The notes: generated from the sequence alone by a model not told the origin. Numbered from the stretch's first letter, positions 1 through 33,132 are shown. The stretch: 33,132 nt of DNA from a virus (IMGVR_UViG_3300027861_000114:1-33132); one strand, 5' to 3'. Made by a program: numbers and translations.

Positions 1-35
1 CCTATCGTTTTACAGAGTTAGGATACCGCAACACA

Positions 36-52
36 CCCGCTTAGCTTGCGGG
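36..52 (+). other. small hairpin upstream of the first gene
   Basis: Bases 36-40 (CCCGC) pair with 48-52 (GCGGG) around the 7-base loop TTAGCTT. It lies just before the purine-rich Shine-Dalgarno stretch at about 54-63. A 5-bp stem is weak evidence; it could be chance or a leader element of the first operon. Confidence 0.3.
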
Positions 53-68
53 GTAAGGGGAAGATTTG

Positions 69-749
69 ATGCAAGTGACAATGATCGAATGCGACAAGCT
101 ACAGGGTCATCCACGAAATTACCGCGAACATCCAGATGATCAACTCGCACACATTAAGCAATCGCTGACGCAGTTTGGATTCTATCGCAATGTCGTAGCG
201 ACGAAAGAGAATGTGATCCTTGCGGGGCATGGAGTCGTCAAGGCTGCAAAGGATCTTGGCATCAAGAAGGTTCCGGTCATGAAAGTTGACCTTGATCCTG
301 AATCCACAGCGGCGTTGAAAATTCTTACAGGCGATAACGAGATCGCAAGTCTCGGCATTGTCGATGACCGCGAGCTAACCAATATGCTCAAGCAGATTCG
401 CGACGATGACGAACACGGATTGCTAGGCACAGGATTTGACGATCAGGTGCTTGCGAATCTCGTCATGGTCACGCGGACTGGAACCGAGGTTGAAGATTTT
501 GATGCTGCGGCTGAATGGGTTGGTATGCCGGAGTATGACGGCGAAGCACAAAAGAATTACAAGCTATTGATTAAGTTTGAAACAAAGGAGCTACGCGACG
601 AGTTCTTGTTTAAGCAGTGCGAAGCTGACAAGGCAAGGCAGTTCAAGAACGATACTGTAGCTATTTGGTATCCTCCGAAAACGCCTCGCGATATGAAGTC
701 CATTGAGTTTCGTGACAAAGACGATAAGGCAGTAGCAAAGAAACCATGA
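69..749 (+). CDS. ParB/sulfiredoxin-domain protein
   Basis: The N-terminal half (residues about 10-75) has the two ParB N-terminal boxes: HPRNYREHPDDQL with SLTQFGFYRNVV, then ILAGHGVVKAAKDLGIKKVPV. Phage proteins of this fold bind DNA or nucleotides and are often linked to DNA modification. The C-terminal half (about 130-226) is not recognised. A TTG at 66 directly precedes the ATG at 69; I chose the ATG because the AAGGGGAAG ribosome site at 55-63 fits it. The stop overlaps the next start as ATGA, so translation is probably coupled to the glycosyltransferase genes behind it. The fold is well supported; the role (nuclease, CTPase-like switch or kinase-like enzyme) cannot be told. Confidence 0.8.
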   Translation: MQVTMIECDKLQGHPRNYREHPDDQLAHIKQSLTQFGFYRNVVATKENVILAGHGVVKAAKDLGIKKVPVMKVDLDPESTAALKILTGDNEIASLGIVDDRELTNMLKQIRDDDEHGLLGTGFDDQVLANLVMVTRTGTEVEDFDAAAEWVGMPEYDGEAQKNYKLLIKFETKELRDEFLFKQCEADKARQFKNDTVAIWYPPKTPRDMKSIEFRDKDDKAVAKKP

Positions 750-1654
750 CTAAACATCCAGAGTTCCCGATCTACATTCCGAGCAAAGGTCGCTACGGAC
801 GCAGTGAAACGGCTCGAATGTTTGATAGGTACGGAACACCGTATCGTGTAGTAGTCGAGCCGCAGGAGGTAGACAACTACGCAAAGGTCGTAGGCAAGGA
901 GCGATTGGTCGTGCTTCCAAAGAACGATCAGGGCTTGGTATATGCTCGCAATTTTTGCAAGCAGCACAGTATCGACGAAGGTCACGAACGGCATTGGCAG
1001 TTCGATGATGACATCCGGCAGATGGGAAGGATGTATAAACGCGACAGGATTCAATGCGACAGCAACATTGCTATCGTAGCTGCCGAGCAGTTCATACAGC
1101 GGTACGAGAATGTTGGCCTGTGTGCTTTCAATCACATCGGGTTCCTCCCGCCTATGGCGAAATGCGATCCGTTCCACTTGAACACGCGATGCTATACGTG
1201 CTTCTGCATGTGGAACAAGCTACCGAACACATGGAGGTATCGATACAACGAGGATACCGATATGTCCTTGCAGGTTATTGCTGCGGGCTACTGCACGATA
1301 ATGTTTAATGCGTTCTTCATGCAGACGTGTGATACCAACTACGGAGGCAAAGAGTCAAAGGTCGAAGGAGGTCAACAAGCTGTCTATGCTGATGATGGAC
1401 GCTTAAAGATGTCCCGCGATCTTGAACGGCAATGGCCAAGGATCGTAACAACGTCCCGCAGGTTCGGACGACCACAGCACAAGGTCGCGAAGAACTGGGC
1501 GAAGTTTGATACGAAACTCATTCGACGCAAGGACATTGACTGGGAGAACATGCCGGCAATCGACGAGCTTGGTATGACTCTGACTGAAATAGACAAGATC
1601 AAACATCCTGAAATTCAAAAGACTTTCGACTCGTACAAGGACACTCATGGGTAG
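746..1654 (+). CDS. TET-associated-type glycosyltransferase (GT-A fold)
   Basis: The N-terminus IPSKGRYGRSETARMFDRYG, then YRVVVEPQEVDNYAKVV, and the metal-binding acid cluster at residues 86-90 (FDDDI, preceded by RHWQ) match the TAGT family. That family was described computationally next to TET/JBP dioxygenases in phages and is thought to glycosylate hydroxymethylated bases. A second acidic motif, NEDTD at 168-172, fits the GT-A catalytic site. It starts inside the stop of the ParB gene and overlaps the next gene by 8 bases. No TET or JBP gene is in this window, so the acceptor could equally be a modified base made by host or upstream genes, or a virion protein. Family call fairly sure; acceptor unknown. 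Confidence 0.75.
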   Translation: MTKHPEFPIYIPSKGRYGRSETARMFDRYGTPYRVVVEPQEVDNYAKVVGKERLVVLPKNDQGLVYARNFCKQHSIDEGHERHWQFDDDIRQMGRMYKRDRIQCDSNIAIVAAEQFIQRYENVGLCAFNHIGFLPPMAKCDPFHLNTRCYTCFCMWNKLPNTWRYRYNEDTDMSLQVIAAGYCTIMFNAFFMQTCDTNYGGKESKVEGGQQAVYADDGRLKMSRDLERQWPRIVTTSRRFGRPQHKVAKNWAKFDTKLIRRKDIDWENMPAIDELGMTLTEIDKIKHPEIQKTFDSYKDTHG

Positions 1655-2426
1655 CAAAGCAAAGATCGTCGTTCCGTACGGAGACACTAAGCAAGCACAG
1701 AAGTTTGCTGACGCATGGAAGGTCGATTGGTCGCATCCGTTGATGCACTTTCAGTACGACCGCAACAAGGAGGGATGTGCCCAAACGAAGAACAAGGGAA
1801 TGGCACATGCGTTAGCTGACGGTGCTGAGTTCATAGTCATTCTTGATGATGATTGTTTCCCACATGACGGTATTGATTCACCTGAATTGTTGATCGAAGC
1901 ACACAAGGAGTCTATGAAACCGCAGCAAGTCAAGCGATTCAAGGAGGTTACGTTCCCTGTGTCGCGAGGTACTCCGTACATGGCAGACAACCATTACATG
2001 GAAATGCCCGTAGCTTGCTCGATGGGATTTTGGCATGAGATAGGTGACTACTGTGCGGCAAGACAGCTTGCGTTTCAGGGAGTTGATATGGAGTTCAAGC
2101 ACGACCCTATCTACGAAGAATACTTCCCGCTGTGCGGAATGAACATTGCGTTCTACCCCGAAGAATGGAATCCTTGGTGCCAGCAGATCGAGGTTCCAAG
2201 GTACGACGACATTTGGATGGGGTGGTTGTGGCAGCGAGAAGCGTATCGACGAGGGTACTGCTTCTCGTTGAACGGACCTACGATTCGACACTCGCGTCAG
2301 AGCAACGTATGGAAGAACCTAAAGATTGAAGCAAAGTACGCAGAGCAAAATGATACGCTGTGGCGGGAGATCGCAGCAACAGAGTACACATGCTACGAAG
2401 ATTTGCGAGGGTTACTGCCAGCATGA
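1647..2426 (+). CDS. GT75-like protein (reversibly glycosylated polypeptide / UDP-arabinopyranose mutase relative)
   Basis: Several blocks line up with the plant RGP/UAM family: LDDDCF (residues 66-71, the DDD nucleotide-sugar motif), SRGTPY (106-111), MGFWHEIGDY (126-135), CGMNIAF (163-169), PRYDDIWMGW (184-193) and HSRQSN (215-220) followed by NLK. In plants this family interconverts UDP-arabinopyranose and UDP-arabinofuranose and self-glycosylates an arginine in the RGYPFSLR block. Arg107 occupies that position, but the second conserved arginine seven residues on is Asp114. At 259 aa it is shorter than plant UAMs (about 350). It may be a mutase supplying sugar to the neighbouring glycosyltransferase, or a transferase itself. 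Coupled to both neighbours by overlaps. Confidence 0.7.
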   Translation: MGSKAKIVVPYGDTKQAQKFADAWKVDWSHPLMHFQYDRNKEGCAQTKNKGMAHALADGAEFIVILDDDCFPHDGIDSPELLIEAHKESMKPQQVKRFKEVTFPVSRGTPYMADNHYMEMPVACSMGFWHEIGDYCAARQLAFQGVDMEFKHDPIYEEYFPLCGMNIAFYPEEWNPWCQQIEVPRYDDIWMGWLWQREAYRRGYCFSLNGPTIRHSRQSNVWKNLKIEAKYAEQNDTLWREIAATEYTCYEDLRGLLPA

Positions 2427-3253
2427 GCAAGCAACCGATTATCGAAACTGCTGGACTTATCGAGCAAATGTACGACTTGAACAAAAAGAGGGAGCTAACC
2501 GCTACTCGGCAGTTTATGTTCACAAAGGTCGGACGCACAGCATCAGAGTCGATGCACCAGCAGTTGTTAGGTAGCGTTGTAAATTACCTGCGGCTTGGAA
2601 GAGTCAAGCAGGTAGTGCAATACTACAGAGAGTTCGACTACACAAAGATAAATATATGTCATAATCATATCCCGATTAGAGCGATGATTGCAGGAAAGTT
2701 GTTTCCATCTGCTTGGTATGACTCGCTGTACAAGTGGGGTGGTTGCCGCAATCCGTGGGACAGGCTCGTATCCTTCTGGCGAATTAAACAAGACGAGCAG
2801 AGGGGAGCAGGCATCGCACAGAATTGCAATACGCTGCAAGAACTTGTCACGCGATTAGAGAACAAGGAGTGTCGCTATTTCGTTCCAGAAAGCAATAAGT
2901 ACACAATCATGCAACCGATGTGGCGATGGTTGTTGCCAGAGTTTGATTACATAACAAGGTACGAGTTCTTAAAGCAAGATTGGGCAAAGGTAGTATCTGA
3001 TCTAGGTATTCCAGAACTCGTGTTAACAAAGCACAACGCATATCACAAACAAGTTGATACTGCAAAAAGAAAATCGTATCTTGATTACTACGACAGTCGA
3101 TTAGCCCGCAGGGTTGGCATTCTGTACAAAGATGATTGCAAGATATTTGGCTATGCTGACATTGAAGATCGCACTCCATTCGATCAGTCACGAATAAAAA
3201 ACAATCTCAAAGAACACTGGTCTGAACTTGGATACGACGGAGCATCCCAGTAA
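2423..3253 (+). CDS. PAPS-dependent sulfotransferase (Sulfotransfer_2-like)
   Basis: FTKVGRTASESM (residues 33-44) matches the 5'-phosphosulfate loop that binds PAPS (typical form IPKTAGTS). CRNPWDRLVSFW (108-119) matches the 3'-phosphate site (typical form RNPYERLLS). These are hallmarks of Golgi-type carbohydrate sulfotransferases, which move sulfate from PAPS to a sugar hydroxyl. The start at 2423 (MSKQP) forms an ATGA overlap with the previous stop; the reading frame extends upstream to 2360, but that part lies inside the GT75 gene and is less likely translated. Size (276 aa) fits the family core. Its place after two sugar-handling genes suggests it sulfates the sugar they transfer. Confidence 0.75.
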   Translation: MSKQPIIETAGLIEQMYDLNKKRELTATRQFMFTKVGRTASESMHQQLLGSVVNYLRLGRVKQVVQYYREFDYTKINICHNHIPIRAMIAGKLFPSAWYDSLYKWGGCRNPWDRLVSFWRIKQDEQRGAGIAQNCNTLQELVTRLENKECRYFVPESNKYTIMQPMWRWLLPEFDYITRYEFLKQDWAKVVSDLGIPELVLTKHNAYHKQVDTAKRKSYLDYYDSRLARRVGILYKDDCKIFGYADIEDRTPFDQSRIKNNLKEHWSELGYDGASQ

Positions 3254-3587
3254 GTCCGACATTCGTTTATTTGGTCGTGCTATGTCACAACGCTGGCCCA
3301 TGCCGAAAGAGTATCGGGATGCGATGATTAAAAGATTGATCCGAGTAGTCGCAGATCCGCAGAGCAGCAACAGAGACATCGCTGCCGCTAGTCGCGTGTT
3401 GATCTCAGCAGAGCAACAGAACCAACAGGACGATCAACATGAAGTGGATACTCAGCAAGGACGAAATCGTTTTCTTGATGTCGCTGCCGGACTTGGAATT
3501 GCAAAGGCTCTTGAGCAACTATCCGACGAAGGAGCAGGAACAGATAATCTCACAGTTGATGCAGGAAGCGTCAAGCCAAAAGACTGA
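3228..3587 (+). CDS. small protein before the large terminase, candidate small terminase
   Basis: A 119-aa charged, helix-prone protein. Residues 12-60 (IRLFGRAMSQRWPMPKEYRD and on through a basic helix) look like a compact helical domain; residues 61-72 are rich in Gln, Glu and Asp. No catalytic motif is seen. It overlaps the sulfotransferase by 26 bases and the terminase by 149 bases. The small-terminase suggestion rests on position alone, so this could be another packaging accessory or a last member of the sugar cassette. Confidence 0.55.
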   Translation: MDTTEHPSKSDIRLFGRAMSQRWPMPKEYRDAMIKRLIRVVADPQSSNRDIAAASRVLISAEQQNQQDDQHEVDTQQGRNRFLDVAAGLGIAKALEQLSDEGAGTDNLTVDAGSVKPKD

Positions 3588-5679
3588 CGTTGAAAAACGC
3601 AAAGACAAGGACAGGAATCGTGATGCAGGGACGCAAGCCAGAGCGAGGCACGCTCGCAAGACTCGTCTTGCACTGCAAGATATTGCTCCACTGCCTGATG
3701 AGTATGATCTTGAAGAATTGAAGATCCGAGCGAAGGCGTCAGAGTCGCTGCTGTTCCATCTGCAAACGTGTTATCCAAATGCGTTCAGCCTTCCGTTTAG
3801 CGAAGATCATCTGCGGCTGATTACGCAGATTCAATCCGCTTGCGTCACTGGAGAGTTGAAAGCGATAGCAATGCCGCGAGGTAGCGGCAAGACAACGATT
3901 GTGGTTCGTGCTGCGTTGTGGGCTTTGTTAGCTGGGCATCGCAAGTTCGCAGTCATCGTCGCTGCAACAGAGGGGTTCGCACAGAAGCTACTCACCGGAG
4001 TCAAGACAGAGATCCTGACTAACGGGATGCTGACGCGACTGTACCGTCAGGAGTTGCACTGCTTGCAGTCGCTTGAAGGCGAAGCGAAGCGGGCGATAGG
4101 TCAAAGGTACGAAGGTAAGAAAACGAACGTGCAGTGGCTCGGAGGTCAGATGTCGTTCGGGTACGTGCAGGGGGTAGCTACCTCTGGGTCGATCCTTTCG
4201 TGCTGCGGGCTAACGGGGAACATACGAGGTCAGCAAGTCACAGGAGTAGACGGAACGATTCATCGCCCTGATCTTGTGTTGCTAGACGACCCGCAGACGA
4301 AAGAGTCAGCATCATCACCTTCGCAGTGTCAGAAGCGTCACGAAATTATGATGGGCGATGTCTTGGGCATGGCAGGACCGCACACCTCGATCTCTGCTTT
4401 GTGTACTTGCACTGTGATCTACAAGAATGATTTGGCCGATCAGCTACTCGACCGCAAGCTGTCACCAGTTTGGCAAGGCGAAACGTGCAAGCTAGTTTAC
4501 GAGTGGCCGAAGAACGAAAAGATTTGGGACGAGTATCGCACTGTGTGGGAGGATGAACTGCGTGCTGATGGTAACGGAAGCATCGCTCGCAAGTACGTCG
4601 AGGACAACAGCGAAACGATGCACGAAGGTAGTCGTGTTGGTTGGGAGCATCGCTATGGAGCAGGAGAGGTATCGGCATTGCAACACGCATACAACCTTCG
4701 GTTCAGGGACGAAGCAGCGTTCTACGCCGAGTATCAGAACGATCCGATGGCGGGACAGGTAGACAAGCCTTTCGAGTTGACTGCCGAGGTCATTGCCCGA
4801 AAGGTAAACGGAGTCACTCGCCGCAACATTCCCTCGGAGTGTGAACGCATCACGACATTCATCGACGTTCAGAACAATGTTTTGTTCTACTGCCAGATGG
4901 CTTGGGAGATGCAAGGCCGAGGTCACGTCATTGACTACGGGACATGGCCCGATCAACAGCGGTTGTACTTTACGAAGTCGCAGATACAACGAACGTTGCA
5001 GGAGGTACACAAAACAGAGAACTTGAACGAGGCAATCTATCTCGGATTGCAAAGTCTGTTAGCTACCCTGTTTGAACGCAAGTATCGCAGGGACGACGAC
5101 ACCTATATGTCTTTGGATCGCGTAGGCATTGATGCAAGGAACGGTTATCACACTCGCACAGTTCGTAGGTTCTGCCGCGAGACGAAGTACATGGGCAGGG
5201 TACACCCGCAGTTCGGTCTGTATATCGGCAAGGACAACAAGCCTTGGCACCAATGGACGCACAACAAGACGCACCGCATGGGAGTTCATTGTCGTATGCA
5301 ACCACCTCCGAAAACTGACAAGGGTGTTCGCGAGCTAATGGTCGATACAAACTGGTGGAAAACATTTGCTGCTGAACGATTGTTGGCTAGTGTCGGTGCT
5401 GATCAAAGCATCCTGCTGTTCAAGGACAGTCCAGCAGTTCACAGGATGTTCGCTGAACATTGCATTGCCGAGACTCCAATTCAGGTCGTAGGCAAAGCAG
5501 GAAACGAAGTGATCGAGTGGAAGCAGAACGGCAGTCAGAACAATGACTTCTGGGATTGTCTCGTAGGCAACTGCGTCCTAGCTTCGATTGAAGGAATCAG
5601 AATGGATGTCAAGACAGAAGCAGTGAGAACACAGACTCCGAAACGCAACAAACGCCAACGCAATTTTGTAGGGATGTAA
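3439..5679 (+). CDS. terL: terminase large subunit (DNA-packaging ATPase and nuclease)
   Basis: Walker A is MPRGSGKTT at residues 145-153 and Walker B is PDLVLLDDP at 277-285, forming the packaging motor ATPase. The C-terminal nuclease has TTFIDVQNN (Asp476), RVGIDARNGY (Asp565) and NDFWDC (Asp703/Asp706), the expected RNase H-like acidic triad that cuts the concatemer. At 746 aa it is longer than most large terminases because of about 140 N-terminal residues, including a Lys/Arg/Asp-rich linker at 48-75. The start at 3439 lies 149 bases inside the preceding gene; in-frame ATGs at 3478 and 3559 are alternatives, but the first 40 residues look protein-like. It acts with the portal at the prohead vertex. 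Confidence 0.92.
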   Translation: MKWILSKDEIVFLMSLPDLELQRLLSNYPTKEQEQIISQLMQEASSQKTDVEKRKDKDRNRDAGTQARARHARKTRLALQDIAPLPDEYDLEELKIRAKASESLLFHLQTCYPNAFSLPFSEDHLRLITQIQSACVTGELKAIAMPRGSGKTTIVVRAALWALLAGHRKFAVIVAATEGFAQKLLTGVKTEILTNGMLTRLYRQELHCLQSLEGEAKRAIGQRYEGKKTNVQWLGGQMSFGYVQGVATSGSILSCCGLTGNIRGQQVTGVDGTIHRPDLVLLDDPQTKESASSPSQCQKRHEIMMGDVLGMAGPHTSISALCTCTVIYKNDLADQLLDRKLSPVWQGETCKLVYEWPKNEKIWDEYRTVWEDELRADGNGSIARKYVEDNSETMHEGSRVGWEHRYGAGEVSALQHAYNLRFRDEAAFYAEYQNDPMAGQVDKPFELTAEVIARKVNGVTRRNIPSECERITTFIDVQNNVLFYCQMAWEMQGRGHVIDYGTWPDQQRLYFTKSQIQRTLQEVHKTENLNEAIYLGLQSLLATLFERKYRRDDDTYMSLDRVGIDARNGYHTRTVRRFCRETKYMGRVHPQFGLYIGKDNKPWHQWTHNKTHRMGVHCRMQPPPKTDKGVRELMVDTNWWKTFAAERLLASVGADQSILLFKDSPAVHRMFAEHCIAETPIQVVGKAGNEVIEWKQNGSQNNDFWDCLVGNCVLASIEGIRMDVKTEAVRTQTPKRNKRQRNFVGM

Positions 5680-5681
5680 TC

Positions 5682-5999
5682 ATGGGTCGATACGTACAAG
5701 TTGACGTTCCCGCATCGGCATGTCCGAAGTGTGGATCCACAAGCCGCACGAAGTATCACAGGACAAGGGAGCTACGCAACGTGAAGATCGGATCTACGTT
5801 CTATCCCAAGGTCGTGTTCCGACGCACCTCCTGCGTGGATTGTGGGCAGAACAGAGTCGAGCGTGTGCTGTATGCAAAAAGTAATTCCGCAGGACGGACT
5901 CAGAAGGTTGATCAACACGACCAAGATCCATTACCATCTCAGCATGTACACACAACAAGACTTGCAGACGAAGATTCTCGCAATCGACGAGAAGATTGA
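5682..5999 (+). CDS. zinc-ribbon protein
   Basis: Two CxxC pairs, Cys14/Cys17 and Cys51/Cys54, spaced by 33 residues rich in basic and beta-prone residues, make a clear zinc-ribbon pattern. Such small proteins often bind nucleic acid. It starts 2 bases after the terminase stop. Residues after about 65 are low-complexity and polar, and the last 56 bases overlap the gpW-like gene, so the tail may be unconstrained. Its role in packaging or head joining is not known. Confidence 0.65.
   Translation: MGRYVQVDVPASACPKCGSTSRTKYHRTRELRNVKIGSTFYPKVVFRRTSCVDCGQNRVERVLYAKSNSAGRTQKVDQHDQDPLPSQHVHTTRLADEDSRNRRED
5882..5899 (+). repeat. 18-base repeat, copy 1
   Basis: TAATTCCGCAGGACGGAC occurs here inside the zinc-ribbon gene and again at 27477-27494 just after the strong terminator. 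The second copy contains the extra GCAGGACGG arm that can compete in the leader RNA. An exact 18-mer twice in 33 kb is not expected by chance, but one event may still be coincidence. Confidence 0.5.
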
Positions 6000-6144
6000 G
6001 TCAGGTGTTACCTCGACTTCTGTTGACGGTACGACCGTTGCGATCTCGATTGCCGAACTTCGCACAGAGCGTGACCGATTGAATACTATGCTTGACCAGT
6101 ATCGCAAGCGACGACCCACAACAGCAACGATCTATCTCGCATGA
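5944..6144 (+). CDS. gpW-like head-tail joining protein
   Basis: A 66-aa protein: MYTQQDLQTKILAIDEKIES, then TTVAISIAELRTERDRL, a two-helix plus hairpin pattern like the gpW family (Y/T-x-x-DL start, a short beta hairpin, and SIAELR). In lambda gpW sits between the large terminase and portal genes and closes the filled head; the order here is the same. Start is uncertain: no good ribosome site precedes the ATG at 5944, and an in-frame ATG at 5872 would add 24 residues. It ends in an ATGA overlap with the portal gene. Confidence 0.65.
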   Translation: MYTQQDLQTKILAIDEKIESGVTSTSVDGTTVAISIAELRTERDRLNTMLDQYRKRRPTTATIYLA

Positions 6145-7955
6145 AACTACTTGACCGACTGCTGGGACGCACAGATACAAAGTTCGGGTACGATGCACTG
6201 GAAGGTGGTGGCAAGCGTAAGCAGTCCACTAGCTCGGTCTTTCGTGAAGACTACTGGGTCAAGGGGAGCAAGCGTGACCGGCTACAGTCGACCGCTGCGG
6301 ACCTTACACGGAACCTCAGCCTTGCAAGCTGGATGGTACGCCGCCACTTGGACTACGTTTCGCAGTTTAATTTCAAGGCGACCACAGGGAGCAAGGAGCT
6401 AGACGATCAAATCGAAAAGCTCATGCTCGTCGATTCAGCACGACAGAGGTTTGACATCGCAGGCAAGTTCACCCGCGAGAAAATGTTTCGCCTAGCCGAG
6501 ATGCGTCGTGTGCTTGATGGCGACACAGCATTGATCAAGATGCAGGACGGAAGGATACAGGGATTGCAAGCTGACCTGATCTCAAACCCTCCGTCAATGA
6601 ATCAGAAACAAACTTGGATCGACGGAATCCAGATCAGTCAGTACGGACGACCTATCCGGTACGGGGTAAGTACGAGGACAGGATACACAGGCACAAAGTT
6701 TGTTCGACCTGTTCAAGCCAAGAATGTAATTCACTACGGATTCTTTGATCGCTACGCACAAGATCAGGTGCGAGGTATCTCGCCTCTTGTTGCTGGCTTG
6801 AATCCACTGCGTGATGTGTACGAGAACTTTAACTACGCATTGCTCAAAGCAAAGGTTAGTCAGCTATTTGCTCTTGCGTTTTATCGCGATGCCGAGGAAG
6901 CACCGTTGGCCATTGACGACTTTCACGATGGGTCCGGTCCAGCCGACACAGACTACGATCATGTCGCAGCACCTCGCGGCTTTCAAGCGTTCATGAAGTC
7001 CGACACGCGATACGTCGATATGGACCCCGGCGAGAAGGTCGAAGTGATCGAAAGCAAAACACCTTCCGGCGAGTTTCAAAACTTTACACAGCTTGTGATT
7101 CAAGTAGCTATCAAGTGTCTGGACATTCCCTACTCGTTCTACGATGAGAGTCACACCAACTTCTTCGGCAGTCGTGCAGCGTGGCTACACTACGAGCGTT
7201 CGTGCAAGGACAAGCGTGACGATCAGATCGAAATGCGATCAGACTACACAATTTGGAAGCTACAGCAGTGGGTCTTGAATGATCGGTTGACCTTGCCGGC
7301 AGGTATGAATGTTTCGGACATCAGGTTCGATTGGGTTCCTCGCGGGATGCCTTGGTGGGATCCGAGCAAGGAGATCAACGGAGCAGTGCAGTCGATTCAG
7401 GCTGGGCTTGATACCCCGCAACGAATCTGTCGATCTACTGGCACCGACTACTTTGACAACGTAGACGAGATCGCAAAGGCTACAGAGTACGCAGCAAGCA
7501 AAGGTGTAGCCCCTCTCTGGGCAGTACCGGATACCGCATCGCAGGACACAGCATTGGCAAAAACAGACAGCGACAAGTCGAAGGATGACAAGCCAAAAGA
7601 CGACAAGCCGAAGCAGATCAGCACAAAGACTACAAAGCCTGTAGCTCCTGCGGCTACTGATGCTGCTCCTGCTGCTGGACTTGGCATGATGAAACCAACC
7701 TTCGATGCGTACGGGGTCGCAGTGCGATCCGGTGCGATAACACCTTCGCAGGCTGACGAAGAACAGTTCCGTTCGCAAGCGAAACTACCACCGATGAACG
7801 AAGGTGTCATCGAAGCATGGCAGAACGACGGAGGGTACAGGCGACCGTTGACTATCGCAAGCGGAGATCCTGAGTCGGATGTCGTGCCTACGCCAAGTGA
7901 TCCTGAGAAACCAAACGACACGCAAAACGAGAACACTGATGACAGCAATTCATAG
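6141..7955 (+). CDS. portal protein (lambda gpB family)
   Basis: It has the lambda-type portal pattern: N-terminal RNLSLASWMVRRHLDYVSQF, the barrel segment EMRRVLDGDTALIK, ADLISNP, a FDRYAQDQVRGISPLVAGLN segment, and IPYSFYDESHTNFFGSRAAW, near the region typical of the family. The dodecameric ring forms the DNA entry vertex, docks the terminase and later the tail connector. The C-terminal 130 residues are low-complexity (Lys-Asp, then Ala-Pro rich) and probably flexible. Length (604 aa) is at the long end of the family. The ATG overlaps the gpW stop. Confidence 0.88.
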   Translation: MKLLDRLLGRTDTKFGYDALEGGGKRKQSTSSVFREDYWVKGSKRDRLQSTAADLTRNLSLASWMVRRHLDYVSQFNFKATTGSKELDDQIEKLMLVDSARQRFDIAGKFTREKMFRLAEMRRVLDGDTALIKMQDGRIQGLQADLISNPPSMNQKQTWIDGIQISQYGRPIRYGVSTRTGYTGTKFVRPVQAKNVIHYGFFDRYAQDQVRGISPLVAGLNPLRDVYENFNYALLKAKVSQLFALAFYRDAEEAPLAIDDFHDGSGPADTDYDHVAAPRGFQAFMKSDTRYVDMDPGEKVEVIESKTPSGEFQNFTQLVIQVAIKCLDIPYSFYDESHTNFFGSRAAWLHYERSCKDKRDDQIEMRSDYTIWKLQQWVLNDRLTLPAGMNVSDIRFDWVPRGMPWWDPSKEINGAVQSIQAGLDTPQRICRSTGTDYFDNVDEIAKATEYAASKGVAPLWAVPDTASQDTALAKTDSDKSKDDKPKDDKPKQISTKTTKPVAPAATDAAPAAGLGMMKPTFDAYGVAVRSGAITPSQADEEQFRSQAKLPPMNEGVIEAWQNDGGYRRPLTIASGDPESDVVPTPSDPEKPNDTQNENTDDSNS

Positions 7956-9060
7956 CTTAAAGTCGCAGCCTACGAATGATGTAGCTGACATGCGGTTTGA
8001 ACGAGCAATCGTCGATGAGCAAATCAAGCCTGACGTTACAGAAGCAAGCGGTATGTACTCTGCTGGCATGATTGAAAATGTGTCCTTGATCAGCGGAGGC
8101 GAAGCACTCGGTCACGAAATGTGGATTGATAAGCAAACACTGCAACAAGTCGCGGAGCTTGGCGAGCAAAGCGGAAGCATCAAGGTTCGCTTCACTCATC
8201 CGACGATGTGTTCAGATGGACTAGGGCGTGCGTTAGGACGAGTCAACAACTTTCGTGTCGCGAACGATCAGGTCATAGGCGACCTACACTTCTTCGAGTC
8301 AGCACACTCAACTCCTGAAGGTGATCTCGCTGAATACGTGATGATGCTAGTTAACGAGGATTCAACTGCGGCTGGACTAAGCATTGTGTTCGAAGCGGAT
8401 CTGGAAGCACAAGAAGATTTTGTTTCGCAGTACGCAGAGGCAGGTACGTTTACTAGCCCAGACCCAAACAACGTCAAGCAGTACACACACGTTCGTCTTG
8501 CGAACCTACGAGCCGCCGATGTAGTTGACGAACCAGCAGCGAATCCAACAGGGATGTTTCATCGCGACGACCTACGCAAACAAGTCAGTGGAATCTTGAG
8601 TTACTCGCTCGGATTATCCACCCACAAACCACGCACGATATTCGGGATCGATCCTGATCGTGCATCGGCGTTCGTCCAGAAGTGGATGATCGAAAACAAT
8701 GTTGAATTACACACACCTACGGAGTCAGATATGTCGTCTGAGCAAACCGAGGATCAGGCTCCGGTTGATACCCGCGAGACTGTCCTTCAAGAGATGACCA
8801 AGTTCACTGATGAATTTGGAATCGAGAATGGAACGAAATGGTTTCAAGAGAACCTGTCATTGTCGGACGCATACGAGCAGGAAGCGAAGCAACTTCGCGA
8901 AGATTACAAACTGCTGTCGGAAGAAAACGACGAACTGCGTACGAAACTTGCGTCAGTCCAGATCGGTGAGGCAGAACCCATCGACGTAGTTGGCAGTGCT
9001 GACGAACCTGAGCGAGTTGATTACAAATCGTTCTTCAAGATTAAACAGTCGTCGAACTAG
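7939..9060 (+). CDS. prohead protease with C-terminal scaffold region
   Basis: Residues about 15-160 look like a phage prohead serine protease: His87 in VRFTHP, conserved glycines around GLGRALGRVNNF, VIGDLHFFESA, and Ser148 in TAAGLSIVF, giving a His-Ser dyad. The C-terminal third contains a coiled-coil-like, Glu/Lys-rich stretch at about 310-345 (QLREDYKLLSEENDELRTKL), fitting a fused scaffold that is digested during maturation. The start is taken at 7939, overlapping the portal stop by 17 bases; the open frame continues upstream to 7879 inside the portal. It is directly upstream of the capsid gene as expected. Confidence 0.75.
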   Translation: MTAIHSLKSQPTNDVADMRFERAIVDEQIKPDVTEASGMYSAGMIENVSLISGGEALGHEMWIDKQTLQQVAELGEQSGSIKVRFTHPTMCSDGLGRALGRVNNFRVANDQVIGDLHFFESAHSTPEGDLAEYVMMLVNEDSTAAGLSIVFEADLEAQEDFVSQYAEAGTFTSPDPNNVKQYTHVRLANLRAADVVDEPAANPTGMFHRDDLRKQVSGILSYSLGLSTHKPRTIFGIDPDRASAFVQKWMIENNVELHTPTESDMSSEQTEDQAPVDTRETVLQEMTKFTDEFGIENGTKWFQENLSLSDAYEQEAKQLREDYKLLSEENDELRTKLASVQIGEAEPIDVVGSADEPERVDYKSFFKIKQSSN

Positions 9061-9123
9061 CGGCAGTAAACGCAGCAGGAAAACAATTACGTCTCAACAC
9101 CCTAGAAATACAGAAGTAGAATC

Positions 9124-10059
9124 ATGGCTCAAAACCCAGCACCACTTTCCGAGTTGATCAAGATCAACGATCAAAACCTTTCAGACGTTGAAGGTATCAG
9201 TGACTTGTTGCAAGACGCACCGCTGCTCAATGCACTGGTCGCGGACTTCGCAAGCAACGGAACCCAGCACAAGTACCTGAAAGAAACAGCCGCACCTGTC
9301 GTTGGCTTTCGTGCGATCAATGACGGACGCGATCAAGGTCACTCCGAGGATACGAAAGTGTCTATCGACTTGGCTCTGCTTGATTGCAGTTATCACGTCG
9401 ATCAAATGTATGCCGACGAGTACCGCTACGGTGCAGAGGCTTGGTTAGCTCGCGAGTCGCAGAGAGCATTGCAAGCTGGATTCTTCAAGGCCGAGCAACA
9501 GTTGATCTACGGTACAGGTGCAGACGCAGATGGATTTACAGGCTTGGCCGATGCGTCCACTATTAACGGAGCAGCGGATCCAATGGTTGTAAACGCAGGA
9601 GGTTCAACTGCGTTGTCTAGCGTGTACCTTGTGCGTAGTGTTGACGCTTTGACCGATGTGACTTTGATCACAGGCAATGATGGCAACATCGCTGTCGGTG
9701 ATACCTATCAACAGATGATGGACGGAAGCTCGACTGGAATCTTCAATGCGTATGTGACTCCTGTTAGTGCGTACCTTGGCTTGCAGATTGGTTCAATCTA
9801 CTCAGTTGGACGCATCTGTAACATCGACGGAGGTTCAAACAGTTTGACTGATGATCTAATTAGTCAAGCGATTTCAAACTTCCCTGCCTCGCGTCCACCG
9901 ACTCACCTTGTTATGAATCGTCGGTCGATGCAACAGTTGCAAGCAAGCCGAACTGCGACAAACCCTACAGGTGCACCCGCACCGTTCCCGCAGAGTTCAA
10001 TGAACGTTCCGATCATCACAAGCGATGCAGTCACAAACACTGAGTCTGCTCTAGTCTAA
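9124..10059 (+). CDS. major capsid protein (HK97 fold, GP7-like)
   Basis: A 311-aa protein in the capsid position. The middle (residues about 75-160) has the E-loop/spine-helix pattern with YHVDQMYADEYRYGAEAWLA and AEQQLIYGTG; a later block, SSVYLVRSVDALTDVTLITG then IGSIYSVGRICNID, resembles the P and A domains of the GP7-like capsid family. The end NVPIITSDAVTNTESALV is a common capsid C-terminal pattern. No long cleaved propeptide is evident because scaffold sits in the protease gene. The 63-base gap before it has only a poor ribosome site, surprising for an abundant protein. Confidence 0.82.
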   Translation: MAQNPAPLSELIKINDQNLSDVEGISDLLQDAPLLNALVADFASNGTQHKYLKETAAPVVGFRAINDGRDQGHSEDTKVSIDLALLDCSYHVDQMYADEYRYGAEAWLARESQRALQAGFFKAEQQLIYGTGADADGFTGLADASTINGAADPMVVNAGGSTALSSVYLVRSVDALTDVTLITGNDGNIAVGDTYQQMMDGSSTGIFNAYVTPVSAYLGLQIGSIYSVGRICNIDGGSNSLTDDLISQAISNFPASRPPTHLVMNRRSMQQLQASRTATNPTGAPAPFPQSSMNVPIITSDAVTNTESALV

Positions 10060-10424
10060 TGGGAATGTTCATCGAAGGATTACAGAAGCACAACGTACGG
10101 CTGTTTGACAGTGCCGGTGTTGAAGTTCTGTACCTACGAGGACAGATCGAGATCAACCTGACTGCAGTGTTGGGTTCAACGAATTGGCAGGATGAAAACA
10201 CAAGCGACACATACCTCGGTATCAAGTCGATAGATTTCATCTTGCAACCTGCGAAGCTATCTATTGCAGGGAACCTTGTTGAACCTAGTCGCGGTGACAT
10301 GATCCGCTACGAAGGATACGACTATGACTTGATTCAAACTGGCAACGGTACGTTCTGGTCATGGTCGGATGGGTTCAAGACGTTCTACAGGATCCATACG
10401 AGTCGAGCCAATGTCGCGTCTTAG
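10059..10424 (+). CDS. head-closure / neck protein candidate
   Basis: A 121-aa beta-rich protein between the capsid and tail-terminator candidates, starting at the last base of the capsid stop (TAATG). The stretch VEPSRGDMIRYEGYDYDLIQ resembles head-closure proteins, which commonly have a GD.i...G..Y.v pattern. No catalytic motif. Assigned mostly by order; an adaptor role is equally possible. Confidence 0.55.
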   Translation: MGMFIEGLQKHNVRLFDSAGVEVLYLRGQIEINLTAVLGSTNWQDENTSDTYLGIKSIDFILQPAKLSIAGNLVEPSRGDMIRYEGYDYDLIQTGNGTFWSWSDGFKTFYRIHTSRANVAS

Positions 10425-10890
10425 TGAACTTCGTGACGCAGTAGCGGCACACCTGACAGCGAACCTTACGACTTCGGTTGTCACAAGTGTTGTGAGTAAC
10501 TTCACGCCGGAGGAACTCGACGAACCTGTGATCGCGGTGAAAAGCGGTGACAGAGTTGTGCAGATTGACATGGGTGCGGACAGCAGAGTGGTCACGCTTG
10601 TGATTAGTGTGCTTGGACGCAAGCCGAAGTCAGAGGGATACGCAGCGGAACCTACCGCAAGCTACAGGGAGCAGGAGGTCACAGCGTGTGACGCTTTCGA
10701 TCTTGTAGCTGAGAACGTCCTTGCAGTATTCACTCCGTTAACAGACTACGCCCGCTGTCCGATTGCGGGACACAGATTGACTTCCGTTACGCAGGAGGTT
10801 GGATTTGACATTCCAGCCTACTACGAAAACGGAGTATGGTTCACAAACATTACTCTTGAATTCTACGACTACGACGACGAGGACATATAA
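10411..10890 (+). CDS. tail terminator / tail completion candidate
   Basis: 159 aa, beginning MSRLSELRDAVAAHL: an amphipathic helix, then beta strands and the end ITLEFYDYDDEDI. A short N-terminal helix followed by a beta-sheet core, in the gene just before the tail-tube candidate, is the usual tail-terminator arrangement. Start 10411 overlaps the previous gene by 14 bases; the open frame reaches back to 10369. Functional call is by position and shape. Confidence 0.5.
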   Translation: MSRLSELRDAVAAHLTANLTTSVVTSVVSNFTPEELDEPVIAVKSGDRVVQIDMGADSRVVTLVISVLGRKPKSEGYAAEPTASYREQEVTACDAFDLVAENVLAVFTPLTDYARCPIAGHRLTSVTQEVGFDIPAYYENGVWFTNITLEFYDYDDEDI

Positions 10891-10892
10891 CG

Positions 10893-11411
10893 ATGCCGCA
10901 ACTATCAACCGACCTGAGCCGAGGTGCGTACTCTGGCAAGGAAACATTCTTGTACTACAACACTGCGACCTACGCATCGCCTACTTGGGTTGAGATCCCA
11001 AGAGCAAGAAACATTTCGATCAATGATGGTCCTGCTCTCGCTGACGTGGAGTTCCACGGTTCGTCGAACACAAGTCAGATACCGGGGTACTCTGCGTTCA
11101 ACGGTTCGTTCGAGTATGTCCGAAGGAGAACGACCGCAGCCGTACCCGATGAAGTGTACGACGATCTCAAGGACGCATCCGAGAATGGATACATCCTCGA
11201 CATGATGCACTTGAATCAAGCATACGAGACAGGGAACCCTGCTGTGACCAACCCTGACGCGATTGGATGGCGGGCACCCATTATCCTTGGTCAATTTGCG
11301 GAGACAGCTAACGGAGGTGATCCTGTCGTCGCAAGTATCCCATGCAGTTTGGCTGATGCGTACGACGCGTCGAACAATCAGATTGCCAAGGAACCTTACC
11401 CTGCACCGTAG
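10893..11411 (+). CDS. major tail (tube) protein candidate
   Basis: 172 aa, 2 bases after the previous stop. It contains ARNISINDGPALADVEFHGS and SAFNGSFEYVRRR, the beta-rich pattern of tail-tube proteins, in which a specific strand motif precedes a sandwich core. It is directly before the tail-assembly chaperone pair, as in most siphoviruses. The following 9-bp hairpin at 11430-11450 could help set a high transcript level for this abundant protein. Confidence 0.65.
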   Translation: MPQLSTDLSRGAYSGKETFLYYNTATYASPTWVEIPRARNISINDGPALADVEFHGSSNTSQIPGYSAFNGSFEYVRRRTTAAVPDEVYDDLKDASENGYILDMMHLNQAYETGNPAVTNPDAIGWRAPIILGQFAETANGGDPVVASIPCSLADAYDASNNQIAKEPYPAP

Positions 11412-11429
11412 CAGTGTGTACCATGTGAA

Positions 11430-11450
11430 GCGGTAGCACAGTGCTGCCGC
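11430..11450 (+). other. strong hairpin between tail-tube and chaperone genes
   Basis: GCGGTAGCA (11430-11438) pairs with TGCTGCCGC (11442-11450) over 9 bp, with one G-T wobble and a CAG loop. No T-run follows, so it is not a classic intrinsic terminator; it may be a 3' stabiliser or partial terminator that lowers expression of downstream tail genes. Confidence 0.6.
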
Positions 11451-11475
11451 ATACCGCAGGCAAATTGGGGATAAC

Positions 11476-11916
11476 ATGCCACATACTTTCAAAGACGGAA
11501 ACGGGAAACAGTTCACGATCGAACTCACACTAGGTTCGGTCAGGATGGTGCGAGGCAAACTAGCACTAGACTTGTTCAACGAAAGCGACTGGACACAGTT
11601 GATGAGTAGCTTGCTTGATCGCCTTACCTATGTTTGGTGGTTGTGCAAGGATCAAGCCGAAGCATACGGGTACGACATAGACGCCTTCGATCAAGCCTTG
11701 TGTTCTGGTGACGCAGCGAACCTTGCATCGGATGCTTGGTTGGAGGAACTGATTGTTTTTTACGCGGGCCTGAGCCAAGTCAAATTACAGAAGCTGACGA
11801 AAGCATACCTGACGGGTACTCAGGCCGAGAGAATCAAGTTCGGGACGAGCGAGTTCGAGGACTTGTTGAAGCAGACGCTCAGTGGTGTAACATCTTCCAC
11901 GCCGCAAGCATCGTAG
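11476..11916 (+). CDS. tail assembly chaperone, zero-frame (G-like) part
   Basis: A 146-aa helical protein: TIELTLGSVRMVRGKLALDL, then SLLDRLTYVWWLCKDQAEAY and a helical C-terminus. This is the usual small chaperone between tube and tape-measure genes. In many siphoviruses a fraction of ribosomes slip to the -1 frame near its end to add a T domain. Here the -1 frame is open from 11712 to 12290 and encodes a T-like domain. It has a plain start at 11476 after GGGGATAAC. Confidence 0.72.
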   Translation: MPHTFKDGNGKQFTIELTLGSVRMVRGKLALDLFNESDWTQLMSSLLDRLTYVWWLCKDQAEAYGYDIDAFDQALCSGDAANLASDAWLEELIVFYAGLSQVKLQKLTKAYLTGTQAERIKFGTSEFEDLLKQTLSGVTSSTPQAS

Positions 11917-12290
11917 GGATAGATTGGAAACCGCTTTCGTTCCATGAACTCGGAGTCGTAACACGAAGTCGAAGGGTTGAGCAATGGGATCACACGACAC
12001 ATCTTTCGAGTCACATAATGTCGTGCTGGGCCAAGGCTCCGATACAACCTTCGACTCTCAATCCGTATCGCCAGACAACGACCTACGACGATCCTGCCGC
12101 AGAGTATCACAGGTTGATCAATGAATCCCGTAGCAACAGCATTAGCAAAAGGGATCAACGCAAAGGTCAGCAAGATCAAGTGGCAACAGGCGAAGATCAA
12201 GCGTCGCAATCACTACCTCGCAGCACAGGGAGTGAAGGACAGCCTGAGGTTCATCGTGACGCGAGCGAGAACGAAGGAGTTGATCCGTAA
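11712..12290 (+). CDS. tail assembly chaperone, -1 frame (T-like) extension
   Basis: The open -1 frame relative to the G-like gene. The conserved-looking part starts near 11877: WCNIFHAASIVGIDWKPLSF, then HELGVVTRSRR, VEQWDHTTHLSSHI and TLNPY. The W-D-H-T...NPY pattern is typical of T domains (a helix starting W.rTA, then fnP). It has no credible start of its own, so a -1 frameshift producing a G-T fusion is the likely expression route. The given start is only the edge of the open frame after the TGA at 11709. I found no perfect X-XXY-YYZ heptamer; GTTTTTTAC at 11755-11763 is the nearest slippery run. The last 170 bases overlap the next gene and are probably the less constrained of the two. 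Confidence 0.55.
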   Translation, partial: RSEPCIGCLVGGTDCFLRGPEPSQITEADESIPDGYSGRENQVRDERVRGLVEADAQWCNIFHAASIVGIDWKPLSFHELGVVTRSRRVEQWDHTTHLSSHIMSCWAKAPIQPSTLNPYRQTTTYDDPAAEYHRLINESRSNSISKRDQRKGQQDQVATGEDQASQSLPRSTGSEGQPEVHRDASENEGVDP

Positions 12291-12690
12291 GAAAAACGCA
12301 GTGAGCAAACCGGGCGGTCGTCCAGTAGTTCATACGAAGCGTGCGTTATCGCGAATGGGTTTCAACTACAGCTACAAGGATCTCACCGGAGTAGCTGGTC
12401 CGGTCAAGGTTCCTGACCGTGATCCTTTCGTTCGCAATGCTGTTACTGCTCCGAATGCTTTGGAGTACGGAGGACAGTACACGATCCAAGAACACTGGCA
12501 GCAATTTGGATTCAGCAAGGAGGGTCGTTGGGTACGCACTACGAAATCAACCTCTGGTGAAGCGAAGAAGTCACGCCGACGAAAGCGAAAGATCACGATA
12601 CAACCTCGACCGTTTATGAAGCCAGCACTTGAATTTGAAATTGCATCTGGCAACGTAGTCAACTCATTCAAAGATAAGTGGAGCGTGTAA
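12121..12690 (+). CDS. basic minor tail / tail-completion-like protein
   Basis: 189 aa, strongly basic (many Lys/Arg, including KKSRRRKRK at about 151-159). The end RPFMKPALEFEIASGNVVNS is a pattern shared with HK97 gp10-like and other tail-completion proteins, which have RPFm.pA near the C-terminus. It sits between chaperone and tape measure. It starts inside the T frame (170-base overlap) and ends in a TAATG overlap with the tape measure gene. Exact role unclear. Confidence 0.55.
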   Translation: MNPVATALAKGINAKVSKIKWQQAKIKRRNHYLAAQGVKDSLRFIVTRARTKELIRKKNAVSKPGGRPVVHTKRALSRMGFNYSYKDLTGVAGPVKVPDRDPFVRNAVTAPNALEYGGQYTIQEHWQQFGFSKEGRWVRTTKSTSGEAKKSRRRKRKITIQPRPFMKPALEFEIASGNVVNSFKDKWSV

Positions 12691-14492
12691 TGGCAAAGGC
12701 AGTCGAAGCAGGCAAAGCGTATGTTTCGCTAGGTCTGAAACCCAATATGAAAAAGGGTTTGCAGTCTGCATCAAAGCAGATGAAAGCAATGGGTCGCAGT
12801 CTTGCAATGGGTGGTGCCGCAATAGGTGCGGCAGGTGGTGCTGTTCTTGCACCGTTGTTGAAAGCTACCTCTGACTTCGCAGCAATGGGCGATGAGATCC
12901 ACAAGATGTCCGCGAGGACAGGCGTAGCGAAGTCAACCTTATCTGAACTTGCGTTCGCAGCCGAACAGTCTGGTGGTAGCGTACAGGATGTCGAGAAGGC
13001 GTTCTTCGGTTTGTCGCGAGCTATGTTCGATGCGGCACAGGGTAGCAAGATGCCCAAGGAAGCGTTGTCAGCTATCGGTTTGACCTTCGAAGAACTCGAT
13101 GGACTGAACCCCGAAGAACAGATGAACAAGGTAGCTGATGGGCTTGCGGGTATTGAAGATGTGTCAGTGCGTGCCGCAGTCGCACAGAAGTTGTTTGGCC
13201 GAGCCGGTAGGCAAATGCTCCCGATGTTGTCCGAAGGTGCTGCTGGCATGGCTGCGTTGAGACAAGAAGCACGCGACCTTGGTAGAGGTATGACCGGCGA
13301 GGATGCTGACGCCGCTGCTGAGTACACGGACGCGATGAATCGAGTAGTCAGTGTGTACAAGGGAATCAAACAACAAGTCGGTGCTGCACTCGCTCCTGCT
13401 CTTGCGGACATAGCAACGAAGTTCGCGAACATGGCGAAGCACGTAGTCACATTCGTCAAGGAGAACAGAGGAACAATCAAGATGGTTGCGGGAGTAGCGG
13501 CAGCGGTGATCGGTCTTGGTGGAGCGATCACTGCTGCGGGCTTTGCATTCATCGGCATCGGTTCGGCACTGTCTGCTGTCGCTGCTACGCTTGGGTTCCT
13601 TGTTAGTCCAATCGGTGCTGTAATTGCTGGCATCGCTGCACTTGGGTTTGCGGCCGAACACTATTTTGGATTCATAAGCAAAGCAATTAACTTCGTGATA
13701 GAACGATTCAGTCCACTTGTTAGCATGTGGCAGGACAGCATTGCAGCGATTGTTGCAGCGTTAACAGAGGGTGATATGGAGGGAGCGTGGGAGTTGGTAA
13801 TGCAAGGTCTTGAAGGTACGTTCCTTGATCTTACCGCTGGCATAGGGGCGTACTGGGACACAGCAATGAATGTCCTAGTCGATGCTACCGCTGGAATGGC
13901 AAAAGCTATTGGCGGAATCATTAGTCAGCTTGGTGCGTGGATGAAGAAAATGCTCAACGGATACAAGGACTACTACAACGAAGTTTACAACAACGTAACC
14001 GAGATGATCGGGGAGCTATCGGGAGTTCGGACTATAGGCGGACCCGTCGATGCGTTTGGAAGCACTGGGGATTTTGTTTTGCAAGCTGGCGATAGTCTGA
14101 TGGACTTTGGCAGCGGCATGAAAGATAGTGCTGAGGAGTACCGAAAGAATAATCAATCAGACACAGCAGCACGTGAGAAAGATCGACAGGCAAGACTTGC
14201 GGACATTCGTGAGAACGCAAAGCAACAAGGTGACGCAGCCCGCAAAGCAAAGAAGGAACGCAATGCAGAGTTGGACAAACTTGCGGGTATGCAACTCGAC
14301 TCAGGAGACAAAGCAGCATCGGATACCGGAAAGACACGTGGCACTTTTTCGTCTGCCGCTGCAAGAGCAATCGGCATGGGAGGCGGGACGATACAAGAGC
14401 AGCAGTTGAAAGCAGCGAAAGACAATCAGAAGAACACGAAGATCATTGCGGAGAACACGAAGGATCTCCCTAACGGAGCGGCGTTCGTCTAA
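12690..14492 (+). CDS. tail tape measure protein
   Basis: 600 aa, Ala/Gly rich. Early residues GLKPNMKKGLQSASKQMKAM and a TGVAKSTLSELAFAAEQSG / LFGRAGRQMLPML block are typical of tape measure proteins. A hydrophobic, Gly/Ala-rich region at about 265-330 and another at 395-420 would insert in the host membrane during injection. The C-terminal part (490-560) is charged and helical. By the usual 0.15 nm per residue the tail would be about 90 nm. The ATG overlaps the previous stop (TAATG); a GTG 12 bases upstream is less likely. Confidence 0.88.
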   Translation: MAKAVEAGKAYVSLGLKPNMKKGLQSASKQMKAMGRSLAMGGAAIGAAGGAVLAPLLKATSDFAAMGDEIHKMSARTGVAKSTLSELAFAAEQSGGSVQDVEKAFFGLSRAMFDAAQGSKMPKEALSAIGLTFEELDGLNPEEQMNKVADGLAGIEDVSVRAAVAQKLFGRAGRQMLPMLSEGAAGMAALRQEARDLGRGMTGEDADAAAEYTDAMNRVVSVYKGIKQQVGAALAPALADIATKFANMAKHVVTFVKENRGTIKMVAGVAAAVIGLGGAITAAGFAFIGIGSALSAVAATLGFLVSPIGAVIAGIAALGFAAEHYFGFISKAINFVIERFSPLVSMWQDSIAAIVAALTEGDMEGAWELVMQGLEGTFLDLTAGIGAYWDTAMNVLVDATAGMAKAIGGIISQLGAWMKKMLNGYKDYYNEVYNNVTEMIGELSGVRTIGGPVDAFGSTGDFVLQAGDSLMDFGSGMKDSAEEYRKNNQSDTAAREKDRQARLADIRENAKQQGDAARKAKKERNAELDKLAGMQLDSGDKAASDTGKTRGTFSSAAARAIGMGGGTIQEQQLKAAKDNQKNTKIIAENTKDLPNGAAFV

Positions 14493-14504
14493 CAAGGAAA
14501 ACAA

Positions 14505-15371
14505 ATGGCTGACATTATTATCGACGCAGCAACTGGGATCTCAATTCGTGAGCTATCAGGTCGCAGCGGAATGGACTCTGCGGATAACAACACAGCGAAT
14601 CGTCGTTGGCTTGTGCGTGGCAGTTCAGACCCAATAGCTTGTCGTGCAATCTTTGTCGCGTACGCAGGCACGATTAGCCTGTACTCGTACGATGGGCTTG
14701 GTCTCAAGGATATGGACTGGGCTTTGTACGCAGACGGTGGACCCGACTCGTGGGAATTCCAAGCCAACTACGACTACACGCCGGAAGTTGGTGGATGCAC
14801 GATCTCGATTGATACAGGGGGAGGGACTGTCAACACAACATCGGCGTTCAGTCAAACCAAGTTCCCTGCATCGGGAGAAGTCGCACCCGACTACGGTAAC
14901 TCGATTAACGTTGATGCTGACGGGAACCCTGCTGGCATAGCGAAGGTCATACCGTCGATGAAGATCACGGTCAAAGCAAAGATCGCTGCCGCTTACGTTA
15001 ACAGTCCGTGTGAGTATGCACAGATCTTGTACGCCTGCACGGGTAAGGTTAACGATGCGGCGTTCCTTTGCTTCGCAGCCGGAGAGGTATTGTTTCTGGG
15101 AGCTACCGGAGAACTGATTGCCGAGGATCCAGTACTCAACTTCTCTTTCGAGATCAGTCCGAACGAAACAGGAATGACTATCGGTGACGTATCCGGCATC
15201 AACAAGGATGGTCACGACTACATCTGGTTCAACTTCAAGCAGGAACAAGACACAGGAACGAACCTGAAAGTAACGAAAACGAGAGCAGCGTATGTTGCGA
15301 AGGTATACGAAGAAGCGGACTTCTCAACGATGAAGATTTGTGCGGCACCGCCAGCACCACCTGCACCATAA
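14505..15371 (+). CDS. tail structural protein (distal-tail position)
   Basis: 288 aa, starting after AAGGAAAAC. The sequence is beta-rich (GTISLYSYDGLGLKDMDWAL, TVKAKIAAAYVNS, VLNFSFEISP, DYIWFNFKQE) and ends in a short Ala-Pro-Pro tail. Position after the tape measure suggests a distal-tail or tip protein. No enzyme motif. The function is inferred from order only. Confidence 0.55.
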   Translation: MADIIIDAATGISIRELSGRSGMDSADNNTANRRWLVRGSSDPIACRAIFVAYAGTISLYSYDGLGLKDMDWALYADGGPDSWEFQANYDYTPEVGGCTISIDTGGGTVNTTSAFSQTKFPASGEVAPDYGNSINVDADGNPAGIAKVIPSMKITVKAKIAAAYVNSPCEYAQILYACTGKVNDAAFLCFAAGEVLFLGATGELIAEDPVLNFSFEISPNETGMTIGDVSGINKDGHDYIWFNFKQEQDTGTNLKVTKTRAAYVAKVYEEADFSTMKICAAPPAPPAP

Positions 15372-15380
15372 ACGGCAGAC

Positions 15381-17930
15381 ATGAAACACGCAAAAGACAA
15401 CTCGAATCTGAAAGTCATAGCTGGGCAACCTCTCAAGGCTGAACTTTGGAATCGAGTTATTGACCGGCTACCGAACAATGATGCAGGACAAGGGACAACT
15501 GTCTCGCTCATCAACAAGGTAGTCGTGCAGTGCAAGGCACATCAAAACATCGACACAACAGAAGTGTGGGCGGTCGATCAGTTTCTTGGTGAGACTGACC
15601 TATACGAAATCGCACCGAGTCATGTCTTAAGTTTGACTGAGGTAGTTTGGCCTGAGCTATGTCACAAGATCGTTGTTGCAGAACGACCTGTCCTGCAAAA
15701 CGAGATCGGTCCATTTGCGTACAACGGAGGTGCAATAGTCGAACTCGCAGACGGAGTAGGTGACTACGCCTTCCCAGATCCCAGTAACCCGCAGGGGATG
15801 AAGCGTGGTAGTTCAGGCTACAAGATCCTGAACCTAGTCGGCACCGACAAGGCTGTAGTTCATCTTGGTGACGTGCAGCAACTGTGGTTGTACAAGCTAA
15901 CGGAAACCTACATAGGAGGGTCGTCAGGCACAGGACACATTCACACGCTGTACGACGAGCAGTTTAGCAATAGTCCAACAACGATTAACTTTGAGATGGA
16001 CTGCAAGCCCGATACGTTAGCGGTTGGGCATACAGGCTACTGCATGTTTGCTGACGGAGCATTCTGGGCAATCGACAACTGTTCTACAGGTGGCACTGGC
16101 ACACAGACGAAGCGAGTGCGATTCGTTCTTGAAAACAAGTTCAACGATACGGGGCAAGCGTTAGCGAACGTGCTTGATAGCTTTGGCAACACAGGGTTGA
16201 TTCGAGGTGATCAGGTTGTAGTCAATGATCCGCGTAAGTTATTTGCTCACGCGATCGGTTATCAGAACATGAACTTCACACCTCCTGCCATCTCGGACTT
16301 CCCGTGTGGTGGATCTATCGGGTACGCAATCTGGACCGAGGCACCGAACACAGATCCACCATCAACTGCGGACTACCCACGCTACGAGGTCGAGCAGTGT
16401 ACGCAGACAGTAGAACGAATGAAAGTTTATGTCTACGAGTCTGGTTCCAGCGGCAGCGGTACAGACAAGAGTCGACCGACAGGACGAATGCCAACAGACG
16501 ATGACGGTTGTTGGTTGTACTTCAACGACAGAAACAACTTCGCTTCACGTTGGCCTGACGTAGACTACTGCGAGAGTTGGCAGGACGTAACCGATCCTGA
16601 AATCCTCCCGATCTACAAGTACAAAGTGTTTGCGACGAACCCGCATAGGTTTTCGGCCAAGCGTGGTTCGTGGTGCATTATCGAGAAGAACACGACACCG
16701 CAACGAGCCGAGAACGCTTGCAACGACCTTACGCCGTACGCAGGTTTCAGTGATCCGGTTCCTCAGTGGGTTATATCCGAAGTGGAGCTACCTCTTGCTC
16801 GCTGGATCGCTGTTACGTTTGACACAACTACAGCAGGACAAGACGTATGGAATTACGGAGGTCAGTTTGCCGAAGGTGAAGATCCTTCGTTTGCGTACTT
16901 CCCAGATGCCGTGAACCTTAAAGATCGCATCAAGACAGCACCGACCTTGAACACAGGTTGTCTTGTAAAGGGCGAACCGGGCTGGGCATTCTGGGATCCG
17001 AACCAACAGCAATACAATGTGGTCGTGACCAACTCTGCGTTGTACGGTACCGCTGTTGAAGTCAAGGCTATAGCGACGACAGAAATGGCCGATGCCTTGT
17101 TATCAGCGAGTGAATGTCAAATCACCTACAAGGAACTCAGTACATTTTCAGCATTCGGAATGATTGAAGGTCCAGAACCTGACAACTGCGAAGCTGAAAT
17201 CACAGACCAGACGATCAACATGGGGCTCGTTCCGCAGACTGTTGTCGCAGGCGTGACTAGGGTCGGTGACACCTTCTGCTTCGATTACGAACAAGTCTAT
17301 GTTTGCAAGTCTGTCAATCTTCCAGACGAATGCTTGTATGTTTGCTGCGACCCGCCTGTCGAAACAGGTTGCTGTGAAAATTACGATGGCACGTACACGC
17401 CGGATCAAACGCAAGTGGACTGCGAAGCAGCAGGAGGAACCTACATGGGCAACGGTTCTGCTTGTCCGGGCCCGTGTGTTGAGTGTGACATTTGCACGAA
17501 TTGCGATGGTGTGATTCTTTCTCCGCAGTCAATCAAAACTGGACTCGGTGCCGACCCTAGCTTTGCTGAGTCAGAGTTTGTCAAAGACAGTTGTTCCGTT
17601 ACTTCAAATTGCAAAGTGACTTGTACCGGCGTGTGGACTTCGCCCGGCCTACCGGACGTAGCAGGAACCGTAAGTTGGGAACTAAAGACAGACTCATTCG
17701 GTAACTGCTACATCGAACAGACTGCAAGCCCCGCAACTGTAAATGGATTTGAGGTTGATGGGTGGAAGCTACTTGCATCGGGCTACACAAATTGTTGCGA
17801 TGATGTATACGGATCATCGGACGGTGGGGGATACGAACCGTTGAACGGACAGGATCCATCAACGGAAGTTTGGGACGAGCTTAATGTCGATGCGGATTGT
17901 TGTGACGTAGGTAGCGGAGGAGGTCCGTGA
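15381..17930 (+). CDS. large tail-tip or fibre protein with Cys-rich C-terminus
   Basis: 849 aa. The N-terminal 600 residues are a beta-rich structural protein without recognised motif (starts VIAGQPLKAELWNRVIDRLP). From about residue 640 it becomes very Cys-rich; residues about 664-697 form TGCCENYDGTYTPDQ, DCEAAGGTYMGNG and CPGPC, a small disulfide-type repeat (GaCC...G.C....a.C...gGtw.G...C) that I associate with secreted planctomycete proteins. More Cys pairs follow to the end. It probably lies at the tail tip and contacts the host. Its Cys content is unlike other structural genes here and may be host-derived. It abuts the next gene as TGATG. Confidence 0.6.
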   Translation: MKHAKDNSNLKVIAGQPLKAELWNRVIDRLPNNDAGQGTTVSLINKVVVQCKAHQNIDTTEVWAVDQFLGETDLYEIAPSHVLSLTEVVWPELCHKIVVAERPVLQNEIGPFAYNGGAIVELADGVGDYAFPDPSNPQGMKRGSSGYKILNLVGTDKAVVHLGDVQQLWLYKLTETYIGGSSGTGHIHTLYDEQFSNSPTTINFEMDCKPDTLAVGHTGYCMFADGAFWAIDNCSTGGTGTQTKRVRFVLENKFNDTGQALANVLDSFGNTGLIRGDQVVVNDPRKLFAHAIGYQNMNFTPPAISDFPCGGSIGYAIWTEAPNTDPPSTADYPRYEVEQCTQTVERMKVYVYESGSSGSGTDKSRPTGRMPTDDDGCWLYFNDRNNFASRWPDVDYCESWQDVTDPEILPIYKYKVFATNPHRFSAKRGSWCIIEKNTTPQRAENACNDLTPYAGFSDPVPQWVISEVELPLARWIAVTFDTTTAGQDVWNYGGQFAEGEDPSFAYFPDAVNLKDRIKTAPTLNTGCLVKGEPGWAFWDPNQQQYNVVVTNSALYGTAVEVKAIATTEMADALLSASECQITYKELSTFSAFGMIEGPEPDNCEAEITDQTINMGLVPQTVVAGVTRVGDTFCFDYEQVYVCKSVNLPDECLYVCCDPPVETGCCENYDGTYTPDQTQVDCEAAGGTYMGNGSACPGPCVECDICTNCDGVILSPQSIKTGLGADPSFAESEFVKDSCSVTSNCKVTCTGVWTSPGLPDVAGTVSWELKTDSFGNCYIEQTASPATVNGFEVDGWKLLASGYTNCCDDVYGSSDGGGYEPLNGQDPSTEVWDELNVDADCCDVGSGGGP

Positions 17931-18211
17931 TGCACAAAGGTGTTGGCTCCGTAATTGAAAGCTGGATACCGGACTGGGCGTTGTCTCGCAAACGCAGTTC
18001 GTGCAACTGCAACAAGATCAGAGATGAGATGGACGCACTTGGACCGGACGGAGTTGAAGCGAACATCAAGAAGTACGTCGAACACTTCGTGCATCAACGT
18101 AAGTATCTTCGTCGAAAGTTTCGAGTAGCTCCCGACTTGTTGCTGCGAGCTTGGGTCGAACTCATGATCAAGAACGCTTGCAACAGAGTTCGTAGGCACG
18201 ATCGAAAGTAG
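17930..18211 (+). CDS. small conserved-looking protein at the end of the tail operon
   Basis: 93 aa (GTG at 17927 would add one Met). SCNCNKIRDEMDALGPDGVE and a basic helical C-terminus. The CxC plus KCxxYxxxMDxxGPDGCE-like pattern recalls small proteins in planctomycete phages and prophages, from memory only. Its start overlaps the tail-tip stop. Function unknown. Confidence 0.55.
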   Translation: MHKGVGSVIESWIPDWALSRKRSSCNCNKIRDEMDALGPDGVEANIKKYVEHFVHQRKYLRRKFRVAPDLLLRAWVELMIKNACNRVRRHDRK

Positions 18212-18367
18212 CTTCTCTGAACGCAGTCTGCGTTCCCCCCTCGGCCCCTCGTCGCTTACGAAAATAGGCTCGTTCTAGGGTAGCCCGAAAAGAAACCTCA
18301 GAAATTCGAAAAAAACTTCCCGCCCCACAATGGTGCTGTACAGCGAAAGGGGAACAAAATCGAAGTA

Positions 18368-18403
18368 GGGGGCTAATTGATCTGGTAAGGGGGGGGCTAA
18401 TTG
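18368..18403 (+). repeat. two direct copies of GGGGGCTAATTG
   Basis: The 12-mer occurs at 18368-18379 and 18392-18403, 24 bases apart, so about two helical turns. That spacing suits paired binding sites for a regulator or origin protein. The second copy is preceded by extra G. No protein partner can be named. Confidence 0.5.
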
Positions 18404-18930
18404 TTTCTAATTCAGTAAGTGAGGTTAGCTACCTCCAACACTGATCTTTAACAATTTGGTTTAACGCATCCGGCAGTGATCTGAGTCGTCCGGAGATTCC
18501 CTATCGAGGGGGTTATTAACTTTCTGAACTACGAGAGCGAGTTCGAAACGAAACGCAAAGCCTTTCAGTTTCAAATTCAATCAGAGTCATTCAGCGAACC
18601 CCCCTTCGAGACACAACCAAGTCGCAAGCTGGAACCTAGTCGATGCGGAGCGGGAATCACAAACATCGTATGAGTGTTGCGGGTAAGTCTTTCGAACCCC
18701 GACCTACCGCCGGATGAGGCGGGATCTCAAGGACAGTACTTTCAGTGTTGACCCCTCTGAGCTACGAACGAAGAACACAAGCCGCATAGCCGCTTAGCTG
18801 TTCCGAGAACGAGTCAGAGAATCACGAAGGAACCTGATAGCTACAAAGAGATCGTTCAGATAGAGCCAACGACGCAGTCTAGCCGCAAGCTAGTCGAGCC
18901 GAGACGCAACACACCTGACCTAGTCAGTAA

Positions 18931-18963
18931 CTTTCACAGGACAAGTCCCTGTGTGAGTGAAAG
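18931..18963 (+). other. hairpin immediately upstream of hammerhead A
   Basis: CTTTCA (18931-18936) pairs with TGAAAG (18958-18963), enclosing CAGGAC/GTCC(C)TG with an AA loop and one bulged C. It ends 2 bases before the ribozyme, so it may insulate ribozyme folding or remain as the 3' part of the cleaved leader. Confidence 0.5.
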
Positions 18964-18965
18964 CG

Positions 18966-19017
18966 GTCGGTCGCATGACATTAGTAGTCATGCCTGATGA
19001 GTAACTTCGAAACCGAT
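18966..19017 (+). ncRNA. hammerhead ribozyme A (type III-like, stem III open)
   Basis: Stem III 5' strand GTCGGT (18966-18971) pairs with ACCGAT (19012-19017). The cleavage triplet GUC is 18970-18972, predicted cut after C18972. Stem I is GCATGAC/GTCATGC (18973-18979 with 18987-18993, 7 bp, 7-base loop). The core CTGATGA is 18994-19000 and GAAA is 19009-19012, with the required A-U pair next to the cut. Stem II is unusually short: G19001-C19008 plus little else. All catalytic core positions are intact. The cleaved mRNA would have a 61-nt 5' UTR before the start at 19034. The weak stem II is the main doubt. Confidence 0.78.
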
Positions 19018-19033
19018 AACAGGAACAGAGACA

Positions 19034-19321
19034 ATGACAAAACTTACAGCAGTCGGCGTAGCAAACGCAATCGCATCCGTGCTTCAAGCATCCGGTGATT
19101 CAGACTACGCAGCACAGCAGTTACAGGCAATCAGCAACGCACTGCTCGACGGAGTAGCAGACAAGCAAGAGCAACTCGAAGAATCCTTGATGCACCACTA
19201 CGGTGATGGCACTGAGATGAGGCGGCTAACATTCTGCGAGAACCTTGGCGACCTCCTTGGCGACAGGGCAATCGAACTTGACGACACGTTTTACGCAGAC
19301 GCTCCCGAAGCTGACCTGTAG
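19034..19321 (+). CDS. unknown small acidic early protein
   Basis: 95 aa, mainly helical (VANAIASVLQASGDSDYAAQ) and acidic at the end. AGGA at 19021-19024 serves the ATG. First gene of the early operon, 17 bases after hammerhead A, so its mRNA is probably generated by ribozyme cleavage. No family recognised. Confidence 0.65.
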   Translation: MTKLTAVGVANAIASVLQASGDSDYAAQQLQAISNALLDGVADKQEQLEESLMHHYGDGTEMRRLTFCENLGDLLGDRAIELDDTFYADAPEADL

Positions 19322-19354
19322 GACACGCAGCACACTTTCACTTTCAATACTTAC

Positions 19355-19362
19355 ACCGGAGA
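19355..19362 (+). promoter_or_regulatory. extended ribosome site ACCGGAGA
   Basis: ACCGGAGA precedes the ATG at 19370, with GGAG 8 bases before the start. The same 8-mer precedes the starts at 20695, 23214, 25765 and 26188/26191, usually with TTAC or CTAC just upstream. Confidence 0.6.
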
Positions 19363-19369
19363 CAGAGAC

Positions 19370-19828
19370 ATGACGAAGAACACAAACGTAGAACACGCAA
19401 ACTCATTCGAAGCTACTATCACTTTCAAGAGTCGAGAAGATGCAGCACGTTGGCGACGACGATTCGATGATGCTGTTCAGTTCAGCAGCGGGTGCAAGAT
19501 GCTGTTATGTGTCGAGGGTGATCCTGATGAGTCGGACCGGCTCAAAGAACTCTGCGACATCCTGCATCAGAATGACGAGACAAAGGATCTCACCTACTTT
19601 CAGTACGGAGTCGAGATTGAGTATTACGTTGCAGTCGTCTATTGCGGACACACTTGGGTTCAAGAGTTCGGCGACTACGACAAGAAGGTAGTCAAGCAGG
19701 AGATCAAAGACTTGAAGTACAGCGACAAGCTCTGCGGCATCCGGCAGCCGTACCAACTGCTGACTGTTCGCAACGATCAGCAGGAGGACATCGACAAAGC
19801 GATTGCAGAATTAGCGGACCCCAAGTAG
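19370..19828 (+). CDS. unknown early protein
   Basis: 152 aa, alpha/beta-looking and charged; contains AARWRRRFDDAVQFSSGCKM and YGVEIEYYVAVVYCGHTWVQ. No known motif. Its TAG stop (19826-19828) is followed without gap by hammerhead B, so its mRNA would end in the ribozyme's stem III hairpin after cleavage. Confidence 0.65.
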   Translation: MTKNTNVEHANSFEATITFKSREDAARWRRRFDDAVQFSSGCKMLLCVEGDPDESDRLKELCDILHQNDETKDLTYFQYGVEIEYYVAVVYCGHTWVQEFGDYDKKVVKQEIKDLKYSDKLCGIRQPYQLLTVRNDQQEDIDKAIAELADPK

Positions 19829-19882
19829 GTCGAAACGCCTTCGGGCGTCAGGGCAGGTTGGCTACCTGTCCTCTGATGAGAC
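19829..19882 (+). ncRNA. hammerhead ribozyme B (type II)
   Basis: Order of parts is that of a type II hammerhead, with stem II open: GTC (19829-19831), GAAA (19832-19835), stem III ACGCC/GGCGT (19835-19839 with 19844-19848) closed by a TTCG tetraloop, cleavage C19849, stem I AGGGCAGGT/ACCTGTCCT (19850-19858 with 19864-19872, 9 bp, one G-T), core CTGATGA (19873-19879), GAC (19880-19882) pairing back to GTC. Every invariant core base is present. It fills the gap directly after the previous stop. Cleavage would leave a 67-nt 5' UTR on the mRNA starting at 19917. Confidence 0.9.
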
Positions 19883-19916
19883 AAGCCAGTAACAATTCTT
19901 CCAACAGGAAAACACA

Positions 19917-20657
19917 ATGAAGATCGTATCAAGCATCAAGACTCTCGCAAGCAACATCCGTTTCCTTTGCACTCTTGACATGACGGAGCAGCACAAGTTG
20001 CTCAAGCAGGTTGAGAGAACACAGCTACGACAGGAGGATAACATTGAATCCTTCGGTCACAGGCTTGATGACATGCCAGAGTCGATAGAGCAATCAGTCA
20101 GCAGTGCGATGGACAACTACGAGATCGAAGGTGACATTCGAGACGCTATCGACGCATACGACTTTACCCCATACCTCGAAGAACTCGCAGAGAACATCGA
20201 CATTAGCGACGAGATCAGGGAAGCACTGGGTGACATTGAAGACAACATAGACTTCGACACTCACATTGAAAACTATGTCGAGTACAACATCGACTTCGAT
20301 GCCATCGTTGCAGATCACATGGACATGAGCAGCATCGCAGACATAGTTGATGAACGCATCGAGGGTAACGACTTCGGAGGAACCTTCGAGGAACTCACCG
20401 AGAAGGTACAGAACCTTGAGCTACAGCAAGCATCACTTGTGCAAGGCTTGAGCGTAAGGTTCGGTAAGCTCGCACAGTCATTGATGTTCAGCACCGACTG
20501 GTCGCAGGACGCAGAGGTTCAGGAAGCAGAGATCAACGAGGCATTGTCTGCAGAGGTTCAGGAAGCAGAGATCAACGAGGCATTGTCTAATGCAAACAAC
20601 GATCCAATCCTTGAGATCCTTCAAGCAGTCGAAGCAGAGAAGCAAAGCAAAGAGTAG
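19917..20657 (+). CDS. acidic coiled protein with tandem repeat
   Basis: 246 aa, strongly acidic. The middle (residues about 60-150) is Asp/Glu/Ile rich (IDISDEIREALGDIEDNIDF). Residues 199-224 are two identical 13-residue units, AEVQEAEINEALS, encoded by a perfect 39-base tandem duplication. Acidic, helical phage proteins of this kind can mimic DNA or act as inhibitors, but nothing here proves that. AGGA at 19905-19910 serves the start. Confidence 0.6.
   Translation: MKIVSSIKTLASNIRFLCTLDMTEQHKLLKQVERTQLRQEDNIESFGHRLDDMPESIEQSVSSAMDNYEIEGDIRDAIDAYDFTPYLEELAENIDISDEIREALGDIEDNIDFDTHIENYVEYNIDFDAIVADHMDMSSIADIVDERIEGNDFGGTFEELTEKVQNLELQQASLVQGLSVRFGKLAQSLMFSTDWSQDAEVQEAEINEALSAEVQEAEINEALSNANNDPILEILQAVEAEKQSKE
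20511..20588 (+). repeat. 39-base perfect tandem duplication inside a gene
   Basis: Copy one is 20511-20549 and copy two 20550-20588, identical base for base and a multiple of three, adding 13 residues (AEVQEAEINEALS) to the acidic protein. Perfect identity suggests a recent duplication. Confidence 0.9.
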
Positions 20658-20679
20658 TAGCCATGTTGAACTTACCCAT

Positions 20680-20687
20680 ACCGGAGA
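20680..20687 (+). promoter_or_regulatory. extended ribosome site ACCGGAGA
   Basis: Second copy of the ACCGGAGA element, 7 bases before the ATG at 20695 and preceded by CTTACCCAT. It decides the start of this gene, because the open frame itself runs back to 20590. Confidence 0.6.
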
Positions 20688-20694
20688 CAGAATT

Positions 20695-21144
20695 ATGCAG
20701 ACCGTTACCTATCTATCACATGAAATCACAGACGCGACTACGCAGAACGACAAGATCCCGAAACCCAAGCTAGATCAGTTTGGATACACGCGTAGCTCAG
20801 GTTCACCGACAGAGTATCGCTTGAAGTTCGAGGGGTCGAGTCGTTGGTTTCGCGTGTACTGCTTGCAGTTTTCAAATGCTGCCTCACACTTCATAAGGTA
20901 CAAGAACGACCGCTTGTACTTGAAGGGTTCGCATTGGGATGACATCACCGACTTGGCAGCACAAGAGAAGTCGAAGCGGAGTAGTCATGTCGGACAGATC
21001 GTTGTACTCAACGAACTTCCAGACGCAGTACGCTGGGAGATCCTTGAAGTGAGTGATCACGATGGAATGTTCACCGTGCGAGAAGAAGGTACTGACTACC
21101 GTCCGCAGTTGATTCATTCTTCGCAGATTCACAAGCGAGTATGA
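20695..21144 (+). CDS. unknown early protein
   Basis: 149 aa. The part YTRSSGSPTEYRLKFEGSSR and WFRVYCLQF looks like a small beta domain; the C-terminal third (VVLNELPDAVRWEILEVSDH) also looks beta-rich. No family recognised. Start chosen by the ACCGGAGA element. Two bases after its stop begins hammerhead C. Confidence 0.6.
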   Translation: MQTVTYLSHEITDATTQNDKIPKPKLDQFGYTRSSGSPTEYRLKFEGSSRWFRVYCLQFSNAASHFIRYKNDRLYLKGSHWDDITDLAAQEKSKRSSHVGQIVVLNELPDAVRWEILEVSDHDGMFTVREEGTDYRPQLIHSSQIHKRV

Positions 21145-21146
21145 GA

Positions 21147-21200
21147 GTCGAAACGCCTTCGGGCGTCTGCGGGGTTCCGTCCTACCCGCACTGATGAGAC
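21147..21200 (+). ncRNA. hammerhead ribozyme C (type II)
   Basis: GTC (21147-21149), GAAA (21150-21153), stem III ACGCC/GGCGT (21153-21157 with 21162-21166) with a TTCG loop, cleavage C21167, stem I TGCGGG/CCCGCA (21168-21173 with 21185-21190, 11-base loop), core CTGATGA (21191-21197), GAC (21198-21200). The stem II/III half is identical to ribozyme B over 21 bases, while stem I is different in sequence but still pairs, which is compensatory evidence that the structure is selected. Cleavage leaves a 68-nt 5' UTR before the start at 21236. Confidence 0.9.
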
Positions 21201-21235
21201 AGGACACAACTACTCGATCTTCAAGGATCAATGCT

Positions 21236-22177
21236 ATGACTACTACACTTATAAGCCCAGTTCAGCAGGCTGTTCGCGATCACCTTGCATCAGAGTTTAC
21301 AAGGGAGGTTATCAAGGTTCCATTGTCTGGTCCCGATAACATGCCGAGTCCGCACTACGGCTTGTGCTTTGATGATGCAGAGAGCAGGGAGGATTGGATG
21401 CGATGCACAGTCAAGAAGGGTTACATCCCGCATACCCGCGAGGACGTAGCAGTGCTGTCCGAGACTGTAGCTGCCGGACTCGATCTCGAACTTGATCAGG
21501 TGAAGATCAGTGCATTCTTTAAGCCGCATACTGGTCATCGCGTTGCAGTCCAGCCGACTATCGGATACCGGAAGGCTTTGTCTGCAAGTCCGCTTGATAC
21601 CTTGTGGCCAAAGTTCATTATCAACGCGAACTACGGAGGTTCATTTACTGCACAGTGCGGCATGTACCGCGATGCTTGTTCGAACATGCAGATGATGCGA
21701 AGGGTAGAACACACGACCGTATCCCTGCGGCACGTTGGTAACTTCCGCGACAACTTCGATGACACAGTATCGCAGTGGCAGTCATTGTCTGCGAGGTTCG
21801 ACAGCATCGTTGAAGCGGCTAACCACTTTCGAGAGACAGAGGTTCGTGCTGCCGACTTCTACAACAGCCTGTACCCTGAGCCGAGTGCCGCTGATACCGC
21901 TGCGAAGCACAGGCGTCACAAAGAGAAGCTCAGGTCGATGATGTCACGCTTGCTCAAGGAGCGAAACAAGATCGGCAACACAACAGCAGACGTTGTGAAG
22001 TGTAACCTTTGGGAGCTAGTCAACAGCGTGACAGGATTCGTGCAGCACGACAAACGCAAGACTAGGGACGGCAAGAAACTCGATCCTGTTACGAAGTCGT
22101 TCTTAGGTGTTGCCGACAAAGAGTGTGACAAGGCTTGGGATTACGCATTCGATGCAGTGCCGTTTGCTGCAGCGTAG
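21236..22177 (+). CDS. DUF932-like protein
   Basis: 313 aa. The central block GGSFTAQCGMYRDACSNMQM (residues about 134-153), then TVSLRHVGNFRDNF, matches the pattern of DUF932/phage-plasmid-like proteins (short DGS...f....vCsNgm, then hrH.gn). The family is common on phages and plasmids and has no settled function. The C-terminus (about 205-313) is basic and helical. Start at 21236 (MTTTLIS) after AAGGAT; the open frame reaches back to 21194 but overlaps the ribozyme. It stands alone between ribozymes C and D. Confidence 0.65.
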   Translation: MTTTLISPVQQAVRDHLASEFTREVIKVPLSGPDNMPSPHYGLCFDDAESREDWMRCTVKKGYIPHTREDVAVLSETVAAGLDLELDQVKISAFFKPHTGHRVAVQPTIGYRKALSASPLDTLWPKFIINANYGGSFTAQCGMYRDACSNMQMMRRVEHTTVSLRHVGNFRDNFDDTVSQWQSLSARFDSIVEAANHFRETEVRAADFYNSLYPEPSAADTAAKHRRHKEKLRSMMSRLLKERNKIGNTTADVVKCNLWELVNSVTGFVQHDKRKTRDGKKLDPVTKSFLGVADKECDKAWDYAFDAVPFAAA

Positions 22178-22190
22178 TATCGCCCTGTGA

Positions 22191-22253
22191 ATCGAAACGG
22201 CACGTTGGCTGCGTGTCGTCTGTTGCGAAGTGGTTTCGCAATACTGATGAGAC
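22191..22253 (+). ncRNA. hammerhead ribozyme D (type II, divergent)
   Basis: GAAA (22194-22197), stem III ACGGCACG/CGTGTCGT (22197-22204 with 22212-22219, one G-T, 7-base loop), cleavage C22220, stem I TGTTGCGAA/TTCGCAATA (22221-22229 with 22235-22243, one G-T, 5-base loop), core CTGATGA (22244-22250), GAC (22251-22253). Stem II is weaker than in B and C: ATC at 22191-22193 gives only two pairs with GA. Stems I and III differ in sequence from B and C yet still fold. It starts 13 bases after the DUF932 stop and leaves a 52-nt 5' UTR before 22273. Confidence 0.85.
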
Positions 22254-22272
22254 ATACCTACAGGATAAACAG

Positions 22273-22584
22273 ATGACCAAAGTTACAGAGAAGCCAGAGT
22301 TCAATTCTATCTACGATCGTGTCGACGACGCAGCGATGTCAAGACTGACATTTGCTTTGTCGTGTATTGCAATGGGCGATGACATTACTGACGACGAAAC
22401 GTATTTGAAAAGCGAAATTATGAGACTAACAGATCTTGTTACGCGAATGGAACTTCGAATGTCAACAGCACGTCCATTCAAGTCTGCATCTTCGTTCTAC
22501 AGACGACAGATCGTAGTAGTCCAACAGTTTATTGATGCACACAAAACAGAACTTACAGCAAGGACAAAACACAATGACAACTAG
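22273..22584 (+). CDS. unknown small helical protein
   Basis: 103 aa, almost all helix (EIMRLTDLVTRMELRM, FYRRQIVVVQQFIDAH). Start at 22273 after ACAGGATAAACAG; the open frame to 22135 would overlap the ribozyme. It overlaps the ribbon-helix-helix gene by 11 bases. No family recognised. Confidence 0.6.
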   Translation: MTKVTEKPEFNSIYDRVDDAAMSRLTFALSCIAMGDDITDDETYLKSEIMRLTDLVTRMELRMSTARPFKSASSFYRRQIVVVQQFIDAHKTELTARTKHNDN

Positions 22585-22774
22585 AATTAAGATCACAGTC
22601 ACAGATGCAATGCTCGATGAGCTACGCAGAAGATCGAAGAAACAGGACATGAACGTTAGCAAGTATATACGCAGCGTGTTATCCAAAGACCTTATCGGAC
22701 CCGAACAGAAGCATCTTCACAACGATGTTGTACGAGTCGGGCGACCCCAAGTACACAAACAGGATGAGACATAA
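22574..22774 (+). CDS. ribbon-helix-helix (Arc/CopG-like) DNA-binding protein
   Basis: 66 aa: a beta strand TRIKITVTDAM (residues 3-13), helix LDELRRRSKKQD, then NVSKYIRSVL, the standard ribbon-helix-helix pattern with the short strand binding the major groove as a dimer. It is a likely repressor or activator of early genes, possibly acting on the direct repeats in the 18.4 kb leader, but that link is only inferred. The stop overlaps the next start (ATAATGA). Confidence 0.75.
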   Translation: MTTRIKITVTDAMLDELRRRSKKQDMNVSKYIRSVLSKDLIGPEQKHLHNDVVRVGRPQVHKQDET

Positions 22775-23217
22775 TGACGAAGTACAAGATACGAAAAGCA
22801 ACAGTCAACGATCTACCTTCGCTCATGGAGATAGAACACCTCGCAATCAAGGAGTCATTGCCTGTTGAAACCATCTCGTTAATCATGGACAACTCGAACT
22901 ACACCGTTTCTGTATGCACCGTTGACCTTGATAGCGACGAAGAAATCCTCGGCTACACAATGTGGCAGGACGTGGACAACACGCATGTGATCTCACGCTT
23001 GCTTGTTCATCCTTCGTGCTGGAACCGAGGTATTGGCAAGGCATTAATGACTCATATCATTGATGACTCAGAGAAGTGCGGTAACGAATGTGATTTTGTT
23101 TGCATTCCAGATCAAGCCGTATTGCTGTTCCCGTTTTTCTTACGCAGTCTTGGGTTCAAGTTGAACCGCAAAGCTGGTATCGTTTCCCTGTATTCATTCA
23201 CCGGAGAATCAGAATGA
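22774..23217 (+). CDS. GNAT-family acetyltransferase
   Basis: 147 aa. Residues 76-92 (LLVHPSCWNRGIGKALM) carry the acetyl-CoA-binding motif A, after a beta bulge at ISRLLV. N-terminal KIRKATVNDLPSLMEIEHLA is the usual GNAT start, and the end FFLRSLGFKLNRKAGIV matches motif B (f..k.GF). The substrate cannot be told; phage GNATs can modify host proteins or antibiotics-like compounds. It overlaps the exonuclease start (ATGA). Confidence 0.82.
   Translation: MTKYKIRKATVNDLPSLMEIEHLAIKESLPVETISLIMDNSNYTVSVCTVDLDSDEEILGYTMWQDVDNTHVISRLLVHPSCWNRGIGKALMTHIIDDSEKCGNECDFVCIPDQAVLLFPFFLRSLGFKLNRKAGIVSLYSFTGESE
23201..23207 (+). promoter_or_regulatory. extended ribosome site CACCGGAGA of the exonuclease gene
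   Basis: The element TTCACCGGAGA (copy three of five) lies inside the end of the GNAT gene, with GGAG 8 bases before the ATG at 23214. It sets the exonuclease start; the open frame itself extends back to 23100. Confidence 0.55.
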
Positions 23218-24020
23218 AAAGTTCAATTGAATGTAGCGTTCGTTACGACGAAAGCAACGAAGATTACCACGCAGACAAGCAGTGGATCTCATCTTCGCAA
23301 GTCAAAGCATTTGCAAGCGGACCTAGTGTCTACAAGATGCGGTACGTTGACGAATACAAACAGCCGTACAACAAGTCGTTTGCTCTCGGCTCGTTAGTTC
23401 ACTGCATGGTTCTTGAGCCCGACAAGGTTGAACAGCGATACATCGCTGCTCCGCATCATGATCGACGCACCAAGGAGTACAAAACTTGGGCCAATCATTA
23501 CGCAAATGACTCGCGAACAATCGTCAGTGCAAAGGAGTGGGACACAGCTAACGCTTGTAGCGATGCTGTCTACGACAACCCGTTCGCCTCTGCACTGTTT
23601 ACGACTAACGGAACCGTTGAAGCAAGCTACAGGTTCAAGCATCGCGGTATTCAATGCAAGTTCCGTCCTGACAAGCTAATCGCTGAACGCAAGATCGTTG
23701 TTGACCTGAAAACGATCAGCGAGTGTACGCTGCCGGAGATCCTTCGCTCAGTACGCAAGTACAAGTACGGGCTACAGGCAGCACACTACACAGTCGGAGC
23801 AGAAACAGTATGCGGAGGTACAGAGCGATTCAAGTTCTACTTTGTGTTTGTTGAAACCTCTGCACCGTTTCGATGCTGCTGTCTTGAAGTCTTGCCAGAT
23901 AGCTTGTACGGCAAGATTGAATTGTGGGAGCAGAACCTATGCGAGCTTGATAGCAGGCTGCGACTTGATGACTGGACTGAAACTGAATTCTATACGCAAC
24001 TACAAGAGATCGAGGTTTGA
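23214..24020 (+). CDS. PD-(D/E)XK exonuclease (RecE C-terminal / PDDEXK_12-like)
   Basis: 268 aa. N-terminal QWISSSQVKAFASGP and FALGSLVHCMVLEPDKVEQR is the entry pattern of this nuclease group. Active-site residues are Glu137 (EASYR), Asp153 in FRPDK, and Asp164-Leu-Lys166 in VVDLKTIS, followed by YGLQAAHYTVG. Such enzymes resect one strand of DNA ends so that the partner annealase can load. The partner RecT gene follows after 2 bases. Confidence is high because motif and neighbour agree. Confidence 0.88.
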   Translation: MKSSIECSVRYDESNEDYHADKQWISSSQVKAFASGPSVYKMRYVDEYKQPYNKSFALGSLVHCMVLEPDKVEQRYIAAPHHDRRTKEYKTWANHYANDSRTIVSAKEWDTANACSDAVYDNPFASALFTTNGTVEASYRFKHRGIQCKFRPDKLIAERKIVVDLKTISECTLPEILRSVRKYKYGLQAAHYTVGAETVCGGTERFKFYFVFVETSAPFRCCCLEVLPDSLYGKIELWEQNLCELDSRLRLDDWTETEFYTQLQEIEV

Positions 24021-24022
24021 AT

Positions 24023-24808
24023 ATGACTACGCAACTATCACTACGACAGAACCTGCAGGGCGATGCTTTCAAAGAACGACTCGCGAGTGTGCTTCCGATG
24101 CACATTACTCCTGAAAGAATGGTCGCAGTCACACTGACTGCATTGAGTCGAACCCCCGCACTTTCAGGGTCGGACATTGATCAGGCATCGTTCTTCAAGT
24201 CAATGATGACACTGAGCGAGATCGGCCTTGAGCCGAACGGTACCCATGCTCACCTGATTCCGTTCTTCAATTCGAAGCGGCAGTGTCGAGAGGTTCAGTT
24301 GATCGTGGATTACAAAGGTCTTGTACTGTTAGCTAGCCGAGCAGGTTACACAGTTCAGGCCAGAGTCGTCTACTACAACGACGAGCTTGAGTACGATGGA
24401 TTTGAAGTCACTCGTCACGTTCCTGCTTACCTACTTGGCAAGGACAACGGTGACGTGCTTGCGTTCTATTGCATCGTTACCTCAGAGAAAGATCGACGCA
24501 TTGAGTTTATGTCGAAGGCAGAGGTAGACAAGGTGCGTACAGCAAGTCGCGGAGGGTCATCGGGTCCGTGGCGAGATCACTATGTTGAGATGGGCAAGAA
24601 AACAGTGTTCCGTCGAGCCGCGAAGTACATTCCCTTTGAGCCGCAGACTGCGACCGCGATCCTGAAAGGCGATGATGATGTTCCTGAATCTTTGAGCAAG
24701 CAGCGGTCCAAGACAGTTGACGTTGCGGAGTTCAAAGCTATGTTGGATGTGTCTCATCAGACGGACGAGTCACAGTCGAACGCTTCTCCGGTGACACACG
24801 ACGAGTAG
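24023..24808 (+). CDS. recT: RecT-family single-strand annealing protein
   Basis: 261 aa. The block SFFKSMMTLSEIGLEPNGTH, then AHLIPFFN, REVQLIVDYKGLVLLASRAG and VQARVVYYND matches the RecT family core, which coats single-stranded DNA and anneals it to complementary strands during phage recombination. The end is acidic and flexible (from about 215). GAGG at 24013-24016 serves the ATG; TTG 6 bases upstream is less likely. Last gene before a strong hairpin, closing the early operon. Confidence 0.9.
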   Translation: MTTQLSLRQNLQGDAFKERLASVLPMHITPERMVAVTLTALSRTPALSGSDIDQASFFKSMMTLSEIGLEPNGTHAHLIPFFNSKRQCREVQLIVDYKGLVLLASRAGYTVQARVVYYNDELEYDGFEVTRHVPAYLLGKDNGDVLAFYCIVTSEKDRRIEFMSKAEVDKVRTASRGGSSGPWRDHYVEMGKKTVFRRAAKYIPFEPQTATAILKGDDDVPESLSKQRSKTVDVAEFKAMLDVSHQTDESQSNASPVTHDE

Positions 24809-24830
24809 CTCGAACCGATCCTGTTGCGTT

Positions 24831-24864
24831 CCAGCCCCCTGACAGCTATCAGTTAGGGGGCTGG
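24831..24864 (+). terminator. hairpin terminator after recT
   Basis: CCAGCCCCCT (24831-24840) pairs with AGGGGGCTGG (24855-24864) over 10 bp, with a further TGA/TCA pairing inside the loop. Only ATTCGTTT follows, so the U-tract is weak, but the stem is very GC-rich and lies 22 bases after the recT stop. Confidence 0.65.
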
Positions 24865-25019
24865 ATTCGTTTAGGGGGGTCAGGTAGCTCCCCTGACCTA
24901 TCTCACAGGCCGAGATAGCCTAGTTCGCGTCTGAAATGCTTGGTTATAGCCCCTCAGACTATCCCGAGGCACAGAAGCTACAGGGGTCCGGTAAAACAGG
25001 GGGCAAGATCGAAGAACTA

Positions 25020-25091
25020 GGGGTCAGTTCAGCGAGGTTCACGACGAGCATAAACATATTCGTTGTGTCTATCGTTTTTTAATCTGACCCC
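25020..25091 (+). other. nested inverted repeat with internal hairpin and T-run
   Basis: Outer arms GGGGTCAG (25020-25027) and CTGACCCC (25084-25091) match perfectly. Inside lies an 8-bp hairpin CACGACGA/TCGTTGTG (25040-25047 with 25060-25067, one G-T) followed 7 bases later by six T. The inner hairpin plus T-run could act as a terminator or anti-terminator switch. Confidence 0.5.
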
Positions 25092-25355
25092 AGTAGACAG
25101 ACAGCTTCGGATCTGTATTTTGGATAGCTGTCTCGGATGCCGACACAAACAGCATCACCTGCGGGCGTTTGATAGCCGCCCAGCCGCGACAGGTCGCCCT
25201 GTCCCGTATCTTCTCGCCAAAGAATAGCTACACCAATCAGACATGATCTGTGGGAGTGGACTTTCGAGTGTGACCCGCTGTTTGACTCTTTCAAATAGCA
25301 AGCTGGCTAGTAGGGAATTGTTACACACCTACACAGCAAAACAAAATCAAATTAA

Positions 25356-25389
25356 CCCCCCTTCCTTTCAAGCATGTGCTTGAAGGGGG
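25356..25389 (+). other. C-rich/G-rich hairpin before a small-gene operon
   Basis: CAAGCA/TGCTTG forms the top of the hairpin and CCCCCTT/AAGGGGG its base, with CCTTT bulged on the 5' side. It is 28 bases before the start at 25418. No T-run follows; likely a leader hairpin or attenuator of that operon. Confidence 0.5.
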
Positions 25390-25417
25390 TTGGGTATTAC
25401 TTGTTATAGGTTTACAG

Positions 25418-25762
25418 ATGAGACAAAAACAAAAGAACAAACGAGAGTGGTTGTACGGAGAACTACGCAGCACAAAAGACTTGTTCATTCGGTCGCGTGA
25501 TAAGCGGGCAAAGGAGACTATGCCAGCGGGTACGACAATGCCGTACAGATTGCGGTTGTTTGGATTGCCTATTACAGACGCTGTGACTGTTACTGCGAGA
25601 TCCGTTGATGATGCAGCAGAGCGTTTAGCGGATTCCATCATGCAGACATCAAGTAGTCCGAGCAGTCAGATTCGCATTGTCTCGATGGATAACAAAATTG
25701 CTTGGACCTTTGAGCAAGGCAAGCTATTGAGGAAAGTTGATCGCACCTACACCGGAGAATAA
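25418..25762 (+). CDS. unknown small protein
   Basis: 114 aa with basic N-terminus (RQKQKNKREWLYGELRSTKD) and a beta-looking C-terminal half. Start at 25418 or the internal ATG of MPAGTTMPYRLRLFG. No family recognised. Next gene follows after the ACCGGAGA ribosome element at 25751-25758. Confidence 0.5.
   Translation: MRQKQKNKREWLYGELRSTKDLFIRSRDKRAKETMPAGTTMPYRLRLFGLPITDAVTVTARSVDDAAERLADSIMQTSSSPSSQIRIVSMDNKIAWTFEQGKLLRKVDRTYTGE
25751..25758 (+). promoter_or_regulatory. extended ribosome site ACCGGAGA
   Basis: Copy four of the element, CCTACACCGGAGA, with GGAG 7 bases before the ATG at 25765 and overlapping the end of the previous gene. Confidence 0.6.
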
Positions 25763-25764
25763 TC

Positions 25765-25998
25765 ATGTTCAATGAATCAGAAGAAAAACAAGCCCGTCAG
25801 TTGTACTGCCGATGGTTTGCGAAGTTCCCGAAGATGAAGAACCCTACTGATATCAACAGCAGATCGAAGTACGACTTCGCGATGCAGATTGGTTGGGAGA
25901 AGATGAGACTAATGATGACCGCAAGAAAAGCAAACACGGACAAGAACGGCTACCCGTACCCTTGGACGAAATCAGAATTTTGGAGTGATAGCAAATGA
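25765..25998 (+). CDS. unknown small basic protein
   Basis: 77 aa, rich in Lys/Arg and Trp: ARQLYCRWFAKFPKMKNPTD, then ARKANTDKNGYPYPWTKSEF. No known motif. Overlaps the next gene by 4 bases (ATGA). Confidence 0.5.
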   Translation: MFNESEEKQARQLYCRWFAKFPKMKNPTDINSRSKYDFAMQIGWEKMRLMMTARKANTDKNGYPYPWTKSEFWSDSK

Positions 25999-26198
25999 CG
26001 CAGGACGGAACGACTGATGATGACAAACCCGCAGGCAACGTATGTTGCGATACCTGCAACGAAAGTTGCGATCTCATATACGAGGATTGCGGGTTCGGTA
26101 CTACAGAAGCGTGGGGCTATGTAACCTCGCACGAAGATTGGCAGTGGGTTAGCTCCTGTTGCTTCGATACTTACACACCGGAGAACAATGATGAATAA
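25995..26198 (+). CDS. small Cys-rich protein, possible metal-binding
   Basis: 67 aa with CCDTCNESC (residues 17-25), Cys32 and Cys54-Cys55, so paired and spaced cysteines that could bind zinc. Very acidic overall. The ribosome element for the next gene lies inside its end. Confidence 0.5.
   Translation: MTQDGTTDDDKPAGNVCCDTCNESCDLIYEDCGFGTTEAWGYVTSHEDWQWVSSCCFDTYTPENNDE
26177..26184 (+). promoter_or_regulatory. extended ribosome site ACCGGAGA
   Basis: Copy five, TTACACACCGGAGA, ahead of ATGs at 26188 and 26191. It supports a 55-aa gene too short to be found by length alone. Confidence 0.55.
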
Positions 26199-26358
26199 AC
26201 AAGAACCAAAAGACGAGATCGCTTCGCTACGAGAACAGATTTCGACGCTTCGACTGTTGCTTGGAATCAGACAAGACACAATCGACAGTCTGCGAGCAGT
26301 GTTGAAGCACGTATCAGAACTTACAAGTGGAAAAACGGAGAATGATAATGAACTATAG
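26191..26358 (+). CDS. very small coiled-coil-like protein
   Basis: 55 aa: MNKQEPKDEIASLREQISTL, RLLLGIRQDTIDSLRAVLKH, ending TENDNEL. Leu/Ile residues fall with heptad-like spacing, giving a short leucine-zipper look. It overlaps the previous gene by 8 and the next by 11 bases, and an extended ribosome element precedes it; the ATG at 26188 would add one Met. Function unknown. Confidence 0.55.
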   Translation: MNKQEPKDEIASLREQISTLRLLLGIRQDTIDSLRAVLKHVSELTSGKTENDNEL

Positions 26359-26548
26359 GCTTGAAGTATTTGGGGTGAACGAAAGCACGGGTTATCATCA
26401 GCGTGGTTATGATCGACGTTGCTTCGCAAACGCAGACTACAACGTGTGGCTGAAATTACTCGAAGATGGGGTATGCAATCGCATCAAGTTGATCGACACA
26501 ACAACAGGCATTACGATCAAGGAGGCAGTTCTATGTCCAACCGAGTAA
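26348..26548 (+). CDS. unknown 66-aa protein
   Basis: Starts MNYRLEVFGVNESTGYHQRG after ACGGAGAATGATA. Its pattern of short strands ending in KLIDTTTGITIKEAV suggests a small beta domain. Overlaps both neighbours. No family recognised. Confidence 0.5.
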   Translation: MNYRLEVFGVNESTGYHQRGYDRRCFANADYNVWLKLLEDGVCNRIKLIDTTTGITIKEAVLCPTE

Positions 26549-27081
26549 CAAATGACATAGCTCGAAGGGAGTTGTTTCAGATAGCAAAGTTTTATCCGAC
26601 GCTTTCAGGCTTGTTATGCAAAACGTGCAAGGCAGGAGGTACTGAAAGGTTCGGGACTGTTTGGGCTACAAAGCTAACGGAAGCAAACCTTGCGGTTGAT
26701 CACTTCATAAATGTGTGCGACGAGTACGCATCCGGTGAGGTTGACATGCCAAATCCATCTGATCGACTGTGTCGTGACATCATAGTTGCAGTACGCGACA
26801 GGATGCACTCTGAGACAAGACGCTTGCGACAGTTTGAAAAGTATCACGATCAGAAGCGAGACGTAGGAGCTATGCAAAAGGTTCGAGCCGATGGCATTTA
26901 CGGGTATTGGGGAATTGAACTTGGTCGTATGTTAGCTCAAGGTCATTTGACCAAGGAGGAACACGACAAAAGGTTCAAGGAGGTACGAGCATACGACATG
27001 GAGGATGGTCCGCTACCGGATTGGGTAAACAATGCCAAAGCTATACGAGGTGACGATACCGTACGTCCTCAAAAACCATAA
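26533..27081 (+). CDS. unknown helical protein with N-terminal CxxC
   Basis: 182 aa. MSNRVTNDIARRELFQIAKF, then CKTCKAGG (CxxC, residues about 32-39), FGTVWATKLTEANLAVDHFI and a charged C-terminus. The start at 26533 follows GGAGG at 26520-26524; the open frame reaches back to 26419. It overlaps the RusA-like gene by 50 bases. A role next to a Holliday junction resolvase is possible but unproven. Confidence 0.55.
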   Translation: MSNRVTNDIARRELFQIAKFYPTLSGLLCKTCKAGGTERFGTVWATKLTEANLAVDHFINVCDEYASGEVDMPNPSDRLCRDIIVAVRDRMHSETRRLRQFEKYHDQKRDVGAMQKVRADGIYGYWGIELGRMLAQGHLTKEEHDKRFKEVRAYDMEDGPLPDWVNNAKAIRGDDTVRPQKP

Positions 27082-27430
27082 CGCAGGACAGCAGCGGGCA
27101 TGGCAGATTGCAGCAGCGGAACGCAAGAGATGTGAAAAGCAACTGCGAGCAGAAGGTTATATCCGTAAGCCATGCGAGCGACCGATTTCACTTGAGGTAG
27201 TTCGCAATCTTGGTCCGAAGCAAAGGTTCTGGGACAACGATAGCATCCTGCGAGGTACCGCGAAGCAATTGATCGACTCACTTGTTGCTTGCGGTTGGTT
27301 CAAGGATGACAGTCCTGCATATTTGCAACAGGTCATTGGCAGACAACAAGTTCTGTTCGATGACGAGAACAAAAGATTGACTGCGAGTACGACCATTGTA
27401 ATGTGGTCAACCTTCGCAACATTCAGTTAG
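27032..27430 (+). CDS. RusA-like Holliday junction resolvase
   Basis: 132 aa. Core acids Asp68 and Asp70 (FWDNDSI), then KQLIDSLVACGWFKDDSP with Lys78, Asp82 and Asp92-Asp93, reproduce the RusA pattern (DxDN, then K..lDaL...g...DD). The N-terminus YEVTIPYVLKNHNAGQQRAW is also typical of the family. RusA dimers cut four-way junctions, which would process intermediates produced by the exonuclease-RecT pair. It is the last gene before the terminator. Confidence 0.75.
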   Translation: MPKLYEVTIPYVLKNHNAGQQRAWQIAAAERKRCEKQLRAEGYIRKPCERPISLEVVRNLGPKQRFWDNDSILRGTAKQLIDSLVACGWFKDDSPAYLQQVIGRQQVLFDDENKRLTASTTIVMWSTFATFS

Positions 27431-27434
27431 AACA

Positions 27435-27468
27435 GCCCCCGTAGCATACGCTGCGGGGGCGTTTTTTT
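27435..27468 (+). terminator. strong rho-independent terminator
   Basis: GCCCCCGTAGC (27435-27445) pairs with GCTGCGGGGGC (27450-27460) over 11 bp with one G-T and an ATAC loop, directly followed by GTTTTTTT. It lies 4 bases after the RusA stop and cleanly separates the upstream small-gene operon from the late genes downstream. Confidence 0.93.
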
Positions 27469-27476
27469 CGTCTACA

Positions 27477-27494
27477 TAATTCCGCAGGACGGAC
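27477..27494 (+). repeat. 18-base repeat, copy 2
   Basis: Second copy of the repeat described at 5882-5899; it lies in the non-coding gap and carries the GCAGGACGG that is complementary to 27599-27607. Confidence 0.5.
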
Positions 27495-27513
27495 CGCCAA
27501 ACTTGTATCCGTA

Positions 27514-27616
27514 GGTTTTGAATGTCACAATCATGTGCTTGTGGGGTCAAAACATCCGGCAGGACGGTTGTAATTCTAGTCGCCCCACTTTGTTGCTTCC
27601 GTCCTGCTTCAAAACC
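27514..27616 (+). ncRNA. structured leader RNA with predicted pseudoknot
   Basis: The 3' strand CCGTCCTGCTTCAAAACC (27599-27616) is the perfect complement of GGTTTTGAA (27514-27522) and GCAGGACGG (27559-27567), whose halves are split by a 36-base bulge. Inside the bulge GTGGGG (27541-27546) pairs with CCCCAC (27583-27588) in the hairpin loop, giving a pseudoknot. A second GCAGGACGG at 27484-27492 and TCAAAAC at 27547-27553 compete for the same partners, suggesting alternative folds. The structure ends 12 bases before the start at 27629, next to the GAGGG ribosome site, so it may control translation. I do not recognise it as a known RNA family. Confidence 0.6.
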
Positions 27617-27628
27617 AACGAGGGAACG

Positions 27629-27976
27629 ATGCGTTTTACAACACTGTGTCTTTTGATCGCGGCTTGCATTATTGGCTTGAGCTTGAATAGCTCATCGGAT
27701 GCTGGGGATGTCCGCGAGGTTGAAGTGGAGCAAGTTAAACAGACTGCTGTATCTGCCCCCCTGTTTCAACGAACAAGAAGCAGAACGGTTAACGTGGAGG
27801 TAAGCGAAACAGCCGCTCCTGTGCAAGCTCGATGCGGGCCGAACGGATGCAGCACTGTCAGGTCGAGAGTAGTTGAGTCGATCAGACAACCTCGCAGCCG
27901 TGGCGGGTTCATTGCAAGACTGCGTAATCGTAGCTCGCGTCGAACTGTTTCAGTATCTCGCGGATTCAGTCGCTAA
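27629..27976 (+). CDS. secreted small protein
   Basis: 115 aa. MRFTTLCLLIAACIIGLSLN is a clear signal peptide with a basic start and hydrophobic core. The mature part has SRTVNVEVSE, CGPNGCSTVRSRVV (two Cys) and a strongly basic C-terminus (RLRNRSSRRT). Such proteins are common around planctomycetes, from memory only. Start at 27629 after GAGGG. Overlaps the next gene by one base. Confidence 0.6.
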   Translation: MRFTTLCLLIAACIIGLSLNSSSDAGDVREVEVEQVKQTAVSAPLFQRTRSRTVNVEVSETAAPVQARCGPNGCSTVRSRVVESIRQPRSRGGFIARLRNRSSRRTVSVSRGFSR

Positions 27977-28389
27977 TGCGTAGCTTGTTTGTCCTCGCAG
28001 CGGCATTGTTTTTTGCTGCTATTGCTTTCGAAGATCGTACAGTCGCGGATGCTCCGACCGAAACTCGGCGTGTTCTGTATGTCGTCGAGCAACAAGAACG
28101 ATCAGTACTGCGAGGACAGGCAATCGCACAGAGTCGAGCAGACTACATGGCTTCGTACAACTTCAAAGGACACCCACCAAAGTCAGCCGGCAATCAATGG
28201 TCGGTCAAGGGAGCAAACTTTGAAGGCGTAGGATGGAATAGCTCCCCGACTCGCGATGCAAACAGAGTTGGCACCTGTAGGCCAAGCGGCAGATCAGGTA
28301 GTCAAGACGATAACAGTCGAACATTGTTAGGCGATGCTGTAAGTCGCAGCCGCTACGGAACTTTCAGAGTACGAATTTGGGGTCGATAA
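27976..28389 (+). CDS. secreted protein with EGVGWNSSP motif
   Basis: 137 aa. MRSLFVLAAALFFAAIAFED is a signal peptide. The mature part has QSRADYMASYNFKGHPP, GANFEGVGWNSSP and TLLGDAVSRSRYGTFRV, a block I associate with small secreted planctomycete proteins related to CAP/SCP-like domains. Function unknown; the gene could be host-derived. Starts at the last base of the previous stop region. Confidence 0.6.
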   Translation: MRSLFVLAAALFFAAIAFEDRTVADAPTETRRVLYVVEQQERSVLRGQAIAQSRADYMASYNFKGHPPKSAGNQWSVKGANFEGVGWNSSPTRDANRVGTCRPSGRSGSQDDNSRTLLGDAVSRSRYGTFRVRIWGR

Positions 28390-28742
28390 TGCGGAACAAC
28401 AAAGCGTTTCAATTCTGCGTAGGTGCATTTGTGTTGTTCCTTGCATTTCGGCTCTATCAAGAGCAATGGTTCACCTCATTGTTCGAGCAACGCAGCAACG
28501 AGGACGGAGTAGAATCGCTCGATCTCGTTGCGATGTTCATTACGGCTGCGGTATCCGCAGTGCAGATGGTTGGCTTGATTGCGATAGGTATCGTTGCTGG
28601 ATTGCAACCGTTAGTCACAAGTCTTATGGATGGCATGATCGGTATGTTATCGCCAAGTCAAAGCAAGTCCGATGACTCTGTTCAAGAACTGCTCAAACGA
28701 ATCGCTGATCTCGAAGCAGCGAACGAGAAAACAGATGCCTGA
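28389..28742 (+). CDS. small membrane protein, holin candidate
   Basis: 117 aa with two hydrophobic segments, AFQFCVGAFVLFLAFRLY (residues about 5-22) and LVAMFITAAVSAVQMVGLIA with IGIVAGLQPL (about 46-75), then a charged coil (DDSVQELLKRIADLEAAN). Two membrane spans and a charged tail next to a peptidase gene fit a holin, but this is only a shape argument. Start at 28389 (TAATG). Confidence 0.5.
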   Translation: MRNNKAFQFCVGAFVLFLAFRLYQEQWFTSLFEQRSNEDGVESLDLVAMFITAAVSAVQMVGLIAIGIVAGLQPLVTSLMDGMIGMLSPSQSKSDDSVQELLKRIADLEAANEKTDA

Positions 28743-29109
28743 ACAGCAACAGAAGATCAATCCTGTTTTGCTGTTAATCATTGCAGCGGTAATCGGCTAC
28801 TTCGTACTCGCACGAAAAGCGGACAACAACGAGCCGCCGCCAAAACCTACTGCGGGAGCTACAGTCGTCATTGTTCCTCCGGTCGGGTTCGGTGCCAGCA
28901 TGAAACTCGATGAGTGGGCTGCGAAAAACAAGGTCGAAATTCGTCGCTATCGCGAGGATGCTGACGTAAGCAAGGCCGAGCCAGAGGTTCGAGAGTTGTT
29001 CGAACTTACGAAGGGCAATCGTCCGTGTGCGATCACTGATCTGAATGGTCGCATTGAGATCCTTCCGTTAGACGAATCGCTACTCCAACGATTGGACGAT
29101 CTGAAATGA
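28735..29109 (+). CDS. membrane-anchored small protein
   Basis: 124 aa. One N-terminal membrane span, NPVLLLIIAAVIGYFVLARK, followed by a periplasmic-type domain (EWAAKNKVEIRRYREDADVS, then ICP-like KGNRPCAITDLNGRIEILPL). Possibly a spanin-like or membrane accessory protein; no specific motif. Start 28735 overlaps the previous gene by 8 bases. Confidence 0.5.
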   Translation: MPEQQQKINPVLLLIIAAVIGYFVLARKADNNEPPPKPTAGATVVIVPPVGFGASMKLDEWAAKNKVEIRRYREDADVSKAEPEVRELFELTKGNRPCAITDLNGRIEILPLDESLLQRLDDLK

Positions 29110-29858
29110 CTTATGAATCGGGATGGATACCGAGAAACTATGACGAAGATCCTGTAGGTTCGTGTGCGGCTGCGTATTCGGGCGAAAGAGTCAGCATGGA
29201 TGATTGGCCTGAACTAATTGACTATCAATCGCGAAACGTATGCTCGGCGTGGCACGTACACAAGTACAATCGTGTTCCTGTTTTGAATCAGATAAGGTTC
29301 AAGTACTGTTGGGCGTATGCCGTGATCGCAGGAGTCATGAACCGCTACGCATTTCAAGGACTAAACAACCCTGTTGCTGAGTTGTCCGCTACCGCAGTCG
29401 CAGCACAAGGCAAAAACTATCGCAACGTTGGGGGTCACTGTTCGCAAGCTATTGCCTACGCAGAAAAGTACGGCATCCCAGAAGCAAGATATTGGCCGAA
29501 CAACAGCAAGGACAAATCGTACGCACGCGATGACGAAGTAAAACGATCTGCGAAGGAAACGAATGTCGTCGAGTACGAAGATTGCGGAGATGATTTCGTT
29601 GCTGCGATCTCTGCAATGCTCACTACGAACCTTCCCGTGGCGTTCGCAATCCCGCGATGGCGTCACGCTGTCCTTGGACTGCGGTTGTACTGCAAGAATC
29701 CGCGACGACCGAGAAGTTTGGGGAGCTACAGGTTGGACTTCGTCAATTCATACGGTGTGAAGCATGGTCAATCTGGTTACGGTCACATCGTTGGCGACAC
29801 AATGCTTGGCCAAGAACACATTGTCATCAAGTCCGTGAAAGTAAAACAAGATGTTTAG
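29106..29858 (+). CDS. papain-like (C1) cysteine peptidase
   Basis: 250 aa. The papain tetrad is visible: Gln62 and Cys68 in NQIRFKYCWAYA, His187 in WRHAVLGL, and Asn214 in DFVNSYG. No signal peptide is seen, so export would need the neighbouring membrane proteins or lysis. In the lysis-like location, with no lysozyme, amidase or transglycosylase elsewhere in the window, it may help degrade the host envelope; planctomycete cell walls have substantial protein layers, which makes that attractive but unproven. Alternatives are processing of virion or host proteins. Confidence 0.75.
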   Translation: MTYESGWIPRNYDEDPVGSCAAAYSGERVSMDDWPELIDYQSRNVCSAWHVHKYNRVPVLNQIRFKYCWAYAVIAGVMNRYAFQGLNNPVAELSATAVAAQGKNYRNVGGHCSQAIAYAEKYGIPEARYWPNNSKDKSYARDDEVKRSAKETNVVEYEDCGDDFVAAISAMLTTNLPVAFAIPRWRHAVLGLRLYCKNPRRPRSLGSYRLDFVNSYGVKHGQSGYGHIVGDTMLGQEHIVIKSVKVKQDV

Positions 29859-30072
29859 TAGCGTAGCGGATCCAACAATCGTTGCAGTGTTGCTTGGAGG
29901 ACTTGGAACTCTCGCAACAGTCGTCGGCGTTTTGTACAAAAACACAACGACACACTTTCAACAAGTTCAAGTGAAGTTGGACGACTGCGAGAATGATCGA
30001 GCAGAGTTGTGGCATGTAATTGCAAAGCAGGCTGGTTGTCCTGTTGAAGATTTGAAACGAGAACAAAAATGA
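29851..30072 (+). CDS. small membrane protein with coiled C-terminus
   Basis: 73 aa with one span (TIVAVLLGGLGTLATVVGVL, residues about 9-28) then a polar helical tail. Overlaps the peptidase by 8 bases and the LamG gene by 4. Candidate pinholin or spanin-type helper; no motif to decide. Confidence 0.5.
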   Translation: MFSSVADPTIVAVLLGGLGTLATVVGVLYKNTTTHFQQVQVKLDDCENDRAELWHVIAKQAGCPVEDLKREQK

Positions 30073-31235
30073 CTCAGAATCTCAAATATGAAAACGATAC
30101 ACTCGTAACTGGTCAGGCGATTCAGAGTGATGCAGAGGTCGCAGGGACAAGTTTGCTGTTTACTGATTCAGATGTGGACGAAATTTCGTTGTACATCACT
30201 TGGTCGAATCAAACCTCTTGGCAAGGGTGCGAATGTTATGTGATCGATCCAGATGGCAATTATCATTACGTTTTCAATGCAGGTAGTCTGCCATTTGGTA
30301 GTGGGCAAAGAGCAGACGTGTTTGTGATTACTGCAGCGTCCGGCAACTTTCCGTACACGCAAGATGGAACTTGGGAATTTTATCTTGAAGATCAAATGTA
30401 CAACACTTGCAACATTATTCAGGTGCGAGTTACAGTCAAATGCACTGATGCAAACATGCCTGCAACGCACAACGAAATTTCGTGGTATGGAGGCGGTTGG
30501 TATCGGGGCGGAGTTGATTTGTCCAACAACCAGAATCATGTGTACCCATACAACAATGCAACTATCGTTGGCGACACAGGTTCTAACGGTGCCAATGCGT
30601 TTTCGTTTTCATCTGCATCGAGTCAGCGATGGTCAGATGGAATCATTGCAGACTATAACAACGAACCGCAATGGTCCGTCAGTGCGTGGGTGAAACCTGA
30701 TCAAAACACAGCATTCAAACAGGTGATTTTTTGCAACCACGGATATGTGCGGGGCAATTTTCAGTTGTATCAAAGCTATGATGAATTTGGTTTGTTTCTC
30801 GGTTATTTCGATCCTACTTACAATTCAGGTGATTCAGAAACAATCGTAAGCACAAACACAAACATCACTGCAGGCGATTGGTACAACGTGGTTGCAACAT
30901 TTGATGGTAATGCAAATCCAAAATTGAATCTGTTTGTTGATGGTGTTGCTGCGAGTGTGAGTCGAACAACAGGTGGAAATGGATTGACCACAATGCCTGA
31001 CAACAGTTATGCAGGAACAGCACCCGATCAAACAATAGGTGCAATGAAACAGGCAAACAGTTCAACAATCCATTATCCGTTTGATGGTTCTGTTGATGCT
31101 TGCAGGACGGTCAATTCAGTGTACACATCAGAGGATGTGTCATGGTTGTCATCAGGTCGTGATAGTGCCGGTGGTCCTGTTGTTTTCAAACCGTATTTCA
31201 TACCTCAAAATCAGACTGCAGGAATGTTCCAATGA
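30069..31235 (+). CDS. LamG-like (concanavalin fold) adhesion or tail protein
   Basis: 388 aa. N-terminal beta domain (about 1-130) then a LamG_3-type lectin domain (about 155-360): QWSVSAWVKPDQNTAFKQVI, GDWYNVVATFDGNANPKLNL, FVDGVAA, ending with FDGSVDACRTV. The domain often binds sugars, so it may recognise the host surface. G+C is low: hand counts of three 60-base lines (30361, 30781, 30901) give 19, 20 and 23 G+C, 32-38 percent, against 34 of 60 at 31801 in the next gene. This points to recent transfer or a different selection on this gene. Confidence 0.68.
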   Translation: MTQNLKYENDTLVTGQAIQSDAEVAGTSLLFTDSDVDEISLYITWSNQTSWQGCECYVIDPDGNYHYVFNAGSLPFGSGQRADVFVITAASGNFPYTQDGTWEFYLEDQMYNTCNIIQVRVTVKCTDANMPATHNEISWYGGGWYRGGVDLSNNQNHVYPYNNATIVGDTGSNGANAFSFSSASSQRWSDGIIADYNNEPQWSVSAWVKPDQNTAFKQVIFCNHGYVRGNFQLYQSYDEFGLFLGYFDPTYNSGDSETIVSTNTNITAGDWYNVVATFDGNANPKLNLFVDGVAASVSRTTGGNGLTTMPDNSYAGTAPDQTIGAMKQANSSTIHYPFDGSVDACRTVNSVYTSEDVSWLSSGRDSAGGPVVFKPYFIPQNQTAGMFQ

Positions 31236-32230
31236 TCAAAAATCAAGCAGGCCAATTAATCTCGTTTCTAATGTTATCAGCGACAGACGGTTCAGGCGTA
31301 AACACGGGGACAACCTACGTTGGCTTAATGAAAGATGGATCGGCACCAGTCGCTGCAACGAACAGCCCTTTCCACAAGTCGAATGGCAGTTGGACGTTAT
31401 CACTGACGCAAGCCGAAACAAACTGCGATCACCTTCTTGCTGTGATGACGATTAGCGGTGCGATTACATCAATGACGCAGGTTTACACTGTCGATCCAGC
31501 AAACTTCAAAGCAGACGTTTCTGCTCTTGCTACTGCCGCAAGTATCACGGACATCAAAGGGTCAACATGGTCTGCATCGACCGACACATTGGAATTGATC
31601 AGGGATCGTGTTGATTTGGGAATAACACTGACGGCAGGGCAAAACAATTTCAATCCTGCGACAGACACGGTAGCCAATGTCACACTCGTCGCGACTACAA
31701 CGACGAACAGTGACATGAGAGGGACAGAGAACGCCAATACGGTCGCACCCGACAATGCTTCTGTCGCTTTGATCCTTGCCGACACCAATGAACTGCAACA
31801 GAACCAAGGCGACTGGGCTACTGCGACTGGGTTTGCAACTATCAACCCAGACAACGCAGGGATCACAGCTAACGGAACAGCTATCGCAGCGAACCTTACC
31901 GCTATTAACAATTTGAATGACGTAACAGTGCAAGAATTTTGGGACGCATTGACTTCGGGGAGCTACGCATCAGGGTCATTTGGCGAACGACTGCTTCGCA
32001 GTACAACGCAACAAGCAGAAGTTGCGGTCACAGGTAGCAATCATGTTGCAGCGGACATACACGAACTACAAGATGACGTAATAACCTCCGCAACTCTCGA
32101 CGCTTCTGCGATTACTGACATTCAAAGCGGACTTGCGGAAGCTACCGAGCTTGCGTTGGTCCCAAAAACTGGTTCGCCCTACACGCATACGAATCAAGCG
32201 GGCGACACAATGACCGTAACTATCACATAG
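31232..32230 (+). CDS. tail fibre-like protein
   Basis: 332 aa. The N-terminus (ATDGSGVNTGTTYVGLMKDG) resembles a beta domain of tail-fibre anchors; the rest alternates Ala/Thr/Asn/Asp rich stretches with short heptad-like runs (DTLELIRDRVDLG, DNASVALILADTNELQQNQG, ITDIQSGLAEATELALV) as in trimeric fibres. Ends with TVTIT and starts in ATGA overlap with the LamG gene. Confidence 0.6.
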   Translation: MIKNQAGQLISFLMLSATDGSGVNTGTTYVGLMKDGSAPVAATNSPFHKSNGSWTLSLTQAETNCDHLLAVMTISGAITSMTQVYTVDPANFKADVSALATAASITDIKGSTWSASTDTLELIRDRVDLGITLTAGQNNFNPATDTVANVTLVATTTTNSDMRGTENANTVAPDNASVALILADTNELQQNQGDWATATGFATINPDNAGITANGTAIAANLTAINNLNDVTVQEFWDALTSGSYASGSFGERLLRSTTQQAEVAVTGSNHVAADIHELQDDVITSATLDASAITDIQSGLAEATELALVPKTGSPYTHTNQAGDTMTVTIT

Positions 32231-32239
32231 GCAACAGGC

Positions 32240-32869
32240 ATGGCTATCGTAAATTCATTCGCAGTATTCTACGGAGCAAACTACCCGTTAGAATCAAACG
32301 TTCTTGATACTGCACCAACGTATGGTGACGCAATGAATGTTCTAAACGGAACTTACGTTGCGGGAGGTGGTGACGCAATACCTGCGGCTGATGATGTGCG
32401 TGACGGAATAGCTACCGGACAAACTGTTGGCACCATTGAACTACCAGATGCTGGCGAGGTGTTGTTGGGAGTAGGCTATGGGGCTCAAGGGACAGAGCGA
32501 ACGGGTACTCTTGTCGTGAACAATTCAGCAGGATCGTCAGAGTTACAAAAGGACATTGCGTTCAACGCAGGAGATGACTACCTCGGCGTAAATGCGATCA
32601 CGTGGGAGTCAAATACGTTCGCACCGATGGACGGTACGTTGTACTTCACGCTCGTTGATGATCAATTTGTCGAGTGGTTGAACGCTTCGCCTACTTACTC
32701 GTCGCAAACCACTGTCAATCTTGAACTTACGCACGAACAAACTGCCGAGATCCCAAGCGATGTGTACCGCTACGGCATTCGTCACGTTGATCCAAGCGGA
32801 GTTGTTCGTACGTTAGCTCGCGGATTCTGTTCCGTTGCTATGTCATACGCAAACATTGACCCGAGTTGA
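32240..32869 (+). CDS. fibre or decoration structural protein
   Basis: 209 aa, starting 9 bases after the previous stop. ADDVRDGIATGQTVGTIELP and DAGEVLLGVGYGAQGTERTG follow the V..G...G.T.G..x..P repeat of phage fibre stalks. C-terminal half is beta-rich and without motif. Last gene of the window's + strand operon. Confidence 0.55.
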   Translation: MAIVNSFAVFYGANYPLESNVLDTAPTYGDAMNVLNGTYVAGGGDAIPAADDVRDGIATGQTVGTIELPDAGEVLLGVGYGAQGTERTGTLVVNNSAGSSELQKDIAFNAGDDYLGVNAITWESNTFAPMDGTLYFTLVDDQFVEWLNASPTYSSQTTVNLELTHEQTAEIPSDVYRYGIRHVDPSGVVRTLARGFCSVAMSYANIDPS

Positions 32870-32897
32870 CCGCAGACTCGCAGCCCGCAGACTATTC

Positions 32898-32937
32898 GAC
32901 CCCTGATTCCCCCTTGACTTCTCACGAAGGAGGGGTC
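32898..32937 (+). terminator. possible terminator hairpin after the last gene
   Basis: Outer arms GACCCCT/AGGGGTC (7 bp) and inner CCTT/AAGG, 28 bases past the last stop. It is a plausible end of the fibre operon, but lacks a T-tract. Confidence 0.4.
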
Positions 32938-33024
32938 AGGATGACGAAAAGGGGGTCAAATAACTCCCCGCGAGGTAGCTCCCACATGCCTGTCTAAGGC
33001 GGTTTCCGATTTTAGGGTGTAAGT

Positions 33025-33072
33025 TAGCCTATTGGCTCAGAATCCGAAGTCTCAGGGGGCTGAGATAGGCTA
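33025..33072 (+). repeat. 13-pair imperfect inverted repeat
   Basis: Arms TAGCCTAT (33025-33032) and CTCAG (33036-33040) match CTGAG (33060-33064) and ATAGGCTA (33065-33072), with only a TGG bulge on the left side and a 19-base loop. Purpose unknown; candidate binding site or RNA hairpin. Confidence 0.6.
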
Positions 33073-33132
33073 GTGGGGGTCACAGGAGGTTAATTGCCGT
33101 AGGTACTACTTTCGCCTCTCAAAGACGATGAG

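Follow-up and report, generated by a model that had tools for sequence, protein, structure and literature searches.

Clusters of hammerhead ribozymes flanking genes in prophages were described by Perreault et al. in 2011, who proposed that they process long phage transcripts and found that tandem sets cleave in vitro and that a triple set cleaves in E. coli (PMC3088659). The clusters reported there include a triple set in Agrobacterium tumefaciens as well as those of Azorhizobium caulinodans and Clostridium scindens; according to the same work, fast cleavage needs pseudoknots, and a hammerhead whose stem II has 1 bp is active (PMC3088659). Bacterial self-cleaving ribozymes have furthermore been found near each other and near phage genes (PMC10085705). 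The serial arrangement analysed here is of this already known kind. A first-pass annotation of this DNA had called a serial set that processes one operon undescribed, which is wrong: the 2011 study describes such sets, puts forward this very processing and includes tests of tandem and triple sets.

The sequence analysed is a virus record of 33,132 nt, one strand (hereafter the window). Hammerheads were searched for with a structural descriptor covering all three permutations and an optional consensus filter (G10.1-C11.1), revealing exactly four in the whole 33 kb, all on the plus strand, one of type III and three of type II (Table 1). The background of the descriptor was 0.03 per dinucleotide-shuffled window, and 0 in 100 shuffles with the G10.1-C11.1 filter. 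All four hammerheads have intact cores and GUC cleavage triplets. The type II sites show the core CUGANGA ... GAAA, a UH cleavage site and the type II order, with stems I and III closed by loops and stem II open; stem lengths at the three sites are 6-10 bp (I), 2-3 bp (II) and 5-9 bp (III), and loop I pairs with the tail 3' of stem II in pseudoknots of 5, 5 and 3-4 bp. As in a clustered array, these several hammerheads lie close together on one strand and flank phage genes.

Table 1. Coordinates of the features of the hammerhead operon in the window.
Feature	Position	Strand	Remarks
boxA-like motif TGATCTTTAACAA (tentative)	18442..18454	+	1 mismatch to TGYTCTTTRAMAA; such a match occurs in 1% of shuffles
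Conserved structured noncoding leader RNA, ~500 nt, upstream product of the type III cut (predicted)	18465..18965	+	covariation, 3 sequences
Type III hammerhead, stem II ~1 bp	18966..19017	+	descriptor span 18966-19017; predicted cut after 18972; possible pairing of loop I AGU (18983-18985) with loop II ACU (19004-19006)
Segment 1: genes 19034-19321 and 19370-19828	19034..19828	+	no known family
Type II hammerhead with pseudoknot tail	19829..19888	+	descriptor span 19829-19882; predicted cut after 19849; pseudoknot of loop 19859-19863 UGGCU with 19884-19888 AGCCA; directly 3' of stop codon 19826-19828
Segment 2: genes 19917-20657 and 20695-21144 (weak match phrog_3436)	19917..21144	+	gene calls
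Type II hammerhead with pseudoknot tail	21147..21205	+	descriptor span 21147-21200; predicted cut after 21167; pseudoknot of loop 21179-21183 GUCCU with 21201-21205 AGGAC
Segment 3: DUF932 gene alone	21236..22177	+	Pfam PF06067, E 3e-13
Type II hammerhead with outer helix	22192..22264	+	descriptor span 22192-22252; predicted cut after 22220; outer helix of 22184-22188 CCUGU with 22260-22264 ACAGG, overlapping the ribosome-binding site
Segment 4: unknown gene, RHH/CopG-like, GNAT, PD-(D/E)XK exonuclease, RecT	22273..24808	+	family matches
Terminator-like hairpin, 14 pairs, after RecT	24830..24865	+	consensus scan

The covariance check proposed in the first-pass annotation gave a divided answer. 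The Rfam model Hammerhead_II (RF02276) reported 22190-22261 with 42 bits, the only site above its 37-bit cut-off, scored 21146-21208 below threshold (32.3 bits) and did not report the 19829 site; the leader type III ribozyme was reported by no Rfam model, a scan of 18000-25500 with Hammerhead_3 (RF00008) at E 10 giving no match. Since Rfam passes only one of the three type II sites, a covariance model (R1) was trained on 24 type II ribozymes from other phages, with the window and its relatives left out. R1 matched the 19829 site with 47.7 bits (E 6e-11), the 21147 site with 58.8 bits (E 5e-14) and the 22192 site with 34.2 bits (E 3.5e-7), and returned no further match in the window at E <= 1.

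The leader ribozyme has the type III core and stem order, with a stem I of 7 bp, a stem III of 6 bp and a stem II of 1 bp (2 bp in the relative L005). That RF00008 does not match is probably due to the short stem II; in the relatives L004 and L005, too, no match was obtained even at E 0.01. Because core and topology fit while RF00008 remains unmatched, we call it a type III hammerhead and not a member of RF00008.

Each of the gaps 19829-19916 (88 nt), 21145-21235 (91 nt) and 22178-22272 (95 nt) contains one type II ribozyme, and the four predicted cuts leave 5' UTRs of 61, 67, 68 and 52 nt; coordinates and lengths hold as first annotated. The identity of the four hammerheads, and the predicted partition of the transcript into a leader, two genes, two genes, the DUF932 gene alone and a last block, are likewise supported by sequence, covariance model and conservation. 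The label 'early' for this operon would follow from its RecT and exonuclease genes. A terminator scan gave no more hits in the region than in shuffles; the hairpin after RecT has the longest stem, lies behind the last gene and is the probable operon end. Sigma-70 promoter matches were no more frequent than expected by chance and no promoter was found. As clues to the host, terminase and RecT had distant phage matches only, and the RecT alignment had no match in bacterial genomes.

Two relatives of the window were found among the sequences covered, L004, whose DUF932 and RecT proteins are 94% identical to those of the window, and L005, with ~77% (DUF932) and ~66% (RecT) identity. Both carry all four ribozymes at the same junctions as the window. 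Stems and pseudoknots show compensatory changes. In the leader ribozyme of L005, an A-U pair of stem I is G-C and the pseudoknot AGU/ACU is GGU/ACC. The third ribozyme (21147) covaries across L004 and L005, stem I being wholly replaced (UGCGGG/CCCGCA to CACAAG/CUUGUG) and the pseudoknot changing from GUCC/GGAC to GCCC/GGGC. The outer helix of the fourth ribozyme is CCUAUGU/ACAUAGG in L005, in which the core of the same ribozyme changes from CUGAUGA to UUGAUGA, and this copy may be a weak cutter. Taken together, the four motifs in the window are confirmed, at the level of sequence, as real and conserved hammerhead ribozymes with predicted self-cleavage.

To place the window among other phages, viral contigs were scanned with exact patterns for each permutation and extended contigs were added; the counts are samples among the matches listed and not a census. 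Among these, at least 386 consensus ribozymes fell into at least 247 distinct arrays or singletons, and serial hammerhead arrays prove common in phages. Up to 8 to about 11 ribozymes per contig, usually one per gene, lie on one strand in L131, L132, L133, L135, L136 and L137 (among the matches listed), so that the set in the window is no rarity either. In arrays of at least three, the array (coding) strand carries 120 of the ribozymes listed, and the opposite strand carries 0 across the same span. Type II cuts cluster 50-70 nt ahead of the next start codon among the matches listed, and a Watson-Crick run of at least 4 between loop I and the 3' tail is present in 110 of 176 type II ribozymes listed, versus 27 for shuffled tails. 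An alignment of 24 type II ribozymes showed covariation in all four helices, the pseudoknot included, with 106 two-sided cells versus 30 after shuffling.

Next, we compared the order of ribozyme types along the arrays. In all 11 mixed arrays among the matches listed, that is, arrays of type III with other types, the type III ribozyme comes first; nine of them are viral (window included) and two are on bacterial genome contigs (L417, with the order III-II-II-II-II, and L392, with III-II-I). The probability of this outcome under random order is 1.6e-6, a figure that treats the lineages as phylogenetically independent. For the seven arrays in which the upstream 5 kb or more contain no other hammerhead (window, L132, L139 and L380-L383), the random-order chance is 1/3456 (2.9e-4); the contigs L334, L392, L417 and L316 end shortly upstream of their type III ribozyme. 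Head type III ribozymes lie a median of 270 nt from the previous ORF of at least 75 codons, with 0 of 11 within 30 nt, and 70% of the non-head type II ribozymes listed have such an ORF within 30 nt, as judged with a simple gene caller. Exceptions do occur: some arrays consist of type III alone, and some single type III ribozymes sit at junctions. A strict order III-II-I was rejected as a rule, being seen once (L392), and types II and I alternate in the L479 array; two apparent type III ribozymes inside the L133 array are in fact type II, their CUGAUGA being followed by an additional U. The type III topology of the first ribozyme in the window, its head position in mixed arrays and the ~500-nt structured RNA before it are absent from the first-pass annotation. 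In the literature covered, which was largely that outside subscription journals, we found no description of the abutment to stop codons and the cut-to-start range, of the type III-first rule or of the structured leader; the fixed type order, and the conserved folded RNA that the first ribozyme would detach, look new.

By the known cleavage chemistry of hammerheads, the upstream product of a type II cut has the stem III hairpin at its 3' end, and the downstream product begins with a 5'-OH followed by the stem I hairpin. With type III, both closed stems (I and II) stay with the downstream product; with type I, both stay with the upstream one. From the observed motifs and their conservation, covariation, position and order, we consider that the operon message is cut co-transcriptionally into mRNAs with hairpin-protected ends, with a probability of roughly 0.6. 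A transcript starting upstream of ~18440 would extend to the terminator-like hairpin after RecT, and the four hammerheads would fold during synthesis; the type III cut would part the structured leader from the mRNA, and the three type II cuts between genes would produce four shorter mRNAs. Each mRNA would have defined, hairpin-capped ends and thus its own decay and translation, so that cleavage in the cell would act on mRNA stability. The permutation would set which product keeps the hairpin, and the product pattern of type III would suit a leader; a type III ribozyme at the leader and type II ribozymes at the junctions are what would be expected if the ribozymes protect the ends of the surviving mRNAs. 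Pure type I arrays, common in other phages among the matches listed, leave the downstream mRNA without a 5' hairpin, so double capping is not universal. Further points against this reading are the changed core of the fourth ribozyme in L005, the alternating types of L479 and the type III ribozymes found outside head positions; the abutment to stop codons may also come from genome compactness alone. Unmasking of the Shine-Dalgarno sequence by cleavage was considered and rejected, the folds before and after the cut showing no general change; at the fourth site only, a covarying outer helix lies over the ribosome-binding site.

The reason for the order of types may be sought in a wider scheme, which we put forward tentatively and hold to be less probable than the processing itself. 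A head type III ribozyme would release a long, structured and possibly boxA-bearing leader RNA with a function of its own, the later type II (or type I) junctions would cap every mRNA with hairpins, and the permutation would be selected by which product must survive.

It is possible, though rather improbable, that the leader ribozyme mainly frees a separate structured RNA of ~500 nt, noncoding or acting in antitermination, and that the mRNA side is incidental. A conserved noncoding stretch of ~500 nt leads up to the type III ribozyme and ends directly at it. Folding the alignment of leader and ribozyme (3 sequences) gave 151 predicted pairs, with pairing in 96% of cells. Both partners change in 24 of these pairs, relative to a shuffled mean of 8.5 and to 0-3 in slid versions, controls that flatter the fold because the structure was predicted from the same alignment. 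These compensatory pairs speak for release, as do the boxA-like motif at the 5' edge of the conserved leader, whose core TGATCTTT is kept in L004 and L005, and the long noncoding stretches that also precede head type III ribozymes in other lineages. However, the leader RNA was found only in the window, L004 and L005, three related contigs; its folding energy in the window is unexceptional (MFE z -1.4), the notion that type III leaders are generally more structured was not supported by MFE against controls (P = 0.17), and both the missing promoter and the lack of boxA before most other type III ribozymes weigh against release. The leader RNA had no match in Rfam. An unrelated phage contig without a terminase homologue, L156, has a type III ribozyme together with a perfect boxA and a leader that folds strongly (z -4.2). 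With boxA confined to the window lineage and L156, the motif was rejected as a general feature of type III leaders, and homology of the L156 leader to that of the window was rejected as only a 26-nt block and the ribozyme align. A role of the leader as an antitermination or other functional RNA is a lead and not a proof; if released as a stable RNA, it would be a new phage noncoding RNA.

Since stop codons abut the ribozymes, translational regulation is conceivable, and upstream translation, a ligand or a protein might gate cleavage, a reading that we regard as somewhat less probable again than release of the leader. A ribosome that terminates where a stop codon abuts the ribozyme would sit on the GUCGAAAC strand and hold back folding, which would make cleavage a readout of upstream translation. 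Type II ribozymes start within -1 to +4 nt of the upstream stop codon in 85 of 176 distinct cases among the matches listed, the stop codon overlapping or abutting the 5' strand of the ribozyme in about half, and the three relatives keep this abutment at most sites. The abutment may equally reflect mere genome compactness, since compact genomes also predict it; moreover, no conserved ligand domain was seen in the junction ribozymes, and cleavage that is fast relative to translation would outrun most gating.

The motifs might instead be passengers, intergenic hairpin filler without cleavage that matters, which we judge improbable. To our knowledge, no biological role has been shown for any phage hammerhead, and one copy in L005 is changed in its core. 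In many phages, however, core identity and pseudoknots are kept although the stems are wholly replaced, which points to selection for the ribozyme fold, and tandem sets do cleave in vitro and in E. coli (PMC3088659). Least of all do we expect pairs of ribozymes to mark out RNAs for circular ligation of the kind found in retrozymes and viroid-like RNAs: adjacent self-cleaving ribozymes would have compatible ends, and two reports describe hammerhead-bearing circular RNAs in other systems (PMC4918200, PMC7229834), but the intervening RNAs here are protein-coding mRNAs with their own start sites, and spliced or circular products of such sets were sought and none was found (PMC3088659).

The regularities in position (adjacency to stop codons, a narrow range from cut to start codon, type III always first in the mixed arrays listed and complete strand bias) turn the vague idea of processing into testable rules on which RNA end each ribozyme protects, and hammerhead arrays would supply natural parts for operons with separately expressed genes.

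As in the prophage clusters of 2011 (PMC3088659), the hammerheads of the window flank single genes or short blocks, the type II ribozymes carry pseudoknots between loop I and the tail, and the same processing is proposed. Unlike those clusters, the window has four hammerheads in one operon with type III first, all its 88-95-nt gaps are used, a conserved structured leader precedes the set, and cleavage is predicted. The type II ribozymes have the core, the stems, the GUC site and the pseudoknot tail in common with Hammerhead_II, but only one of the three passes its cut-off, the others being recovered with R1. With Hammerhead_3, the leader ribozyme has in common the order of stem III 5' strand, stem I hairpin, CUGAUGA, stem II, GAAA and stem III 3' strand; it differs in its stem II of 1-2 bp and in a loop-loop pairing of 3-4 bp. 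In synthetic ribozyme-assisted polycistronic expression and in RiboJ-type insulators, ribozymes placed between or before genes yield separate mRNAs with defined 5' ends. The former is given as reference 57 in PMC12819055. Whereas these systems are engineered, the set in the window is natural, and its hammerhead permutation varies by position.

The noncoding leader that precedes the type III hammerhead of the window is conserved, carries a boxA-like motif at its 5′ edge and matched no Rfam family; it represents a candidate new phage RNA.

Conserved leader and further features, with locations
Feature	Location	Strand	Basis
Noncoding leader, ~500 nt	window 18465-18965		covarying structure
39-bp perfect tandem duplication	window 20511-20588 (gene 19917-20657)
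RHH/CopG-like and GNAT gene pair	window 22574-23217
boxA, leader and type III hammerhead	L156:887-1345
Type II variants with an extra U	L133, near 5708 and 13373	array strand

The related genomes G001 and G002 (33,989 and 34,184 bases, respectively) differ from the window in the offset between the terminase gene and the ribozyme array, which suggests near-complete, circularly permuted genomes.

Hammerheads were also observed in other contigs. L156, a phage contig unrelated to the window, combines a perfect boxA (TGCTCTTTGACAA) and a strongly folding leader of 400 nt with a type III hammerhead similar in sequence to that of the window. Both type II variants in contig L133 have the additional U 3′ of CUGAUGA (CUGAUGAU) and lie in one array of ~11 ribozymes. 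Types alternate in the array of a bacterial-genome contig (L479; II-II-I-II-I-II-I), and a contig binned as Lokiarchaeota (L460) holds four consecutive type II hammerheads.

Within the window operon, the tandem duplication encodes a 13-residue repeat (AEVQEAEINEALS). In the recombination block, the GNAT acetyltransferase gene immediately follows the RHH/CopG-like gene, the same gene order as in GNAT-RHH toxin-antitoxin pairs.
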